A stretch of DNA of 64,000 nt. It comes from Nocardioides sp. zg-1228. GTDB lineage: Bacteria; Actinomycetota; Actinomycetes; Propionibacteriales; Nocardioidaceae. Location of the stretch: the NCBI RefSeq assembly GCF_017086465.1, contig NZ_CP070961.1, forward strand, positions 124,001-188,000. Reading direction: 5' to 3'. The notes under the pieces are model-generated. The model worked only from the letters and a program-made list of their open reading frames with translations. It made no database searches and was not told the DNA's origin. Made by a program: the position numbers and the translations under genes. Numbering within the stretch: position 1 is the stretch's first letter; every line of letters begins with the position of its first letter. Below, piece after piece: positions 1 through 64,000 of the stretch.

Positions 1-2
1 GT

Positions 3-497
3 GCCAGCGCGCTCATCGGCCGTCTGCTCGACGCTCGCGGGGCAGGCGCACCCGCCGTCGCAGCGCCACCGGTGGACGAACCGGTGCGGCTGGGCGACCT
101 CCCGGGCGGCTACCTGCGCTCGCTGGGCCGGTTCGTCCTCGTGCTCGTGCCGGAGTACGTCGCGCTCGTCTTCGTGATGGGCCTGCTGAGTCCGTGGCTG
201 AGCGACTTCGCCGGCGTCGAGGCCAGCCTCGGTGTGGCAGCGGTGCTGGTCGTGGCCGTCCTCGGGGCCCTGCTGGTCATCCCGACCGGCGGGGAGATCC
301 CCGTCGTCGCCGCCCTGCTGGCGCTCGGTGCAGGTGCCGGGACGACAGGCGCCCTGCTCATCACGCTGCCGGCGCTCAGCGTCCCGTCGGTGGTCATGGT
401 CGGCCGGGCGATGGGGTGGCGGGCGACCTGGGCCATGGCTGCGGCCGTCGTCCTGGGCGGTGTCGCCGCCGGGATGCTGCTCGCCGTCGCGTCCTGA
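3..497 (+). CDS. YraQ/DUF318-type permease, C-terminal part (5' end outside window)
   Basis: The frame is open from the first bases of the window to a stop at 495-497, so this is the 3' part of a longer gene. The visible part has about four hydrophobic segments and a glycine/alanine-rich loop, IPVVAALLALGAGAGTTGAL, followed by LPALSVPSVVMVGRAMGW. This matches the C-terminal half of two-domain YraQ/ArsP-like permeases (DUF318) as I know the family. Those are integral membrane proteins proposed to export small or thiolated compounds; the substrate here is unknown. A GTG lies in frame at 72, but coding continues upstream of it. The kdp locus follows 126 bp downstream and there is no obvious functional link. 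Confidence 0.7.
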   Translation, partial: ASALIGRLLDARGAGAPAVAAPPVDEPVRLGDLPGGYLRSLGRFVLVLVPEYVALVFVMGLLSPWLSDFAGVEASLGVAAVLVVAVLGALLVIPTGGEIPVVAALLALGAGAGTTGALLITLPALSVPSVVMVGRAMGWRATWAMAAAVVLGGVAAGMLLAVAS

Positions 498-543
498 CGT
501 CGATCAGCGCGCCGGGCCCGAGGGAGTGGCGCGGGCCACGTGG

Positions 544-582
544 GCGCCAAGTGGGCGTCAACGCGCGCCAAGAACGCGTCAA
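544..582 (+). promoter_or_regulatory. Candidate KdpE operator: four CGYCAA boxes at about 10.5-bp period
   Basis: Two 18-bp direct repeats (544-561 and 565-582, 21 bp apart) each contain CGCCAA and CGTCAA. Together they form four same-orientation hexamers starting at 545, 556, 566 and 577, a spacing of 11, 10 and 11 bp. OmpR/PhoB-type regulators such as KdpE characteristically bind tandem half-sites one helical turn apart. The array ends 42 bp before the kdpF start codon, which would be position -42 if transcription starts there. That KdpE is the ligand is an inference from position and pattern. Confidence 0.55.
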
Positions 583-610
583 GGCGGGCTGACCGGACCG
601 CCGTCGGGGC

Positions 611-616
611 TTTGCT
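611..616 (+). promoter_or_regulatory. Possible weak -10 box of the kdp operon
   Basis: TTTGCT lies seven bases before the kdpF ATG, the position held by TAnnnT boxes elsewhere in this window, but it lacks the usual A at position 2. A poor -10 box behind an activator array fits a promoter that depends on KdpE. The evidence is weak. Confidence 0.25.
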
Positions 617-623
617 GGCCGGC

Positions 624-713
624 ATGAGCATCGAATCCAGCCTGCTCGTGGTCGCGGTGGTCTGCGCCGCGCTCTACGTCCTCGCCGCCCTGGTCTTCCC
701 GGAGCGCTTCTAG
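624..713 (+). CDS. kdpF: KdpF small subunit of the K+-transporting ATPase
   Basis: A 29-residue hydrophobic peptide, starting MSIESSLLVV and ending FPERF, with one membrane-spanning segment. Its length equals that of E. coli KdpF, which stabilises the KdpABC complex in the membrane. The stop codon TAG (711-713) shares its last base with the GTG start of kdpA, so translation is probably coupled. The position directly before kdpA and the composition make the call firm despite the tiny size. No strong Shine-Dalgarno sequence is visible; the mRNA may be leaderless. Confidence 0.85.
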   Translation: MSIESSLLVVAVVCAALYVLAALVFPERF

Positions 714-2371
714 TGTCCGACACCCTCGGCGGTCTCCTGACGATCGCCCTCCTCGTCGCCCTGCTCGCTGCGGCGTACGTCCCGCTGGGCGACCACATGG
801 CGCGGGTCTACACCGACACCCGCCACCTGCGCGCCGAGCGCGTGGTCTACCGCCTCTGCGGCGTGGATCCCGGCGCCGAGCAGGGCGCGCGCTCCTACGC
901 CACCAGCGTCATCGGGTTCAGTCTCGTGGGCGTCGTGGTCCTGATGGCGGTCCAGCTCGGCCAGGCCGCCCTGCCGATGGACCGCGGCCTGCCGGGCGTC
1001 CCGTTCTGGATGTCCGTCAACACCGCGGTCTCGTTCGTCACCAACACCAACTGGCAGTCGTACGCCGGGGAGTCCACGATGGGCTTCACCGCGCAGATGG
1101 CCGGCCTGGCGGTGCAGAACTTCCTCTCCGCCGCGGTCGGGATCGCCGTCGCCGTCGCGCTGGTCCGCGGCTTCGTCCGCTCGCGGACGGGCGCACTGGG
1201 CAACTTCTGGGTCGACCTGACCCGAGGCACCGTGCGGATCCTGCTGCCGCTGGCGTTCGTCGGTGCCGTCCTGCTGGTCGCCGGGGGCGTCGTGCAGAGC
1301 TTCACCGACTCCACGATGGGCACCCTGGCGGGGCACTCGCAGGTGCTCACCGGCGGCCCGGTCGCCAGTCAGGAGGCGATCAAGCAGCTCGGCAACAACG
1401 GTGGCGGGTTCTTCAACGCCAACTCCGCCCATCCCTTCGAGAACCCCACCGCCGTCACCAACTTCCTCCAGATCTTCCTGATCCTGGTGCTGCCCGTGGC
1501 CCTGACCCGCACCCTCGGGACGCTGCTCGGCAACCGCCGGCAGGGCCTGGCGGTCCTGGCCGTGATGGGCGTGCTGTGGTCGGCGTCGCTCGCGGTGGCC
1601 ACCTGGGCGGAGGTGGGTGCCCACTCGCCGACCGCGCAGGCGGCCGGCGCCGCGATGGAGGGCAAGGAGACCCGGTTCGGGGAGTGGGCGTCCGCCCTCT
1701 TCGCGGTCGCCACCACGGGGACGTCGACGGGAGCGGTCAACGCCTCGCACGACTCGTTGACGGCCACCGGTGGTGGCGTGGTGATGGTCAACATGATGCT
1801 CGGCGAGATCGTGCCGGGCGGGGTCGGGGCGGGCATCTACGGCATCCTCGTGATGGCGATCCTGGTCGTCTTCGTCGCCGGGCTGATGGTGGGGCGCACC
1901 CCCGAGCTGCTCGGCAAGAAGATCGGTGCGAGGCAGATGACCTACGTCGCGCTCTACACCCTCACCACGCCCGCGCTCGTCCTCGTCGGGACGGGCATCG
2001 CGATCTCGCGTGACTCCACCTCCGACGCGATGGGCAACCCGGGCGGTCACGGCTTCTCCGAGGTGCTCTACGCCTTCACCTCCGCCGCCAACAACAACGG
2101 CAGCGCCTTCGGCGGCATCACCGTGACCTCCGACTTCTTCCAGGTGATGCTCGCCCTCGCCATGCTCCTCGGCCGGCTGCTGCCCATCGTGCTCGTCCTC
2201 ATGCTCGCCGGCTCCCTGGCCGAGCAGGGCAAGGTCCCGGTCACCGCGGGGACCCTGCCCACCCACAAGCCCCTCTTCGTCGGGATGCTGGTCGGCGTCA
2301 TCCTCATCATGACCGGCCTCACCTACTTCCCGGCGCTCGCCCTCGGACCGATTGCTGAGGCCCTCGCATGA
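713..2371 (+). CDS. kdpA: K+-transporting ATPase subunit KdpA
   Basis: KdpA is the potassium-selective channel-like subunit of the high-affinity KdpFABC pump in the cytoplasmic membrane. The protein is 552 residues (E. coli 557) with about ten membrane segments. It contains family signatures such as [11 protein letters not shown] and [20 protein letters not shown], which belong to the selectivity-filter loops. The GTG start overlaps the kdpF stop, and its own stop overlaps the kdpB start (ATGA), so the subunits are translationally coupled. Expression is presumably induced by potassium limitation through the KdpDE system encoded downstream. Confidence 0.97.
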
Positions 2372-4473
2372 CACCTCCCACCTCGACCCTGAGCCCGATC
2401 CCGCCCACGAGCGCGGAGCACGACGCGGCGGGCCGCCGCGGGCGGGCGCCGGCCGCGGGCCTGACGCTGGGCGTGCTGGTCGGCCAGGCTCTTCAGCAGC
2501 TGCCGGAGGCCGTGCGCAAGCTCGACCCCCGCCACCTGTGGCGCTCGCCCGTGATGTTCCTGGTGCTGCTCGGGTCGGTGGCGACGACCGTCGCGGCCCT
2601 CCGCGACCCCAGCACGTTCACCGTCTCGATCACGGTCTGGCTCTGGCTCACCGTCCTCTTCGGCACCCTCGCCGAGGCGGTGGCCGAGGGGCGCGGCAAG
2701 GCGCAGGCCGCGTCCTTGCGGGCCGCTCGGACCGACACCGTCGCGCGCCTGCTGGGGGCCGACGGCTCGGAGTCCGAGGTGCCGGCGACGCAGCTCGAGG
2801 TCGGCGACCACGTGGTCGTCGAGGCGGGTCAGGTCATCCCGGGCGACGGCGACATCGTCGAGGGCATCGCGTCCGTCGACGAGTCGGCCATCACCGGGGA
2901 GTCCGCCCCGGTCGTCCGGGAGGCGGGCGGTGACCGGAGTGCCGTCACGGGCGGGACCCGGGTGCTCTCGGACCGGATCGTCGTACGCATCACCGCCGCG
3001 GCGGGGGAGACCTTCCTCGACAAGATGATCGCCCTGGTGGAGGGCACCTCCCGGCGACGGACCCCCAACGAGATCGCGCTCTCGATCCTCCTGGCCAGCC
3101 TGACGCTGGTCTTCCTCGCCGCGGTGGCCACGCTCGCCCCCATGGCGTCCTACGCCGGTGCCCCTCAGGACGTCGTCGTCCTCGTGGCGCTGCTGGTCTG
3201 CCTGATCCCGACCACGATCGGCGCGCTGCTCTCGGCGATCGGCATCGCCGGCATGGACCGGCTGGTGCGGGTCAACGTCCTGGCCATGTCGGGTCGTGCC
3301 GTCGAGGCCGCCGGCGACGTGAGCACGCTGCTGCTCGACAAGACGGGCACGATCACCTACGGCAACCGTCAGGCCAGCCGGCTGGTGGCAGCACCCGGCG
3401 TAGGGGAGGACGAGCTGCGCGACGCCGCACGACTCTCCAGCCTCGCCGACCAGACCCCCGAGGGCCGCTCGATCGTCGACCTCGCGCTCAGCCGGGGCGC
3501 CGACGACGGCGCCCTGCCGCGCGGGGCGGCCTTCGTGGAGTTCACCGCCCAGACCCGGATGTCCGGCGTCGACCTCGCCGACGGCACGCAGCTGCGCAAG
3601 GGGGCCGGCTCCGCCATCGCCGCCTGGCTCGGCACGGAGCCTCCGATCGAGGTGCAGCACACCGTCGACGAGATCGCCCGCTCGGGAGGCACGCCGTTGG
3701 TGATCGGCCGCAAGGACCCCGCGGGTGCCGGCCGGGTGCTCGGTGTGGTCCACCTCAAGGACGTGGTGAAGAAGGGGATGGCCGAGCGGTTCGCCGAGCT
3801 GCGAGCCATGGGCATCCGCACGGTGATGATCACCGGCGACAACGCCCTGACCGCGCGGGCGATCGCGGCCGAGGCCGGGGTCGACGACTTCCTCGCCGAG
3901 GCGACCCCGGAGGACAAGATGGCCTACATCCACCGCGAGCAGCAGGGCGGCCGGCTGGTCGCGATGACGGGTGACGGCACGAACGACGCCCCGGCCCTCG
4001 CGGCCGCCGACGTCGGGGTCGCGATGAACAGCGGGACGGCCGCCGCCAAGGAGGCCGGCAACATGGTGGACCTCGACTCCGACCCGACGAAGCTCATCGA
4101 CATCGTCGAGATCGGCAAGCAGCTGCTCATCACGCGTGGTGCCCTGACGACGTTCTCCATCGCCAACGACGTCGCGAAGTACTTCGCGATCGTCCCGGCG
4201 ATGTTCGTCGCGGCCTACCCCTCGCTCGACAGGCTCAACGTCATGGGGCTGGCGACGCCGCAGTCCGCGATCTTGTCGGCGGTCATCTTCAACGCCCTGG
4301 TCATCGTCGCCCTCATCCCGCTCGCCCTGCGGGGGGTGCGGTTCCGCGCCGCCTCAGCGACGTCGGTGCTGCGCCGCAACATCCTCGTCTTCGGCCTCGG
4401 CGGCATCCTCGTGCCGTTCGCCGGCATCAAGCTCATCGACCTGCTCGTCTCCACCATCCCCGGGATCGGCTGA
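2368..4473 (+). CDS. kdpB: K+-transporting P-type ATPase subunit KdpB
   Basis: The catalytic P-type ATPase subunit of the Kdp pump, 701 residues. The actuator motif TGES, the phosphorylation motif DKTGTIT (Asp324 is the phosphorylated residue) and the hinge motif [12 protein letters not shown] are all present in the usual order. An N-terminal extension rich in proline and charge accounts for its being slightly longer than E. coli KdpB (682 residues). It overlaps kdpA by four bases, and kdpC begins two bases after its stop. ATP hydrolysis here drives potassium uptake through KdpA. Confidence 0.97.
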
Positions 4474-4475
4474 CC

Positions 4476-5066
4476 ATGCTCACCACTCCGCTCATCGACC
4501 TCCTGCGCCAGTCCCTGGCCGGACTGCGGCTCCTCCTCGTCATGACCGTCCTGCTCGGCGTCGGCTACCCGGGCGCCGTGTGGGCCGTCGGGCAGGCGTT
4601 CGGGGAACGCGCCGACGGCTCGCCGGTGCGCGTCGACGGCGTGGTGGTCGGATCGCGCCTCCTCGGCCAGCGGTTCGAGGGCGACCGGTGGTTCCTGTCG
4701 CGGCCCTCGCCCAACGACTACGACACGCTGGCCTCGGCGCCCAGCAACCTCGGCCCGCTCAGCCCCGACCTCCTCGCCGCCATCGAGGAGCGCCGCGCCG
4801 AGGTCGCGGCCCGCGAGGGGGTCGACCGATCCGCGGTGCCGCCCGACGCCGTCACCGCGTCGGGGTCGGGGCTCGACCCGCACATCTCCCCGGAGTACGC
4901 CGCCCTCCAGGTGCGGCGCGTCGCGGAGGCCAACGGCCTCACCGTCGCGCAGGTCGAGCGGCTCGTCGAGGAGCACACCGGCGGGCGCGGGCTGGGCTTC
5001 CTGGGCGAGCCCGGGGTCACCGTGCTCGATCTCAACGTCGCCGTCGCCGCCGCTGGTGGAGACTGA
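4476..5066 (+). CDS. kdpC: K+-transporting ATPase subunit KdpC
   Basis: KdpC is the small single-span subunit that supports ATP binding by KdpB. At 196 residues it matches the family (E. coli 190). One N-terminal membrane helix (about residues 13-35) is followed by a soluble domain with characteristic segments such as FLSRPSPNDYDT and ASGSGLDPHISPEYA. It starts two bases after the kdpB stop. The kdpD ATG follows four bases after the kdpC stop, so the whole locus reads as one transcript. Confidence 0.96.
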   Translation: MLTTPLIDLLRQSLAGLRLLLVMTVLLGVGYPGAVWAVGQAFGERADGSPVRVDGVVVGSRLLGQRFEGDRWFLSRPSPNDYDTLASAPSNLGPLSPDLLAAIEERRAEVAAREGVDRSAVPPDAVTASGSGLDPHISPEYAALQVRRVAEANGLTVAQVERLVEEHTGGRGLGFLGEPGVTVLDLNVAVAAAGGD

Positions 5067-5070
5067 GCCC

Positions 5071-7569
5071 ATGCCCTCGTCCACCGCTCGCGGTAGGCTG
5101 CGCGTCTACCTCGGCGCCGCCCCCGGAGTGGGCAAGACCTACGCGATGCTCGACGAGGGTCGTCGTCGCGTCGAGCGGGGCACCGACCTGGTCGTCGGCT
5201 ACGTCGAGACGCACGGCCGCCCGGGCACCGAGCGTGCCGTCGCGGGGCTCGAGGTCGTGCCACGCGCCGCGCTCGAGCACCGCGGCACCCGCCAGGAGGA
5301 GATGGACCTCGAGGCGATCCTCGCGCGGCGGCCGGAGGTGGTGCTGGTCGACGAGCTCGCCCACACCAACGCCCCCGGCAGCACGCACGAGAAGCGCTGG
5401 CAGGACGTGGAGGCGCTGCTCGACGCCGGCATCGAGGTGGTCACGACCGTCAACATCCAGCACCTCGCCTCGCTCAACGACGTGACGGAGCAGGTCACCG
5501 GGATCCGGCAGCGCGAGACGGTGCCCGACCACGTGGTCCGCTCGGCCGACCAGATCGAGCTCGTCGACATGAGCCCGCAGGCGCTGCGCCGCCGGATGGC
5601 CCACGGCAACATCTACGCCGCGGACAGGATCGACGCCGCGTTGTCGCGCTACTTCCGCGAGGGCAACCTGACCGCGCTGCGCGAGCTCGCGCTGCTGTGG
5701 CTCGCCGACCGGGTCGACGAAGGCCTCTCCCGCTACCGCGACGAGCACGAGATCGACTCCACCTGGGCCACGCGCGAGCGCATCGTCGTCCCGGTCAGCG
5801 GCGGGCCGGAGTCCACCACCCTCATGCGGCGCACGGCCCGCATCGCCAGCCGGCGCTCCGCGGGCGAGTGGCAGGCGCTCTACGTCACCCGGCAGGACGG
5901 CCTCACGGGCACCTCGCCCGACCGACTCGCCGGGCTCGCCACGGCCGCCGAGGAGCTGGGCGGCTCCTTCCACACCGTCGTCGGCGACGACCCGGCCGAG
6001 GCGATCCTCGCGTTCGCCCGGGCGGAGAACGCGACCCAGGTCGTGATCGGAGCGAGCCGACGGGGCCGGATCTCGACGCTGCTGAGGCCCGGTGTGGGCG
6101 AGCGGGTCGTCGCGGGGTCGGGCGACATCGACGTGCACATCGTCTCCCACGACCATGCCCGGGCCCGGACGTCGCCCGCGCCTGCCGTCGACACCATCGG
6201 GCCGCGCCGCCGCGCGGCCGGCCTCGTGCTCGGGGTGGCGGCACCTCTCTGCCTCAGCCTCGCGCTCCACCTGACGAGGGACCTGCACGCCCTGCCGATC
6301 GAGGCGATGTCGCTGATGCTGGTCGTGGTCGCCACCGCGCTGGTCGGTGGTCTGGCCCCGGCCGTGGTGTCCGCCCTCGTCGGCGCGCTGCTGCTCAACT
6401 ACCTGTTCACCCCGCCGCTCTACACCCTCAGCGTCGCCGAGACGGAGAACGTCGTCACCATCGCGATCTTCGTCGCCGTGGGCATCGCGGTGTCATCGGT
6501 CGTCGACCGGGCCGCGCGTCGCACAGCGGAGGCCAGGGCCGCCCGCGCCGAGGCGGACGCCCTGTCCGTCCTGGCGCACAACCTGCTGACCTCGACGGCC
6601 GACACCGAGGGGCTCCTGTCGTCGGCGTGCCGGCTCTTCAACGCCACGGGGGCCGCCGTCCTGCGCCGTGACCCCGCGGGCGTCGAGACGGTCGTGGCCT
6701 CCTGGGGTGAGCCCCCCGGCTGCGTCGAACGGGCCGACATGGCCGCCGCGATCGACGACCGGACGACCCTGGTCCTCTCCGGCACGACCCTCCCGGCGTC
6801 GCAGCGCGGCCTGCTCAACGCGTACGCCGCCTACGCCAAGGTGATGGCCGAGCGCCGGGACGCCACGGCAGCCGAGGTCGAGCGGCTGCGCCTCGAGGAG
6901 GCCGACCGGACCCGGACGGCCCTGCTCGCGGCCGTGTCGCACGACCTGCGCAACCCGCTCGCCGCTGCCAAGGTCGCGGTCGCCAGCCTGCGCTCCACCG
7001 ACGTGACGTTCTCCGAGCAGGACCGCGACGAGCTCCTCGAGACGGTGGAGGAGGCGACCGACCGCCTCGCCGCCCTGGTGGCCAACCTGCTCGACATGAG
7101 CCGGATCAACACCGGGTCGGTCAGCGCCGTGCTCACCGAGGTCGACCTGGCGGCGGCCGTGCGCGGGAGCATCGCGCCGCTGCCCGGCGGCGCGCGCATC
7201 GAGGTGGCTGTCGACCCCGACGTGGTGGTGCTCGCCGACGCCGGGCTGCTCGACCGGGTGCTGGCCAACATCTGCGAGAACGCGCTCACCTACACGCCCG
7301 CGTCGGCGAGCGTACGTATCGACGCGGCGGCCGCGGGCGAGCGCGTGGTGCTGCGGATCGCCGACACCGGCCCGGGGGTGCGCGACCGCGACCACGAGCG
7401 ACTCTTCGCGCCGTTCCAGCGGCTCGGTGACGTGCCGCGGCAGGACGGCGTGGGGCTGGGCCTCGCCGTGGCACGCGGCCTCACCGAGGCGATGGGTGGC
7501 ACGATCGCCACCGAGGAGACGCCGGGAGGGGGACTCACGTTCATCCTGGAGCTGGAGGGAGCCCGATGA
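5071..7569 (+). CDS. kdpD: Sensor histidine kinase KdpD
   Basis: KdpD senses potassium limitation and turgor-related signals and phosphorylates KdpE. The order is as expected: an N-terminal KdpD domain with Walker A motif GAAPGVGKT (residues 15-23), a USP-like domain (about 250-370), four clustered membrane segments (about 385-490), a GAF-like region, then the HisKA domain with VSHDLRNPLAAAK (His624) and a HATPase domain with DTGPGV and GVGLGLAVA. The start was chosen at ATG 5071 because GGTGGAGA lies about 9 bases upstream; a GTG at 5056, overlapping kdpC, is the alternative. The length of 832 residues compares with 894 in E. coli. Confidence 0.95.
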   Translation: MPSSTARGRLRVYLGAAPGVGKTYAMLDEGRRRVERGTDLVVGYVETHGRPGTERAVAGLEVVPRAALEHRGTRQEEMDLEAILARRPEVVLVDELAHTNAPGSTHEKRWQDVEALLDAGIEVVTTVNIQHLASLNDVTEQVTGIRQRETVPDHVVRSADQIELVDMSPQALRRRMAHGNIYAADRIDAALSRYFREGNLTALRELALLWLADRVDEGLSRYRDEHEIDSTWATRERIVVPVSGGPESTTLMRRTARIASRRSAGEWQALYVTRQDGLTGTSPDRLAGLATAAEELGGSFHTVVGDDPAEAILAFARAENATQVVIGASRRGRISTLLRPGVGERVVAGSGDIDVHIVSHDHARARTSPAPAVDTIGPRRRAAGLVLGVAAPLCLSLALHLTRDLHALPIEAMSLMLVVVATALVGGLAPAVVSALVGALLLNYLFTPPLYTLSVAETENVVTIAIFVAVGIAVSSVVDRAARRTAEARAARAEADALSVLAHNLLTSTADTEGLLSSACRLFNATGAAVLRRDPAGVETVVASWGEPPGCVERADMAAAIDDRTTLVLSGTTLPASQRGLLNAYAAYAKVMAERRDATAAEVERLRLEEADRTRTALLAAVSHDLRNPLAAAKVAVASLRSTDVTFSEQDRDELLETVEEATDRLAALVANLLDMSRINTGSVSAVLTEVDLAAAVRGSIAPLPGGARIEVAVDPDVVVLADAGLLDRVLANICENALTYTPASASVRIDAAAAGERVVLRIADTGPGVRDRDHERLFAPFQRLGDVPRQDGVGLGLAVARGLTEAMGGTIATEETPGGGLTFILELEGAR

Positions 7570-8246
7570 CGTTCGTGCTGGTCGTCGACGACGACCCCGC
7601 GATGCGGCGGACGCTGTCGATCAACCTGCGCGCCCGCGACTACGAGGTCGAGACGGCGGGCGACGGCCGGTCCGCGCTGCAGGTCGTCGACGAGCGGATG
7701 CCCGACGTCGTGCTGCTCGACCTCGGTCTGCCCGACCTCGACGGGGTCGCGGTGCTGCGCCAGCTCCGCTCCTTCACCCAGGTGCCGGTCATCGTGGTCT
7801 CGGCGCGGGCCGAGTCCGACGACAAGGTGGAGGCCCTCGACCTCGGCGCCGACGACTTCGTCACCAAGCCGTTCTCCATCGACGAGCTGCTCGCCCGGGT
7901 GCGGGTGGCCTCTCGGCGCTCCGGTCGGGAGGAGCCGGACCTCGTCGTCGAGGTCGACGGCCTGCGCCTCGACCTCACCGACTCGCGCGCGACCCGTGGC
8001 GGCGAGGAGATCCACCTGACCCCGACCGAGTGGCGCATCGTCGACGTGCTCGCCCGCCGCCGCGGCCGCCTGGTCCGCCAGGCCGAGCTGCTGAGGGCCG
8101 TGTGGGGTCCGGCGTACGACACCCAGACCAACTACCTCCGGGTGCACCTGGCCAGCATCCGCAAGAAGCTCGAGACCGACCCCGCCCACCCGGTCCTCTT
8201 CGTCACCGAGCCCGGCATCGGCCACCGCTTCGCCGAAGGCCACTGA
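7566..8246 (+). CDS. kdpE: Response regulator KdpE
   Basis: An OmpR/PhoB-type regulator of 226 residues. The receiver domain carries the acidic pair DDDP near the N-terminus, the phospho-acceptor Asp52 in VVLLDLGLPD and the conserved lysine in DDFVTKPFS. A winged-helix effector domain follows (about residues 130-225). Its ATG overlaps the kdpD stop (ATGA). It should activate the kdp operon, and the four-box array at 544-582 is the likely target. The stop codon abuts the stop of the convergent gene with no spacer, so no terminator fits between them. Confidence 0.95.
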   Translation: MTFVLVVDDDPAMRRTLSINLRARDYEVETAGDGRSALQVVDERMPDVVLLDLGLPDLDGVAVLRQLRSFTQVPVIVVSARAESDDKVEALDLGADDFVTKPFSIDELLARVRVASRRSGREEPDLVVEVDGLRLDLTDSRATRGGEEIHLTPTEWRIVDVLARRRGRLVRQAELLRAVWGPAYDTQTNYLRVHLASIRKKLETDPAHPVLFVTEPGIGHRFAEGH

Positions 8247-9821
8247 TCAGCGCGGCACGCGCACCAGCAGCCGGCCGTGGATGCACTCCATCCAGAGCTC
8301 GCGGCCCTCGCCGACGGAGTCGCCGTCGAGCTGGCGGGGGGTGTCGGCGAACGCCTTGATCCGGACGCGTGCACCGGTGCGGCGGTCGATCGTCTCGTCG
8401 ATGATCGTGCTCTTGCGCAGCACGCGCATCGCCACCGTGATCCAGGACAGGAACTGCCGCGGGTGGATGATCACCACGTCGAGGATGCCGTCGTCGATGG
8501 TGGCGTCGGGCAGGAGCGGCATGCCGGCCTGCAGGAAGCCGACGTTGCCGACCACGACCGTCCGGGCGCGGTGGACCGTGGGCTCCTCGTCGTCGATCTG
8601 GATCTCGAACCTGGCCGCCGGGAACATCAGCGATCGCAGGCCCGACACGAAGTAGGCGGCCCAGCCGATCCGCTTCTTGATGTCCTCGTTGACGCCCTCC
8701 ATGAGGGCGGCGTCGAAGCCCATGCCCGCCATGACCATGAAGTGGGTGTCCTCGATGCCGTCGCCGCCGACCTCGACCATGTCGATCGCCCGGTCCTGGC
8801 CGTTGAGCGCGACGTCGATGGCGGCGCGGATGTAGAGCGGGAGCCCGAGGTTGCGGGCCAGCAGGTTGCCCGTGCCCGCAGGGACGATGCCGACGGGGAT
8901 GCCCGTGCCGGCCAGCTCGGCGCAGACCTCGCGCACGGTGCCGTCGCCGCCGCACACCAGCACCAGGTCGGTGCCCGCGACGGCCGCCCGCTCGGCCATG
9001 CCGCGGCCGGGGTCCTCGACGGTCGTGTACTGCCAGGTCGGCTCGGACCAGCCGGCCTCCTCGGCCATCGAGGCGACGAGCGAGCGGAACTGGCCGACGT
9101 CCTCGACCTTGATCGGGTTGAGGATGACGGCGAGCCGGCGCTGCGAGGCGTAGACCTCGGTCAGCGGCTCGGTCCGCGCCGCGATCGAGCGCGGCCGCGG
9201 GTCGATGAACGCGAGGGCGACCAGCGCCACCGCGACGCCCAGCAGCGAGCCGCCGATGACGTCGGTCGGGAAGTGCCGGCCCAGGAGCACCCGGTCCAGG
9301 CACACCAGCAGCCACCACGCCACGACGATCGCGATCCCGAGGCGGCGCGCGCTCGTACGCCGGACGAACAGCGCGAGCAGGATCACCAGCAGCGCGGCGA
9401 ACGCAGCCGTCGACGAGGCGTGTCCGGAGGGGAAGGAGAAGTTGAGGTGGGAGCCGAAGGTGTCCTGCCAGTCGGGCCGGTCGCGACCCAGCCAGAGCTT
9501 GAGACCCGTGGTCGCCGCCGACGTCACCGCCATCACCACGACGACCAGCAGCGCCGCCCAGCGGTGGCGCCGCAGGAGGAGGACCAGCGCCAGCAGTGCC
9601 GTGAGGACCGTCATCCCGATCGTGCCGAACGCCACCTCCACGACGCGCAGCACGTCGACGAGCAGTGCGTGGTCGTCCGCCCAGTCCTCGGCGGACCGGC
9701 CGAGCCTGTCGAGCCCGTCGAGCGGCAGGCGGTCGCGCGTCACCGCGAACGCCAGCCCGGCGAACGCCAGTGAGGCGAGCGCGGCCCAGGCGAGCAGGAC
9801 GGAACGGCGGTGATCGAGCAC
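8247..9821 (-). CDS. PAP2-phosphatase / diacylglycerol-kinase fusion protein
   Basis: A 524-residue two-domain protein. The N-terminal half has six or so membrane helices and the three PAP2 motifs: KLWLGRDRP, the PSGHAS block and RVLLGRHFPTD. The C-terminal half (from about residue 225) is a DAGK/YegS-like lipid kinase with the nucleotide motif VCGGDGTVREV and the GTGNLLARNL block. One half removes phosphate from a lipid phosphate at the membrane and the other adds phosphate to a lipid alcohol, so the fusion could recycle phosphatidate/diacylglycerol or polyprenyl carriers. The substrate is not determinable here. GTG start; CATACT six bases upstream could be its -10 box. Confidence 0.85.
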   Translation of the reverse strand: MLDHRRSVLLAWAALASLAFAGLAFAVTRDRLPLDGLDRLGRSAEDWADDHALLVDVLRVVEVAFGTIGMTVLTALLALVLLLRRHRWAALLVVVVMAVTSAATTGLKLWLGRDRPDWQDTFGSHLNFSFPSGHASSTAAFAALLVILLALFVRRTSARRLGIAIVVAWWLLVCLDRVLLGRHFPTDVIGGSLLGVAVALVALAFIDPRPRSIAARTEPLTEVYASQRRLAVILNPIKVEDVGQFRSLVASMAEEAGWSEPTWQYTTVEDPGRGMAERAAVAGTDLVLVCGGDGTVREVCAELAGTGIPVGIVPAGTGNLLARNLGLPLYIRAAIDVALNGQDRAIDMVEVGGDGIEDTHFMVMAGMGFDAALMEGVNEDIKKRIGWAAYFVSGLRSLMFPAARFEIQIDDEEPTVHRARTVVVGNVGFLQAGMPLLPDATIDDGILDVVIIHPRQFLSWITVAMRVLRKSTIIDETIDRRTGARVRIKAFADTPRQLDGDSVGEGRELWMECIHGRLLVRVPR

Positions 9822-9931
9822 CGGCTCAGTATGCCGAAGGGTCTCCCCAGGGCATTCGCCCGATGCGCAGCGGCGGGGGTCTCGCTCATCCAGCCGCGCC
9901 GCCGGGTGGTACGGACCGCACCGCCGCCGGA

Positions 9932-9937
9932 TAGCCT
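9932..9937 (+). promoter_or_regulatory. -10 box (TAGCCT) of a leaderless serS transcript
   Basis: TAGCCT stands six bases before the serS GTG start. The same spacing recurs in front of about twenty genes in the window, which supports transcription starting at the start codon. Confidence 0.5.
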
Positions 9938-9943
9938 TCAGGA

Positions 9944-11212
9944 GTGATCGATCCCCGCCTGCTCCGTGACGACCCCGACCGCGTGCGTGCCTCCCAGGCC
10001 AAGCGCGGACTGTCCACCGACGTGGTCGACCGGGCGCTCGAGGCCGACTCCGCGCGCCGGCAGGCGATCGCGGACTTCGAGGCCCGGCGTGCCGAGCAGA
10101 AGTCGAGCGGAGCCCTCGTCGCCAAGGCCCAGGGCGAGGAGAAGCAGGCCCTGCTCGCGCAGGTCAAGCAGCTCGCGGCCGGCGTCAAGGAGGCCGAGGC
10201 CGCGCGCGCCGTGGCCGAGGCCGCCTGGGACGAGGCGATCCGCGCCATCCCCAACGTCGCCGACGACGACGCCCCGGCCGGCGGCGAGGACGACTACACC
10301 GTCCTCGAGCAGGTCGGCACACCCCGCGAGTTCGACTTCGAGCCGCGCGACCACGTCGAGCTCGGCCAGCTGCTCGGCGCCTTCGACCTCGAGCGCGGCG
10401 CCAAGGTGAGCGGCTCGCGCTTCTACTTCCTCACCGGCATCGGCGCCCAGCTCCAGATGGCGCTGGTCACCATGGCGATGGACCAGGCCCGCGCCGCCGG
10501 CTTCGTGCAGACCGCGGCGCCGTCGCTGGTGCGCCCCCGGGCGATGGAGGGCACCGGCTTCCTCGGCCAGGCGGCCGACGACGTCTACCGGATCGAGGGC
10601 GAGGAGCTCTACCTCGTCGGCACCTCCGAGGTGCCGATGGCGGCCTTCCACTCCGACGAGATCCTCGACGCCGCCGCGCTCCCGCTGCGCTACGCCGCGT
10701 TCAGCCCGTGCTTCCGCAAGGAGGCCGGCTCGCACGGCAAGGACACCCGCGGGATCTGGCGGGTGCACTGGTTCGACAAGGTCGAGATGTTCGTCTACAC
10801 GACCGTCGAGGAGTCCTACCGCGAGCACCAGCGGCTGCTGGCGTGGGAGAAGGAGTTCCTCGACAAGCTCGAGCTCTGCTACCGCGTGATCGACACCGCC
10901 GCCGGCGACCTCGGGCTGAGCGCGTCGCGGAAGTTCGACTGCGAGGCGTGGATCCCGACGCGCCAGGGCTGGGGCGAGCTGACCTCGACGTCCAACTGCA
11001 CCGAGTTCCAGTCGCGCCGCCTCGACATCCGCACCCGGGTCGACGGGCACACCACGCCGGTGGCGACCCTCAACGGCACCCTCACGGCCGTCACCCGCGC
11101 CATCGTCGCGATCCTCGAGACCCACCAGAACGAGGACGGGTCGGTCACGGTGCCGCAGGCGCTGCGTCCCTACCTCGGCGGCCTGGAAGTGATGAAGCCC
11201 GTTGGCCGCTGA
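9944..11212 (+). CDS. serS: Seryl-tRNA synthetase
   Basis: A class II aminoacyl-tRNA synthetase that charges tRNA-Ser in the cytoplasm; 422 residues (E. coli 430). An N-terminal coiled-coil arm (about residues 30-100, rich in Ala/Glu/Lys) contacts the long variable arm of tRNA-Ser. The catalytic core shows motif 2 ([20 protein letters not shown]) and a motif 3 region, [12 protein letters not shown] followed by [14 protein letters not shown] start directly behind CAGGA and a TAGCCT box. The stop overlaps the TTG start of the next gene. A tRNA-Ser(CGA) gene lies elsewhere in this window at 30517-30606. Confidence 0.97.
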
Positions 11213-12080
11213 GACGTACGCCGGACGGGTGCCCGGCGACCCCGGTGAGGCCTGGCAGCCGCGGGTGGTCGCGCTCGACATCGACGGCACCCTGCTCAAG
11301 TGGGTCGACGGGCAGGCCGAGGACTACGAGGCCATCACCGAGCCGGTCCACGACGCCGTGCACCGCGCGCTGGACGCCGGCGCGCACATCGTGCTGGCCA
11401 GCGGGCGTTCGCCGCACGGCATGACCCGGATCGCCGACCTGCTCCACATCCCCCGCGAGGACGCCGACCGGCTGTGGGTGGTCGCGTCCAACGGCGCCGT
11501 GGTCTTCCGCTACCCGCCGATGGAGGTCGTCCACGAGGAGACCTTCGACGCCGCGCCGGCCGTGGCCGCGGTGCTCGAGCACCACCCGCGGGCGCTGGTC
11601 GCGGTCGAGGAGCGCGAGGTCGGCGGCTACCGCGTCAACCGCGTCTTCCCCGAGGGAGAGCTGTCGGGCGAGCAGCTGATCACCCACGTCGACGACATCG
11701 TCGGCGAGCCGGTCAGCCGGGTGATCATCCGCGACCCCGAGGCCACCGCCGACGACTTCATCGAGCTCGCCGCCCGGCTCGGCCTGCACGGCACCGACTA
11801 CGTCGTGGGCTGGACCGCGTGGCTCGACCTCGCCCCGGTCGGGGTCTCCAAGGCCTCGGGCCTGGAGCACGTCTGCGAGCGGATCGGGCTGAGCGCGGCC
11901 GACGTGCTCGCCATCGGCGACGGTCGCAACGACATCGAGATGCTCCGGTGGGCCCGCCGCGGGGTCGCCATGGGCCAGGCCGTCGAGGAGGTCCGCGAGG
12001 CCGCCGACGACGTGACCGCCGCGGTGCACGACGAGGGCGCGGCGGTCGAGATCTCGCGCTGGTTCCCGCAGGGCTCCTGA
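11202..12080 (+). CDS. HAD-superfamily (Cof-type) hydrolase
   Basis: A 292-residue HAD phosphatase of the Cof/IIB subgroup. The nucleophile motif ALDIDGTLL places the catalytic Asp at residues 26 and 28. An internal C2-type cap follows, then the late metal-binding motif [11 protein letters not shown]. Such enzymes dephosphorylate sugar phosphates or cofactor intermediates; the substrate cannot be read from sequence. The TTG start overlaps the serS stop, so it is probably cotranscribed and coupled with serS. The next gene is a second enzyme of the same kind. Confidence 0.85.
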
Positions 12081-12083
12081 GGC

Positions 12084-12896
12084 GTGGGCGCCGGGACCGG
12101 GAGCCGCCCGCGGCTCGTCGCGACCGACCTCGACGGCACGCTCCTCCACTCCGACGGCAAGGTCTCGGCACGGACCCGGTCGGTGCTCGAGCAGCTCGAC
12201 GCCGCCGGGGTGCCGGTCGTCTTCACCACCGGGCGTCCCGTCCGCTGGATGGAGGAGCTGTGGGACGAGGTGGGCGGCCACGGCCTCGCGATCTGCAGCA
12301 ACGGAGGGATCGTGTACGACGTCGCCGACCGGCGGGTGCGTGACTTCAGCGCGGTGCCGCGCGCCGTCGGCGCCGAGGTGGCCGAGCGGGTGCGGGAGGC
12401 GGTGCCGGGCACGACCTTCGCGGTCGAGCACACCGCGGGGTGGGCGAGCGAGGACGCCTTCCCCCGCCACCCCGACGACCGCGAGTCGCAGCGCGGGGCG
12501 TGGGAGTCGATCTACACCGACGACGTGGTGAAGGTGCTGGCCAGGCACCGTGAGCTCGACCCCGAGGACTTCTGGCGGCGCGTCGACGACGCGGTGGGCG
12601 ACCTGGTGACCACGACCTGGTCGTCGACGTTCGCGCTGGTCGAGATCAGCGCCGCCGGCGTCACCAAGGCGTCCACCCTCGCCACGGTCGCCGGGGAGAT
12701 GGGCCTCGGTCCCCGCGACGTGGTCGCCTTCGGCGACATGCCCAACGACCTGCCGATGCTGGAGTGGGCGGGCACCTCCTACGCGATGGCCAACGCCCAC
12801 CCGACGGTGCGCGGCCTGGCCGACCACCTGGCGCCGCACCACGACGAGGACGGCGTGGCCGTGGTGCTGGCCTCCCTCTTCGGGCTGTCTCGCTAG
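12084..12896 (+). CDS. HAD-superfamily (Cof-type) hydrolase
   Basis: A 270-residue HAD-IIB phosphatase and clear relative of the preceding gene, suggesting an old tandem duplication. The motifs are VATDLDGTLL (Asp15, Asp17), TTGRP and FGDMPNDLPML. It starts at GTG three bases after the previous stop, so the two are likely one transcript with serS. Its TAG stop (12894-12896) forms the first three bases of the TAGGCT -10 box of the next gene. The substrate is unknown. Confidence 0.85.
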   Translation: MGAGTGSRPRLVATDLDGTLLHSDGKVSARTRSVLEQLDAAGVPVVFTTGRPVRWMEELWDEVGGHGLAICSNGGIVYDVADRRVRDFSAVPRAVGAEVAERVREAVPGTTFAVEHTAGWASEDAFPRHPDDRESQRGAWESIYTDDVVKVLARHRELDPEDFWRRVDDAVGDLVTTTWSSTFALVEISAAGVTKASTLATVAGEMGLGPRDVVAFGDMPNDLPMLEWAGTSYAMANAHPTVRGLADHLAPHHDEDGVAVVLASLFGLSR

Positions 12897-12899
12897 GCT
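12894..12899 (+). promoter_or_regulatory. -10 box (TAGGCT) that includes the upstream stop codon
   Basis: TAGGCT lies seven bases before the ATG at 12907. Its first three bases are the stop codon of the HAD gene, so the end of one operon doubles as promoter of the next gene. Confidence 0.5.
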
Positions 12900-12906
12900 T
12901 CGCGCC

Positions 12907-13476
12907 ATGATCCGAGCCGTCCGAGTCGTCGTCGCGCTGCTGTTCGCGTGCCTGGGCCTCGTGGTGACGGTCCAGGCCCCGGCAGCGGCCGACTGCACGT
13001 GCAAGCGCGGCCAGCTCCAGCAGCAGGTCGAGCGTGCCGACGCGGTCTTCATCGGCACCGTCGACAACGTCGAGGTCGCCGGTGACGACCACACCTACGA
13101 CGTCACCGCCTCGCGGGCCTACGAGGGCCTGCCCGAGCGCTCCACCCAGGTGTTCTCCGCCGGTGGCAAGGACGCGTGCGGTCTCGGCGAGCTCGCGGTC
13201 GGCACCTCCTACCTCTTCCTCGTCACCGGCACCGAGGCGCCGTTCGAGGCCGACCGCTGCGGCGGCACCACCGTGGCCAACCCGACCAAGGTGGCGAAGG
13301 TCGAGGCCCTCCTCGGCGAGGGCACCTCGGTCGAGCCGCCGCCGCCGCCGACGGCGGTGCGCACCCTGGTCGAGGACTCCCCGCCCGCCGGCTTCGCCCG
13401 GACGGCGGCTCCCGGCGCCGCGGCCGCGATCGTGGGCCTCCTCGGCCTGGTCGTCGTACGACGCCTCGCCCGCTGA
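12907..13476 (+). CDS. Secreted, C-terminally anchored TIMP/NTR-like protein
   Basis: A 189-residue protein with an N-terminal signal peptide (about residues 1-28, cleavage near APAAA-DC). The mature protein starts with a Cys-x-Cys motif (DCTCKRG), as in TIMP/netrin-type OB-fold domains, followed by a FIGTV strand typical of that fold. Two further cysteines (in GKDACGLG and DRCGG) could pair with the first two. A PPPPP linker and a C-terminal hydrophobic helix ending RRLAR suggest surface anchoring. Related proteins are common in actinobacteria but their role is not established. It appears to be transcribed as a leaderless mRNA. Confidence 0.65.
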   Translation: MIRAVRVVVALLFACLGLVVTVQAPAAADCTCKRGQLQQQVERADAVFIGTVDNVEVAGDDHTYDVTASRAYEGLPERSTQVFSAGGKDACGLGELAVGTSYLFLVTGTEAPFEADRCGGTTVANPTKVAKVEALLGEGTSVEPPPPPTAVRTLVEDSPPAGFARTAAPGAAAAIVGLLGLVVVRRLAR

Positions 13477-13651
13477 CGGGGTCGTCCGCGACGCGATGAC
13501 GAGGCCACTCAGGTGGGGGCTCGCACGGCCCTGAACGGCGTGGCGGCCAGGCCGACGGCCAGCGGAGGAACGACGCGGAGATGAACACGCCCCCGCCGCT
13601 CACCCGGCCACCCTACTCACGGCGAACTGGCCGGCCGGGAGGCTCGTTCCT

Positions 13652-13685
13652 CGGGCACGGATGCCCGGATCCGGAGGTGTGCCCG
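13652..13685. terminator. Candidate hairpin between convergent genes
   Basis: The 235-bp gap between two convergent genes (13477-13711) holds no gene I can support. CGGGCAC (13652-13658) pairs with GTGCCCG (13679-13685) around a 20-base loop that contains the palindrome CCGGATCCGG. No T-tract follows. It may act as a bidirectional terminator. Confidence 0.3.
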
Positions 13686-13711
13686 TCGTCAGGACACGGG
13701 GGACACCCCGG

Positions 13712-14359
13712 TCAGAGGTACATGCCCCCGCGGCTGCCGGCCGGGTCGTCGGCGTCGGCGGTCGGCATGGTGGGCATGCCGGTCGGCTGCTGGCGGGGGC
13801 CGCCGGCCGCGGCGGGCAGCGCGCGCCGCATCTGCTCGAGCTGGGCGCGCGAGGCCATCTGCTGGGCGTAGATCGCGGTCTGGATGCCGTGGAACAGGCC
13901 CTCGAGCCAGCCCACGAGCTGGGCCTGGGCGATCCTCAGCTCGCCCTCGGACGGCGTGCCGTCCTCGGTGAAGGGGAGCGAGATCCGCTCGAGCTCCTCG
14001 ACCAGCTCGGGCGCCAGGCCGGACTCGAGCTCCTTGATCGACGCGGCGTGGATGTCCTTGAGACGGTTGCGGCTGGCCTCGTCGAGCGGCGCCGCCTTCA
14101 CCTCGTCGAGGAGCTGGCGGATCATGCTGCCGATGCGCAGCACCTTCGCCGGCTGCTCGACCAGCTCGGTGAGCTGGCGCTCGCCGTGCTCCTCGCCCTC
14201 ACCGTCGCCCTCACCCTCGCCCTCCTGGCCCTGCGTCATCGCCGGGAGCGCGCTCGCCGGGATGGTGCCGATGGGCTGGCCGTCGGGGCCGACCACCACG
14301 ACGAGCTCCTCGCGCGCGCCGTCGCCGGCCGGGTGTGCGGGCTGCTGCTGCTCCGTCAT
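13712..14359 (-). CDS. bpa: Bacterial proteasome activator Bpa/PafE-like (DUF2587)
   Basis: A 215-residue protein matching the ATP-independent proteasome activator of actinobacteria (Rv3780 in M. tuberculosis). It has a disordered, Glu/Gly-rich N-terminal part (about residues 40-65), a four-helix core (about 66-180, including LVEQPAKVLRIGSMIRQLLD and QAQLVGWLEGLFHGIQTAI) and a disordered tail. The C-terminus is GMYL; the family normally ends GQYL, a tail that docks into pockets of the 20S proteasome. The protein forms a dodecameric ring in the family and feeds unfolded proteins into the proteasome. No proteasome genes lie in this window. TAGGCT lies seven bases before the ATG. Confidence 0.88.
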   Translation of the reverse strand: MTEQQQPAHPAGDGAREELVVVVGPDGQPIGTIPASALPAMTQGQEGEGEGDGEGEEHGERQLTELVEQPAKVLRIGSMIRQLLDEVKAAPLDEASRNRLKDIHAASIKELESGLAPELVEELERISLPFTEDGTPSEGELRIAQAQLVGWLEGLFHGIQTAIYAQQMASRAQLEQMRRALPAAAGGPRQQPTGMPTMPTADADDPAGSRGGMYL

Positions 14360-14366
14360 GACCCCC

Positions 14367-14372
14367 AGCCTA
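14367..14372 (-). promoter_or_regulatory. -10 box (TAGGCT) of bpa
   Basis: On the minus strand TAGGCT stands seven bases before the bpa ATG, giving a predicted leaderless transcript. Confidence 0.5.
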
Positions 14373-14428
14373 TGCCCGGTCCGGTCGGGCGGTCCGTCCG
14401 AGCGTGAGGGAGACCGGGGGTCGAGGGG

Positions 14429-15397
14429 TCAGAGCGTCAGGACGATCTTGCCCGCGCGCCCGCCGTCGTCCATCAGCCGGTGGGCGCGGGCGACGTCCTC
14501 GAGCGGCATCGTGGTCTCGATGATCGGGCGCACCCGGCCCGCCGCCACGAGCGGCCAGACGTCCTCCACCACCCCGCAGCAGATCTGCGCCTTCTCGGCG
14601 AGCGGCCGGGAGCGCAGCGACGTCGCCGTCACCGACGCCCGCTTGCGCAGCAGGGCGTTGATGTCGAGCTCGGCCCGCGTGCCGCCCTGCATGCCGATGA
14701 TCACCAGCCGGCCGCCGGTGGCGAGCGCGGAGACGTTGCGGCCGAGATACTTCGCGCCCATGTTGTCGAGGATCACGTCGGCCCCGCCGGCCTCGCGGAG
14801 CACCTCGACGAAGTCCTCGTCGCGATAGCTGATCGCGCGGGTGGCGCCGAGCGAGCGGCACAGCTCGAGCGTCTCGGGGGAGCCGGCGGTGGTGAACACC
14901 TCCGCGCCACGAGCGGCGGCGAGCTGGATGGCCATCGTGCCGATGCCGCCGCCCCCGCCGTGGACGAGCAGGCGCTCGCCCTTGTCGAGGTGGGCGGTCA
15001 TGAAGACGTTGGACCACACCGTCGCCGCGACCTCGGGCAGCGAGGCCGCCTCGACGAGCGAGACGCCGGACGGGACCGGCATGACCTGCCCGACCGGCAC
15101 GGCGACGCGGGCGGCGTACCCCCCGCCGGCGAGCAGCGCGCAGACCTCGTCGCCGACCTTCCAGCCCTCGACGCCCGCGCCGAGCTCGGCGATCCGGCCG
15201 CTGCACTCGAGGCCGATCACCTCGGACGCGCCGGGCGGCGGCGGGTAGTGGCCCTGGCGCTGGAGGGTGTCGGCGCGGTTGACGGCCGTGGCGACCACGT
15301 CGACCAGCACCTCGCCGGGGCCCGGGCGCGGGTCCTCGACCTCGCCGACGGACAGGACGTCGGGGCCACCGGCCCCGGTGGCGATGACAGCACGCAA
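14429..15397 (-). CDS. NAD(P)H:quinone oxidoreductase, zinc-independent MDR family (PIG3-like)
   Basis: A 322-residue medium-chain reductase. The substrate-domain signature NRADTLQRQGHYPPPPG, the Rossmann motif HGGGGGIGTMAIQLA and DNMGAKYLGRN identify the quinone reductase/PIG3 branch, which uses NADPH and lacks the zinc ligands of alcohol dehydrogenases. It begins with TTG, four bases after the stop of the DUF6457 gene, so it is the last gene of a mobA-DUF6457-qor transcript. The physiological acceptor is unknown. Confidence 0.85.
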   Translation of the reverse strand: MRAVIATGAGGPDVLSVGEVEDPRPGPGEVLVDVVATAVNRADTLQRQGHYPPPPGASEVIGLECSGRIAELGAGVEGWKVGDEVCALLAGGGYAARVAVPVGQVMPVPSGVSLVEAASLPEVAATVWSNVFMTAHLDKGERLLVHGGGGGIGTMAIQLAAARGAEVFTTAGSPETLELCRSLGATRAISYRDEDFVEVLREAGGADVILDNMGAKYLGRNVSALATGGRLVIIGMQGGTRAELDINALLRKRASVTATSLRSRPLAEKAQICCGVVEDVWPLVAAGRVRPIIETTMPLEDVARAHRLMDDGGRAGKIVLTL

Positions 15398-15401
15398 GGG
15401 A

Positions 15402-15725
15402 TCAGTCCTCGTAGAGATCGGTGGAGTGATCGACGGTCGAGTCGTCGGGGACGTCGTCGTCGATGTCGTCGGGGTCGGGCGCGTCGGCCGGCCGGTCCCA
15501 GCTCTCCGCGAGCTGCTGGGCGCGAGCGGCGAGCCGCTCGATCTCCTCCGGGTCGGCGTCCCGTGCCCCGGCCGCGATCCCCAGCAGGTAGGCGGTGATG
15601 GGTGCGGCCGTGCGCTGCACGTTCTGCGAGGCGGTGCGGGCCAGGTCGAGGACCAGCCCCTCGTCGACCTCGGTCTCGACGTCGAGCACGTCGCTCAGCT
15701 CATCGATCCAGTCGTGGAGGTTCAC
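15402..15725 (-). CDS. Small acidic protein, DUF6457-like
   Basis: A 107-residue protein beginning MNLHDWIDELSDVLDVETEV with an acidic tail rich in Asp. The N-terminal part resembles the DUF6457 family, which in actinobacteria is repeatedly found next to a MobA-like nucleotidyltransferase, as here. I chose GTG 15725 because family members begin with (M)NLHDW; longer open frames upstream run into the hairpin and into mobA. Its function is unknown. It sits between mobA and a quinone oxidoreductase in one apparent transcript. Confidence 0.7.
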   Translation of the reverse strand: MNLHDWIDELSDVLDVETEVDEGLVLDLARTASQNVQRTAAPITAYLLGIAAGARDADPEEIERLAARAQQLAESWDRPADAPDPDDIDDDVPDDSTVDHSTDLYED

Positions 15726-15738
15726 GAGCCCAATCTCT

Positions 15739-15757
15739 CGCACCCCACGGGGGTGCG
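15739..15757 (-). terminator. Intercistronic GC hairpin between mobA and the DUF6457 gene
   Basis: An 8-bp perfect stem (CGCACCCC pairing with GGGGTGCG) closes a 3-base loop in the 49-bp gap between two same-strand genes. There is no T-tract. It could be a processing site or a partial terminator that sets the ratio of mobA to downstream mRNA. Confidence 0.4.
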
Positions 15758-15774
15758 GCAAGGGAGCCTGCGGC

Positions 15775-16362
15775 TCAGCGACGAAGGTCGCGCAGGTCGG
15801 CCCAGGAGTCCACGTCGACGGCCTCGTCGCCGATCGCGGCCACCTCGGCGAGGTCGAGCGGCGCGAGCAGGCGGTGCAGCGGCATCCCGTGCCGGCCGCC
15901 CGGCTCGGGGCGTACGGCGCCCAGCCGGGCGGCGTCGAGCACCCCCGCGAGCTGCCGTCGTCCGTCGCCGCCGACGAGGAACGCGCCGTCGCGCCCGGCC
16001 GCCGCGTCGCGCAGGCGCCGCATCGTGGCCGCGGTGACCCGCGGCATGTCCACCGCCAGCACGCCCACCAGGCCCAGCGGGGCCGGCGCACCCGCCAGCG
16101 CGTCGACGCCGGCGAGCAGCCCGGCGACCGGGCCGCCGCGCGGCGGGTCCTCGACCACGAACGTCACCGGCCGCGCGGTGGGCACGCTCGCCGGTGCCAC
16201 GACGACCACCCGGTCGGCGTCGCCGAACGCGTCGAGCGCGTGCTCGAGCAACGTCCGCCCGGCCAGCTCGACGGCGGCCTTGTCGACCCCGCCCATCCGC
16301 TCGCCCGTGCCGCCCGCGAGGACCACCCCGTCGAAGCCGTCGGCAGCGCGGTCCGGATCCAT
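15775..16362 (-). CDS. mobA: MobA-like molybdenum cofactor guanylyltransferase
   Basis: A 195-residue nucleotidyltransferase. The N-terminal loop VVLAGGTGERMGGVDKA matches the GTP/CTP-binding signature of MobA/MocA enzymes, and AVDMPRVTAATM contains the metal-binding Asp of the VDMP motif. MobA transfers GMP to molybdopterin; MocA uses CMP. I prefer MobA from the overall fit but cannot exclude MocA or another MobA-like transferase. The start ATG is preceded by GGGAGG. A divergent promoter lies 36 bp upstream. Confidence 0.75.
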   Translation of the reverse strand: MDPDRAADGFDGVVLAGGTGERMGGVDKAAVELAGRTLLEHALDAFGDADRVVVVAPASVPTARPVTFVVEDPPRGGPVAGLLAGVDALAGAPAPLGLVGVLAVDMPRVTAATMRRLRDAAAGRDGAFLVGGDGRRQLAGVLDAARLGAVRPEPGGRHGMPLHRLLAPLDLAEVAAIGDEAVDVDSWADLRDLRR

Positions 16363-16397
16363 GCCGCCATCCTCCCAGCCGCAGCGGGCGCGCGGCC

Positions 16398-16403
16398 TAC
16401 CCT
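16398..16403 (+). promoter_or_regulatory. -10 box (TACCCT) before the leader ORF
   Basis: TACCCT stands seven bases before the ATG at 16411, the same geometry as the other leaderless promoters in the window. It points to the leader ORF, not to the downstream amidohydrolase. Confidence 0.5.
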
Positions 16404-16410
16404 TGGGATC

Positions 16411-16500
16411 ATGGACTCCACCTCACGGCGTTCTCCTGCTCCACGGCGTTCTCCTGCTGGGCGGCGGTCGACCGCGCGTCGGCACGGACACGCCGGATGA
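16411..16500 (+). CDS. 29-residue Arg-rich leader peptide, overlapping the amidohydrolase start
   Basis: A short ORF begins at ATG 16411, exactly at the predicted transcription start, and ends with TGA at 16498-16500. That stop overlaps the ATG of the next gene in an ATGA junction. The peptide contains two copies of RRSPA and eight arginines among 29 residues. It is not an N-terminal extension of the next protein because it is in another frame. It may serve only to bring ribosomes to the downstream start, or it may be a regulatory leader; nothing indicates a function for the peptide itself. Confidence 0.45.
   Translation: MDSTSRRSPAPRRSPAGRRSTARRHGHAG
16424..16459 (+). repeat. 18-bp tandem duplication inside the leader ORF
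   Basis: Two adjacent 18-bp copies (16424-16441, 16442-16459), differing only in the last base, encode the repeated RRSPA unit. Because 18 is a multiple of three, the reading frame is kept. Confidence 0.85.
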
Positions 16501-17261
16501 CCGAGCGGCTGCGGGTGCGCGTCCACCAGTGGGCGAGCGGGCTCGACCCCGACGACAACCGCGCGCGCCTCGCCGAGGTGACGCCCGGCGCCGACCTCGT
16601 GGTGCTCCCGGAGGCGTTCGCGCGCGACTTCGGCCAGGCGGGCTCCGACGTGAGCCCCTTCGCCGAGCCGCTCGACGGCCCGTTCGCGCGCGAGGTGGCC
16701 CGCGTCGCCGACGCCTGCTCGTGCACCGTCGTTGCCGGCATGTTCGAGACGGCCGACGACCCGGCCCGGCCCTTCAACACCCTCCTCGTCCGCGGACCCC
16801 GCCCCGCGACCTACCGCAAGATCCACCTCTACGACTCCTTCGGCTACCGCGAGTCCGACCGGCTGACCGGCGGCGCGCTCGAGCCCGTCGTCGTGGAGGT
16901 CGCGGGCTGGCAGGTGGGCCTGATGACCTGCTACGACCTGCGGTTCCCCGAGCTCGCCCGCCGCCTCGTCGACGCCGGCGCCGTGGTGCTCGTGGTCCCG
17001 GCCGCCTGGCTTCCCGGCGACCGCAAGGTCGCCCACTGGCGCACGCTGCTGGCCGCCCGGGCGATCGAGAACACCTGCTTCGTGGTCGGCGCCGGCCAGC
17101 CGGAGCCTCGCTACGTCGGGCACTCGGCCGTGTTCGGCCCGCTCGGCGACACCCTCGCCGAGGCCGACGGGACGGAGCAGGTGATCGAGGCGGTCCTCGA
17201 CCGCGCCGACCTCGACGGGGCCCGTCGCACCAATCCCTCCCTCGCCAACCGCCGGCTGTAA
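16497..17261 (+). CDS. Nitrilase-superfamily carbon-nitrogen hydrolase
   Basis: A 254-residue hydrolase with the catalytic triad of the superfamily: Glu in VVLPEAF, Lys in TYRKIHLYD and Cys in LMTCYDLRFPEL. The overall pattern resembles the Nit2/omega-amidase and deaminated-glutathione amidase branch, which cleaves amides of small dicarboxylates or peptides. The ATG at 16497 was chosen because the protein then begins with a family-typical strand and its start overlaps the leader ORF stop. TAACCT near its stop belongs to the next gene. Confidence 0.85.
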   Translation: MTERLRVRVHQWASGLDPDDNRARLAEVTPGADLVVLPEAFARDFGQAGSDVSPFAEPLDGPFAREVARVADACSCTVVAGMFETADDPARPFNTLLVRGPRPATYRKIHLYDSFGYRESDRLTGGALEPVVVEVAGWQVGLMTCYDLRFPELARRLVDAGAVVLVVPAAWLPGDRKVAHWRTLLAARAIENTCFVVGAGQPEPRYVGHSAVFGPLGDTLAEADGTEQVIEAVLDRADLDGARRTNPSLANRRL

Positions 17262-17264
17262 CCT
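17259..17264 (+). promoter_or_regulatory. -10 box (TAACCT) of the next membrane protein gene
   Basis: TAACCT overlaps the TAA stop (17259-17261) of the amidohydrolase gene and stands eight bases before GTG 17273. Spacing fits a leaderless start. Confidence 0.4.
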
Positions 17265-17272
17265 CCTCCGTC

Positions 17273-18565
17273 GTGCCTTCCCCCACCTCCGACAGCCCCC
17301 GCGGGTCCTCCCGCGGCAAGCGGGCTGCCGAGCGCCCGCCCTCGCGGCTGCGGCGCAGGCGGGGGTCACCGCAGCCCGAGGTGACCGGGCCGACCCCCCG
17401 CCCCGAGTCCGCGCCCACCGCGGAGCCGGCGCCCGCCCCGACGCCCGTCCCGGCTCCGGCTCCGGCCCCCACGCCTGCGCAGGCTCCCGCTCCGTCGGCC
17501 GCCCGGTCCCGGGTCGCCACCCGCTCCGCTGCGCCCACGGTCGACGAGGACGCGACCACCTCCTTCCCCGCCGGGCCGCGGCGCTCGCTCCTCGCGTTCT
17601 GGCTCGGTCTGCTGGCCCTCGGGTCGGCCGCGCTGGGGTGGGCGGCCCTCGGTGGCGCCCAGGGCGTCGACGGGCTCCCGGCCGCACCCGGGTGGCTCGA
17701 CGGAGCGGGCGCGGTCGCCGTCGTCACGGCCCTGTCGTGGCTGCTGGCGACCCGGACCGCCGGCCGGGCACTGGTCTCGGCGGGCCTGGCGCTGGTGCTC
17801 GGCGCGACCAGCCTCCTCGTGGGAGGCCGGGTGCTGCCGACCGGGGCCGCGGTGATGACGTGCGTGGTGGGCAGCGTCTACGCCGTGATGGTGACGGTGC
17901 CCGCGGTGACCGGGCTCAAGGCGATACGCGAGGCGCTGATCGCCACCGTGGTCGCCGCGGTGACCGCCTTCGCCGCCGTCGGCTTCGAGCCGACCGTGGC
18001 GACCGAGCGCTTCGAGATCATCTCGCTGCTCCTCGCCCTCGGCCTCGTGCTCGCGATCGTCCACCGCCTCGGAGCCGGCCTCCACGGCCTCGGCCGCCGC
18101 GGCGCGATCGTCGTCGCGATCGGCCTCGGCGTCCTCATCGCGACCCTGGCCTACGCCGAGCTGCTGCGCCGCTACGGCGCCCAGACCTTCGTGTCGTCGG
18201 TCCTCGACTTCGCCGACTGGACAGCGGCCCGCATCGGCGCCTTCCCGCGCCCGCTCGTCGTCCTGCTCGGCATCCCGGCGCTGGTGTGGGGCACCCACGT
18301 CCGCGCCCGCCGGCGGCAGGGCTGGTGGGTCTGCGCGTTCGGCGTCGCCGCCACCGTGCCGCTCGCGACGGGCCTGATCTCCCCCGAGACCTCCTACCTC
18401 CAGGCCGGGCTGCGCGCGGCGTACTCGCTCGTGCTCGGCCTCGCCATCGGCTGGCTGGTGATCCGCGCCGACGTCGCGCTCACCGGGCCCAAGGGCCGCC
18501 GCGGCCGGCGCGCCGAGGAGGCCGGTCCGCACCGCCCCGAGCCGAGCCGCTTCGCCGAGCTCTGA
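17273..18565 (+). CDS. Polytopic membrane protein with Pro/Ala-rich cytoplasmic head
   Basis: A 430-residue protein. Residues 1 to about 100 are low-complexity, rich in Pro, Ala and Arg, with alternating APAPTP runs. The rest has about ten hydrophobic segments, then a basic C-terminal tail. I recognise no enzyme or transporter motif. The start is placed at GTG 17273, behind a TAACCT box; the frame is open much further upstream, but there it runs through unrelated genes. The function is unknown, perhaps an envelope-associated transporter or scaffold. Confidence 0.6.
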   Translation: MPSPTSDSPRGSSRGKRAAERPPSRLRRRRGSPQPEVTGPTPRPESAPTAEPAPAPTPVPAPAPAPTPAQAPAPSAARSRVATRSAAPTVDEDATTSFPAGPRRSLLAFWLGLLALGSAALGWAALGGAQGVDGLPAAPGWLDGAGAVAVVTALSWLLATRTAGRALVSAGLALVLGATSLLVGGRVLPTGAAVMTCVVGSVYAVMVTVPAVTGLKAIREALIATVVAAVTAFAAVGFEPTVATERFEIISLLLALGLVLAIVHRLGAGLHGLGRRGAIVVAIGLGVLIATLAYAELLRRYGAQTFVSSVLDFADWTAARIGAFPRPLVVLLGIPALVWGTHVRARRRQGWWVCAFGVAATVPLATGLISPETSYLQAGLRAAYSLVLGLAIGWLVIRADVALTGPKGRRGRRAEEAGPHRPEPSRFAEL

Positions 18566-18603
18566 GCACGCCTGACGATCAGCGGCTACGGCCCGGTAAC
18601 CAC

Positions 18604-18609
18604 TAGCGT
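18604..18609 (+). promoter_or_regulatory. -10 box (TAGCGT) of the biotinyl carrier gene
   Basis: TAGCGT lies seven bases before ATG 18617; predicted leaderless promoter. Confidence 0.5.
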
Positions 18610-18616
18610 CGGGGCC

Positions 18617-18844
18617 ATGGCCCGCCCCACCTCCCTCGAGATCGTCTCCGAGCTGGTCGCCAACGTCCTCGCGATCGAGGTCGCCGAGGGTGACCGCGTC
18701 GAGGCCGGCGACACCGTCGTGCTCCTGGAGTCGATGAAGATGGAGATCCCGATGCTCGCCGAGCGTGGCGGCACCGTCACCGCGATCAGGGTCACCCAGG
18801 GCGACGTGGTGCAGGACGGCGACGTCCTCGTGGTCCTCGACTGA
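18617..18844 (+). CDS. Small biotin/lipoyl-attachment protein (TB7.3-like)
   Basis: A 75-residue protein consisting solely of a biotinyl domain. The attachment motif ESMKMEIP carries the acceptor lysine between two methionines. It is close in size and sequence to M. tuberculosis TB7.3 (Rv3221c), a free-standing biotinylated protein. It presumably carries carboxybiotin for an acyl-CoA carboxylase encoded elsewhere. It sits alone between a membrane protein gene and an aldo/keto reductase gene, each with its own promoter. Confidence 0.88.
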   Translation: MARPTSLEIVSELVANVLAIEVAEGDRVEAGDTVVLLESMKMEIPMLAERGGTVTAIRVTQGDVVQDGDVLVVLD

Positions 18845-18863
18845 CCGCCCGTCGGGGCGGGAC

Positions 18864-18879
18864 GGCGCACGGGTGCGCC
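18864..18879 (+). terminator. Short GC hairpin after the biotinyl carrier gene
   Basis: GGCGCA pairs with TGCGCC around a CGGG loop, 20 bases after the carrier gene stop and just before the next promoter. There is no T-tract. Confidence 0.35.
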
Positions 18880-18890
18880 CCACCCGTCGC

Positions 18891-18896
18891 TAGGTT
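18891..18896 (+). promoter_or_regulatory. -10 box (TAGGTT) of the aldo/keto reductase gene
   Basis: TAGGTT stands six bases (all G) before ATG 18903; predicted leaderless promoter. Confidence 0.5.
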
Positions 18897-18902
18897 GGGG
18901 GG

Positions 18903-19913
18903 ATGGAGTTTCGATACCTCGGCAACAGCGGACTCAAGATCTCTGAGATCACCTACGGCAACTGGCTCACCCACGGGTCCCAGGTCGAGAACGACGTCGC
19001 CACGCAGTGCGTGCGCGCCGCGCTCGACGAGGGCATCTCGACCTTCGACACCGCCGACGTCTACGCCAACACCGCGGCGGAGACGGTGCTCGGCGAGGCG
19101 CTGAAGGGCGAGCGGCGCGAGTCACTCGAGATCTTCACCAAGGTCTACTGGCCCACCGGGCCCAAGGGCAAGAACGACACCGGCCTCTCGCGCAAGCACA
19201 TCATGGAGTCGATCGACGGCTCCCTCCAGCGGCTGCAGACCGACTACGTCGACCTCTACCAGGCCCACCGCTACGACGTGGAGACGCCGCTCGAGGAGAC
19301 GATGCAGGCCTTCGCCGACATCGTCCGGCAGGGCAAGGCGCTCTACATCGGCGTCAGCGAGTGGACCGCCGACCAGATCCGCGCCGGCGTGGAGCTGTCG
19401 AGGGAGCTCGGCTTCCAGCTGATCTCCAGCCAGCCGCAGTACTCCATGCTCTGGCGGGTCATCGAGGACGAGGTCGTGCCGACGTCGCGGGAGCTCGGCG
19501 TCTCCCAGATCGTGTGGAGCCCGATCGCGCAGGGCGTGCTGACCGGCAAGTACAAGCCCGGCCAGGCCCCGCCCGAGGGCTCGCGCGCCACCGACACCAA
19601 GGGCGGCGCCGACATGATCTCGCGCTTCATGCGCGACGAGGTGCTCACCGCGGTGCAGGACCTCGAGCCGATCGCGAAGGACTGCGGCCTCACGATGGCC
19701 CAGCTCGCGATCGCCTGGGTGCTCCAGAACGACAACGTCGCCGCTGCCCTCGTCGGCGCCTCCCGCCCCGAGCAGGTCGCCGACAACGTCAAGGCCGCCG
19801 GCGTGAAGCTCGACGCGGACGTGATGTCCCGCATCGACGACGCCCTCGGCTCGGTCGTCGTACGCGACCCGGGCAAGACCGCCGAGGGGACGCCCAAGAC
19901 CCGCGTGGTCTGA
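18903..19913 (+). CDS. Aldo/keto reductase (K+ channel beta-subunit-like branch)
   Basis: A 336-residue NADPH-dependent reductase of the AKR fold. The catalytic tetrad is visible as Asp and Tyr in DTADVYANT, Lys in FTKVYWP and His in YQAHRYD. The C-terminal half shows SPIAQGVLTGKY and GASRPEQV, typical of the AKR6/Kv-beta-like group. Such proteins reduce aldehydes or methylglyoxal in the cytoplasm. No partner channel lies nearby. Downstream is a repeat-rich gap shared with a convergent MFS gene. Confidence 0.88.
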   Translation: MEFRYLGNSGLKISEITYGNWLTHGSQVENDVATQCVRAALDEGISTFDTADVYANTAAETVLGEALKGERRESLEIFTKVYWPTGPKGKNDTGLSRKHIMESIDGSLQRLQTDYVDLYQAHRYDVETPLEETMQAFADIVRQGKALYIGVSEWTADQIRAGVELSRELGFQLISSQPQYSMLWRVIEDEVVPTSRELGVSQIVWSPIAQGVLTGKYKPGQAPPEGSRATDTKGGADMISRFMRDEVLTAVQDLEPIAKDCGLTMAQLAIAWVLQNDNVAAALVGASRPEQVADNVKAAGVKLDADVMSRIDDALGSVVVRDPGKTAEGTPKTRVV

Positions 19914-19933
19914 CCCGCAGCACCCGCCGACGG

Positions 19934-19986
19934 GGTCGGTTCACCGGTCGCCGACCCGCGGTCGGTTCACCCGGTCGCCGACGCGC
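19934..19986. repeat. Two tandem 26-27-bp repeats leading into palindrome copy A
   Basis: Unit 1 (19934-19959) and unit 2 (19960-19986) are nearly identical and begin GGTCGGTTCACC. A third partial unit runs into the palindromic element, whose outer end is GGTTCACC. The tandem units therefore look like partial copies of the end of that element. Confidence 0.75.
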
Positions 19987-19990
19987 GGTC

Positions 19991-20078
19991 GGTTCACCAA
20001 GGTATGTCGGTCAACCCGCACTTCCCGGCGTCCACTCACCCCGGGAAGTGCTGGTTCGCCGACATGCCTTGGTGAAAC
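19991..20078. repeat. 88-bp imperfect palindrome, copy A
   Basis: Two 38-base arms (19991-20028 and 20041-20078) enclose a 12-base loop. The outer part of the arms (TTCACCAAGG with CCTTGGTGAA) and the inner part (CACTTCCCGG with CCGGGAAGTG) pair perfectly. A second 88-bp copy lies at 45091-45178. Both copies sit between convergent genes. It resembles a REP/MITE-type dispersed element or a bidirectional terminator; no coding potential is evident. Confidence 0.85.
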
Positions 20079-20096
20079 AGCGAGGAGGGCGGGGGC

Positions 20097-21362
20097 TCAG
20101 GCCGCCCGCGTCACCCGGTAGCGCACGAACGCCGGGACGGCGAGGGCGGCGAGCACGGTGCCGACGACGACCAGCACCCCGCCGCCGGCCGCGGCGACGG
20201 CGGCGCCGGTGACCGCGGCGGTGGCACCGTGGGCGACGTCGGCGACCCGGGGGCCGCCGGCGACGACGACGATGAAGATGCCCTGGAGCCGGCCGCGGAC
20301 CGAGTCGTCGGCCGCGGCCTGCAGCATCGACGTACGGAAGGCCGCCGAGGCCATGTCGGCGGCGCCGCCGACCGCGAGCATCAGCACCGCGACCCCGAGG
20401 AAGAGCGCCGGTGCGGCCGGCGCGAGCAGGGCGGCGACGCCGAAGCCGACCATCGCCAACCCCCACACGAGGATGCACACCATCACCGCATAGCCCTGCC
20501 GCTCGACGCGCGAGACCCAGCCGGACAGGACGCCGCCGACCACCGCGCCGGCCGGGATCGCCGCGAAGAGCAGCGCGAACGCCAGCCCGCCCTCGCTGGG
20601 CCCGCCGAAGTCGACGTCGGCCATCTCCGGGAACAACGCGCGTGGCATGCCGAAGACCATCGCGATGATGTCGACGACGAACGACATCATCAGCACCGGC
20701 TGGGTCCGCAGGTAGCGGAAGCCGTCGACCACCGCGCGGATGCCCGGCGTGACGGTGACGCCCAGGACGGGCAGCGGCGGCAGGCGTACGACGGCACCGA
20801 GGGTCGCGAAGAGCGTGATCGTGTCGAGCAGGTAGAGCCACGAGAAGCCGATCAGCGGGATCAGTGCGCCGCCGACGAGCGGCCCGGCGATGCCGCCGGC
20901 CTGCATGACGGTCATGTTGAGCGAGTTGGCCGCGGGCAGCAGCTCCGGCTCGATGATCCGCGGCAGCAGCGCGGATCGGGTGGGCTGGTTGACCGCGAAG
21001 AACGCCTGCTGCACGGCGAACAGCGTCAGCAGGAGCCACACGTCCTCGGCGCCGAGCGCCGCCTGCAGCCAGAAGCAGGCGCTGGTCGCGATCAGCCCGG
21101 TGGTGGTGATCAGGAGCAACGTGCGCCGGTCGAAGACGTCGGCGAGCGCGCCGCCCCACAGGCCGAAGACCACCAGCGGCACCAGGCCGAAGACGCCCGT
21201 CAGCCCGACGTAGGCCGACGATCCGGTCATCGCGTAGATCTGCGCGGGGACCGCCACGACGGTCAGCTGGGCCCCGATGACCGTGATGATGTTGGCGCGC
21301 CACAGCCGCTTGAAGTGGGGGTTGGCGAGTGGGCGCGTGTCCGCCAGCAGTCGCCTCTCCAC
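20097..21362 (-). CDS. Major facilitator superfamily exporter
   Basis: A 421-residue protein with about twelve membrane helices. The pattern is that of the enterobactin-exporter-like (EntS/MFS_3) drug and siderophore exporters, with WGGALADVFDRRTLL as the loop 2-3 motif. The substrate is unknown. GTG 21362 is six bases after a TAACCT box. It is divergent from an ArsR-type regulator, so the regulator could control it, although the ArsR sequence looks more like a metal sensor. Confidence 0.85.
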   Translation of the reverse strand: MERRLLADTRPLANPHFKRLWRANIITVIGAQLTVVAVPAQIYAMTGSSAYVGLTGVFGLVPLVVFGLWGGALADVFDRRTLLLITTTGLIATSACFWLQAALGAEDVWLLLTLFAVQQAFFAVNQPTRSALLPRIIEPELLPAANSLNMTVMQAGGIAGPLVGGALIPLIGFSWLYLLDTITLFATLGAVVRLPPLPVLGVTVTPGIRAVVDGFRYLRTQPVLMMSFVVDIIAMVFGMPRALFPEMADVDFGGPSEGGLAFALLFAAIPAGAVVGGVLSGWVSRVERQGYAVMVCILVWGLAMVGFGVAALLAPAAPALFLGVAVLMLAVGGAADMASAAFRTSMLQAAADDSVRGRLQGIFIVVVAGGPRVADVAHGATAAVTGAAVAAAGGGVLVVVGTVLAALAVPAFVRYRVTRAA

Positions 21363-21368
21363 CGGGGC

Positions 21369-21415
21369 AGGTTAGGCGAGCGGCCCCGCGGAACGACCTC
21401 CGGATGGCCTAGCAT
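21369..21415. promoter_or_regulatory. Divergent leaderless promoters (MFS gene and arsR)
   Basis: TAACCT on the minus strand (21374-21369, six bases before GTG 21362) and TAGCAT on the plus strand (21410-21415, six bases before GTG 21422) face away from each other. The 59-bp gap leaves room for one shared operator. Confidence 0.5.
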
Positions 21416-21421
21416 CGTCGG

Positions 21422-21760
21422 GTGGCGATGAGAGCGGGGGCGTCCGGGCTGACGGCGGAGGCGGGGCTCTTCCACGCCCTGTCCGACCCGTCGCGGCTGC
21501 TCATCGTGCGGCACCTCGCGCTGGGCGAGCACCGGGTCGTCGACCTGACGGCACACCTGGGCCTGGCGCAGAGCACCGTCTCCCAGCACCTCGCCTGCCT
21601 GCGCGACTGCGGCCTGGTGACCTCACGCCCGGAGGGGCGCGCCTCGCTGTGGTCGCTCACCCATCAGGCGCAGCTGGAGGGCGTCCTGGAGAGCGCGGAG
21701 CGCCTGCTCGCCCTCACCGGGGTCAGCTCCGGGCACCACTACGAGGAGCGGCATCCCTGA
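21422..21760 (+). CDS. ArsR/SmtB-family winged-helix regulator with CmtR-like Cys pair
   Basis: A 112-residue DNA-binding protein. The helix-turn-helix reads DLTAHLGLAQSTVSQHLACL, and the recognition helix ends in HLACLRDCGLV with Cys59 and Cys63. That spacing matches the Cys57/Cys61 metal ligands of M. tuberculosis CmtR (Cd/Pb sensor). A His-rich tail (SGHHYEERH) could supply further ligands. The classic ELCVCD motif is absent. Likely targets are the divergent MFS gene or the CDF exporter 800 bp downstream. The metal specificity is an inference. Confidence 0.82.
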   Translation: MAMRAGASGLTAEAGLFHALSDPSRLLIVRHLALGEHRVVDLTAHLGLAQSTVSQHLACLRDCGLVTSRPEGRASLWSLTHQAQLEGVLESAERLLALTGVSSGHHYEERHP

Positions 21761-21770
21761 GCCGACGGCC

Positions 21771-22376
21771 TCAGAGCAGCGAGGACCAGTAGGACCAGAA
21801 GCGCTCGAGGACGAGCAGCGCGACGAGCAGGAAGGTGCCGAAGACGAGCGGCCCGCGCCAGTCGCGCAGGAGGCTCGCGAGGCGCCCGTCGGGAGGCCCC
21901 AGCACGCCCGCGGTGGCGTTGCGCGCGGTGACGTACCAGAACAGCGGGATCACCACCGCCCACACGACCATGCAGTAGGGGCACAGCGCCCCGATCCGGT
22001 AGAGGCTCTGGAAGACCAGCCAGGCGACGAACGCCATCGCCGCGGTGACCCCGGCCTGCAGGCCGAGCCAGTACCACCGCGCCAGCCGCGCCCCGGCGAG
22101 CATCGCGGCGCCGGTGGCGACGACCACCGGGAACGCCGCCACGCCGATCACCGGGTTGGGGAACCCCAGCAGGGCCGCCTGCGCCGACTCCATGACGTTG
22201 CCGCAGCTCAGGACCGGGTTGATGCTGCACGTCGGCACGTAGTCGCTGTCCTGCGCGAGCCGGATCCGCTCGACGAGCAGCACGGTCGCGGCGAGCAGGC
22301 CGACGAGACCGCCGACGAGCAGGCCGGTGGCCAGCGGACGCTCCTGCGGCTCGCCGGGAGGGGCGTAGGTGCTCAT
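21771..22376 (-). CDS. Vitamin K epoxide reductase (VKOR) family protein
   Basis: A 201-residue membrane protein with about five helices. The four redox cysteines of VKOR proteins are present: the loop pair Cys50 and Cys58 (VPTCSINPVLSCG) and the quinone-site pair Cys132/Cys135 in LCPYC. In actinobacteria VKOR reoxidises a DsbA-like partner and so supports disulfide formation outside the membrane. No DsbA gene is adjacent. It lies convergent to the arsR gene and divergent from the CDF gene. Confidence 0.9.
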   Translation of the reverse strand: MSTYAPPGEPQERPLATGLLVGGLVGLLAATVLLVERIRLAQDSDYVPTCSINPVLSCGNVMESAQAALLGFPNPVIGVAAFPVVVATGAAMLAGARLARWYWLGLQAGVTAAMAFVAWLVFQSLYRIGALCPYCMVVWAVVIPLFWYVTARNATAGVLGPPDGRLASLLRDWRGPLVFGTFLLVALLVLERFWSYWSSLL

Positions 22377-22518
22377 GGCGGACCGGACTCCTGGGGTGCG
22401 GGCGGGCGGGAGGCCCCATCCTCCGGTACGCGCCGCCGCCGACCCAACCGGCGCCGCCTGTCGCAGGACGACCGGTGACCGCGCCAGCCGACCCGTCGAC
22501 GCCGACGCGCGCGACCGC

Positions 22519-22524
22519 TAGCAT
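22519..22524 (+). promoter_or_regulatory. -10 box (TAGCAT) of the CDF gene, with a leadered mRNA
   Basis: TAGCAT lies 43 bases before the CDF start codon, so this mRNA should have a 5' leader of about 35 bases. Consistently, a Shine-Dalgarno sequence (ACGGAGGA, 22556-22563) precedes ATG 22568. Confidence 0.4.
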
Positions 22525-22567
22525 CGCTCAGAGCCGATGATACGGATCGCGGGCGACGGAGGACCGG

Positions 22568-23461
22568 ATGGGCGCGGGACACGGACACGCCGGTGCCCGG
22601 CACCGCTGGCGGCTGGCGGTCGCGTTCGGGCTGGTGGCGGCGTTCTTCGTCGTCGAGCTGGTGGTCGGCCTGGTCAGCGGCTCGCTGGCGCTGATCTCCG
22701 ACGCCGGGCACATGGCCGCCGACGTGGTGGCCCTCGGCGCCGCGCTGGTCGCGACGCGGATCGCCACCCGTCCCGACGACACCGGCCGTCGGACCTACGG
22801 CTCCTACCGCGCCGAGGTGTTCGCCTCCGGCCTCACCGTGCTGATCATGCTGGGCGTCTCGGTCTACGTCGTGGTGGAGGCCGTACGCCGTTGGGGCGAG
22901 ACCGTGGACGTCGCCTCGGGCCCGCTGCTGGTGGTCGGCGCCGTCGGGCTGGCGGTCAACCTCGTCTGCCTGGTGCTGCTGCACGGCGGCGCGCACGAGT
23001 CGATCAACGTCAGGGGCGCCTACCTCGAGGTGATGGCCGACGCCGCCGGCAGCGTCGGCGTCCTCGTCGCGGGCGCCCTGGTCGCCCTCACGGGCGTCGG
23101 CCAGTGGGACACCCTGGTGGCCGTCGCCATCGGCGCCTTCGTGGCGGTGCGCGCGCTCCTGCTCGGACGAGAGGTGCTGGCCGTGCTCGGGCAGCACGCG
23201 CCGCACGACGTCGACCTCGACGCGGTCGTGCGCGACCTCGACCAGGTGCCGGGGGTGGCCGAGGTGCACGACCTGCACGTGTGGACGCTGACCTCCGGGA
23301 TGGACGTGGCGACCGCCCACCTCGTGCTGCGGGTGGGGGCCGACGCCCAGGTGGTGCTCACCGCGGCCCGCGCGGCCCTGCGTGACGGGCACGGCATCGA
23401 CCACGCCACGCTCCAGGTCGAGGACCACCCGGCGCGGGAGTGCCACGCAGCCACGTGGTGA
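22568..23461 (+). CDS. Cation diffusion facilitator (CDF/ZnT) metal exporter
   Basis: A 297-residue protein with six membrane helices. Helix 2 carries the HxxxD site (SDAGHMAADVVAL) and helix 5 the second half-site (EVMADAAGS). A cytoplasmic C-terminal domain includes VPGVAEVHDLHVWTLTSG. These features indicate a proton-coupled Zn/Cd exporter of the CzcD type. The N-terminal GHGHAGARH stretch can bind metal. The ArsR-like regulator nearby could control it. Confidence 0.92.
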   Translation: MGAGHGHAGARHRWRLAVAFGLVAAFFVVELVVGLVSGSLALISDAGHMAADVVALGAALVATRIATRPDDTGRRTYGSYRAEVFASGLTVLIMLGVSVYVVVEAVRRWGETVDVASGPLLVVGAVGLAVNLVCLVLLHGGAHESINVRGAYLEVMADAAGSVGVLVAGALVALTGVGQWDTLVAVAIGAFVAVRALLLGREVLAVLGQHAPHDVDLDAVVRDLDQVPGVAEVHDLHVWTLTSGMDVATAHLVLRVGADAQVVLTAARAALRDGHGIDHATLQVEDHPARECHAATW

Positions 23462-23534
23462 GGCCCCCGCGCGGTGCTGCCACACTATGCCGCGGACGCC
23501 CGACCGTCGTGGCGCCATGGCGGCAGGGGAACGT

Positions 23535-24155
23535 GTGACTGAGGCAGCGATCGAGCATCCGGTGACCCCGGCCCTGGCGAAGACGGCCAACGTCATCGCC
23601 AAGGGCGCACTGGTCCTGCTGCTGGCCTTCGCGGTGCTCTATCCCGACCAGGCCAACCTCCGCGACAAGGCGGCGGGGATGCGGGCCGTCGGCTACCCGC
23701 TGATCTCCTTCACGCTGCCGGTGCTCTGGTGGGCGCTGTGGCGCGACCGGATCTCGTTCCCCTGGGTCTCCGACCTGCTCATCACCATCACCTGCTTCAC
23801 CGACATCCTCGGCAACCGGATGGACCTCTACGACACCGTCGTGTGGTTCGACGACTGGATGCACTTCATGAACACCGGCCTCCTCGCGGCGGCGTTCATC
23901 CTGCTCACCCTGTCCCGCGACGTCGGGTTCGGGCGGGTGCTCGAGCGCGCGCTCGCCTTCGGGGCCACCGCGGCGATCGCGTGGGAGGTCGCGGAGTTCT
24001 TCGCCTTCATCAGCCGCTCGACCGAGCGCCAGTTCGCCTACGCCGACACGCTGGGCGACCTGACGCTCGGCTGCGCCGGGGCGGTGGTCGCGGCGGTCGT
24101 CCTGCACCGGGCCTGGCGGCGCGGCTACCTGCTGCACCCGCGGCCGCTGAGCTGA
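23535..24155 (+). CDS. Six-helix membrane protein, YjdF/DUF2238-like (tentative)
   Basis: A 206-residue protein with about six hydrophobic helices. Conserved-looking polar segments are TDILGNRMDLYD, WFDDWMHFMNT and WEVAEFF, with acidic and histidine residues at membrane borders. This is reminiscent of the DUF2238/YjdF family, but I am not certain. GTG 23535 was chosen because AGGGGA lies six bases upstream; ATG 23517 is an alternative. Function unknown. Confidence 0.6.
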   Translation: MTEAAIEHPVTPALAKTANVIAKGALVLLLAFAVLYPDQANLRDKAAGMRAVGYPLISFTLPVLWWALWRDRISFPWVSDLLITITCFTDILGNRMDLYDTVVWFDDWMHFMNTGLLAAAFILLTLSRDVGFGRVLERALAFGATAAIAWEVAEFFAFISRSTERQFAYADTLGDLTLGCAGAVVAAVVLHRAWRRGYLLHPRPLS

Positions 24156-24183
24156 CCGCGGGGAGCTGCGCGCGCGGACGCCG

Positions 24184-24993
24184 TCAGGCGTCCTCGGGCA
24201 GCCGCCTCTGCGCGACGTAGGGCACCACGTCGGCGATCGAGTCGACGACCAGCGTCGGGCGGTAGGGGAAGTCCTCCACCTGGTGGCGCTGGGTGGCGCC
24301 CGTGGCGACCAGGATCGTGCGCATGCCGGCCTCGAGGCCGCTGATGATGTCGGTGTCCATCCGGTCGCCGATCATCACCGTGGTCTCGGAGTGCGCGTCG
24401 ATGCGGTTGAGGGCGCTGCGCATCATCAGCGGGTTGGGCTTGCCGATGAAGTAGGGCTGGCGTCCGGTCGCGGTGCTGATCAGCGCCGCCACCGACCCCG
24501 TCGCCGGCAGCATCCCGTGCACGCTGGGTCCGCTGGGATCGGGGTTGGTGGCGATGAAGCGCGCACCGCCGTTGATCAGCCGGATCGCGCGGGTGATCGC
24601 CTCGAACGAGTAGGTGCGGGTCTCGCCGAGCACGACGTAGTCGGGGCCCTGGTCGGTCATCACGTAGCCGATGTCGTGGATGGCCGCGGTCAGCCCCGTC
24701 TCGCCCACGACGTACGCCGACCCGCCCGGGCGCTGGTCATCGAGGAACTGGGCCGTGGCGAGCGCCGAGGTCCAGATGGCGCTCTCGGGCACGTCGATGC
24801 CGCTGCTGCGCAGCAGCCGCACGCGCAGGTCGCGCGGGGTGAACATCGAGTTGTTGGTCAGCACCAGGAACGGGACGTCCTGCGCGCGCAGCGCGGCGAT
24901 GAACTCCTTCGCGCCGGGGATCGGGTCCTCCTCGCGCACCAGGACGCCGTCCATGTCGGTGAGCCAGGTGTGGACGGCGCGGGGTTCGGTCAC
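24184..24993 (-). CDS. HAD-IIA phosphatase (NagD-like)
   Basis: A 269-residue HAD phosphatase. The nucleophile motif is TDMDGVLV near the N-terminus, motif II is LTNNS, and the late motif is [20 protein letters not shown]2b cap with IGKPNPLMM is typical of NagD/PNPPase-type enzymes acting on nucleotides or sugar phosphates. I chose GTG 24993 since CACAAT lies six bases upstream; GTG 25011 would add six residues. Substrate unknown. Confidence 0.85.
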
Positions 24994-25022
24994 GTGACCA
25001 TTGTGGTCCACGCGTGAGCTGC

Positions 25023-25056
25023 CGTGGGAGCCCCGGTCCGCACCGGGACCCCCACG
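25023..25056 (-). terminator. Long hairpin after the MMPL gene
   Basis: CGTGGG and CCCGGT on one side pair with ACCGGG and CCCACG on the other, giving a stem of about 13 paired bases with two mismatches and a 4-base loop. It starts ten bases past the MMPL stop. No T-tract follows, as is common for actinobacterial hairpins. Confidence 0.5.
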
Positions 25057-25065
25057 ACCATCCGG

Positions 25066-27561
25066 TCAGCTCGCGGGCACGTCCTCGCCGGTGTGCACCG
25101 GGTGGCTGCGCTCGAGCTGGGCGCCCTCGACGTCGACGTCGGGCAGGATCCGGTCGAGCCAGCCGGGCAGCCACCAGGCCTTCTCCCCGAGCAGGTGCAT
25201 CGCGGCGGGGATCAGCAGCATCCGGACGACGAACGCGTCGAGCAGCACGCCGAAGGCGAGCCCGAAGCCGATCGGCTTGATGGTGGCGTCGTGGCTGAAG
25301 ATGAAGCCGGCGAAGACCGAGATCATGATGATCGCCGCGGCCGTGACCACCGCGCGGCCAGCGTGCAGGCCGTGCTGCACCGCGACCCGGGCGGGCGCCC
25401 CGTGGGCGTACGCCTCGCGCATCCCCGAGACCAGGAACAGCTGGTAGTCCATGGCCAGCCCGAACAGGATGCCGGTGGCGATGATCGGCAGGAAGCTCAG
25501 CACCGGTCCGGGCGCGTGCACGCCGAACAGGTCGGCCAGGAAGCCGATCTGGAAGATCGCCGTGATCCCGCCGAAGGCGGCGAGCAGCGACAGCACGAAG
25601 CCGAGGGTCGCGGTCAGCGGCACCAGGATCGAGCGGAACACCAGCACGAGGATCAGCAGCGACAGCCCGACGACCAGGGCCAGGTAGGTCGGCAGCACGT
25701 CGGAGAGCTGCTCGGAGATGTCGATGTTGGCGCTGGCGTTGCCCGCCACGCCGAGCGTCACCTCGTCGCCGTCGACGGTCTGCGGGGTGAGCTCGCGCAG
25801 GTCCTGCACGAGGGCCTCGGTCGACTCGCTGGAGGGCGCCTCGCGGGGGATCACCTGGAAGGCGAGCGAGGTGCGGTCCTGCGACGCGCCGATCGGCACG
25901 ACGGCGTCGACGGCCCACATCTCGCCGATCCGCTCGGCGACCGCCGCCTGCTCGGGCAGCACCTCGTCCTCGCTGATCGCGCCGGGCAGGTCGGCCACGA
26001 CGAGCAGCGGGCCGTTGTAGCCCTCGCCGAAGCGCTCCGCCTGCACGTCGTAGGCCCGGAAGCCCGAGGACTCGGGGGGCTGGGTGGACCCGTCGGGCAG
26101 CCCCAGGCGCATCTGCGTCGCCGGGGCGGCCACGACCAGCAGCGCCACGATGCCGAGGCCGAGCACGCCCCAGGCGCGGGAGGTGCGCATCGGCCGGTCG
26201 CGGTCGGTGATGTCGCCGTCGTGCGTACGCTCGCCCGCGGCCAGCCGCTCGCGCTCGCGCCGCTTGAGGATCCGCATGCCGACGAGCGAGAGGATCGCGG
26301 GGGTGAGCGTGACGGCCATCAGGATGGCGACGAGCACGGCGACGGCGCCGACGGTGCCCATCAGGCCCAGGAAGTCGACGCCCGTCACGTTGAGCGCGAG
26401 GAGCGCGACGATCACGGTGACGCCGGCGAACACGACCGCGTTGCCGGAGGTGCCGTTGGCGAGCCCGATCGACTCGTGCAGGCAGGCGCCCTGCTTCAGC
26501 TGCCGGCGGTGGCGGTTGATGATGAAGAGCGAGTAGTCGATGCCGACGGCCAGCCCGAGCATGACGCCGAGCACCGGCGTGACCGAGACGAACTCGACCA
26601 GCCCGGAGAACGACAGCGACGCCAGCGAGGCGACACCCACGCCGAGCAGGGCGGTGATGAGCGGCAGGGCGGCGCCGACCAGCGTGCCGAGCATGACGGC
26701 CAGCACGATCGCGGCGATCACGACGCCGGCGATCTCGCCGGGGCCGAGGATCGACGGCACGGTCTGGGCGATCTCCTGCGAGGGGTGCACCGCCACCCCG
26801 GCGATGCCGGCATCGGCGGCGAGGTCCTCGATCTCGGCCTTGGTCTCGGTCGTGACCTCGTTGGTCGGGCCGTCGAAGACCACATTGGCGACGGCGGCCG
26901 AGCCGTCCTCGGACACCGTGCGATAGCCGGAGGACAGCCGCGAGAGGGTCGCGCCGTCCTCGAGCGTGGGTGCCTGCTCCTCGACCTTGGCGCGCTGCCG
27001 GTCGAGCTCGGCCTGGCCCTCGTCGAGCTGCTGCTGCGCCGCCCGCAGCTGCGGGCGCACGGCGTCGAGCATGCCGGCCTCACGCGCCTGGCGACGCTGG
27101 TCGGCGAGCGCCTGGCGGCCGGCGTCGATCTGCGCCTGCGCCTCGGTGAGCTCGGCCATCCCGTCCTTGAGCTGCTGCTCGCCCTTCTCGACCTGCCGTG
27201 CGGAGTCGTCGACCTGCTGCTGGGTCCGGAAGGGGTCGGTCACCTCGGCGACGCCCTTGACGTCCGCGATCCGGTCGAACAGGTCGACCAGCTCGCGCTG
27301 CTGGTCGGCGGTGAACGCCGAGCCGTCGGTGGTCTCGGCGACGAGGGCGCCGTTGCCGCCGCCTGTGCCCTCGAACTCCTCCTCGAGCTGCTGGGAGACC
27401 CGCGTCGTGGGGGTGTCGGGCAGCGAGATCGAGGACGTCAGCGCGCCGGCGAACGACACGTAGGTGACGGCGGTGAGGGCGAGGACCGCCAGCCACGCAC
27501 CGATGACGGTCCAGTGGCGGCGCGCCGAGAAGCGACCGATGCGGTAGAGGAGCTCAGCCAT
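25066..27561 (-). CDS. MMPL/RND-family transporter
   Basis: An 831-residue inner membrane protein with the duplicated RND layout: one helix, an external domain, five or six helices, then the same again. Typical MMPL elements include GIDYSLFIINRHRR in the first half and FGLAMDYQLFLVSGMREA in the second. The first external domain contains a Gln/Glu/Ala-rich coiled coil (about residues 125-210). Such proteins export lipids, dyes or drugs using the proton gradient. ATG 27561 was chosen as the first plausible start; open frame continues upstream into the tetR gene. The upstream TetR gene is its probable regulator. Confidence 0.88.
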   Translation of the reverse strand: MAELLYRIGRFSARRHWTVIGAWLAVLALTAVTYVSFAGALTSSISLPDTPTTRVSQQLEEEFEGTGGGNGALVAETTDGSAFTADQQRELVDLFDRIADVKGVAEVTDPFRTQQQVDDSARQVEKGEQQLKDGMAELTEAQAQIDAGRQALADQRRQAREAGMLDAVRPQLRAAQQQLDEGQAELDRQRAKVEEQAPTLEDGATLSRLSSGYRTVSEDGSAAVANVVFDGPTNEVTTETKAEIEDLAADAGIAGVAVHPSQEIAQTVPSILGPGEIAGVVIAAIVLAVMLGTLVGAALPLITALLGVGVASLASLSFSGLVEFVSVTPVLGVMLGLAVGIDYSLFIINRHRRQLKQGACLHESIGLANGTSGNAVVFAGVTVIVALLALNVTGVDFLGLMGTVGAVAVLVAILMAVTLTPAILSLVGMRILKRRERERLAAGERTHDGDITDRDRPMRTSRAWGVLGLGIVALLVVAAPATQMRLGLPDGSTQPPESSGFRAYDVQAERFGEGYNGPLLVVADLPGAISEDEVLPEQAAVAERIGEMWAVDAVVPIGASQDRTSLAFQVIPREAPSSESTEALVQDLRELTPQTVDGDEVTLGVAGNASANIDISEQLSDVLPTYLALVVGLSLLILVLVFRSILVPLTATLGFVLSLLAAFGGITAIFQIGFLADLFGVHAPGPVLSFLPIIATGILFGLAMDYQLFLVSGMREAYAHGAPARVAVQHGLHAGRAVVTAAAIIMISVFAGFIFSHDATIKPIGFGLAFGVLLDAFVVRMLLIPAAMHLLGEKAWWLPGWLDRILPDVDVEGAQLERSHPVHTGEDVPAS

Positions 27562-27604
27562 GACGGAGGTCGGGCCTTTCGTTGTGGTGCGGGGGTCGGG
27601 TGGG

Positions 27605-28258
27605 TCAGCCGGCGTGGCCGACCCGGAGCCGGTGGAGGACGCGGTCGAGGAGCGCGTCCCACTCGGTGCGGGCGGTGGGCGGGACGGGCGGGGCCAGGCC
27701 GGGACGCCGCTCGACCCAGAGCCCGGCGACGGTGGTGATGCCGCTGAAGAGCAGCGCCAGGCTGAGGTCGAGGTCGACCGGGTCGAGGTCGGGTGCGCGT
27801 CGCAGGAGCTGCTGGCGCAGTCGGCCGCCGACGTGCTCGAAGGCGGTGCGCGAGATCCCCTGGGCGCGCTCGTCGCCACGCTGCGGCGAGCCCAGGGCGA
27901 CGTGGATGGTGGCGATGGCCGTGGGGAGGTCGACCCGGCGGGTGGCCTCGCCGACCGCGTCGAGCGCGGTGCGGGCGCCGGCCTCGCCGGGCGGCAGCTC
28001 GGCGGTGCGGCGGTCGACGTCGTCGAGCAGCGCCGCGGTCGCCTCGTCGAGCACCTGCTCGCAGACCGCGACGAGCAGCTGGTCGAGACCCGCGAAGTGG
28101 TTGAAGACCGTGCGCCGCGAGACGCCGGCGTGGGAGGCGACCTGCTCGACGGTGAAGCCATGGGCGCCGTGCTCGGTGGCCAGCGCGCGGGCGGCGTCGA
28201 GGATCGCCCGTCGGCGCTCCGCACGCAGCGCGCTGCGGCGGTCGGTGGGCAGGGTCAT
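27605..28258 (-). CDS. TetR-family transcriptional regulator
   Basis: A 217-residue repressor. The N-terminal helix-turn-helix reads FTVEQVASHAGVSRRTVFNHF; the ligand domain is unrelated to families I can name. I chose ATG 28258; an in-frame GTG at 28264 also exists. It precedes the MMPL gene on the same strand with a 43-bp gap, a common arrangement for autoregulated efflux operons. A perfect palindrome at 28275-28289 lies just upstream of its -10 region and is the likely operator. Confidence 0.88.
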   Translation of the reverse strand: MTLPTDRRSALRAERRRAILDAARALATEHGAHGFTVEQVASHAGVSRRTVFNHFAGLDQLLVAVCEQVLDEATAALLDDVDRRTAELPPGEAGARTALDAVGEATRRVDLPTAIATIHVALGSPQRGDERAQGISRTAFEHVGGRLRQQLLRRAPDLDPVDLDLSLALLFSGITTVAGLWVERRPGLAPPVPPTARTEWDALLDRVLHRLRVGHAG

Positions 28259-28274
28259 CGGCACCCGATAATTG

Positions 28275-28289
28275 TTGCACTCAGTGCAA
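28275..28289. promoter_or_regulatory. Palindromic TetR operator TTGCAC-TCA-GTGCAA
   Basis: Two perfect 6-base arms surround a 3-base centre. The palindrome abuts AATTAT (28273-28268 on the minus strand), a probable -10 box for the tetR-MMPL transcript, so binding would block transcription. The local A+T richness stands out from the surroundings. Confidence 0.6.
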
Positions 28290-28340
28290 ATAGGGCCCGG
28301 TGGGGCGCTGGATGGGTGTGACGCGATCCGCGCCGACTCC

Positions 28341-29378
28341 CTAGACCGACGGGTCGACGATGGTCATGCCGGCGACCGTTGCCCGGTCGAGGACGGGCAG
28401 GAGTGCGGCGGCCTCCGCCAGGCCGATCGTCCGCTCGACCAGGAGGTCGGGCCGCAGCTCGCCCGCCTCGACCAGCGCGAGCATCGCCGGGTAGTCGACG
28501 GCCGCCATGCCGTGGCTGCCCAGCAGGTCGAGCTCCCACGCGATCACCCGCGACATCGGCACGCGCGGGTGCCCGTCGACCGGCGGCAGCAGCCCTACCT
28601 GGGCGAGGCGCCCGCGACGTCGCAGGCTGAGGATCGCGTCGGCGCAGGTCTGCTCGCTGCCCACCGCGTCGACAGCGACGTGGCTGCCGCCACCGGTCAG
28701 GTCGGAGACCGCCTCCGGCACGTCGCGGCCGTCGGCGAGCACGGTGTGCTCGGCGCCGATCCGCGTCGCCGCGGCGAGCGCCTCCGGGGTGCGGTCCACC
28801 GCGACGACCCGGGCGCCGAGGGCGCGGGCGATCATCACGGCGCTGAGGCCGACCCCGCCGGCGCCGACGACGCAGACCCACTCCCCCGCGGCCACGCGGG
28901 CACGGCCGACGAGCGCGCGGTAGGCCGTCGCGAAGCGGCACCCCAGGCCGGCCGCGGTGGTGAGGTCGACGGACCCCGGCACGGCGACGAGGTTGGCGTC
29001 GGCCGCGTGCAGGGCCACGAGCTCGGCGAACGAGCCCCAGTGGGTGAACCCGGGCTGCTGCTGGTCGGGGCACACCTGGGCGTCGCCGCCGCGGCACCAC
29101 TCGCACCGTCCGCAGCCGCACACGAAGGGCACGGTCACCCGGTCGCCGACCCGCCAGCGGGTCACCCCCTCACCGACCTCGCTGACGTGCCCGGCGAGCT
29201 CGTGCCCGGGCACGTGGGGCAGCGCGACGTCGTCGTGGCCGGCCCAGGCGTGCCAGTCGCTGCGGCACATGCCCGTCGCCGCGACGCGTACGACGACGCC
29301 GCCGGCAGGCGCCGACGGGGCGGGCACCTCGCGGACCTCGGGCTGGGACCGGACCTCGTCGAACACCACGGCACGCAC
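28341..29378 (-). CDS. Zinc-dependent alcohol dehydrogenase (MDR family)
   Basis: A 345-residue medium-chain dehydrogenase. The catalytic zinc region shows GMCRSDWHAW and GHELAGHVSEVG. The structural zinc site is the four-cysteine motif CGCGRCEWC plus a Cys seven residues on. The NAD(P)-binding motif is GAGGVGLSAVMIA. It oxidises an alcohol or reduces an aldehyde in the cytoplasm; the substrate is unknown. It lies downstream of a lone receiver gene, separated by a tandem repeat. Confidence 0.9.
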   Translation of the reverse strand: MRAVVFDEVRSQPEVREVPAPSAPAGGVVVRVAATGMCRSDWHAWAGHDDVALPHVPGHELAGHVSEVGEGVTRWRVGDRVTVPFVCGCGRCEWCRGGDAQVCPDQQQPGFTHWGSFAELVALHAADANLVAVPGSVDLTTAAGLGCRFATAYRALVGRARVAAGEWVCVVGAGGVGLSAVMIARALGARVVAVDRTPEALAAATRIGAEHTVLADGRDVPEAVSDLTGGGSHVAVDAVGSEQTCADAILSLRRRGRLAQVGLLPPVDGHPRVPMSRVIAWELDLLGSHGMAAVDYPAMLALVEAGELRPDLLVERTIGLAEAAALLPVLDRATVAGMTIVDPSV

Positions 29379-29420
29379 CGGACGATTGTGCCCGGTGGCC
29401 GGGTGGGGGCGGAGCAGTGC

Positions 29421-29464
29421 TCAGGCGGTGGTCAGGCGGTGGTCAGGTGGTGGTCAGGTGGTGG
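29421..29464. repeat. Four tandem 11-bp repeats (TCAGGYGGTGG)
   Basis: Four head-to-tail copies run from 29421 to 29464 without interruption; the first two have C and the last two T at position 6. The array touches the stop codon of the receiver gene. On the minus strand each unit contains TGA, and since 11 is not a multiple of three the array stops all three frames. Confidence 0.9.
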
Positions 29465-29836
29465 TCACCGGGTCGGAGGTCCCTCGAGCGCCGTCACCCG
29501 CGCCACCAGCTGCGCGAGGGAGAACGGCTTGTCGAGCACGTCGTCGGCGCCGGCCTCGAGACACTCGGCGACGTGCGCCTCGCCGGCGTTGCCGCTCGTC
29601 ACGAGCACCGCACCGCGGTAGCCGCCCGCGCGCAGCGACGCGACGGCCTCCAGCCCGTCCATGTCTGGCAGACCGCGGTCGATGACGACCAAGCCCACCG
29701 ACTGGTCCTGGGCCGAGGCGACGGCGGCCGCCCCCGACTCGACGGCGAGCACCTCGAAGCCGGCCCGCCGCAGGGCCAGCACCATGATCTGGGCGAGGTC
29801 GGGCTCGTCCTCGACGACGAGCACCGTGGCGGTCAC
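29465..29836 (-). CDS. Stand-alone response regulator receiver domain
   Basis: A 123-residue CheY-like protein with no output domain. The acidic pocket (VVEDEPD), phospho-acceptor Asp53 (VVIDRGLPDMDG) and conserved Lys (DDVLDKPFS) are intact. It could act by protein contact or as a phosphate relay. I chose GTG 29836 because TACCGT stands six bases upstream. No kinase gene is adjacent; two orphan kinases lie at 47897-51575, but a link to them is speculative. Confidence 0.85.
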   Translation of the reverse strand: MTATVLVVEDEPDLAQIMVLALRRAGFEVLAVESGAAAVASAQDQSVGLVVIDRGLPDMDGLEAVASLRAGGYRGAVLVTSGNAGEAHVAECLEAGADDVLDKPFSLAQLVARVTALEGPPTR

Positions 29837-29920
29837 GCGGACACGGTACAAGCGGGATGCACGCGTGAGGCACCCCAGAGGCGACCCGTCTGGACCGCCT
29901 GCCGGCCGCTCACGTGGGGC

Positions 29921-30388
29921 TCAAGCGGGGTCGGTGACGTCCGCGACCTGCGCCTGGAGGTGGGCCACGACCTCGTCGCCGGAGACGGTGGCCGCCAGGC
30001 CGTGGGCGCCCGCGCCGATGGAGACGGTCCGGCCGGTGACGCGCTCGTCGGCGACCACCGGCAGCGCCGTCCTCGACCCGAACGGCGTGATCGTGCCGCG
30101 CTCGTAGCCGGTGACCTCTCGCGCGGCCTCCGCGTCGGGCATCGAGATCCGGTTGACGCCGAGCAGGGCACGGAGCTTGGGCCACGAGATCTCCCGGTCG
30201 CCCGGCACGAGCACGAACAGGTGGTCGCCCTCACCGCGGCGCACCACCATCGTCTTCACGATCGCCGACGGCTCCACGCCGCGGGCGGCGGCGGCCTCGG
30301 CCAGGGAGCCGACCCGGCCGTGGCGGGTGACCTCGTGGTCGAGGCCCGACTCGGCCAGGGCGCGCAGCGCGGGATTGTGGTCGGCCAT
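29921..30388 (-). CDS. YbaK/EbsC-type aminoacyl-tRNA deacylase
   Basis: A 155-residue protein of the YbaK/ProXp family. It contains IVKTMVVRRGEGDHLFVLVPG with the conserved lysine, and TPFGSRTALPVVAD with the GxxxP-like loop seen in trans-editing deacylases. Such proteins hydrolyse mischarged tRNAs (for example Cys- or Ala-tRNA-Pro) in the cytoplasm. The exact specificity is unclear. TAGGCT stands seven bases before the ATG. Confidence 0.85.
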   Translation of the reverse strand: MADHNPALRALAESGLDHEVTRHGRVGSLAEAAAARGVEPSAIVKTMVVRRGEGDHLFVLVPGDREISWPKLRALLGVNRISMPDAEAAREVTGYERGTITPFGSRTALPVVADERVTGRTVSIGAGAHGLAATVSGDEVVAHLQAQVADVTDPA

Positions 30389-30459
30389 GCACCCGAGCCT
30401 ACGGCGAGCGGGGATGACGACCGATGAGGGCGACCGGGCCGCGACGACCGCGAAATGAC

Positions 30460-30494
30460 GACTCCCGGACCTGCGAGTCGCGGATCCGGGAGTC
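30460..30494 (-). terminator. Hairpin downstream of tRNA-Ser
   Basis: GACTCCCGGA (30460-30469) and TCCGGGAGTC (30485-30494) form a perfect 10-bp stem. On the minus strand CATTT follows. A smaller stem, GATGTC with GACATC (30498-30513), lies between it and the tRNA end. Together they are likely the 3' processing and termination region of the tRNA. Confidence 0.6.
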
Positions 30495-30516
30495 TCCGAT
30501 GTCCAGAGACATCAGG

Positions 30517-30606
30517 TGGCGGTGACGGAGGGATTTGAACCCTCGGTGGACTTGCGCCCACAAACGCTTTCGAGGCGTTCTCCTTAGGCCGCTCGGACAC
30601 GTCACC
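30517..30606 (-). tRNA. tRNA-Ser(CGA)
   Basis: A 90-base class II tRNA with the terminal CCA encoded. The acceptor stem is GGTGACG with CGTCACC and the discriminator base is G, as expected for serine. The anticodon stem AACGC/GCGTT encloses the loop CTCGAAA, giving anticodon CGA (codon UCG). The long variable arm (TGTGGGCGCAAGTCCACC) and the T-arm with GGTTCAAATCC are intact. Confidence 0.97.
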
Positions 30607-30699
30607 GCGCCGAACGTTACCGGAGAGGTCGGGCGAGCCGAAAACCGCGGGTGGTCCACGAAGTGCGTCGATGCCGTGGTCACGGAGCGCGTACGACGG

Positions 30700-30705
30700 T
30701 AACTT
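30700..30705 (+). promoter_or_regulatory. Possible -10 box (TAACTT) of the acyltransferase operon
   Basis: In the 147-bp gap after tRNA-Ser, TAACTT lies 48 bases before the chosen start. That would give an mRNA leader of about 40 bases with the GGAAGGAGGGG Shine-Dalgarno sequence. No other feature was seen in this gap. Confidence 0.35.
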
Positions 30706-30753
30706 CGGCGGACGCCTGTGCTCGCGCCGCCGCGCGTGCGGGAAGGAGGGGTT

Positions 30754-32712
30754 GTGGCTGTCGTCCGACGTGCCCGCGACCTCGCGCGCGCCGCACTGCC
30801 GAGGAGCGTGGGGGACCGGCTGCCGGCCGCGCCGCCCCCGGAGGTCACCGAGCTCCTCCACGACAAGCGGTTCCAGCGCGCCGTCGCCGCGCACGCCGAC
30901 GAGCAGGGCCGCCCCGAGGAGGAGGTCTGGCAGGAGGTCACGGGCTACCTCCACGAGATGTGCGCCGCCCACGACGACCGGGCGTCGCAGGGCTGGGCGC
31001 GGATGGGCGAGTGGTTCCTGCGCGCCTACGACGTCCTGGTCGACGAGGACCAGGTGCAGCAGCTGCGCAAGCTCGACCGCACGCACAGCCTGGCCCTCGC
31101 CTTCAGCCACCGCTCCTACCTCGACGGCATGGTCATCCCCAACGTGCTGCGGGCACGCCGGTTCTCCCCGACCTACACCTTCGGCGGCGCCAACCTCAAC
31201 CTGCCGGTCATCGGCTCCGTCGCCAGCCGCACCGGCCTCATCTTCATCCGCCGCGCCACCCAGGAGATCCCGGTCTACCGCCTCGCGCTGCGCTCCTACA
31301 TCCGCCGGCTGGTGGCCAACAAGCGCAACCTGGCCTGGTCGATCGAGGGTGGCCGGACGCGTACGGGCAAGCTGCGCCCGCCGGTGCACGGGATCCTGAA
31401 GTACCTCACCGACACCGTGCAGGGTCAGGACGAGCACGACGACGCCCCCGACGTGCAGGTCGTGCCGGTCTCGGTCGTCTACGACCAGCTCCACGAGGTC
31501 TCGTCGATGACCGAGGAGGCGCGCGGCGCCAGCAAGACGCCCGAGGACTGGCGCTGGCTGGTGCGCTTCGCCCGCCTCCAGCACAAGCGCCTCGGGCGCG
31601 CCTACCTCACCGTCGGCGAGCCGTTCTCGCTCGGCGAGCGGATGGCCGAGCTCGCCGCCGAGGGCGTCACCGGCCACCAGGCCGTCGAGCGGGTCGCGCT
31701 CGACATCTCCCACCGGCTCAACCGGGCCACCCCGGTCACCACCACCGCGATCGTCTCCCTCGCCCTCCTCGGCGCCGACCGGGCGCTGACCGTGGATGAG
31801 GTGCTCGAGACGGTCGAGCCGCTCGCCGCCTACATCGACGCGCGCCGCTGGCCGGTCGCCGGGGCGGCCGACCTCCGCGACCGCGCGACCATCCGGCGCG
31901 CCCTCGCCGACCTGACCCGCAGCGGCGTGCTCACGGCGTACGACCAGGGCACCGAGCCGGTCTGGAAGATCGGGGACGACCAGCACCTCGTGGCCGCGTT
32001 CTACCGCAACACCGTGATCCACGTGCTCGTCGACCGGGCGATCGGCGAGCTGTCCCTCCTCACCGTCAGCGAGCTGGAGCCCGGCGCGGAGCTGCCGCCG
32101 GGAGGTGAGCTCCAGGTGGGCTGGGAGGAGGCGAAGCGGATGCGCGACCTGCTCAAGTTCGAGTTCTTCTTCCCCTCGCGCGGCCGGTTCGAGGACGAGC
32201 TGCGCACCGAGCTGCGGCTGCTGGCCGGCGAAGGCGTCACGGAGATGACGCCCGCCCGGGCGCGCGAGCTGCTCGTGCAGGCCCGGCCCCACCTGGCCCA
32301 CCTCGTGCTGCGCCCTTTCCTCGACGCCTACCTCGTCGTCGCCGACCGGCTCGCCGACCACGGCGACGGCCCGGTCGACGAGGACGAGCTGCTCGCCGAC
32401 TCGCTCGCGGTGGGCCGCCAGTGGGCGCTGCAGCGCCGGGTGGCGAGCCAGGAGTCGATCTCGCTCGAGCTCTTCCGGTCCGCGCTGGCGCTCGCCCGCC
32501 ACCGGGGGCTGCTCGCCGAGGGCGCGGGCGTCGGGTCGGCCCGGGAGGCGTTCGCCGCCGAGCTGCGCGACTCCGTGCGGCGCGTCAACATCGTCGGGGA
32601 GATGGCCGGTGACACGGTCACGGTCGGCCACCCCGAGCCGACGCCCGACCCCGGCCCGGACCCCGACCCGGCGCCGCAGCAGCAGCCGGTGCCGAGGGCG
32701 GAGCGCGTGTGA
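30754..32712 (+). CDS. plsB: Glycerol-3-phosphate acyltransferase (PlsB-like)
   Basis: A 652-residue acyltransferase. The catalytic HX4D motif is SHRSYLDG (His119, Asp124), followed by FGGANLNLP, TGLIFIRR and SIEGGRTRTGK, matching the four PlsB/GPAT blocks. It transfers an acyl chain to sn-glycerol 3-phosphate, the first step of phospholipid and triacylglycerol synthesis at the membrane. GTG 30754 was chosen because GGAAGGAGGGG precedes it; a longer frame starts at 30718. It heads a three-gene coupled operon that mirrors Rv2482c-Rv2484c. Confidence 0.9.
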   Translation: MAVVRRARDLARAALPRSVGDRLPAAPPPEVTELLHDKRFQRAVAAHADEQGRPEEEVWQEVTGYLHEMCAAHDDRASQGWARMGEWFLRAYDVLVDEDQVQQLRKLDRTHSLALAFSHRSYLDGMVIPNVLRARRFSPTYTFGGANLNLPVIGSVASRTGLIFIRRATQEIPVYRLALRSYIRRLVANKRNLAWSIEGGRTRTGKLRPPVHGILKYLTDTVQGQDEHDDAPDVQVVPVSVVYDQLHEVSSMTEEARGASKTPEDWRWLVRFARLQHKRLGRAYLTVGEPFSLGERMAELAAEGVTGHQAVERVALDISHRLNRATPVTTTAIVSLALLGADRALTVDEVLETVEPLAAYIDARRWPVAGAADLRDRATIRRALADLTRSGVLTAYDQGTEPVWKIGDDQHLVAAFYRNTVIHVLVDRAIGELSLLTVSELEPGAELPPGGELQVGWEEAKRMRDLLKFEFFFPSRGRFEDELRTELRLLAGEGVTEMTPARARELLVQARPHLAHLVLRPFLDAYLVVADRLADHGDGPVDEDELLADSLAVGRQWALQRRVASQESISLELFRSALALARHRGLLAEGAGVGSAREAFAAELRDSVRRVNIVGEMAGDTVTVGHPEPTPDPGPDPDPAPQQQPVPRAERV

Positions 32713-34142
32713 GCGGGCTCTCGAGCGCAGCGCAGGAGGCGATCGAGGCCATCGAGGCCGGGCCGCAGGGCCCGTCGGTGGGCGCGTTCTTCGACCTCGA
32801 CGGCACCCTCGTCGCCGGCTACACCGCCGCCACGTTCTACGGCGACCGGCTCCGGGGCCGCGACGTCTCTCCGGCCGAGTTCCTGCGCACCGTCGTCACG
32901 GCCGTCGACGGCGAGCTCGGCGGTGACCCGACCCGCATCGCACACGTCGCCTTCTCCGCCATGCGGGGCGAGTCCGAGGAGGCCTTCGCCGACCTCGGTG
33001 AGCGGCTCTTCCGCGCCAAGATCGCCGGCACCATCCGCCGCGAGTCGCGCGCGCTCGTCGCGGCGCACCAGCGCGCCGGCCACACCGTCGCCGTCGCGTC
33101 GGCCGCCACGCCCTACCAGGTCGCCCCGGTGGCCCGCGACCTCGGCGTCGACCACCTCGTCTGCACCCGCCTCGTCGTGGAGGACGGCCAGTTCACCGGG
33201 GCCACCGACGGACCCATGCTGTGGGGCCGCCACAAGGCGAGCGGGGTGCGCGCGTTCGCCCGCGAGCACGCGCTCGACCTCGCCGACTCCTACGCCTACG
33301 GCAACGGCTACGAGGACGTCGCGTTCCTCTCCTCGGTGGGCCGCCCCACCGCCCTCAACCCGCACCGCGACCTGCGCGCCGCCGCCGCCCGCCTCGGGTG
33401 GCCGGTGCTCGACCTCTCCGACCCGGTGGGCGGCTCGCTCCGCGCGGCCGGGCGTACGGCGCTCGCGCTGGCCGGCATGAACGCGGGGGTCGGCCTGGGG
33501 CTGGCCTACGGGCTGGCGCGCGGCGACCTGCGCGAGGGCCGCAACGCCGCGCTCCGGCTCGCCACCCACCTGCCGATGGCGCTGGCCGGCGTCGGCCTGG
33601 ACGTGCTCCACCGGGAGCGGCTGTGGACCCACCGCCCGGCCATCTTCGTGGCCAACCACCAGAGCGCGCTCGACGTCCCGGTCCTGGGCCGCCTGCTCGA
33701 GCGCGACTTCACGATCGTCGCGAAGAAGGAGGCGCGCTGGGACCCCCGCGCCGTCGTCGGCTCGGTGGTCGTCGACCCGGCCTGGATCGACCGCTCCGAC
33801 TCCGCGTCGGCGCGCGCGACGCTCGACGGGGTCGTCGAGCGGATCCGCTCGGGCACCTCGCTGATGATCTTCCCGGAGGGGACGCGGTCGCCGACCCCCG
33901 TGCTGGGTCCGTTCCGCAAGGGCGCGTTCCACCTCGCCGCCCAGGCGGGCGTGCCGGTGGTGCCGATCGTGCTCCGCAACACCGGGGAGCTGATGCGGCG
34001 CGGGTCGATGGTGCTCCACCCGGGGGTCGTCGACGCGTGCGTGCTGGAGCCCGAGACCGACTGGAGCGTGGACGAGATGAGCGAGCGGATCGCGGCGCTG
34101 CACACGAGGTTCGCGGAGACCCTGGCCAGGTGGCCCGCATGA
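32709..34142 (+). CDS. plsC: HAD-IB phosphatase / PlsC acyltransferase fusion
   Basis: A 477-residue bifunctional protein. Residues 1 to about 230 are a HAD-IB domain (FFDLDGTLVAGY with Asp29/Asp31). The C-terminal 250 residues are a 1-acylglycerol-3-phosphate acyltransferase with NHQSALD (NHX4D) and FPEGTRSPT. It would acylate lysophosphatidate, and the HAD part could dephosphorylate a related lipid phosphate. The M. tuberculosis counterpart is Rv2483c. GTG overlaps the plsB stop and its stop overlaps the next ATG. Confidence 0.9.
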   Translation: MSGLSSAAQEAIEAIEAGPQGPSVGAFFDLDGTLVAGYTAATFYGDRLRGRDVSPAEFLRTVVTAVDGELGGDPTRIAHVAFSAMRGESEEAFADLGERLFRAKIAGTIRRESRALVAAHQRAGHTVAVASAATPYQVAPVARDLGVDHLVCTRLVVEDGQFTGATDGPMLWGRHKASGVRAFAREHALDLADSYAYGNGYEDVAFLSSVGRPTALNPHRDLRAAAARLGWPVLDLSDPVGGSLRAAGRTALALAGMNAGVGLGLAYGLARGDLREGRNAALRLATHLPMALAGVGLDVLHRERLWTHRPAIFVANHQSALDVPVLGRLLERDFTIVAKKEARWDPRAVVGSVVVDPAWIDRSDSASARATLDGVVERIRSGTSLMIFPEGTRSPTPVLGPFRKGAFHLAAQAGVPVVPIVLRNTGELMRRGSMVLHPGVVDACVLEPETDWSVDEMSERIAALHTRFAETLARWPA

Positions 34143-35566
34143 GCACCCCCGCCGACGTCGAGCGCTGGGTGGCGGCCGCGTCGATGGCCACCGGCGGCGA
34201 GCTGACGCCGATGCAGACCCTGCTGTGGCGTGCCGAGCGGCACCCGGTGCAGTCGTCGACGACCACCGTCGTGATCGACCTCGACCGGGCGCCCGACTGG
34301 CAGCGCTTCGTCGCGGCCACCGAGTGGGGCACCGAGCTGGTGCGCCGCCTGCGCCAGCGCGTCGTCGAGCCGGCCGTCCCGACCGCCGCTCCGGTCTGGG
34401 CCGACGACCCGACCTTCGACCTCGGCTACCACCTGCGCCGCGAGCGGGTCGCCAGCCGTGAGGAGATGCTCGGCGAGGCCGCACAGATCGCGCTGCGACC
34501 CTTCGACCGGTCGCGCCCGCTGTGGGAGGGGGTCCTCTTCGACGGCATGCCGAGCGGGGCGGCGTACGTCCTCAAGATCCACCACGCGCTCGCCGACCCG
34601 CTCGGCACGGTGCAGCTGCTCTCGATGCTCCAGTCCGATCGCCGCGCGCACACCCCGCTCAAGCCGCTCGGCGAGGAGCACGTGGCGCCGGCGGACGCCG
34701 ACCCGGTCGACCTGGCCGTCACCGGCCTGCGCACCGAGGTCGCCGCGCTTCCCCACCTCGCCCGCGCCGCCGCCCGCCGCGCCGCGCTGGCGGCGGTGCG
34801 ACCGCAGGCGACCGTCGCCTCGACGCTGCGCTACGGCGCCTCGGTGCGCCGGCTCCTCACCCCGGCCGCGCCGCCCTCGCCGGAGCTCTCGCCGCGCACG
34901 GGGCGGCGCTGGCGGTTCCTCACCTTCCGGGCCCCCCTCGAGCCGCTGCGCTCCGTCGCCCGCCTCGCCGGGGGGTCGGTCGACGACACGACCGTGGCGC
35001 TGGTCCTCGGCGGGCTGCGGCGCTACCACGCGCGGCGCGGCAGCACGGTGGCCGAGATCCCGGTGGGGGTCCGCGTCTCGCTGGCCCGCGCCAACGACCT
35101 CGGCAACCGCTTCGCCACCGCGCAGGTCAGCGGTCCGCTCGCCGTCGAGGACCCGGTAGACCGGGTCGCGGCGGTGCGCGGCGAGGTGCTGTCGCTGCAC
35201 ACCGAGCGGGCCCTCGAGGTGCTCGACGCCGCGGCGCCGCTGGTCAACCGGCTCCCGGCCGTCGTCGGGGCGTCCGCCCTGCGCGCCGCCACGGCCCCGG
35301 ACGCGTTCGTCCTCTCCCTGCCGGGCCCGCCACGCCGACGCTTCATGGCCGGGGCCGAGGTGGAGGGGATGTACGTCCTGGGGCCGTTGCCCGGCTCGGC
35401 GCTGACGGTGTGCCTGGTGACCTGCGCCGACACCGCGTGCATCGGCGTCAACGTCGACGCGAGCGCGGTGGCCGACCTCGGTGCGCTGGAGGAGTGCCTG
35501 GGCGAGGGCGTCGAGGAGATGGTCGCGGCCGGGCGCGCGACGGGTCAGGCGGTCGGGCCGACGTAG
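34139..35566 (+). CDS. Wax ester synthase / diacylglycerol acyltransferase (WS/DGAT)
   Basis: A 475-residue acyltransferase of the WS/DGAT family, which makes triacylglycerol from diacylglycerol and acyl-CoA. The active-site motif is HHALADP (His148, His149, Asp153); the usual HHxxxDG ends in Gly, here replaced by Pro. The late block NDLGNRF matches the family's second motif region. It is the last gene of the plsB-plsC operon, coupled by ATGA. Its 3' end overlaps the convergent GNAT gene by 22 bases. Confidence 0.88.
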   Translation: MSTPADVERWVAAASMATGGELTPMQTLLWRAERHPVQSSTTTVVIDLDRAPDWQRFVAATEWGTELVRRLRQRVVEPAVPTAAPVWADDPTFDLGYHLRRERVASREEMLGEAAQIALRPFDRSRPLWEGVLFDGMPSGAAYVLKIHHALADPLGTVQLLSMLQSDRRAHTPLKPLGEEHVAPADADPVDLAVTGLRTEVAALPHLARAAARRAALAAVRPQATVASTLRYGASVRRLLTPAAPPSPELSPRTGRRWRFLTFRAPLEPLRSVARLAGGSVDDTTVALVLGGLRRYHARRGSTVAEIPVGVRVSLARANDLGNRFATAQVSGPLAVEDPVDRVAAVRGEVLSLHTERALEVLDAAAPLVNRLPAVVGASALRAATAPDAFVLSLPGPPRRRFMAGAEVEGMYVLGPLPGSALTVCLVTCADTACIGVNVDASAVADLGALEECLGEGVEEMVAAGRATGQAVGPT

Positions 35567-36012
35567 CAGAGCATGCGGTGCTCGGAGCCCTCCTCGATGG
35601 TGGCGAAGCCGTGCCGCTCGTAGAAGCGCCGGGTGTCGGTGTCGACCTCGTCGACGTTGATGTGCATCTCGGGCGACCCCAGGTCGCGGGCGAGGTCGCG
35701 GCACAGGGCGAGGATCCGGGTGCCGACGCCGCGCGAGCGCAGCGCGGGGACGACGTAGAGCTCCTCGAGCTGCGCCACCGGGCCGTCGTACCAGATCGCC
35801 GGGCGCAGCGTGACCAGGGCGAACCCCACCGCGAGGTCGGAGGTGTCCTCCGCGAGCACGGCGAGCACGCCGTCGAGGCCCAGCAGGCGGGCGAAGCGCC
35901 CCGCGAGCACCTCGGCGTCGTCGGTCTCGGTGTCGAACTCGGTGTTGAAGTCCCACAGCAGGCGCCCGAGCACCTCGGCGTCCTCGACGGCGGCGCGGCG
36001 CACGACGGTCAT
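35545..36012 (-). CDS. GNAT-family N-acetyltransferase
   Basis: A 155-residue acetyltransferase. The acetyl-CoA binding region reads LEELYVVPALRSRGVGTRIL (motif A, RxxGxG/A) and the C-terminal motif B region includes RRFYERHGF. The acceptor substrate is unknown. ATG 36012 is six bases after TACGCT on the minus strand. It converges on and slightly overlaps the WS/DGAT gene. Confidence 0.85.
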   Translation of the reverse strand: MTVVRRAAVEDAEVLGRLLWDFNTEFDTETDDAEVLAGRFARLLGLDGVLAVLAEDTSDLAVGFALVTLRPAIWYDGPVAQLEELYVVPALRSRGVGTRILALCRDLARDLGSPEMHINVDEVDTDTRRFYERHGFATIEEGSEHRMLCYVGPTA

Positions 36013-36062
36013 GCAGCGAGCGTACGTCGCCGGGCGGGCCGCGTCAGCGGGGTCGGGCCGGG

Positions 36063-36557
36063 TCAGCCGGCGGGCGGGGCGACCGTGCGGTGGCGGGCGA
36101 AGAAGTCGTCGAGCAGGGCGGTGGACTCCGCGGCCAGCACCCCCGCGACGACCTCCGGACGGTGGTTGAGGCGGCGGTCGCGCACCACGTCCCAGAGCGA
36201 GCCCACGGCGCCCAGCTTGTCGTCGTAGGCGCCGAAGACGAGGCGGTCGACGCGGGCGAGGACCACCGCGCCGGCGCACATCGTGCACGGCTCGAGCGTG
36301 ACGACCAGCGTGCACCCCGACAGCCGCCACTCTCCGCGGGCGGCCGCCGCGGCGCGCAGGGCCACCACCTCGGCGTGGCCGGTGGGGTCGCCCTCGGCCT
36401 CGCGGGTGTTGTGGCCGGTGGCGACGACCGCGCCCGACTCGTCGAGGACCACCGCGCCGACCGGCACGTCGTCGGCGGCCAGGGCGGCCCGTGCCTCGGC
36501 GAGCGCGAGGCGCATGGCGTCGTCCCAGGTGCCGACCCGGGTGGTGTGCAGCGTCAT
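36063..36557 (-). CDS. tadA: tRNA-specific adenosine deaminase TadA
   Basis: A 164-residue zinc deaminase that converts A34 to inosine in tRNA-Arg(ACG). The catalytic motifs are GHAEVVAL (His ligand and proton-shuttling Glu) and LEPCTMCAGAV (two Cys ligands). The length matches the family (E. coli 167). Its ATG overlaps the stop of the gene upstream, an associated protein often paired with TadA in actinobacteria. Confidence 0.93.
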   Translation of the reverse strand: MTLHTTRVGTWDDAMRLALAEARAALAADDVPVGAVVLDESGAVVATGHNTREAEGDPTGHAEVVALRAAAAARGEWRLSGCTLVVTLEPCTMCAGAVVLARVDRLVFGAYDDKLGAVGSLWDVVRDRRLNHRPEVVAGVLAAESTALLDDFFARHRTVAPPAG

Positions 36558-37036
36558 GCGGAGGTGAGGCCCACGGCGTCGTCGAAGAGCTCGCCGAAGC
36601 CCAGTCGGCGGGCGATGTCGGAGAGCATCTCGTCGGGGTAGAGCTCCACGTCGTCGAGGAGCGCGCCGAGGTCGACGGCGTGCAGGCCGAGGTCGGCGAG
36701 CAGGTCGAGGTCGCCTGCCGGCACCTCGATGTCGTCGTCCTCGGGCGGGGGCAGGCCGAGGTGGTCGATCGCAGACTGCGCGAGCTCCCACGTGTCGGCG
36801 GCCGTCACGTCGGAGAGCAGCACGCGCGTACGCGCACCGACGACGCGCACCAGCACGAAGAAGTCCTCGTCGACCGCGACCATCCCGACGGCGCCATCGT
36901 CGCCGGAGACCTGGCGCAGCGCGTGGCCCAGCGAGTCGATCGTGTCGAACGCGGGCGAGGCGATCTCCTGCACCTGCCACGCGCCGTCCTCGCGGAAGGC
37001 GACCAGCGCGAAGTCGACCTGGCCGGGCTCGGACAT
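36554..37036 (-). CDS. tRNA adenosine deaminase-associated protein
   Basis: A 160-residue acidic protein beginning MSEPGQVDFALVAFREDG. It matches a family seen immediately before tadA in many actinobacteria and named for that position; its biochemical role is not known. The start has a strong Shine-Dalgarno sequence (GGAGGAGG). The stop overlaps the tadA ATG (ATGA), so both proteins should be made in proportion, which suggests a complex. Confidence 0.78.
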   Translation of the reverse strand: MSEPGQVDFALVAFREDGAWQVQEIASPAFDTIDSLGHALRQVSGDDGAVGMVAVDEDFFVLVRVVGARTRVLLSDVTAADTWELAQSAIDHLGLPPPEDDDIEVPAGDLDLLADLGLHAVDLGALLDDVELYPDEMLSDIARRLGFGELFDDAVGLTSA

Positions 37037-37134
37037 CCCCACACCTCCTCCACCACCGTCGACGTCAAATGTCGCAGAAAGCACGGGGGCCGCCAACCCT
37101 CGCCGGCGCCGCGGTCGCCGGGTTCGTACCCCAC

Positions 37135-37140
37135 TAGGGT
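37135..37140 (+). promoter_or_regulatory. -10 box (TAGGGT) of upp
   Basis: TAGGGT stands six bases before ATG 37147; predicted leaderless promoter. Confidence 0.5.
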
Positions 37141-37146
37141 GACCCC

Positions 37147-37788
37147 ATGCGCCTGCACGTGGTGAACCACCCCCTCGTCTCCCACAAGCTGACCGTCCTC
37201 CGCGACGAGCAGACCGACTCCCCGACGTTCCGACGGCTGACCGACGAGCTGGTGACGCTGCTGGCCTACGAGGCGACGCGCGAGGTGCGTGTCGACCCAC
37301 GGCCGATCACCACGCCCGTCGGCCCCACGTCGGGGGTCTACCTCGCGCACCCCAAGCCGATGGTCGTCCCGATCCTGCGGGCGGGCCTGGGCATGCTCGA
37401 CGGGATGATGCGGCTGCTGCCGACGGCGGAGGTGGGCTTCCTCGGCATGGTGCGCAACGAGGAGACGCTCGAGGCCTCGACCTACGCCGAGCGGCTGCCC
37501 GAGGACCTGTCCGGGCGCCAGTGCTACGTGCTCGACCCGATGCTGGCCACCGGTGGCACCCTCGCGGCGGCGGTCCGCTTCCTCACCGACCGCGGAGCCG
37601 ACGACATCACCGCGATCTGCCTGCTCGCCGCGCCGGAAGGCGTCGACCGGCTCGAGAAGGGGCTCGCCGGCCTCGACGTCCCGGTCACCGTCGTGACCGC
37701 GGCGATCGACGAGATGCTCAACGACAAGGGCTACATCGTCCCGGGCCTCGGCGACGCCGGCGACCGGCTCTACGGCGTCGCGCACTGA
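37147..37788 (+). CDS. upp: Uracil phosphoribosyltransferase
   Basis: A 213-residue pyrimidine salvage enzyme that makes UMP from uracil and PRPP. The PRPP-binding loop is [14 protein letters not shown]. Uracil-site residues near the C-terminus ([13 protein letters not shown]) match the family. The N-terminus [19 protein letters not shown] is typical. Length agrees with E. coli Upp (208). Confidence 0.96.
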
Positions 37789-37803
37789 CGGCGAGCCCTC
37801 AGC

Positions 37804-39039
37804 TCACCGGGCGGTGAGCCGCCGCAGGGCCACGACGTGGTCGGGGGTGAGCTCGTCGAGCGTGCGGACGCCGAGCAGCTTCATCGTCCGCTCGACCTGC
37901 CCGCGCAGGATGTCGATCACCCGGTCGACACCCTCGCGACCGCCGGCCATCAGGCCGTAGAGATAGGCGCGCCCGACGAGGGTGAAGGTGGCGCCGTGGG
38001 CGACGGCGGCGACGACGTCCTGCCCCGACATGATGCCGGTGTCGACGTGCACCTCGACGCGGTCGCCGACGGCCGCGACGACGTCGGGCAGCAGGTGGAA
38101 GGGCACCGGCGCCCGGTCGAGCTGGCGCCCGCCGTGGTTGGACAGCAGCACCGCGTCGACGCCGACGTCGGCGCAGCGGCGCGCGTCGTCGACGGTCTGG
38201 ACGCCCTTCACCACGACCTTGCCGGGCCACTGGTCCCGGATCCACGCCAGGTCGTCGTAGGTCACGGTCGGGTCGAACATCGTGTCGAGCAGCTCGGCGA
38301 CCGTGCCCGACCAGGCGTCGAGCGAGGCGAACGCGAGCGGCCCGGTGGTGAGGAAGTCGAACCACCACGCGGGGCGGGGGATCGCGTCGAGCACGGTGCG
38401 CGGGGTGAGGGTCGGCGGGATCGTCATGCCGTTGCGCACGTCGCGCAGCCGGGCGCCGGCCACCGGCACGTCCACCGTGACGAGCAGCGTGTCGAAGCCC
38501 GCGTGGGCGGCCCGCTCGACGAGCGCCATCGAGCGCTCGCGGTCCTTCCACATGTAGAGCTGGAACCAGTTGCGCGCGCCGCTCGCGGCCGGGGCAGCGG
38601 CGGCGACCTCCTCGATCGAGGTGGTGCCCATGGTGGAGAGGGCGAACGGGATGCCGGCGGCCGCGGCTGCCGTCGCGCCGGCGATCTCGCCCTCGGCCTG
38701 CATCATCCGGGTGAAGCCGGTGGGGGCGATCCCGAACGGCAGCGCCACCCGGGCGCCGAGCACGTCGCGGGAGGTGTCGACCTCGGAGACGTCGCGGAGG
38801 ATCGCGGGCCGGAACTCCACGTCGGCGAAGGCCTGCCGGGCGCGGGCCAGGGAGACCTCGCCGTCCGCGGCCCCGTCGGTGTAGTCGAACGCCGCGCGGG
38901 GCGTACGCCTCTTGGCGATGCGACGCAGGTCCTCGACGGTCAGCGCGTTGGCGAGGCGTCGCTCGCGCGCCGACCAGGTGGGCTCCTTGAAGCGCAGCAG
39001 CGGAGCGAGGTCGCGCCGCCTCGGGATCTGTCGTCGCAC
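37804..39039 (-). CDS. lldD: FMN-dependent alpha-hydroxy acid dehydrogenase (L-lactate dehydrogenase-like)
   Basis: A 411-residue flavoenzyme of the LldD/glycolate oxidase family. The FMN/substrate motif SNHGGRQLD contains the catalytic His and an active-site Arg. [11 protein letters not shown] near the N-terminus and the FMN-phosphate region after [12 protein letters not shown] fit the family. It oxidises L-lactate or a related 2-hydroxy acid and passes electrons to the respiratory chain. Lactate is the most likely substrate by similarity to actinobacterial LldD, but this is not certain. GTG start. Confidence 0.85.
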
Positions 39040-39158
39040 GAGATCACCCCATCACGGGTCGCCGAGGGCGGTCGCCCCGGTCGGGGGCACCATCTTCGCG
39101 CAGGACCCCCGCCGCTGCTCGGGCCGCGCCGCTGTGGTCCACGCCACGGTGTGCAGCC

Positions 39159-39186
39159 GTGACTCACGCCACACGTTCGGTACCTT
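39159..39186 (+). promoter_or_regulatory. Candidate pntAB promoter
   Basis: GTGACT (39159-39164) and TACCTT (39181-39186) are separated by 16 bases. The predicted leader of about 35 bases contains AGGAGG before the GTG start. The rest of the 188-bp gap holds no gene I can support. Confidence 0.4.
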
Positions 39187-39227
39187 GTGCCCGGCCCGAC
39201 CGTCCGGCCCGCCACCAGGAGGCAGTA

Positions 39228-40766
39228 GTGCGCATCGGCATCCCTCGCGAGTCCCGGCCAGGGGAGACCCTGGTGGCCGCCACGGCGAAGACGGCGTCAC
39301 AGCTCGCGGCGCTCGGCTACGACGTGGTGGTCGAGACGGGGGCCGGCGTGGCCGCCGACCAGCCCGACACGGCGTTCGCCGAGGCCGGCATCGCGGTCGG
39401 GACCGGTGCCGACGTGTGGTCGAGCGACGTGGTGGTGAAGGTCGACGCGCCCACCGACGACGAGATCGGCCGGCTGCGCCCGGGCGCGACGGTCGTCAGC
39501 CTGATGGCGCCCGCCCGGAGCCCCGAGCTGGTCGAGCGCCTCGCCGCGCAGGGCGTGACCGCGCTCGCGATGGACGCCGTGCCGCGCATCTCGCGCGCGC
39601 AGTCGATGGACGTGCTCTCCTCGATGGCCAACGTCGCGGGCTACCGCGCGGTGATCGAGGCGGCCCACGAGTTCGGCCGGCTCTTCACCGGCCAGGTCAC
39701 CGCCGCCGGCAAGGTGCCGCCTGCACGGGTGTTCGTCGTCGGCGCCGGGGTGGCCGGTCTGGCCGCGATCGGCGCGGCGGGCTCCCTGGGCGCGGTCGTG
39801 CGCGCGTTCGACGTGCGTCCCGAGGTGGCCGAGCAGGTCGAGTCGATGGGCGCGCAGTTCGTCACCGTCGACATGGAGCAGGAGGTGTCCTCCGACGGCT
39901 ACGCCAAGGAGATGACCGCCGAGCAGGAGGCCGCGACCGCCGCGATGTACGACGAGGAGGCGCGCGCCGCCGACATCGTCATCACCACCGCGCTGATCCC
40001 CGGCCGGCCGGCACCGCGGCTGATCACCGCCGAGACGGTCGCGGCGATGCGGCCCGGCTCGGTCGTCGTCGACATGGCCGCGGCCAACGGCGGCAACGTC
40101 GCCGCGACGGTCGAGGACGAGCGGGTGGTGACCGCCAACGGCGTCACCGTGCTGGGCTACACCGATCTCGCCGGCCGGCTGGCCGCGCAGACGAGCCAGC
40201 TCTACGGCACCAACGTGGTCAACCTGATGAAGCTCCTGACGCCCGGCAAGGACGGCGTGCTCACCCTCGACCTGGACGACGTCGTCCAGCGTGGCATCAC
40301 CGTGACGCGATCGACCGGCGAGGGCGCGGAGGTGATGTGGCCGCCGCCCCCCGTGCAGGTCTCTGCCGCGCCCGCCCCCGCCGCCCCCGCGGCCGTCGAG
40401 AAGCAGCCGCCCCCGCCGCCCGACCCGCGTCGCCGGCTCTACGCCGCCGGCCTGGCCGCCGTGGTGTTCCTCGCGCTCGCGACCGCCGCGCCGGTCAGCT
40501 TCCTGCCGAGCCTCACGGTCTTCGTGCTCGCCGTCGTGATCGGCTTCTACGTCATCGGCAACGTGCACCACGCGCTGCACACCCCGCTGATGAGCGTCAC
40601 CAACGCGATCAGCGGCATCATCGTCGTCGGCGCGATCCTGCAGGCCCCGGTCGACAACCTCGCGGTCCAGCTCGTCGCCGGGGTGGCCATCCTGCTCGCC
40701 AGCATCAACGTCTTCGGTGGCTTCCTGGTCACCCGGCGGATGCTCAACATGTTCCAGAAGGGCTGA
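39228..40766 (+). CDS. pntA: NAD(P) transhydrogenase subunit alpha
   Basis: A 512-residue subunit of the proton-translocating transhydrogenase that makes NADPH from NADH. The N-terminal domain begins [13 protein letters not shown], and the NAD-binding motif is [18 protein letters not shown]. After a Pro/Ala linker (about residues 380-400) come about four membrane helices. The single long polypeptide corresponds to E. coli PntA (510). Strong Shine-Dalgarno sequence AGGAGG before GTG 39228. Confidence 0.95.
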
Positions 40767-40773
40767 GACCGGC

Positions 40774-42231
40774 ATGGACCTCGGTAGGGACTCGAGCCTG
40801 GTCTCGTTCGTCACGGGCGCCTACATCCTCGCGGCGCTGCTGTTCATCCTCGCCCTCGCCGGGCTGAGCAAGCACGAGACGGCGCGGCGCGGCAACGCGT
40901 TCGGCATGGCCGGCATGGCCCTCGCGCTGGTCGCGAGCCTGCTGCTGGTGCTCGACCGCCTCGGCGCCGACTACGTCGACCAGGGCCCGGTCGTGGTCGG
41001 GCTCGTCATCATCCTCGTCGCCGGCACGGTGGGCGCGGTCATCGGGATCCGGCTCGCCCGGCGCGTCGAGATGACCGGCATGCCCGAGCTGATCGCGATG
41101 ATGCACAGCTTCGTCGGCCTCGCCGCCGTGCTGGTCGGCTACAACACCTTCATCGAGGTCGCCTCCCTGCACGGCGAGCTCGGGCTGGAGTCCGACGCGG
41201 TGCACAACGCCGAGGTCTTCCTGGGCGTGTTCATCGGCGCGGTGACCTTCACCGGCTCGATCGTGGCCAACCTCAAGCTCAGCGCCCGGATGAAGTCCTC
41301 GCCGCTGGTGCTGCCCGCGCGCCACCTGCTCAACCTCGCCGTCCTGCTGGTGTCCGCCGCGCTGATGGTGTGGTTCATGCTCGCCGACGGGTGGGTGGGG
41401 ATGGTGCCGCTCGCGCTCATGACCGTCCTCGCGCTGGCGCTGGGCTTCCACCTCGTCGCCGCCATCGGCGGCGGTGACATGCCGGTCGTGGTGTCGATGC
41501 TCAACAGCTACTCGGGGTGGGCCGCGGCCGCGGCGGGCTTCATGCTCGGCAACGACCTGCTGATCATCACCGGCGCGCTCGTCGGCTCGTCCGGCGCGAT
41601 CCTCAGCTACCTCATGTGCACGGCGATGAACCGCTCGTTCGTCAGCGTCATCGCCGGTGGCTTCGGCTCCGACGGCGCCACCGTGGGCGGTGACCGCGAC
41701 TACGGCGAGCACCGCGAGATCCAGGCGGGCGAGGTCGCCGACCTGCTCGCCGGGGCCTCGTCGGTGGTCATCACGCCCGGCTACGGCATGGCCGTGGCCC
41801 AGGCGCAGTACCCTGTCGCCGAGCTGACGCGGAAGCTGCGCGACAAGGGCGTCGACGTCCGCTTCGGCATCCACCCCGTCGCGGGCCGCCTGCCCGGGCA
41901 CATGAACGTCCTGCTCGCCGAGGCGAAGGTCCCCTACGACATCGTGCTCGAGATGGACGAGATCAACGACGACCTCGCCGACACCGACGTCGTGCTGGTC
42001 ATCGGCGCCAACGACACCGTCAACCCGGCCGCGCTCGAGGAGCCCGGATCGCCGATCGCGGGCATGCCGGTGCTCGAGGTGTGGAAGGCCCGCGACGTGA
42101 TCGTCTTCAAGCGGTCGATGGCCACCGGCTACGCCGGGGTGCAGAACCCGCTCTTCTTCAAGGACAACACCCAGATGCTCTTCGGCGACGCCAAGGACAA
42201 GGTCACCGAGATCGTCGCGGCGCTCGGCTGA
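40774..42231 (+). CDS. pntB: NAD(P) transhydrogenase subunit beta
   Basis: A 485-residue membrane subunit with about nine helices followed by the soluble NADP-binding domain. Characteristic segments are the helix [20 protein letters not shown], the Rossmann-like [20 protein letters not shown], and [10 protein letters not shown] near the C-terminus. It starts seven bases after the pntA stop and forms an operon with it. It completes the PntAB complex without extra subunits. Confidence 0.95.
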
Positions 42232-42280
42232 GGGGCGCGTGCGGGGCGCATCGGGGCAGGGATCTGCCCACGATCGTGAG

Positions 42281-42288
42281 ACACGTGT
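42281..42288. promoter_or_regulatory. Palindrome ACACGTGT upstream of the secretion-associated module
   Basis: A perfect 8-bp palindrome centred 37 bases before ATG 42322, where a regulator would overlap the -35 region. TATCTA (42309-42314) is a possible -10 box. The operator role is an inference. Confidence 0.3.
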
Positions 42289-42321
42289 TTGAGCCGGCCG
42301 CGAGACGGTATCTATCCACCC

Positions 42322-42765
42322 ATGACCGACCAACTTCCCCCCGGCCCGTGGCTGCGACCGGTCCGGCCGCCCGCCGATCCGGTCCGCGCGTCCGCGGCGC
42401 AGCGCGAGCTGATGGACGAGATCCACGAGCAGGTGCTGCGCAAGCTGGAGAGGGCTCGTGAGCTGGACGCCGCCGCCAAGGAGCAGATGCTCACCCCCGG
42501 CTCCGGCGCCAGCGGCGAGGCCCTCGACGGTGCGGTCCAGGTGCGCGTCGACTCCCGGGGGATGATCCAGTCGGTGTCGTTCGAGCCGGGCATCACCGGG
42601 CTGAGCGCCGACGAGCTCCGCGAGGAGACGCTGGCGGCGCTGCAGCAGGCCAAGGCCGGCCTCGGTCTCGGGTCCCGGTCCGCGGGTCGGGCCGTGGACG
42701 CACTCTTCGACCGCAGCGTGGCACAGGCGCTGCTCCGCTTCCTCGACCCCCAGGAGACACCGTGA
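42322..42765 (+). CDS. YbaB/EbfC-like protein, first of a type VII-associated module
   Basis: A 147-residue protein. An N-terminal helical segment (about residues 25-55) is followed by the YbaB beta-strand/helix pattern, LDGAVQVRVDSRGMIQSVSF and ADELREETLAALQQAK. YbaB-fold proteins occur in mycobacterial ESX-1 loci as EspL, probably as chaperones or adaptors. The next gene, EspC-like, overlaps it by four bases, and a second YbaB-like gene closes the group. A DNA-binding role, as for true EbfC, is less likely in this context. Confidence 0.7.
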   Translation: MTDQLPPGPWLRPVRPPADPVRASAAQRELMDEIHEQVLRKLERARELDAAAKEQMLTPGSGASGEALDGAVQVRVDSRGMIQSVSFEPGITGLSADELREETLAALQQAKAGLGLGSRSAGRAVDALFDRSVAQALLRFLDPQETP

Positions 42766-43079
42766 GCAACGGGTTCTACGTCGAACCGTCCGAGCTGTCC
42801 AGGATCTCGGCCGCGCTGAGCACCGCCGCCGGTCAGACAGGAGAGGCCGGATCCGCCGGCGCCGCGGTCACGGCGCTCTCGCCGCAGGCGTTCGGCATCA
42901 TCTGCTCGTTCTTCACCCCGCCGTGCCTGGCCTTCTCGAGCGCCGCGCTGACGGCGATCGGGGCCATCGAGGGCGCCCTCGGCAAGGGGGCCGGTGCGGT
43001 GGACGCGTGCTCGGCCGACTTCCAGAAGACCGACGCGGCCGTGGCGCAGATGCACGACAAGCTGAGAGGAACACTCTGA
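42762..43079 (+). CDS. EspC-like type VII secretion target
   Basis: A 105-residue protein with the two-helix layout of EspC/DUF2580 proteins. It begins SNGFYVEPSELSRISAALST, has a Gly/Ala-rich middle, and ends FQKTDAAVAQMHDKLRGTL. EspC-type proteins are secreted by ESX systems. Two cysteines (ICSFFTPPC) in the middle are unusual and might form a disulfide. The GTG start overlaps the upstream stop and its own stop overlaps the next start. Confidence 0.7.
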   Translation: MSNGFYVEPSELSRISAALSTAAGQTGEAGSAGAAVTALSPQAFGIICSFFTPPCLAFSSAALTAIGAIEGALGKGAGAVDACSADFQKTDAAVAQMHDKLRGTL

Positions 43080-43900
43080 TGTCCGACCTGATCGCCGTCG
43101 AGCCGATCGACCTCGCGGGCTCTCCCTACGAGCAGGTGGCGGGGGGCGACTACTCCGGTCTGGTCGGCTTCCACCCCGGCGCCTCCAGCGCCGTGGCGGC
43201 CGGGCAGGCGTTCGCCCAGGGCGACGAGCTCAGCGGCGTCATCGCCCTCGCCGGCGTCGCCACCGACATGGTGATGATGGCCATCGACCCGTTCGCGACG
43301 CTGCTCAGCAGCGTGGCCGGGTTCCTCATGGACTACGTCCCGCCCCTGCCGCAGATGCTCGACTCGCTGGCCGGCAACCCGGCGCTGGTGGAGTCGATCG
43401 GCGTCTCCTGGGGCAACATCGCCGACCACCTCGAGTCCTCCGCGGCCGACCTGATGAGTGCCCTCAACGCGGCGATGTCCGGCTGGAGCGGACTCGCCGC
43501 CACCGCCTTCGGTGTGGTGGCAGCCGCGCTGGTCGACGCGATGCACCGCTCGGCGTTCGTCTGCCGGTGCATCGCCCAGGGCATGCAGCTGGCCAGCGGG
43601 GTCGTCCAGGCCGTGCGCAGCTTCGTCCGCGACCTGATCGCCGACCTGGTGGGGGCGCTCATCGCGTGGGCCGGCGAGGTCGCCGCGACCGTCGGCATCG
43701 GAGCGTCGTGGGTCATCCCGAAGGCCACCGCCCGGATCAGCATCACGGTCACCGACTGCACCACCTTCACGCAGGCGCTGGTGCGCGGCATGACCGACTT
43801 CAAGATCGTCGCCGAGCTCGTCGACACGGGCTGGGGCGCGATGCTCAACGCCGTCCAGGCCGTCGACTCCGGCATCGACCGCGGCGGTGCCGGCGCATGA
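43079..43900 (+). CDS. WXG-domain protein lacking a C-terminal toxin domain
   Basis: A 273-residue helical protein. The segment ESIGVSWGNIADHLES followed by SGWSGLAATAF (Trp136-Ser-Gly138) matches the WXG-like domain at the head of actinobacterial type VII toxins. Further on are amphipathic and hydrophobic helices (LIADLVGALIAWAGEVAATV). There is no recognisable toxin domain at the C-terminus, which ends at GIDRGGAGA. It may be a structural or carrier substrate. It is coupled on both sides by ATGA-type overlaps. Confidence 0.65.
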   Translation: MSDLIAVEPIDLAGSPYEQVAGGDYSGLVGFHPGASSAVAAGQAFAQGDELSGVIALAGVATDMVMMAIDPFATLLSSVAGFLMDYVPPLPQMLDSLAGNPALVESIGVSWGNIADHLESSAADLMSALNAAMSGWSGLAATAFGVVAAALVDAMHRSAFVCRCIAQGMQLASGVVQAVRSFVRDLIADLVGALIAWAGEVAATVGIGASWVIPKATARISITVTDCTTFTQALVRGMTDFKIVAELVDTGWGAMLNAVQAVDSGIDRGGAGA

Positions 43901-44334
43901 GCTTCGAGATCCCCACCGAGTTCACCGAGGCGGGCCTCGCCCGGTTGCGCGAGGAGCACACCGCGCGGGCCCGCCGCGCCGACGCGGCGGGCGACCGGAT
44001 CATGGCGATCGTCGCAGTCGGCCGCTCGAGTCGCGGGCTCGTCGAGGTCACCGTCGACGGCAGCGCCGTCGTCACCGACATCCGGTTCTCCGAGGGAGCC
44101 GCCTCCTCGCACGCCGTGCTCGGCCAGATGGTCAAGCAGGCGCACGACCGGGCGGTCGCCGACTGGAACCGCCAGGTGCGCGAGATCACCGAGCACGAGC
44201 TGGCCGAGGACGACCAGCTCCGCACGCACATCCAGACCCAGAGCGACGTCGACCTCGCCGCGCACGTCGACCCGGCCAGCCTCGAGGACGACGAGGACGA
44301 CGAGGACTGGGCGCGGCGGGCGAGGGGCTACTAG
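43897..44334 (+). CDS. Second YbaB/EbfC-like protein of the module
   Basis: A 145-residue protein with the YbaB core GLVEVTVDGSAVVTDIRFSE and a following helix (MVKQAHDRAVADWNRQVREI). A very acidic tail (EDDEDDEDW) ends in ARRARGY. Its ATG overlaps the stop of the WXG gene. Two YbaB-like proteins bracketing two secretion targets suggests each target has its own adaptor; that is an inference. Its TAG stop is part of the -10 box of the next gene. Confidence 0.65.
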   Translation: MSFEIPTEFTEAGLARLREEHTARARRADAAGDRIMAIVAVGRSSRGLVEVTVDGSAVVTDIRFSEGAASSHAVLGQMVKQAHDRAVADWNRQVREITEHELAEDDQLRTHIQTQSDVDLAAHVDPASLEDDEDDEDWARRARGY

Positions 44335-44337
44335 GTT
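44332..44337 (+). promoter_or_regulatory. -10 box (TAGGTT) including the upstream stop codon
   Basis: TAGGTT begins with the TAG stop of the YbaB-like gene and stands seven bases before GTG 44345. Confidence 0.45.
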
Positions 44338-44344
44338 CCGCCGC

Positions 44345-45016
44345 GTGGAGATCTCGGACTGGTTGCGGGTCGGCCTGCTCGTCGTCCTGGTCGTCGTGCT
44401 CGCACTGCGCGCACGGTCGTGGCTGCGTCACTACCGTCGCGGCGGAGCGGGCGACCGCGAGCTCGTCGAGAAGGCGCACGCCACGCAGGAGAGCGTGGTC
44501 CGGCTCGCCGCCGACCGCGGCTGGACCGTACGCCGCGGCCCGGCCGCCGCGGGTGCCTTCCCCGCCGACCTGCGCGCCCACGCGATCGACGTGGGCGAGT
44601 GCGACCTCGACGTGACGGGCGAGGGCTTCCGGTCACGGTCGTGGACGGCGTACACCTCCCGGCGCGGCTCGGGCATGAAGTACGCCATCCGGGTGCACGT
44701 CACGCAGGTCGAGGCGCCCGGGGTCGAGGCCGACCTGGTCGTGCGCGACCTGCCCGTGGTGTGGACCCCCCTGCTGTTCCCCGACCGGTTCCACGGACGG
44801 GCGAGCGACGCCGGCCCGCAGCGGGTGCTGGCGGCGGGTGACGTCGCGGCGACGCGGGAGCGGTTGGCCCCGCTCATGCAGCGCATCGTCGACAGCGGGG
44901 TGTGGGTGGTGGTCTCCGGTGGCGTCGTGACGGTCATGGCGCACTGGGAGCCGGACGCCGACGAGCTCGAGCGATGGCTCGGGCTCGCGCGCGACGTGGC
45001 GTCCGCGCTGTCCTGA
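44345..45016 (+). CDS. Membrane-anchored protein of unknown function
   Basis: A 223-residue protein with one N-terminal membrane helix (about residues 7-23) followed by basic residues, so the soluble domain is probably cytoplasmic. The soluble part has alternating strands and helices (GSGMKYAIRVHVTQVEAPGV, WVVVSGGVVTVMAHWEPDAD). I do not recognise a family. It follows the secretion-associated module but seems to have its own promoter. It is followed by a 262-bp gap containing palindrome copy B. Confidence 0.55.
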   Translation: MEISDWLRVGLLVVLVVVLALRARSWLRHYRRGGAGDRELVEKAHATQESVVRLAADRGWTVRRGPAAAGAFPADLRAHAIDVGECDLDVTGEGFRSRSWTAYTSRRGSGMKYAIRVHVTQVEAPGVEADLVVRDLPVVWTPLLFPDRFHGRASDAGPQRVLAAGDVAATRERLAPLMQRIVDSGVWVVVSGGVVTVMAHWEPDADELERWLGLARDVASALS

Positions 45017-45090
45017 CGGCGGACCCCGGGGCCCCGTCGTCGTACGCCATCGACCCGCAGCTCGTGCTGCGCCTGGCGCGCCGCCGTGAC

Positions 45091-45178
45091 GGTTCATCAA
45101 GGTATGCAGACCAACCCGCACTTCCCTGCGTGAACTCGCCGTGGGAAGTGACGGTTCGCCGACATACCTTGATGAACC
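45091..45178. repeat. 88-bp imperfect palindrome, copy B
   Basis: The same length as copy A (19991-20078) and about 80% identical by eye. Where copy A has TTCACC pairing with GGTGAA, copy B has TTCATC pairing with GATGAA, a compensatory change that keeps the stem. The CACTTCCC/GGGAAGTG and GGTATG/CATACC pairs are also kept. It again lies between convergent genes. The rest of the gap 45017-45278 holds no gene I can support. Confidence 0.85.
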
Positions 45179-45278
45179 AGCGGCGCGGGGCAGACCGGAC
45201 CGGCGTACGTCACCCCTGGCCGCTCAGCGCCCACGATGACGACCGCGACGCCCGACCTCGCTCCGCTGGAGGGGCGGC

Positions 45279-46013
45279 TCAGCCGACCTGCACGCCGGCC
45301 AGCGTGCCGATCAGGTAGGTCACGCCCATCGCGAGCAGCCCACCGCCGACGTTGCGCACCACGGCAGGGCCTCGCGGGCTGTAGCCGAGCCGCGCGCTGA
45401 CGAAGCCGGTGAGCGCGAGCGCCGCGGCGATGCTGAGCACCGTGACGAGGATCCGCTGCCCGGCGGGGACGTACGCCACGATCAGCAGCGGCAGCAGCGC
45501 GCCCGCGGTGAAGGCGAGCATCGAGGCCCAGGCGGCGTGCCAGGGGTTGGTCAGGTTGTCGGGGTCGATGCCGAACTCGATCTCGGCGTGCGCGCGCAGG
45601 GCGTCGTGCTCGGTGAGCTCGCGGGCGACCTGCTCCGCGGTCTCGGGCGACAGGCCCTTGTCGACGTACTTCTGGGCGAGCTCGCGCTCCTCGGTCTGCG
45701 GCATCTGCTGCAGCTCGTTCGCCTCCAGGTCGAGCAGCGCCCGCTCGGAGTCGCGCTGCGTGCTGACCGAGACGTACTCGCCGGCGCCCATGCTGAGCGC
45801 GCCGGCGGTCAGGGCGGCGATGCCGGCGATCACGATGGCGCCGCTGTCGTCGGTCGCGCCCGCCACGCCCATCACGACGCCGGCGGTCGACACGATGCCG
45901 TCGTTGGCGCCGAGCACCGCGGCCCGCAGCCAGTTGAGGCGCTCGCCGACGGCGCCGCCCATCTCGGCATGGAAGTGCTTCGGGTCGTCGTCGGTGCCGG
46001 TCTCCGGGATCAC
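45279..46013 (-). CDS. VIT1/CCC1-family metal transporter
   Basis: A 244-residue membrane protein of the vacuolar iron/manganese transporter family. The first helix carries the signature RAAVLGANDGIVSTAGVVMG, followed by ALSMGAGEYVSVSTQRDSE, a metal-handling region in the family. A cytoplasmic helical segment (about residues 95-150) and three more helices follow. The bacterial substrate is probably Fe(II) or Mn(II), but this is uncertain. GTG 46013 is the chosen start. Confidence 0.88.
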   Translation of the reverse strand: MIPETGTDDDPKHFHAEMGGAVGERLNWLRAAVLGANDGIVSTAGVVMGVAGATDDSGAIVIAGIAALTAGALSMGAGEYVSVSTQRDSERALLDLEANELQQMPQTEERELAQKYVDKGLSPETAEQVARELTEHDALRAHAEIEFGIDPDNLTNPWHAAWASMLAFTAGALLPLLIVAYVPAGQRILVTVLSIAAALALTGFVSARLGYSPRGPAVVRNVGGGLLAMGVTYLIGTLAGVQVG

Positions 46014-46078
46014 CCATCGATCGTCGCTCGGCGCCCGGCCGGATGCAACGAAGGGGAGCCTTGGCTGCGAGCCCGGCG

Positions 46079-46636
46079 TCAGCCGAGGGGGAAGGTCGCG
46101 ACGACCTCGTGGCGCGGGCCTCGGCGTGGGCCCTCGCCGAGGTGGGAGGCCACCAGCGCGACCTCGGTGACCTGCCAGCGCGGGCCCGCGTAGGTGTCGA
46201 GGACCCGGACCCACGAGGTGACGTTGGCCGGCCTGCCGAGCCGGGCGAGGGTGAGGTGCGGGCGGAACCGCTGGCCGTCGACCCGGCCGCCCGCACGGGA
46301 CACCGCGGCCCGGCAGGCCGCCGCGAGCCGGTCGAGCCCGGCGTCGTCGTCGACCTCGAGGCCGGCGTGCAGCACGCGTGCGGCGTCGGGGTGAGGGAAG
46401 GCGCCGCCGCCGGCGACGAGCATCTCGAAGGACGCCCGCCGCCCGGCGGCCGCGGCCAGCAGCTCCTCGAGCTGGTCGAGCGAGCGCTCGGGCAACGATG
46501 CCGCGAACGCCAGGGTCACGTGCCACTGCTCGGGCGCGGACCAGCGGAGCTCCGCCGCCTCCCGACGCACGGCCAGGAAGTCGTCGAGGTGCTCGACGAC
46601 CCCCGCCGGCGGCAGGACGGCGACGAAGGCCCGCAT
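46079..46636 (-). CDS. thpR: RNA 2',3'-cyclic phosphodiesterase (ThpR, 2H family)
   Basis: A 185-residue 2H phosphoesterase. The two catalytic HxTx motifs are HVTL (in WHVTLAFAASLPE) and HLTL (in RPHLTLARLG). The family opens 2',3'-cyclic phosphates and was first described as a 2'-5' RNA ligase. It starts at ATG 46636, sharing one base with the stop of the acyl-CoA dehydrogenase gene, so the two are translationally coupled. Confidence 0.88.
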   Translation of the reverse strand: MRAFVAVLPPAGVVEHLDDFLAVRREAAELRWSAPEQWHVTLAFAASLPERSLDQLEELLAAAAGRRASFEMLVAGGGAFPHPDAARVLHAGLEVDDDAGLDRLAAACRAAVSRAGGRVDGQRFRPHLTLARLGRPANVTSWVRVLDTYAGPRWQVTEVALVASHLGEGPRRGPRHEVVATFPLG

Positions 46637-47781
46637 CACAGGCCCAGGTCGCGCCCGATCAGCATCTTCATGATCTCGTTCGAGCCGGCCCAGATCTTCG
46701 TCACGCGCGCGTCGCGCCAGGCGCGGGCGACGCGGTACTCGTTCATGTAGCCGTAGCCGCCGTGCACCTGCACGCAGTGGTCGAGCACGTCGTTCTGCAC
46801 CTGCGAGGTCCACCACTTCGCCTTGGCGGCGTCGACGGGGGTCAGCTCCTTCTTGGTGTGCGCGAGCACGCACTGGTCGACGAACGCCTGGGTGACGTCG
46901 ACGCGGGTGACCAGGTCGGCCAGCAGGAACTGGGTGTTCTGGAAGGCGCCGATCGGCTGGCCGAACGCCTGACGGTCCTTGGCGTACTGGATCGTCTCCT
47001 CGAGGATCTGCCGGGCGTGGGCCAGGTTGGTGACGGCCGAGCCGAGGCGCTCCTGCGGCAGGAACTGCATCATCGAGATGAAGCCGGTGTCGAGAGGGCC
47101 GACGAGGTCGTCGTTGCTGACCCGCACGTCCTCGAACGACAGCTCGGCGGTGTCGGACTCGTCCTGGCCGACCTTGTCGAGCACCCGGCCGACGCTGAAG
47201 CCGTCGAGCGTGGTGTCGACGGCGAAGAGCGAGATGCCCTTGGCCTTCTTCTCCGGGCTGGTGCGCGCCGCGACCAGCACGAGGTCGGCGGAGCCACCGT
47301 TGGTGATGAAGGTCTTGGACCCGTTGATGATCCAGTCGTCGCCGTCGCGCACGGCCGTCGTCTTGAGGTTGGCCAGGTCGGAGCCGCCGCCGGGCTCGGT
47401 CATCCCGATGGCCGTGACGAGCTCGCCGGTCGCGCAGCGCGGCAGCCAGCGGGCCTTCTGCTCGTCGTTCGTCAGGTGCACGAGGTAGGGCACGGTGATG
47501 TCGGCGTGGATGCCCACGCAGCTCGGAAGGGTCATGTTGACCTTGGCGAGCTCCTCGGTGAGCACCGCGTTGAAGCGGTAGTCGCCGGCCTCGGCGCCGC
47601 CGAAGGCCTCCGGGATCTCGAGGCCGAGGAAGCCCTGCTTGCCCGCCGCGAGCCAGAAGTCGCGGTCCAGGCCGTGGTTGCCGGCATAGCTGTCGAGGTG
47701 CGGGACGACCTCGCGGTCCAGGAACTGCTTGACGGAGGCGCGGAAGGCCTCGTGGTCCTCGTCGTAGATCTCACGCTTCAT
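46636..47781 (-). CDS. Acyl-CoA dehydrogenase
   Basis: A 381-residue FAD enzyme that introduces the alpha-beta double bond into acyl-CoA. Family motifs are IGMTEPGGGSDLANLKTTAV (FAD/substrate binding) and VQVHGGYGYMNEYRVARAWR near the C-terminus, with the WAGSNEIMKMLIGRDL end. The size and motifs fit fatty-acid or branched-chain dehydrogenases; chain-length specificity is not readable. TAACAT stands six bases before the ATG. Confidence 0.93.
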   Translation of the reverse strand: MKREIYDEDHEAFRASVKQFLDREVVPHLDSYAGNHGLDRDFWLAAGKQGFLGLEIPEAFGGAEAGDYRFNAVLTEELAKVNMTLPSCVGIHADITVPYLVHLTNDEQKARWLPRCATGELVTAIGMTEPGGGSDLANLKTTAVRDGDDWIINGSKTFITNGGSADLVLVAARTSPEKKAKGISLFAVDTTLDGFSVGRVLDKVGQDESDTAELSFEDVRVSNDDLVGPLDTGFISMMQFLPQERLGSAVTNLAHARQILEETIQYAKDRQAFGQPIGAFQNTQFLLADLVTRVDVTQAFVDQCVLAHTKKELTPVDAAKAKWWTSQVQNDVLDHCVQVHGGYGYMNEYRVARAWRDARVTKIWAGSNEIMKMLIGRDLGL

Positions 47782-47787
47782 GCCGCT

Positions 47788-47860
47788 ATGTTACCCGCGG
47801 GTCACCATCTCGACGATCCTGCCCAAGAGCCGCACCGAACCCGCCGATGGAGGGTAACGT
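47788..47860. promoter_or_regulatory. Divergent promoters for the acyl-CoA dehydrogenase and first kinase genes
   Basis: TAACAT (minus strand, 47793-47788) drives the dehydrogenase gene without leader. TAACGT (47855-47860) points right; its predicted start near 47867 gives a leader of about 30 bases with AGGAG before GTG 47897. Confidence 0.45.
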
Positions 47861-47896
47861 CGCGCCATCTGGCTCGTCTCGGTGGCAGGAGCATTG

Positions 47897-49666
47897 GTGG
47901 GCGACGACGCGGGGTGGGTGCGCCCACGGGGGAAGGCGTGGGGCAACGAGGCCCAGCGCGCGGTCCTGCACGCCGTCGCGGAGGACCTGGCGCGCCGCAC
48001 CCAGCACAAGGTCGTGGCCATCGAGGCGCTGCGCACGGACGGCTTCTTGGAGTTCGTGGCGATCGCCGGCGACGACGCGGCTCGCGACAAGATGATCGGC
48101 CAGGCCTCGCCGCTCGCACTCGACCACATCCACGCGCTCGGGGAGGACCTCGCGGGCTGGCGCCACATCGCGGGCGAGCGCCTCGACGACGACACCCGCG
48201 CGTGGCTCGACGAGTACGGCCACAAGCCCGCAACGGCCCCGTCCGGCCTGCCCGACGGGTGGGACCCCGACGACCAGATGCTGCGCCTGCTGGAGAACGA
48301 GGACGGCGACCTGCGCGCGATCGTCTACCTCGACGAGCCGCACTCGGGGCTGCGTCCGACGGCCAAGACGGCGGAGGCGATCAACCTCGAGGTCGGCGCG
48401 ATGTTCGACGCGGTCATCAGCATCGTGGAGCGCGAGCTCTACGGCGAGCAGCTCCGCATGGTCACCCAGGCGCGCCGGGCGATCGAGAGCGTACGCCCCG
48501 GCCTGGGCGCGCAGGAGCTCGTCGGGGAGCTGTCCCGGGCGATGACCGAGGCGATGGACATGGCCGAGGTCGCCGTGGTCGCGACGGGCACCGTGGTCGA
48601 GGGACTCCAGGCCGCACGCGCCGAGCTCGCCGAGCTGATGCGCCACCAGTGGCGCCGGCGTGGGCACGTCGTGGTCGAGACGCAGCGCACCTGGAGCATG
48701 CACGAGGAGTCGATCGAGACACCGGACGCCCTGGTGCGCCTGCTCGACGCCCGCGGCATGGGGTCCGGGCTGCTCGTGCCGATCGGGGCGGGAGAGGAGT
48801 ACCTCGCCACGCTGGTGATGGGACGCGCACCCGACGCGCCGCGCTGGAACGCCTCCGAGATCAACGCCGCCACCACGGTCGCCGGCGACGTGGCACGGCT
48901 GATGCTCGAGGCACGGCTGATGGAGCGCGAGCGGGCGCTCAACGCCCAGCTGCGCGAGGTCAACGACTACCGGCGCGACATGGTGCTGACCCTCGCCCAC
49001 GAGCTCCGCAACCCGGTGAGCGTGCTGTTCACCCACCTCGAGCTGCTCGACCAGGACCCCACGCCCGACGACGTCCGCGACTCCCTCGGGGCGCTCGGCC
49101 GCTCGGCCCGGCGCATCGAGGACATGGTCGCCGACCTGATGACCCTGGCCTCGGTGAGCGACCCCGACAACGGGCCGGCGGCGCTGGAGGTCGACCTGTC
49201 GGCGCTGGTCCGCGAGACCTGCGGCGACCTGGCGTCGACCGCGGCCGCGGCCGGAGTGGAGGTGGATTCCTCGGTGGCCGACGGTCTGACGCTGATCGGC
49301 GAGGCCGCCGGCCTGCAGCGGATGGTGGCCAACCTGGTGGGCAACGCGGTCAAGTACACCCCGGCCGGCGGGCGGGTCGCCCTGGTGGCGTCGGCGCACG
49401 CCGCCGGCGGCGTGGACGGCGTACGGATGACCTGCGCCGACACCGGCATCGGCATCGCTGCCGACGAGCTCGACAAGGTGTTCCAGCCGTTCTTCCGATC
49501 CAGCAGCGCCGAGGCACGGCGGCGTCCGGGGACGGGGCTGGGCCTGGCCATCATCGAGCGCGTCGTGACCACCCACGGGGGCACCCTCGAGGTCACCTCG
49601 ACGCTGGGGGAGGGCACCACGTTCGCCGCGTGGATCCCGGCCGGGGGGCCGCGCCCGCCCGCCTGA
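47897..49666 (+). CDS. Soluble sensor histidine kinase, first of a tandem pair
   Basis: A 589-residue kinase with no membrane helix. Two GAF-like sensor regions (about residues 15-190 and 200-345) precede a HisKA domain with TLAHELRNPVSVL (His368) and a HATPase domain (GNAVKYTP, DTGIGIAADE, GTGLGLAIIE). The start at GTG 47897 has AGGAG six bases upstream. The following gene is a paralogue sharing segments such as GDLRAIVYLDEP versus GDLRALLYLDVP. No response regulator gene is adjacent. The signal is unknown. Confidence 0.88.
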   Translation: MGDDAGWVRPRGKAWGNEAQRAVLHAVAEDLARRTQHKVVAIEALRTDGFLEFVAIAGDDAARDKMIGQASPLALDHIHALGEDLAGWRHIAGERLDDDTRAWLDEYGHKPATAPSGLPDGWDPDDQMLRLLENEDGDLRAIVYLDEPHSGLRPTAKTAEAINLEVGAMFDAVISIVERELYGEQLRMVTQARRAIESVRPGLGAQELVGELSRAMTEAMDMAEVAVVATGTVVEGLQAARAELAELMRHQWRRRGHVVVETQRTWSMHEESIETPDALVRLLDARGMGSGLLVPIGAGEEYLATLVMGRAPDAPRWNASEINAATTVAGDVARLMLEARLMERERALNAQLREVNDYRRDMVLTLAHELRNPVSVLFTHLELLDQDPTPDDVRDSLGALGRSARRIEDMVADLMTLASVSDPDNGPAALEVDLSALVRETCGDLASTAAAAGVEVDSSVADGLTLIGEAAGLQRMVANLVGNAVKYTPAGGRVALVASAHAAGGVDGVRMTCADTGIGIAADELDKVFQPFFRSSSAEARRRPGTGLGLAIIERVVTTHGGTLEVTSTLGEGTTFAAWIPAGGPRPPA

Positions 49667-49772
49667 CGGCGACGCCCGACGGTGAAGACCGGGCCCGGTG
49701 GGTGGATACCGACCGGCGCGACGGGGCCGGCCCCCTACGATCGCCGGTGGGGATGGGGAGGGCGACGACGCC

Positions 49773-51575
49773 ATGGAGCAGGCGCGGACCGAGGAGCGCA
49801 GGACGCGCGACCTCAGCTGGGGTGACGCGCGCGCCCGGGCGTTGATGCACGACCTGGCCCGCGACGCGGCGAGGCGCGCCGGATTCGACGTCTGCGCCAT
49901 CGAGGTCGTGCGGCCCCAGGGTCTGCTCGAGTTCGTCGCGATCGTCGGCGACGAGCCCAACGCGGAGGAGCGGCTCGGCACCGCGTCCAGCCTCGTCGAC
50001 ATGCAGCTCGTCTTCGCACAGGGCGTGCGCCTGGGCCACCTCGTGTGGATCTCGGCCGACAGCCTGTCCGAGGAGGTCCGCGAGAGCATCGACGGCGTGG
50101 TCGTGGTGCCCGAGATCCCGGTGACCGACTGCCCCGACACGTGGCACCCCTTCGACATGCTCGTCGCGGAGATCACCGACGAGCGCGGCGACCTGCGGGC
50201 GCTGCTCTACCTCGACGTCCCGACCGACCTGCGCCGACCCGGCGTCGCGCGCCTCCTCGAGCTGGGCGACGACCTGGAGGTGGTGCTGCGCTCGATCCTC
50301 GCCGTGGTGGAGCGCGAGGAGTACGCCGACCACATGAGGGTCATCCGTGCCACCCGGCGCCTGGCCCGGTCCAACACGGCGCGCCACGACGTCAACCACC
50401 TCCTGCGCGAGGCCCGCTCGACGCTGCTCGGTGCGCTGTCGGTCGACGAGCTCGAGATCCGCGTGTTCTTCCGCGACGATCGCGAAGGCCCCGACGTGCT
50501 GGGCCTCGACACGGTCCCCGAGGTGAGGAGCGCGCTCGACGCCGCCGCCGCCCGCGCCTGGGCGGCACAGCGGGTGACCATCATCGAGCCCGGCCAGGTC
50601 TGGGGCGACGCCGCTCTCGCGGCCCACACCGGCTGGTTCACCGACGCCCTGGGCCTGGCCCGGCTGGAGGCGGTGGTCGTGGCGCCCGTGGGTGTCGACG
50701 ACGAGCTGCTGGGCATGCTCATGTGCGCACGGCGCACCGGCTCACGACGCTGGACCGACAGCGAGGGCCACGCGGCGCTGGAGCTCGGCCACGACCTCGG
50801 TCGCGCCATCGCCAACGCCCGCGCGACCCAGCGCGAACGCCGGCTGCTCGAGGAGCTGCGCGGCGTCGAGGGGGCCCGGCACCGGTTCCTGCGCGAGCTG
50901 ACCCACGAGATCAACAACCCGATGACCGTCATCGCCGCCAACGCGGAGTTCCTGCTCGAGAGCGAGGACGCCGACGCGCAGGACCGCAGGCGCGCGCAGG
51001 CCATCCTGCGCGGCAGCGAGCGACTCGGCCAGCTGCTCGAGGGCCTGGCGATGCTGACCCGGGTCAGCGACCCGCAGCACCGCCCGGCGATGCAGCACGT
51101 CGACCTCGTCCCCGTGGTGGAGGAGACGGTCGCGGCGATGACCGCCGTGGCCGAGCGGTCGGGCGTCACCCTCCAGCTCGTCGGGGACCTGAGCGAGGCC
51201 GTCGTGCTGGGCGACCCGCGCGAGATCGCGAGCGCGGTGTCCAACCTCGTCGACAACGCGGTGAAGTACTCCGACCCCGGCGACGAGGTGTGGCTCGGCA
51301 TCGAGCGCCGCGCCGACGGCGGGCTCTCCTTCTCCTGCAGGGACGAGGGCATCGGGATCTCCGAGGCCGACCAGGCCGACCTGTTCTCGCCACTGTTCCG
51401 CTCGACCAACGAGGAGGCGCTGATGCGCCCGGGCACCGGCCTCGGCCTCGGCATCGTGCGCGAGATCATGCAACGGCACGGCGGGCGCATCGAGATCGAG
51501 TCGGTGCTCGGTCGCGGCACCCGCGTACGCCTGCACTTCCGGCCCCTCGCGCACCACGGGGCCGCGGGGCCCTGA
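49773..51575 (+). CDS. Soluble sensor histidine kinase, second of a tandem pair
   Basis: A 600-residue paralogue of the preceding kinase with the same layout: two GAF-like sensor regions, no membrane helix, HisKA with LTHEINNPMTVI (His378), then HATPase (DNAVKYSDPGD, DEGIGISEAD, GTGLGLGIVRE). The start ATG follows GGGGAGGG with about ten bases between, and TACGAT (49736-49741) may be its -10 box. It has diverged well from its neighbour, so the duplication is old. It ends six bases from the convergent sirtuin gene. Confidence 0.88.
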   Translation: MEQARTEERRTRDLSWGDARARALMHDLARDAARRAGFDVCAIEVVRPQGLLEFVAIVGDEPNAEERLGTASSLVDMQLVFAQGVRLGHLVWISADSLSEEVRESIDGVVVVPEIPVTDCPDTWHPFDMLVAEITDERGDLRALLYLDVPTDLRRPGVARLLELGDDLEVVLRSILAVVEREEYADHMRVIRATRRLARSNTARHDVNHLLREARSTLLGALSVDELEIRVFFRDDREGPDVLGLDTVPEVRSALDAAAARAWAAQRVTIIEPGQVWGDAALAAHTGWFTDALGLARLEAVVVAPVGVDDELLGMLMCARRTGSRRWTDSEGHAALELGHDLGRAIANARATQRERRLLEELRGVEGARHRFLRELTHEINNPMTVIAANAEFLLESEDADAQDRRRAQAILRGSERLGQLLEGLAMLTRVSDPQHRPAMQHVDLVPVVEETVAAMTAVAERSGVTLQLVGDLSEAVVLGDPREIASAVSNLVDNAVKYSDPGDEVWLGIERRADGGLSFSCRDEGIGISEADQADLFSPLFRSTNEEALMRPGTGLGLGIVREIMQRHGGRIEIESVLGRGTRVRLHFRPLAHHGAAGP

Positions 51576-51581
51576 CGCGGC

Positions 51582-52259
51582 TCAGCCCAGCAGCTCGTCG
51601 ACCCAAGCGGGGACGAGCCGGGTGGCCGGGCCCTGCCGGGAGGCGTCGAAGTCGGACGCGCCGGCGCTCGGCTCGAGGTTGAGCTCGAGGGTCTCGCCGG
51701 CGGCCCAGTGGACGAACGCCGCGGCCGGGTAGACGACGCCCGAGGTGCCGATCGAGACGAAGAGGTCGCACCGCTCGAGGGCGTCCTCGACCACGTCCAT
51801 GCCGTAGGGCACCTCGCCGAACCAGACGATGTCGGGACGCAGGTCGCTCGCGCCGCACCCGGGGCACGGCGGCTCGTCAGCCAGGGTGCCGTGCCACTCG
51901 TGCCGCTCGTCGCAGCCGGTGCACCACGCCGCCTGCAGCCGGCCGTGGATGTGGTGGACCCGTCGCGAGCCGGCGCGCTCGTGGAGGTCGTCGACGTTCT
52001 GGGTGACGAGGAGCAGGTCGTCACCGAGGGCGTCCTCGAGGCGGGCGAGCGCGTGGTGTGCGGCGTTGGGCTCGACCCGGGCGAGGGCCGCCCGCCGCGC
52101 GTCGTAGAAGCGCTGCACGAGGCCGGGGTCGTCGGCGTAGGCCTCCGGCGTCGCCACCTGCATCGGGTCGTGGCCCTCCCACAGCCCACCCGCGTCACGG
52201 AAGGTGGTCAGGCCGCTCTCGGCCGAGATGCCCGCCCCGGTCAGCACGACGATCCTCAT
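51582..52259 (-). CDS. cobB: NAD-dependent protein deacylase, sirtuin class III (CobB-like)
   Basis: A 225-residue Sir2 enzyme. Motifs are VVLTGAGISAESG (NAD binding), VTQNVDDLHE and HHIHGRL (catalytic His), and zinc ligands in AWCTGC and PCPGCGA. The FYDARRA segment holds the Tyr-x-x-Arg pair of class III sirtuins that recognises succinyl- or malonyl-lysine, so desuccinylase activity is likely besides deacetylation. TAGGAC lies seven bases before the ATG. Confidence 0.92.
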   Translation of the reverse strand: MRIVVLTGAGISAESGLTTFRDAGGLWEGHDPMQVATPEAYADDPGLVQRFYDARRAALARVEPNAAHHALARLEDALGDDLLLVTQNVDDLHERAGSRRVHHIHGRLQAAWCTGCDERHEWHGTLADEPPCPGCGASDLRPDIVWFGEVPYGMDVVEDALERCDLFVSIGTSGVVYPAAAFVHWAAGETLELNLEPSAGASDFDASRQGPATRLVPAWVDELLG

Positions 52260-52341
52260 GGCCCCAGTCCTACCAGCCGGTCACCCGTAGGGGTACGAGC
52301 CGGGTGGAGGTGAGGTGCGGACTCCGGTAGAACACTCCGCC

Positions 52342-53145
52342 ATGGCTGACGTCGGAGGGACCCCGGGCGCCGTCGCGTTCGTCGGCGAGTGGGACGGCCC
52401 GGTCGTGGCGACCGCCGTGCACGCCGGACACGACCTGCGCCCCGAGATCGCCGAGGCGATGGTGCTCGACGAGGCGGAGCGCTTCCGCGAGGAGGACCCG
52501 TTCACCGACCGGCTCGCCGCCGTGGTGCCCGACCGGGTGGTGACGCGGCGCTCGCGCTTCGAGGCCGACCTCAACCGGCCGCGCCGCGAGGCCATCTACC
52601 GCAAGCCCGACGACTGCTGGGGGCTCGAGGTGTGGCGCGACGGCGTGCTGTCCGAGGAGCTCTACGAGGGCAGCCTGGCCACCTACGACGCCTTCTACGA
52701 CGCCCTGGCCCCGCGGCTCGACGCGCTCGCCGAGCGCGGACCGTTCGTGCTGCTCGACGTGCACTCCTACAACCACCGCCGCGACGGCGCCGACCGGCCG
52801 GCCGCCCCCGCCGAGGACAACCCGGAGGTCAACGTCGGCACCGGCAGCCTCGACCACGAGCTGTTCGGCCCGTTGGTCGAGCGGTTCATGGCCGACCTGC
52901 GCGACGCGTCGGTGGGCTGCGGGCCGCTCGACGCCCGCGAGAACGTCGTCTTCGAGGGCCGCGGCCTCGCGTGGTGGGTGCACGACCGCTACCCGCGGGT
53001 GGGCTGCGTGCTGGCCATCGAGTTCAAGAAGACCTTCATGGACGAGTGGTCCGGCGAGCTGGACGCCGAGCGGTTCCGCCGCGCCCAGGAAGGCCTCGCC
53101 GCAGCCGTGCCGGGCCTCCACGACGAGCTCGAGCGCCTGCGGTGA
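52342..53145 (+). CDS. N-formylglutamate amidohydrolase-like enzyme, first gene of the triad
   Basis: A 267-residue hydrolase of the FGase family. It contains VATAVHAGHDLRPEI, TRRSRFEADLNRPR, LLDVHSYNHRRDG (metal-binding His cluster) and CVLAIEFKKTFMDEW. True FGases cleave N-formylglutamate in histidine degradation, but no other hut gene is present. Here its stop overlaps the start of a DUF1704 peptidase gene, which in turn overlaps an ATP-grasp gene. The substrate is therefore more likely an N-acyl or peptide amide produced by that system; this is an inference. Confidence 0.82.
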   Translation: MADVGGTPGAVAFVGEWDGPVVATAVHAGHDLRPEIAEAMVLDEAERFREEDPFTDRLAAVVPDRVVTRRSRFEADLNRPRREAIYRKPDDCWGLEVWRDGVLSEELYEGSLATYDAFYDALAPRLDALAERGPFVLLDVHSYNHRRDGADRPAAPAEDNPEVNVGTGSLDHELFGPLVERFMADLRDASVGCGPLDARENVVFEGRGLAWWVHDRYPRVGCVLAIEFKKTFMDEWSGELDAERFRRAQEGLAAAVPGLHDELERLR

Positions 53146-54329
53146 GCGACGGCGACCCGGCCCGACCGGGTGCCGGGCTCAGCGCCGCCGACCTGGCCGT
53201 CGACCACCGACTCTCCCTGCTCGCCCAGAGCTTCCGCTTCCTGCTCGACGTCACGCCGGTCGACGCCGACGACCTGCGTGAGGACTTCCTGGCCGGTCGG
53301 CAGCCCGACCCGCCGTTCACCTACCGCGAGCTCGAGACCGACCCGGCGGTCGTACGCGCCGAGCTCGACGACATCGACCCCGGTGCGGTCGACGACGCCG
53401 TCCTGGGCCAGCTGCTGCGGGCCAAGCAGCGCGAGATGGAGCTCCAGCTCGACATGCTGGCGGCGCGCGACACCGAGGACTTCCTCCCGCTGAGCGTGGA
53501 GCTCTATGGCGGCGTGTCGCCGGCGCTGCGCGCCCAGGCGGAGGCGCTGCTCGCCGGCATCACCCGCACCGAGCCCAGCGGCACGGCCCTCGACGCCGAG
53601 GAGTTCCTCGCGCTCGCGGACGCCGAGATCGCGCGCTACCGCGAGGAGGACCCCGACCTCGACATGCACGCCGAGATCCGCTCGGACGTCAACGGCGTGA
53701 TGGTCTCGGGTGACGTGCTCCTCATCGGACCCGAGACCCGGGTGCAGCGCGCCCGCGCGCAGGCGCTGCTGCACCACGAGGTCGGCACCCACCTGGTGAC
53801 GCAGGCCAACGGCAGCCACCAGCCGATCAAGGTGCTCGGCGTCGGGCTGGCGGGCTACGACGAGACGCAGGAGGGACTCGCCGTGCTCGCCGAGATCGCC
53901 TGCGGCGGCCTGACGGCGTTCCGGCTGCGCCAGCTCGCCGGCCGCGTCGTGACGGTGCACCGGATGATCGGCGGCGCGACGTTCGCCGAGGCCCACGAGG
54001 CGCTCGTCGCCGACGACTTCCCCAGCGCCAGCGCCTGGACCACGGTCATGCGGGTCTACCGCTCCGGCGGCATGACCAAGGACGCGATCTACCTGCGGGG
54101 CCTCGTCGAGCTGCTCGACCACCTCGGCTCCGGCGGCTCGCTCGACCAGCTCTGGCTCGGGAAGTTCTCCCTGCGCGACCTGCCCCTGGTCGGGGACCTC
54201 GAGTCCCGCGGGCTGCTGCACCCGCCCCGGGTGCTGCCGCGCTACCTGCGCGACCCGGCCGCGCACGACCACCTGGCCCGCGCGGTCGGCACCGACGATC
54301 TCAGCACACTCCTGGAGGGACCCGCATGA
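53142..54329 (+). CDS. DUF1704 metallopeptidase (HExxxH/QEGLA family)
   Basis: A 395-residue protein. The zinc motif is LHHEVGTHLV, with His212, Glu213 and His217, followed by ETQEGLAVLAE (Gln243-Glu244), the family's QEGLA motif that supplies the third ligand. Members are labelled flavohaemoglobin expression-modulating proteins; eukaryotic relatives (MATCAP) are carboxypeptidases that remove the terminal tyrosine of alpha-tubulin. GTG start overlaps the upstream stop; its stop overlaps the ATP-grasp ATG. A carboxypeptidase role on a small peptide or protein tail is plausible here. Confidence 0.85.
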   Translation: MSDGDPARPGAGLSAADLAVDHRLSLLAQSFRFLLDVTPVDADDLREDFLAGRQPDPPFTYRELETDPAVVRAELDDIDPGAVDDAVLGQLLRAKQREMELQLDMLAARDTEDFLPLSVELYGGVSPALRAQAEALLAGITRTEPSGTALDAEEFLALADAEIARYREEDPDLDMHAEIRSDVNGVMVSGDVLLIGPETRVQRARAQALLHHEVGTHLVTQANGSHQPIKVLGVGLAGYDETQEGLAVLAEIACGGLTAFRLRQLAGRVVTVHRMIGGATFAEAHEALVADDFPSASAWTTVMRVYRSGGMTKDAIYLRGLVELLDHLGSGGSLDQLWLGKFSLRDLPLVGDLESRGLLHPPRVLPRYLRDPAAHDHLARAVGTDDLSTLLEGPA

Positions 54330-55366
54330 AGATCGGATTCGTCGTCAACGACATCGAGACGGAGAAGGCCGAGTACACCACCAACCGCCTCGCCATGGCC
54401 GCCAAGGAGATGGGGCACGAGGCCTGGTACATGGGCATCGGCGACTTCGCCTACGAGCCCGACGGGTCGTTGAGCACCAAGGCCCGCGCGGGTCACGCCA
54501 AGACCTACCGCTCGCTCGACCGGCACCTCGCCGACGTGCAGAAGCCCGACGTCGAGCAGCTCATCGGCCTCGACGAGTTCGACGTGGTGATGCTGCGCAA
54601 CGACCCGGCCGACGACGCCGAGACCGACCCGTGGCGCAACAACGCGGGCGTCGCCTTCGGCCAGCTCATCGCCTCCAGCGGGGTGCTCGTGGTCAACGAC
54701 CCCACCAGCCTCGCCAACGCGCTGTCCAAGGCCTACTTCCAGCACTTCCCCGAGATCGTGCGACCGCGCACGCTCATCTCGCGCGACGAGGACATGATCG
54801 AGGACTTCATCACCGACCTCGGCGGCAAGGCGGTGCTCAAGCCTCTGCAGGGCTCGGGTGGCGCGGGTGTGTTCCTCGTCGACCGCAAGGAGGCGCCCAA
54901 CCTCAAGCAGATCATCGAGGCCATCTCCCGCGACGGCTACGTCGTGGCCCAGGAGTACCTCCCCGAGGCGGCCAAGGGCGACGTGCGGATGTTCGTGATG
55001 AACGGCCGGCCGCTGGTCGTCGACGGCGAGTACGCGGCGTTCCGGCGCACCCCCTCCACCAAGGACATCCGCTCCAACATGTCCGCCGGCGGCAAGGCCG
55101 AGAAGGTCAAGGTCACCGACGACATGCTCGCGATGGTCGAGGTGGTGCGGCCCAAGCTCGTCGCCGACGGGATGTTCCTCGTCGGCCTCGACATCGTGGG
55201 CGACAAGCTGATGGAGATCAACGTCTTCAGCCCCGGCGGCCTCGGCAGCGCCCACGCGCTCTACGAGGTCAACTTCGCCCCCGCGATCATCGCCGAGCTG
55301 GAGCGCAAGGTGGACATCCGCCGGCACTACCCGGAGATCGACAACCACACCCTCGCGACCAGCTGA
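54326..55366 (+). CDS. Glutathione synthetase-like ATP-grasp ligase
   Basis: A 346-residue enzyme. It has an N-terminal pre-ATP-grasp domain starting MKIGFVVNDIETEKAEYTTN, the ATP lid loop LQGSGGAGVFLV, DVRMFVMNGRPLVVDGEYAA and the magnesium-binding block LMEINVFSPGGLG. ATP-grasp enzymes of this type join an amino group to a carboxylate. True glutathione synthesis is unusual in actinobacteria, which use mycothiol, and no gshA is adjacent. It is the last gene of a triad with two amide hydrolases, so it probably makes the bond that the partners process. Confidence 0.85.
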   Translation: MKIGFVVNDIETEKAEYTTNRLAMAAKEMGHEAWYMGIGDFAYEPDGSLSTKARAGHAKTYRSLDRHLADVQKPDVEQLIGLDEFDVVMLRNDPADDAETDPWRNNAGVAFGQLIASSGVLVVNDPTSLANALSKAYFQHFPEIVRPRTLISRDEDMIEDFITDLGGKAVLKPLQGSGGAGVFLVDRKEAPNLKQIIEAISRDGYVVAQEYLPEAAKGDVRMFVMNGRPLVVDGEYAAFRRTPSTKDIRSNMSAGGKAEKVKVTDDMLAMVEVVRPKLVADGMFLVGLDIVGDKLMEINVFSPGGLGSAHALYEVNFAPAIIAELERKVDIRRHYPEIDNHTLATS

Positions 55367-55393
55367 GGCCCGCCCCGGCGACGGGAGGGACGC

Positions 55394-55409
55394 TCAGTAG
55401 TACCAGGGG
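55394..55409. repeat. Left attachment repeat (menB tail duplicate)
   Basis: TCAGTAGTACCAGGGG, identical to 57760-57775. Read on the minus strand it encodes the PWYY-stop end of MenB but is attached to no gene. After one mismatch the next two bases (AG) also match. The following bases 55410-55550 hold no gene I can support. Confidence 0.8.
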
Positions 55410-55550
55410 AAGCGCGGCACGCTCAGCGGTTGTCGGTGGTCAGTGACGGCACTATGCGGCTGACCTGCGGAAACGTGATTGGGGGCGTTGGTCGCCGACG
55501 GCCTACGACGACTCTCCTGCCACGTCTTTGCCGCGCACGGGGCCACGCTG

Positions 55551-55788
55551 TCAGCCTCCTTCCGAGTCGTCATCGGCGCTGAGCGCGGCCTCCCAGTTCT
55601 GGCCGCCGTGGAACACGCCGACGACGTTGACCACGATCTCGCCAGACGACTCGTCAACCTCGTAGGCCACGAGCGTCCGCTTCTGGTAGGCGCCGAGCAA
55701 TCTCAGAGGTCGCGTTCTTGGCGATCCAGTCGTCGATCTCGTTGAGTTGCCGTTCGGCTTCCGGAGTGAGGTTGATGCGGCCCGTCAT
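55551..55788 (-). pseudogene. RelE/ParE-type toxin, broken by deletion and frameshift
   Basis: The ATG at 55788 starts MTGRINLTPEAERQLNEIDD, a typical RelE/ParE head, but the frame hits a stop after about 44 codons. In another frame, ending at TGA 55551-55553, lies the matching tail YQKRTLVAYEVDESSGEIVV followed by GVFHGGQNWEAAL. Roughly 30 residues of the middle are missing, judging by family length. The start overlaps the antitoxin stop (ATGA). The toxin is almost certainly inactive. Confidence 0.75.
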
Positions 55789-56030
55789 GAACGGGCGGCC
55801 CACTTGGCTTCGAAGCGGGCGCGCACATCTTCAGCCGGGATGGCTCGCGATGGATCCGCCTTGAGAGCGTCGTACGCCGCGGCGGCTTCGTTGCGAAGCC
55901 ACGACTCCGCTGCCGCGTCGAACGCCTCATCGCGGTCGACCGACTCGAGGAGTCGGATTGCGAGGCGTCTGCGCGCATCACTCGGCAGGGACATCCCCGC
56001 CTCGTAGGCCTCCGACTCGCTCATGGACAT
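55785..56030 (-). CDS. Antitoxin of the addiction-module (TIGR02574-like) family
   Basis: An 81-residue protein with the family pattern LPSDARRRLAIRLLESVD, then an acidic stretch, AESWLRNEAAAAYDALKAD and a tail with IPAEDVRARFEAKW. These antitoxins bind and neutralise RelE/ParE toxins, and here the cognate toxin gene follows directly but is broken. TAGACT stands six bases before ATG 56030, so the gene may still be expressed. A second ATG lies at 56024. Confidence 0.8.
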   Translation of the reverse strand: MSMSESEAYEAGMSLPSDARRRLAIRLLESVDRDEAFDAAAESWLRNEAAAAYDALKADPSRAIPAEDVRARFEAKWAARS

Positions 56031-56124
56031 GGGTCGAGTCTACGCCCGCCCAGGGACCCGTCGGAGAACGAAAACTCCCGCGAAGACCGCACGAATCGCG
56101 GTACCCCACGCCCAATCTGGCGCC

Positions 56125-56433
56125 ATGTCCAAGCGCGAGCACATGTCCGTCGCTGAGGCGGTCGCTGCTCTGCGGTCCGCAGGCGACACTCGGCAGATCT
56201 GCCTGGGCGCCGAAGGATTCTGGCTTGAAGAGGATGGCTATCGGCCGAGTCTTGACCCCAGCGTCGGGGACTTTGCGGCGGCCGCCCAAGTACGAGTCGG
56301 AGCGGGCGATCGACCTGCCCGACGAGGTCGTCACGATCCTCTCCGAACATGTCCGGGTGCACACGCCCGACGGCGAAACGTCGCGGTGGCGGGTCGACGA
56401 GGGCGGCAAGCCCTGGCACGACAACCTCGTTGA
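56125..56433 (+). other. Possible truncated gene 5' end fused into integrase remnant
   Basis: An ORF from ATG 56125 begins MSKREHMSVAEAVAALRSAG and looks protein-like for about 50 codons. It then enters the region where another frame encodes the recombinase. CAATCT lies six bases before the ATG. The head probably belonged to a separate gene joined to the recombinase tail by a deletion near 56270-56285. I do not recognise it. Confidence 0.25.
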
Positions 56434-56701
56434 CTATCGAGGGCGATCGACCCGCAGCGACGCTGGCCTCGCCCACAAGCTGCACGACCTGCGGCACTAC
56501 TTCGCCAGCGGCCTCATCGCGGCCGGGTGCGAGGTCGTCACGGTACAGCGGGCGATGGGACACGCGTCGGCGACGACCACCCTGAGCACCTACGCGCATC
56601 TGTGGCCGACCGCAGAGGACAAGTCCCGCGCAGCCGGGGGCGAGATGGCGGCGACGGTGCTGGCCACCGAAGCATCTCGGGCAGGTTGGACAGCCGACTG
56701 A
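56234..56701 (+). pseudogene. Tyrosine recombinase (integrase), C-terminal fragment
   Basis: From about 56282 the sequence encodes the C-terminal catalytic part of a phage-type integrase: PKYESERAIDLPDE, then LHDLRHYFASGLIAAG (HxxR) and GHASATTTLSTYAHLW (His and the nucleophilic Tyr). The N-terminal SAM-like domain and the first catalytic Arg are missing. The ATG at 56234 would give a 155-residue truncated protein. It most likely catalysed the original insertion at menB and has since been truncated. Confidence 0.75.
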
Positions 56702-56718
56702 TGCTGGTCCAGACTTGC

Positions 56719-57534
56719 TCAGCCTCGCGATTTCCGCGCCTGTGCACGAGCCTGGAGCGCTGCAACCATCGCCTCCGGCGACGCGATGCTGATTCGCTCG
56801 TCGATGAGGCTGAGGAGGCGGACTGGCCGCCCGGCAGCCGACGCCGCTTCGATCTTGTGGTGACCGTCGAGCAGGAAGTGGGTGAGTACCCAGTGCTCGT
56901 AGTAGTCATCACCCTCATTCATCGCTGGCTGGATTACGTCGAGGAGCGAATAGGCCACCGCCGTAGGCACGGTCTGTCCGAGGCTGCCGCCGTACTCGGC
57001 GACGCGTTGGCTCGCGTTCCACGCGGGCGGAACCATGGGCACGACGAACTCGTAGAGGTGCCCCTGCTCTCCCACCGGTGTCTCAAAGGTTCGGTAGTAG
57101 GGCGTGACAGGGTTCTCGGGCGCGCCAACAGCGGGGTCCACGCCCCAGGTAGCGACTTGCTCGTGGCTGAAGTAGTCGGAGGCGTCCCCGGGGGACACCA
57201 GTTGCGGCGTCACGTCGAGCAGCAGCGACGTGTAGTGAGACTTGGGCAGCGCCCGACCGTAGGCCCGGAGAATCTCGTCATCGATGGCCGTCAGTCCCGT
57301 GTTGAGCCTTTCGTTTGCAACGCCCAGGTCAGCAGACTCCGGTTCGCTCAACCTCTGAAAGATGGCGGGACACGTTCCGCACCATAGGCCGAGCTCGAAG
57401 ACTGGCACGCCCCGAAGGGTCAGCCGCCGTGGAGGAAACGCCGTCCCCGGCGCAGGCTTGGGAGTCGGCACAGCAACCAGAGATCGCTTGTCACGGACTC
57501 CCAGCTCGATCCCTCGCCGCGCTTCGACAATCAC
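56719..57534 (-). CDS. Unknown cargo protein with a DGHHK motif
   Basis: A 271-residue intact ORF inside the element. Visible features are CGTCPAIFQRL (a CxxC pair), SDYFSHEQVATWGVDP, TPYYRTFET and, near the C-terminus, HFLLDGHHKIEAASAAGRPV. The DGHH(K/R) motif recalls ParB/sulfiredoxin-like and related nucleotide-binding proteins, but the rest is not familiar. TACCGT stands six bases before GTG 57534, so it looks expressed. It is the only complete cargo gene of the element apart from the antitoxin. Function unknown. Confidence 0.6.
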   Translation of the reverse strand: MIVEARRGIELGVRDKRSLVAVPTPKPAPGTAFPPRRLTLRGVPVFELGLWCGTCPAIFQRLSEPESADLGVANERLNTGLTAIDDEILRAYGRALPKSHYTSLLLDVTPQLVSPGDASDYFSHEQVATWGVDPAVGAPENPVTPYYRTFETPVGEQGHLYEFVVPMVPPAWNASQRVAEYGGSLGQTVPTAVAYSLLDVIQPAMNEGDDYYEHWVLTHFLLDGHHKIEAASAAGRPVRLLSLIDERISIASPEAMVAALQARAQARKSRG

Positions 57535-57698
57535 AGCCCGACGGTACGCGGTGCGGGCCGTCAGTTCAGCGGGAGATATCGCCTCGACTACGCGGGGCTA
57601 AGCGATCGTGCGATCGCGGGCGTGGTGATGGGCATCCACCTATGTGGGCGCACCTCGCGGTCATTCAGCAACCCGAGTCCGACTTCGACCACGATTCT

Positions 57699-57755
57699 TG
57701 CCACGCATCTGCCACGCACGAGGCCCAAACAGGCCTCTGACCTGCGCAAACGCAG
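57699..57755. other. Repeats and hairpins at the right end of the element
   Basis: TGCCACGCA occurs at 57699 and 57710, 11 bp apart, followed by two inverted repeats (GAGGCC/GGCCTC at 57720-57737, CTGCG/CGCAG at 57742-57755) just before the attachment repeat. This layout suits arm-type integrase binding sites or a terminator. The rest of the gap 57547-57759 shows no gene. Confidence 0.4.
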
Positions 57756-57759
57756 CAGA

Positions 57760-57775
57760 TCAGTAGTACCAGGGG
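57760..57775. repeat. Right attachment repeat (menB stop region)
   Basis: Identical to 55394-55409 and contained in menB: it covers the stop codon and the last four codons. Confidence 0.8.
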
Positions 57776-58704
57776 TAGGGCGACCAGTCGGGCTCGCGCT
57801 TCTCCAGGAACTGGTCGCGTCCCTCCTGCGCCTCGTCGGTCATGTAGGCCAGGCGGGTCGTCTCGCCGGCGAAGAGCTGCTGGCCGACGAGGCCGTCGTC
57901 GAGGAGGTTGAAGGAGTACTTCAGCATCCGCTGGGCGGTCGGGGACTTGCCGTTGATCTTCCGGCCCCAGTCGAGCGCGACCTTCTCCAGCTCGGCGTGC
58001 GCGACGACGCGGTTGACCGCGCCCATCCGGTGCATCTCCTCGGCGTCGTACTCGTCGCCGAGGAAGAAGATCTCGCGGGCGAGCTTCTGCCCCACCTGGC
58101 GCGCGAGGTAGGCCGAGCCGTAGCCGCCGTCGAACGAGCCGACGTCGGCGTCGGTCTGCTTGAAGCGGGCGTGCTCGCGGCTGGCGAGGGTGAGGTCGGC
58201 GACGACGTGGAGGCTGTGCCCGCCGCCGGCCGCCCAGCCCGGGACCACGCAGATGACGACCTTCGGCATGAAGCGGATCAGCCGCTGGCACTCCAGGATG
58301 TGCAGGCGCGCGAGCCTGGCCTTGTCGATGGGGCTGGGCTCCTCGGCCCCGGTGTCGGTGGCGCCGGCGGAGGTGTCCTCGTACTGGTAGCCGGCGCGCC
58401 CACGGATGCGCTGGTCGCCGCCGGTGCAGAAGGCCCACTTGCCGTTCTTGGCGCTCGGTCCGTTGCCGGTCAGGATCACGCAGCCGACGTCGGCCGACGT
58501 GCGCGCGTGCTCGAGGGTGCGCAGCAGCTCGTCGACGGTGTGCGGGCGGAACGCGTTGAGCACGTCGGGGCGGTCGAACGCGATGCGCACGGTGCCGTGC
58601 TCGCGCGCACGGTGGTAGGTCAGGTCGGTGAGGTCGTCGAAGCCGGGCACCACGTCCCAGTCCTCGGGGTCGAAGATCTCACTGACGCCCTCGATCGCAC
58701 TCAT
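57760..58704 (-). CDS. menB: 1,4-dihydroxy-2-naphthoyl-CoA synthase
   Basis: A 314-residue crotonase-fold enzyme that closes the second ring in menaquinone synthesis. It has the oxyanion-hole and bicarbonate/anion-site region FCTGGDQRIRG, the helix WAAGGGHSLHVVADLTLAS and the active-site loop VGSFDGGYGSAYLAR. The C-terminus SPYPWYY is also typical. The length equals M. tuberculosis MenB. An integrated element abuts its 3' end without damaging the protein. TAGCCT lies eight bases before the ATG. Confidence 0.96.
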   Translation of the reverse strand: MSAIEGVSEIFDPEDWDVVPGFDDLTDLTYHRAREHGTVRIAFDRPDVLNAFRPHTVDELLRTLEHARTSADVGCVILTGNGPSAKNGKWAFCTGGDQRIRGRAGYQYEDTSAGATDTGAEEPSPIDKARLARLHILECQRLIRFMPKVVICVVPGWAAGGGHSLHVVADLTLASREHARFKQTDADVGSFDGGYGSAYLARQVGQKLAREIFFLGDEYDAEEMHRMGAVNRVVAHAELEKVALDWGRKINGKSPTAQRMLKYSFNLLDDGLVGQQLFAGETTRLAYMTDEAQEGRDQFLEKREPDWSPYPWYY

Positions 58705-58834
58705 GGATCCGGAGGCTATCGCCCGATGGTCCCGTGGGAGGCGGCTGCCCCGAGGCCCGCCCGCCGACCGCCCCCTGCGGCCCCACCCCGACGGGGACTG
58801 GAAGATCGCCGCCGCCCGTGGTGTTGTGGCAGGC

Positions 58835-59275
58835 ATGGCACTGACAGGAACGTACGTCCCCAGCAGCTCCGAGTGGGTCCGCAACCAGGTGGCCGAGTTC
58901 GAGGCGAGTGACGGCCAGCGGGCCAACACGCTGGGCGACACCGACTACCCGATCGTGGTCGTGACCTCGGTCGGCGCGAAGTCGGGCAACCTGCGCAAGA
59001 ACCCGGTGATGCGGGTCGAGCGCGACGGCGCCTACCTCGCGGTCGCCTCCAAGGGCGGCGCCCCGGACAACCCGGAGTGGTACTACAACTTCGTCGCCCA
59101 CCCCGAGGTCGAGCTGCAGGACGGGGCGGAGAAGCACGTCTACACCGCCCGCATCCTCGAGGGTGAGGAGCGCGCCGACTGGTGGGAGCACGCGGTCGCC
59201 ACGTGGCCGACGTACGCCTCCTACCAGGAGAAGACCGACCGCGAGATCCCGCTCTTCCTGCTCGAGCGCGCCTGA
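58835..59275 (+). CDS. Deazaflavin (F420)-dependent nitroreductase family protein
   Basis: A 146-residue split-barrel protein of the Ddn family. Typical segments are VVVTSVGAKSGNLRKNPVMR (cofactor-phosphate binding), SKGGAPDNPEWYYNFVAHPE and ARILEGEERADWWEHAVATW. M. tuberculosis Ddn reduces quinones and nitroimidazoles with F420H2. It lies next to menB, and Ddn enzymes can act on menaquinone, but a functional link is only suggested by position. Confidence 0.88.
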   Translation: MALTGTYVPSSSEWVRNQVAEFEASDGQRANTLGDTDYPIVVVTSVGAKSGNLRKNPVMRVERDGAYLAVASKGGAPDNPEWYYNFVAHPEVELQDGAEKHVYTARILEGEERADWWEHAVATWPTYASYQEKTDREIPLFLLERA

Positions 59276-59375
59276 CGCCGGCGCGCAGCCCGGTCTGCCG
59301 TTGACACCCCGCTGCTTCGTCGCGGCTACCCCGCCCGCCTAGGGTGGGGCCCTCGGGACAACGGGGGGATGTGGC

Positions 59376-60047
59376 ATGACTGGCACTGCTGGCACGGACG
59401 GATCGACGGCCCTGAGGGTCTACCTGCTCGACGACCACGTGGTCGTGCGGCGGGGGCTCCGGGCGGTGCTCGAGGCGGAGGACGGCATCGCGATCGTCGG
59501 TGAGTCGGGCACCGTGGCCGAGGCGGTGCCCCAGATCCGCGAGCTGGTGCCCGACGTCGCCGTCCTCGACGGACGGTTGCCCGACGGCAGCGGCATCGAC
59601 GTGTGCCGCGAGGTCAGGTCGGCCGAGCCGCGCGTGCAGGCGCTGATCCTCGCCTGCGACGACGACGAGGACGCGATGGTCGACTCGGTCCTGGCCGGTG
59701 CGTCCGGCTACGTCCTCAAGACCGCCGACGAGCGTGAGCTGGTCGACGCCGTGCGGGCGGTGGGGCACGGCCAGTCCCTCGTCGGCTCCGATGTCGCCCT
59801 CCGTGTCGTGGAGCGCATGGGAGCGCGGAACCAGGCTCCGGGCCTGTCCCGGCTCACCGACGGCGAGTGGCGGGTCCTCGACCTCATCGCCGAGGGGATG
59901 ACCAACCGGCAGATCGGCGAGCGGCTGCACCTCGCGGAGAAGACGGTCAAGAACCAGATCACCGGCCTGCTCGCCAAGCTGGGCGTGCAGCGTCGCACCC
60001 AGGCCGCGGTGCTGGCCTCTGCGCTCGGGCGCCGGCGACCCCGCTGA
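59376..60047 (+). CDS. NarL/LuxR-type response regulator
   Basis: A 223-residue regulator. The receiver has the acidic pair LLDDH, phospho-acceptor Asp65 (VAVLDGRLPDGSG) and the conserved Lys of VLKTADE. The LuxR-type helix-turn-helix reads GMTNRQIGERLHLAEKTVKN. The overall form resembles DevR/DosR of mycobacteria. TAGGGT (59340-59345) is the probable -10 box, giving a leader of about 24 bases. No kinase gene is adjacent. Confidence 0.9.
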   Translation: MTGTAGTDGSTALRVYLLDDHVVVRRGLRAVLEAEDGIAIVGESGTVAEAVPQIRELVPDVAVLDGRLPDGSGIDVCREVRSAEPRVQALILACDDDEDAMVDSVLAGASGYVLKTADERELVDAVRAVGHGQSLVGSDVALRVVERMGARNQAPGLSRLTDGEWRVLDLIAEGMTNRQIGERLHLAEKTVKNQITGLLAKLGVQRRTQAAVLASALGRRRPR

Positions 60048-60079
60048 CGCCGGACCCGACACGGGGCCAGTCCCGGCAG

Positions 60080-60100
60080 CCGGCCCCGGGGAGGGGCCGG
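60080..60100. terminator. Bidirectional GC hairpin between convergent genes
   Basis: CCGGCCCC and GGGGCCGG form a perfect 8-bp stem with a 5-base loop, placed between the response regulator stop and the csrA stop. Confidence 0.55.
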
Positions 60101-60109
60101 TGGGACCGG

Positions 60110-60352
60110 TCAGTCGCCCTGCGGGCGGTCGCGGATCGCGCTGAGCAGCGAGTCGACGGCGTCCTCGGTCGGGGAGGCGGCCTCCTGGTTGGACCGGGCC
60201 AGCTGGGCCAGGAGCTCGGCGCGGTGGACGGCGACCGACCTCGGCGCGTCGATGCCGATGCGGACGACGTCGCCGCGCACCTCGAGCACCGAGACGGTGA
60301 CGTCATCGCCGATGACGACGCTCTCTCCGGCACGGCGGCTCACGACCAGCAT
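60110..60352 (-). CDS. csrA: Carbon storage regulator CsrA
   Basis: An 80-residue RNA-binding protein. The N-terminus MLVVSRRAGESVVIGDDVTV and the strand VRIGIDAPRSVAVHR match CsrA, which binds GGA motifs in mRNA leaders and blocks translation, in other bacteria notably that of flagellin. A C-terminal extension of about 25 residues is longer than in E. coli (61). TAGCGT stands six bases before the ATG. Its antagonist FliW is encoded just upstream. Confidence 0.93.
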   Translation of the reverse strand: MLVVSRRAGESVVIGDDVTVSVLEVRGDVVRIGIDAPRSVAVHRAELLAQLARSNQEAASPTEDAVDSLLSAIRDRPQGD

Positions 60353-60385
60353 GGCGTCACGCTACCCGAGGCGTCGCGCGACGCC

Positions 60386-60811
60386 TCACGCGATCAGGGG
60401 CGTGGCGACCGACAGGCCCGGGTCGTCGAGCACCACCTGCACCGCGCGGTGGGTGGCGACGTCGAGCACGACGGGCGCGGCCAGGTTGGCCGTGGTGCTG
60501 GCGAGGGACGCGCCGGCGGTGAGCACGCAGAGCACGACGAGGTCGTCGACCGACGTCGAGCGCAGCTCGGTGAGGACCGCCTCGTCCACCTCGGGGGCGT
60601 AGTCGGGGAAGAACGGCGCCGGCGGCACCACGAGGAAGCGCAGCCCCGGCTCGTCGAGCGAGGTGAGGCTGCACAGCACGCCGTCGTCGTCGACCTGCAC
60701 CAGCGCGAAACGCTCGCGCCCGGGGAAGCCGGGCAGCGGCTGGGCGAGCTCGATCACCGGGATCTCGGGGGCACTGCTCGGCGGCATCACGGTCTCCATC
60801 GTGGCGATCAT
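60386..60811 (-). CDS. fliW: Flagellar assembly factor FliW
   Basis: A 141-residue protein. Family features are LPGFPGRERFALVQVDDDG, then FLVVPPAPFFPDYAPEV and a C-terminal APVVLDVATHRAVQVVLDD. FliW binds either CsrA or flagellin and so links flagellin translation to its secretion. Its ATG overlaps the flgL stop (ATGA), so it is made together with the hook-associated proteins. Confidence 0.93.
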   Translation of the reverse strand: MIATMETVMPPSSAPEIPVIELAQPLPGFPGRERFALVQVDDDGVLCSLTSLDEPGLRFLVVPPAPFFPDYAPEVDEAVLTELRSTSVDDLVVLCVLTAGASLASTTANLAAPVVLDVATHRAVQVVLDDPGLSVATPLIA

Positions 60812-61707
60812 CGCAGAAAGTCCATCAGGCTCGGCTGGAGGACGCGGGCGGTCGCCGCGAGCGCTGCCTGGTAGGCGACCTCCTGCATCTTGAGGTCCAC
60901 CATGGTGCGGGGCAGGTCGGCGTTCTCGATCTCGGCGAGCGCGCTCGTCAGGGACAGCTCCGCGTCGACCGCGGCGGTGCTCGCCCGCTCGACCCGGGCC
61001 GCTCGCGCGCCCACGTCGGCGCGGGCCACGACGAGCCGGTTGCCGTCGTCCTCGAGCGCGGCGACCCCGGCGCGGATGCCGGTCTCGTCGCCCGAGCGCA
61101 GCGCCGCGGAGAGCGCCGTGAGGTGGTCGAAGACGTTGTCGCCGTCGGCGCCGAACGCGGCGGGCCCGGGCAGCGACACGTCGACGACGACGCCGTCGGC
61201 GACCGTGCGGTGGACCGGGTGCGCGTCGCCGGCGAAGGTGACGGCACCGCCCGCCTCGGTGAAGGCCGCGGACCCGGCCGTGGTGCCGCCCAGCACCGGT
61301 CGGTCGACGTAGGTGGTGTTGGCGACGCCGAGGAGCGCGGAGCGGAGCTGGTCGATCTCGACCGCCAGCGCCTCACGCGACTGGGGGCCGGCGGCACCGC
61401 TGACGGCCTGGATGCCGAGCTCGCGGGCGCGGCGCACCAGGTCGTTGGACGCCCCGAGGGTGCTGTCGAGGGTGTCGAGCCAGCCGGTGCCGTCCGCGGC
61501 GTTGCGGGCGTACTGCTGCTGAGCGCCGATGGACGCGCGCAGCCGCATCGCGGTGGCGGCGTCGCCGGGGTTGTCGGAGGCGCGGTTGAGCACGCGGCCG
61601 GTGGACAGGTGCTCCTGGATCTCCGCGAGGCGCGACAGGCTGCCCTGGAGCCGGTCGAGGGACCGGTCGGTGAGCATCGACTGGGTGACGCGATTGATGG
61701 TCGTCAT
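60808..61707 (-). CDS. flgL: Flagellar hook-associated protein 3 (FlgL)
   Basis: A 299-residue hook-filament junction protein with flagellin-like ends: N-terminal VTQSMLTDRSLDRLQGSLSR and a QEHLSTGRVLNRASDNP block, C-terminal MQEVAYQAALAATARVLQPS. The ends form the coiled-coil core of the filament axis; the middle is variable. Its ATG shares one base with the flgK stop. Confidence 0.93.
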   Translation of the reverse strand: MTTINRVTQSMLTDRSLDRLQGSLSRLAEIQEHLSTGRVLNRASDNPGDAATAMRLRASIGAQQQYARNAADGTGWLDTLDSTLGASNDLVRRARELGIQAVSGAAGPQSREALAVEIDQLRSALLGVANTTYVDRPVLGGTTAGSAAFTEAGGAVTFAGDAHPVHRTVADGVVVDVSLPGPAAFGADGDNVFDHLTALSAALRSGDETGIRAGVAALEDDGNRLVVARADVGARAARVERASTAAVDAELSLTSALAEIENADLPRTMVDLKMQEVAYQAALAATARVLQPSLMDFLR

Positions 61708-63107
61708 CAGCGCACCAGCCCGGTGCGGTTGATGAGGGTGTCGAGCACCGAGTCGAGGGTCGTCATCACCCGGGCCGCGGCCTCGTAGGCGCGCTGGGCC
61801 TGCATCATCGTCACCATCTCCTCGTCGAGGTTGACCCCGGACAGCTGCTCACGCGCGCCGTCGACCTGGCCGGTCAGGCCGGCCTGCGCGGCGGCGAGGC
61901 GCCGGACGGAGGAGACCTCCGTGCCCAGGACGCTCACGAACCTCTGGTAGCCCTGCTCGGGCCCGCCGAGGGCAGCGGCCACGGCCGTCGCGTTGCTCCC
62001 GTCGCGGTTGGCGCCGCCGGCGACTCCCGACGCGGCGAGCGCGGCCGGGTCGGTCAGGAGCAGCACGAGGGGACCGCCGGGGGCGTTCGGGTCCACCGCG
62101 AAGACGGGCTGTCCGGGCGCACCGCTGGCGTCGTGCCCCGCGCCGTGCGCGGCGTTGACGGCGTCGGCGAGGTGCTGCGCGACGGCCTGGAGGTCCGCGC
62201 GCAGCCCGGGGAGGGTGGTGGTCAGCAGCTCGGAGGTGCCGCCGATCTCGCCGCGCAGCCCCGACACGGGGGTGGTGGCGCCGTCCGGCCCGGTCACCGC
62301 GAGCGCGAGCGCCGCACCGTCTGCGGTCCCGTCGGGCGCGACGCCACTCGTCACCGCGAGGCTGCCGGCCCGGCTGCCCGTCACGAGGGCGACGCCGCCG
62401 ACGCTGACGTCGAGGCCGCCCTGGCCGTTCTCGACGGCGGTGCCGCCGGTCAGCTCGGCCAGCCGCAGCGCCATCTGGTCCCGCGCGTCGAGCAGGCCGG
62501 ACGCGTCGGTGTTGGAGAGTCGGGCGGCGGTGATCGCCTCGTTGGCCGCAGCGAGGTCCCGCGCCAGCGTGTTGGTCTCGCCGACGTCGGCGAGCAGCGA
62601 CATCCGCTGGTCGCCCTCCTCGGCGGCGACGTTGCGGCGCTGGGCGGCGACCGCCTCGACGAGGGTCTGCGAGGTGGCGAGCACCTGGCTGCGCACGGCG
62701 GCGGAGTCGGGGTGGTTGGCCAGGTCGTGCCAGGCCTTGCGCACCTCGCCCAGGGCGCCGGAGATCCCGTCGCCGGCCGGCTCGCCGAGGGAGGCCTCCA
62801 CGCGGGCGAGGGCGGCGGCGCGGGTGTCGAGGTAGGCCTGGCTGCCGTGCTCGCGGCGGGCGCGGGCGTCGAGGAGCGGGTCGACGAGCCGGTCGACCGA
62901 TCCGACGCGCACCCCTTCGCCGTGGCCCTCGTAGCGACTCCACATGGCCGGCTGCGCGGGCGCGCCGACGGAGAGGCCGACGACCCGGCGGCGGGCGTAG
63001 CCGTCGGTCGCGACGTTGGCGATGTTGCCGCTCGCCACCTCCATCACCGCCTGGTGGTAGCGCAGCGCGCTGGCGGAGGTGGAGATCGAGCCGAAGGTGC
63101 CGGCCAC
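61707..63107 (-). CDS. flgK: Flagellar hook-associated protein 1 (FlgK)
   Basis: A 466-residue protein joining hook and filament. The N-terminus includes SISTSASALRYHQAVMEVAS with NIANVATDGYARRR, as in hook-type axial proteins, and the C-terminus includes GVNLDEEMVTMMQAQRAYEA followed by ARVMTTLDSVLDTLINRTGL. It starts one base after the flgN stop region and is coupled to flgL. Slightly shorter than E. coli FlgK (547). Confidence 0.93.
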   Translation of the reverse strand: MAGTFGSISTSASALRYHQAVMEVASGNIANVATDGYARRRVVGLSVGAPAQPAMWSRYEGHGEGVRVGSVDRLVDPLLDARARREHGSQAYLDTRAAALARVEASLGEPAGDGISGALGEVRKAWHDLANHPDSAAVRSQVLATSQTLVEAVAAQRRNVAAEEGDQRMSLLADVGETNTLARDLAAANEAITAARLSNTDASGLLDARDQMALRLAELTGGTAVENGQGGLDVSVGGVALVTGSRAGSLAVTSGVAPDGTADGAALALAVTGPDGATTPVSGLRGEIGGTSELLTTTLPGLRADLQAVAQHLADAVNAAHGAGHDASGAPGQPVFAVDPNAPGGPLVLLLTDPAALAASGVAGGANRDGSNATAVAAALGGPEQGYQRFVSVLGTEVSSVRRLAAAQAGLTGQVDGAREQLSGVNLDEEMVTMMQAQRAYEAAARVMTTLDSVLDTLINRTGLVR

Positions 63108-63108
63108 G

Positions 63109-63615
63109 TCACAGGCTCCGGTCGACGAGGCGATTGCGGGCGGGCTCGGCGGTCGCGCTGCCGTCGGCGGAGTAGCCGTCGACGGAGTCGCCGAGGGAGA
63201 GCAGGGTCTCGCGCGCCGAGCGGTAGCCGGCGGAGATCAGGTGCTTGTTGGAGTCGGCGAGACGGGTGATCTCGTGCGTGAGCTGGACGAACGCCTCACG
63301 GTGCTCGGTGAGGATCGTGCGCCACGGCTCGTCGGCCGCCTCCGCGAGGGAGGCCAGGCTCAGGTTGGCCTCCATCCCGAACGCCGCTGCGGCCGCGTCG
63401 GCCGCGACCGCGCGCAGCACCTCGGTCTCGCGGATCGTCGCCAGCAGGCCGTCGATGTCGCGCGTCGCGTGCGCCAGCCAACGGCTCCGGCCGCTGGCCA
63501 GCACCAGCTGCTCGACCTCGAGCCGGTAGTGGAGCTCCTCGAGCAGCTCGCGCTCGCGCCAGAGCACGAGGGACAGCCGCTCCACAGCCGCCGGCGGGGT
63601 GTCAGTGATGGTCAC
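63109..63615 (-). CDS. flgN: FlgN-like flagellar export chaperone
   Basis: A 168-residue mostly helical protein. The pattern LSLVLWREREL LEELHYRLE region, followed by long amphipathic helices and a disordered tail, fits FlgN, the export chaperone for FlgK and FlgL, which are encoded directly downstream. I chose GTG 63615; the frame stays open to 63831, but that stretch is low-complexity. The call rests largely on position. Confidence 0.78.
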   Translation of the reverse strand: MTITDTPPAAVERLSLVLWRERELLEELHYRLEVEQLVLASGRSRWLAHATRDIDGLLATIRETEVLRAVAADAAAAAFGMEANLSLASLAEAADEPWRTILTEHREAFVQLTHEITRLADSNKHLISAGYRSARETLLSLGDSVDGYSADGSATAEPARNRLVDRSL

Positions 63616-63838
63616 GAGACGTCCATCGGCCGCGCCGGCAGCCACCTGAGGAGTTTGTGGCGGAGGCGGCGACGCCCGCGCGGCGGGTCGGGTCATGCCC
63701 GTCCGGCGGGACTGACCACCCACCCGTGGCCCGTTCGGGCCATCCCGGTCGGGACCACGGTCCTCGATCGGGCCGCGAAGGTCCTCGGATGTGCTGATCC
63801 GGCAGCGGAATCGCCCCGGGGCACCAAGCATCTACCCC
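63616..63838. other. Divergent intergenic region, flgN / fliA
   Basis: A 223-bp gap between divergent flagellar genes. AAGCAT stands seven bases before the sigma factor GTG, a possible leaderless -10 box. I looked for a sigma-28-type promoter (TAAA with GCCGATAA) on both strands and found none. Confidence 0.4.
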
Positions 63839-64000
63839 GTGCCTGCTAGTCCTTCGCTCCCTTCCCCGGTCCAGACCGCTGCGGTCGCCAGCCCGTCGTC
63901 CGCAGGGTCCCCCGCCGCCGCCCCGGCGACGACCGACGACCTGGTGACCGCCCACATCCCGCTCGTGGGACACCTGGTGCGAGAGGTGCTGGCGCGCGTG
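63839..64000 (+). CDS. fliA: FliA/WhiG-type sigma factor, N-terminal part (runs off window)
   Basis: The frame is open from GTG 63839 to the window end (54 codons). After a Pro/Ser/Ala-rich head, DDLVTAHIPLVGHLVREVLARV matches the start of sigma region 2 in FliA/WhiG/SigF-type factors. With divergent flgN-flgK-flgL it is probably the flagellar sigma factor, but the diagnostic regions 2.4 and 4.2 lie outside the window. Confidence 0.7.
   Translation, partial: MPASPSLPSPVQTAAVASPSSAGSPAAAPATTDDLVTAHIPLVGHLVREVLARV

Follow-up and report, generated by a model that had tools for sequence, protein, structure and literature searches.

Three overlapping genes encode two predicted zinc hydrolases and an ATP-grasp ligase

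The 64,000-nucleotide stretch of DNA analysed here (the window; positions 124001-188000 of the 4.05-Mb, single-contig Nocardioides chromosome) raises the question of why two predicted zinc hydrolases should be encoded together with an ATP-grasp ligase. Three intact open reading frames on the + strand are involved. FG (52342..53145, +) encodes a predicted N-formylglutamate-amidohydrolase-like zinc hydrolase of 267 aa, MC (53142..54329, +) a MATCAP/DUF1704 (TIGR02421) metallopeptidase of 395 aa, and AG (54326..55366, +) a GshB-like ATP-grasp ligase of 346 aa belonging to subfamily NF009110. The genes had been predicted to overlap stop-to-start, and they do so by 4 bp at each junction (GTGA and ATGA, respectively): the GTG start of MC overlaps the stop of FG and the ATG start of AG overlaps the stop of MC. 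The families named in the original prediction (amidohydrolase, DUF1704 peptidase and GshB-like ATP-grasp) were borne out by matches above the cut-offs of PF05013, PF08014 and NF009110. All three products are probably soluble enzymes. At this locus, the closest named relatives belong to Nocardioides, with MC identities of 78-89% in the closest eleven among the matches listed.

The catalytic residues of FG, MC and AG are conserved

FG matched the PF05013 FGase family at 75.1 bits (cut-off 28.9; E 1.2e-20) and was the sole PF05013 protein when the host genome was searched by family. A sequence search of the PDB with FG gave no significant match, and a structure model was used instead. The AlphaFold model (pLDDT 92.9) was matched best by the HutG N-formylglutamate amidohydrolase 2q7s at Z 24.1 (FGase matches, Z 22-24), followed by M14 carboxypeptidases and poly-gamma-glutamate hydrolases (21dc, 3a9l, 5onj) at Z 11-12. 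FG is thus predicted to have the fold of HutG, at an identity of just 16-18%. The motif HAGHDLR (52420..52440, +) forms a candidate metal/catalytic site, in which H27 is kept in 90/90 and H30 in 89/90 aligned triad FGs. H141 in DVHSYNHRR (52762..52764, +) is a candidate metal ligand and is invariant in 92 FGs; both H27 and H141 are retained wherever the region is present.

MC matched PF08014 (MATCAP) at 266.5 bits (cut-off 27; E 4.4e-79). Against the TIGR02421 QEGLA model it scored 306.4 bits, slightly below the equivalog cut-off of 338.65, which was reached by no actinobacterial MC copy. The HEVGTH zinc motif (HExxxH, H212-H217; 53775..53792, +) was recognised by residue conservation, and E244 in QEGLAV (53868..53885, +) is the predicted third zinc ligand, judging from conservation and alignment with the EEG motif of human KIAA0895L. 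H212, E213, H217 and E244 were found in 115/115 triad MCs, as was Q243, and R304, D314 and Y317 were also invariant. Among solved structures, that of KIAA0895L (7z5g) is the sole relative of MC (profile match, E 1.6e-13), and the HExGTH, QP and EGLA stretch of the two proteins align.

AG scored 447 bits against NF009110/PRK12458, 'glutathione synthetase' (cut-off 408). It failed to reach the cut-offs of the two GshB equivalogs (NF003573, 210.7 against 272 bits; TIGR01380, 190.5 against 299 bits) or that of RimK (TIGR00768, 80.5 against 143.4 bits). The nearest solved structures were GshB (1gsa) and then RimK ligases. AG shares with E. coli GshB its fold, the ATP and Mg residues and an end-to-end alignment, which had an E of 1.7e-33 with the window protein alone and of 5e-102 with a profile that itself contained a GshB sequence. 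The ATP-grasp residues K172, D289, E297 and N299 (Lys, Asp, Glu and Asn) are present in every non-truncated copy. The putative Mg ligands E297 and N299 lie in EINVFSPGG (55214..55240, +), in which a RimK-like SPG, found in nearly all copies, replaces the SPT of GshB. The RSN-x-x-GG and SPG loops of AG resemble those of RimK (RSNLHRGG and SPG), whereas GshB has RGNLAAGG and SPTC. By its sequence, AG forms a subfamily of its own, with acceptor-side motifs that resemble RimK more than GshB. Overall, AG is nearer to GshB than it is to RimK, and this speaks for a small peptide as product over a protein tail. Since their catalytic residues are essentially invariant, FG, MC and AG look like working enzymes rather than relics.

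The gene triad recurs in seven phyla

Co-occurrence was assessed in a phylum sample of 296 actinobacterial genomes, in which the AG subfamily was split from other ATP-grasps by a score gap (332 to 89 bits). MC was present in 12/296 genomes and the AG subfamily in 7/296, and MC was adjacent in all seven AG-bearing genomes (hypergeometric P about 2e-11). Beyond this sample, 80 loci were collected as the best 80 of 520 matches in genomes of 84,980 species. The profile used was built from triad and MC-AG members, and the phylum sample is therefore the sole unbiased co-occurrence test. FG, MC and AG were contiguous, in that order, in 73 of these best 80 of 520 matches. Triads were found in at least seven phyla (Actinomycetota, Planctomycetota, Bacteroidota, Calditrichota, Gemmatimonadota, Campylobacterota and Pseudomonadota), and the same order was found on plasmids of Mesorhizobium, Sinorhizobium (pSymB), Shinella, Aminobacter and Pararhizobium. 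The offset at the MC-AG junction was the same as in the window in 73 of 109 cases. Over 55 loci, the distance matrices of FG, MC and AG correlated at 0.80-0.86, values that were reached by 0/1000 permutations and are compatible with both co-function and shared host descent. The co-occurrence P value and the order conserved in seven phyla place the arrangement far beyond chance. Sporadic co-occurrence or an ordinary GshB had been named as outcomes adverse to the original prediction; instead, the genome search revealed a recurrent trio and an AG distinct from GshB.

MC-AG is the core of the module and FG is associated with MC

MC-AG without FG was found at at least nine actinobacterial loci, for example in Kribbella (L124). 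When eight genomes of such MC-AG-only hosts were searched, FG was found elsewhere in 0/8. Since FG is missing from these genomes, MC-AG is the minimal unit and FG is accessory. In Planctomycetota, the genes form a repeated set, FG-MC-AG-AG-MC-AG. In Photobacterium GJ3, a single protein comprises an FG domain (38-264) and an MC domain (298-651) and is encoded immediately downstream of AG; the same FG-MC fusion occurs without AG in Vibrio HDW18.

The window MC is a short form. Outside the short-MC actinobacteria, MCs carry an N-terminal domain of ~240 residues that is unrecognised by Pfam and gave no significant match in a PDB sequence search. Its profile matched the FG profile (hhalign probability 95.6%, E 1.2e-8), and its AlphaFold model (pLDDT 88.7) was matched best by the FGase 2q7s (Z 13.2 over 183 residues, 3.5 A). 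The domain lacks the first HxGH stretch and mostly has Trp at the position of H141. It is therefore best read, from sequence and model, as a degenerate, catalytically dead copy of FG. We know of no fused FG domain in the human MATCAP members. The adjacency of FG and MC, the fusion of an apparently active FG and the fusion of a dead FG make it probable that MC and the FG fold function in a single assembly.

No fourth gene accompanies the triad

All-against-all clustering of the ORFs within 7 kb at 48 representative loci recovered just the three triad families plus antisense or frame shadows and generic genes. No fourth gene recurred, and no transporter, modifying enzyme, biosynthetic gene or substrate-specific regulator was common to the 48 loci. 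As for a carrier or precursor peptide, no ORF of 20-75 aa was common across genera; the wide short-ORF groups were confined to Nocardioides, and most of them lay antisense to the adjacent Sir2 gene. The conserved fourth partner or short peptide that had been proposed as something to look for was thus not found at these loci. With no recurring neighbour gene or short ORF, the module is self-contained, and central metabolism or genes located elsewhere would have to supply its substrates. The Sir2 gene that lies upstream of FG in divergent orientation is apparently a Nocardioides-level neighbour. Two other readings of the locus were rejected: a defence system, for which there was no PADLOC match, and phage cargo, for which there was one divergent match only, in an unverified phage record.

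The module may add and trim amino acids

We infer the activities, substrate, cycle and physiology of the module as follows. The operon is possibly one functional 'add and trim' unit with L-glutamate as the likeliest amino acid, a reading that we put forward tentatively. From its family, AG would use ATP to convert a peptide-like carboxylate to an acyl-phosphate and then join it to an amino acid. MC, as a member of a zinc carboxypeptidase family, would take C-terminal residues off the AG product or a related tail. FG, docked on MC, would hydrolyse an amide of the N-acyl-glutamate type, a bond outside the reach of MC. In this way the module may control how long or how abundant a small glutamyl peptide or tail is, possibly responding to salinity, and osmotic adjustment is a possible role. 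Glutamate is perhaps the residue that is added and trimmed, a family-level guess by analogy: enzymes of the FGase fold act on N-acyl-Glu and are structurally similar to poly-glutamate hydrolases, AG has RimK-like motifs, and the residues removed by MATCAPs include Glu in addition to Tyr. Against adding and trimming, FG is inessential to the core, as its absence from the eight MC-AG genomes indicates, and the vicinity encodes no acceptor peptide.

The human MATCAPs TMCP1 and 2 cleave off a C-terminal Tyr or Glu and also trim chains of polyglutamate, and a Tetrahymena member is a deglutamylase (PMC10499314). MC has the HExxxH motif, distal Glu and flanking motifs in common with these MATCAP/TMCP tubulin carboxypeptidases, including KIAA0895L (PMC10499314). 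The parallel with tubulin carboxypeptidases drawn in the original prediction therefore reaches beyond tyrosine, since glutamates are removed by MATCAPs too. However, the eukaryotic tubulin enzymes are not encoded with their ligase, and such a tubulin tail is missing in bacteria.

An operon that both adds and removes residues has bacterial precedents in RimABK and RloABC, which act on glutamate tails. In Pseudomonas, RimB trims the polyglutamate tail that RimK builds on RpsF, and a RimB-RimK hybrid protein exists (PMC7343187, PMC11957791). RimK, of the same ligase superfamily as AG, is co-transcribed with the peptidase that trims its product; the triad likewise places an ATP-grasp gene in one operon with peptidase genes, whose products would act on what AG makes. 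RimABK differs from the triad, with its two zinc hydrolases of the MATCAP and FGase folds, in that RimB belongs to the retropepsin-like aspartic peptidases and RimA is a phosphodiesterase. The ligases also differ, since AG is of the GshB branch and falls below the RimK cut-off, yet has the RSN..GG and SPG motifs of RimK. RloABC of P. aeruginosa likewise combines a peptidase and an ATP-grasp protein in a three-gene operon with a low-osmolarity link, and glutamate-rich substrates are cleaved in vitro; the RloA peptidases are needed in hypo-osmotic conditions, and mutations in rloB or rloC suppress their loss (PMC12239564). RloABC has a secreted aspartic peptidase and a membrane inactive-transglutaminase protein, without a MATCAP or an FGase. 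Conversely, an aspartic retropepsin-like peptidase and a RimA/RloB partner were missing from the triad at the 48 loci, where the peptidases are MATCAP and FGase. The predicted cycle of ligation and removal fits the protein families and these precedents, whereas its product, its substrate and the cycling itself we infer.

In Photobacterium damselae, A0J47_RS17020 (annotated GshB) was up 38-fold, A0J47_RS17025 (annotated QEGLA) 27-fold and RimK 52-fold in 1% compared to 3% NaCl (PMC10308900). Based on their names and on the synteny in Photobacterium GJ3, A0J47_RS17020 and A0J47_RS17025 are probably AG and the FG-MC fusion, respectively. The salinity response is known from this one distant species.

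Other explanations of the triad

The main rival to an add-and-trim unit is a one-way small-molecule pathway, in which FG and MC deprotect or trim a precursor peptide and AG adds a different amino acid, with no cycle. The product would be a glutathione-like peptide, such as a thiol, osmolyte or cofactor. AG does belong to the GshB branch, the repeated planctomycete set is such as a multi-step pathway might have, and ligase-plus-peptidase operons for osmolytes are known (NAGGN, PMC8070244). We nevertheless find this pathway somewhat doubtful, since the 48 loci have in common neither a transporter gene nor one for a modifying enzyme or another biosynthetic step, and FG is missing altogether from the pair-only genomes. 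Catabolism or detoxification, with the hydrolases degrading an exogenous peptide or antibiotic and AG conjugating or recycling a fragment, would suit the carriage on rhizobial plasmids and the patchy distribution. It is decidedly unlikely given that neither a transporter nor a substrate-specific regulator recurred at the 48 loci and that no defence match was obtained with PADLOC.

The two pathways that the family names would suggest, glutathione synthesis and histidine degradation, had been judged poor explanations on the ground that no gshA and no hut genes accompany the triad. This absence holds for the neighbourhood and fails for the genome, which encodes a YbdK-type protein (3.357 Mb) above the cut-off of a glutamate-cysteine ligase model. 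HutI and HutF are encoded at about 3.72 Mb, beside an M20-type amidohydrolase, and HutU and HutH at about 3.74 Mb; hutH, hutU, hutI and hutF (3.72-3.74 Mb) are thus ~0.5 Mb from FG and not linked to it. With a YbdK-family protein present, the absence of gamma-glutamylcysteine is no argument, and the case against glutathione is the AG sequence. Were AG, annotated as a glutathione synthetase, a true one fed by the YbdK-type ligase, MC and FG would degrade glutathione. This is very improbable, as AG scored 211 bits against a GshB cut-off of 272, has SPGG in place of the GshB SPTC in nearly all copies, differs at further family-wide positions and adjoins MC in every sampled genome. To our knowledge, most triad hosts outside Proteobacteria do not make glutathione. 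That FG is simply the HutG of the histidine pathway, with incidental neighbours, can be virtually dismissed: although FG is the only FGase-family protein and the product of HutF is N-formylglutamate, hutF and hutI adjoin the M20-type amidohydrolase 0.5 Mb away, and FG is tied to MC-AG in seven phyla and fused to MC in Vibrionaceae. As the only FGase in the genome, FG may have a side role in N-formylglutamate hydrolysis; its conserved context is nonetheless MC-AG.

Implications for bacterial MATCAP proteins

The protein families and ATP-grasp/peptidase operons as such are already known. The combination of two zinc hydrolases, the FG-MC fusions, the putative dead-FG domain and the wide conservation as a self-contained module appear to be new, and no published description of the triad was found in the open literature searched. 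Across seven phyla, and among others in the model symbiont Sinorhizobium meliloti (on plasmid pSymB), the names given to these genes (glutathione synthetase, flavohemoglobin-modulating protein and N-formylglutamate amidohydrolase) are misleading. If the triad adds and trims amino acids, this would provide a function for bacterial MATCAPs, bear on the origins of tubulin-tail enzymes and place a further bacterial ligase/peptidase system beside RimABK and RloABC. A bolder version, which we regard as unlikely but worth stating, is that the triad is a bacterial metallo-hydrolase system of glutamylation and deglutamylation with the MATCAP as the trimming arm of an ATP-grasp tail cycle. The animal tubulin detyrosinases and deglutamylases would then be its eukaryotic redeployment, and 'glutathione synthetase' and 'flavohemoglobin expression-modulating QEGLA protein' misnamed parts of it.

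The TIGR02421 annotation of MC is shared by stand-alone QEGLA proteins of the PA3697 type, PA3697 being presumably the source of the family name. The stand-alone QEGLA proteins examined, from Pseudoalteromonas and Legionella, share 25-27% identity with MC and have no FG or AG beside them. PA3697 itself has been linked to fhp regulation in P. aeruginosa, as cited in PMC8070244.

Genomic neighbourhood of the triad

Divergently transcribed from the N-formylglutamate-amidohydrolase-fold gene (FG), across a gap of ~80 bp, lies a gene for a Sir2-family deacylase (window 51582-52259, minus strand). Many Nocardioides triads share ORFs antisense to the Sir2 gene on the upstream side of FG, indicating that this neighbour is kept within the genus. 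Among the triad loci compared, Sir2 was not observed to recur beside the triad outside Nocardioides. Two similar long ORFs with histidine-kinase-like C-terminal sequences are found in tandem on the plus strand at 47882-49666 and 49698-51575. HELRNP/HEINNP and GTGLGL motifs were read in them by eye, and they are possibly a duplicated sensor pair.

Directly 3' of the GshB-like ATP-grasp ligase gene (AG) are an Unstab_antitox-like addiction-module component (PF09720; 55785-56030, minus strand) and a truncated tyrosine-recombinase ORF (PF00589; 55958-56701, plus strand), which are mobile element remnants. The 1,4-dihydroxy-2-naphthoyl-CoA synthase gene menB (PRK08321 type) occupies 57760-58941 on the minus strand; its longest ORF has ~80 additional N-terminal residues, probably a matter of start-codon choice.

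Triad variants and doubtful records

In four Planctomycetota loci (L118-L120 and L140) the sets are doubled to FG-MC-AG-AG-MC-AG, where MC is the MATCAP/DUF1704 metallopeptidase gene, and the catalytic residues are retained. Such doubling may reflect two acceptors or two successive residues. A contig of an 'Acidobacteria' MAG (L099) carries an actinobacteria-like triad, with an MC 62% identical to that of Nocardioides. Since this contig is probably mis-binned, Acidobacteria were left out of the triad phylum count. The sole DUF1704 gene found in phages, a divergent one in the unverified record of Pseudomonas phage Y1 (L168), may be contamination. At the Sinorhizobium medicae ml29 locus (L166, 3396-6554), an annotated FG is separated from MC-AG by a pair of genes for group II intron reverse transcriptases.
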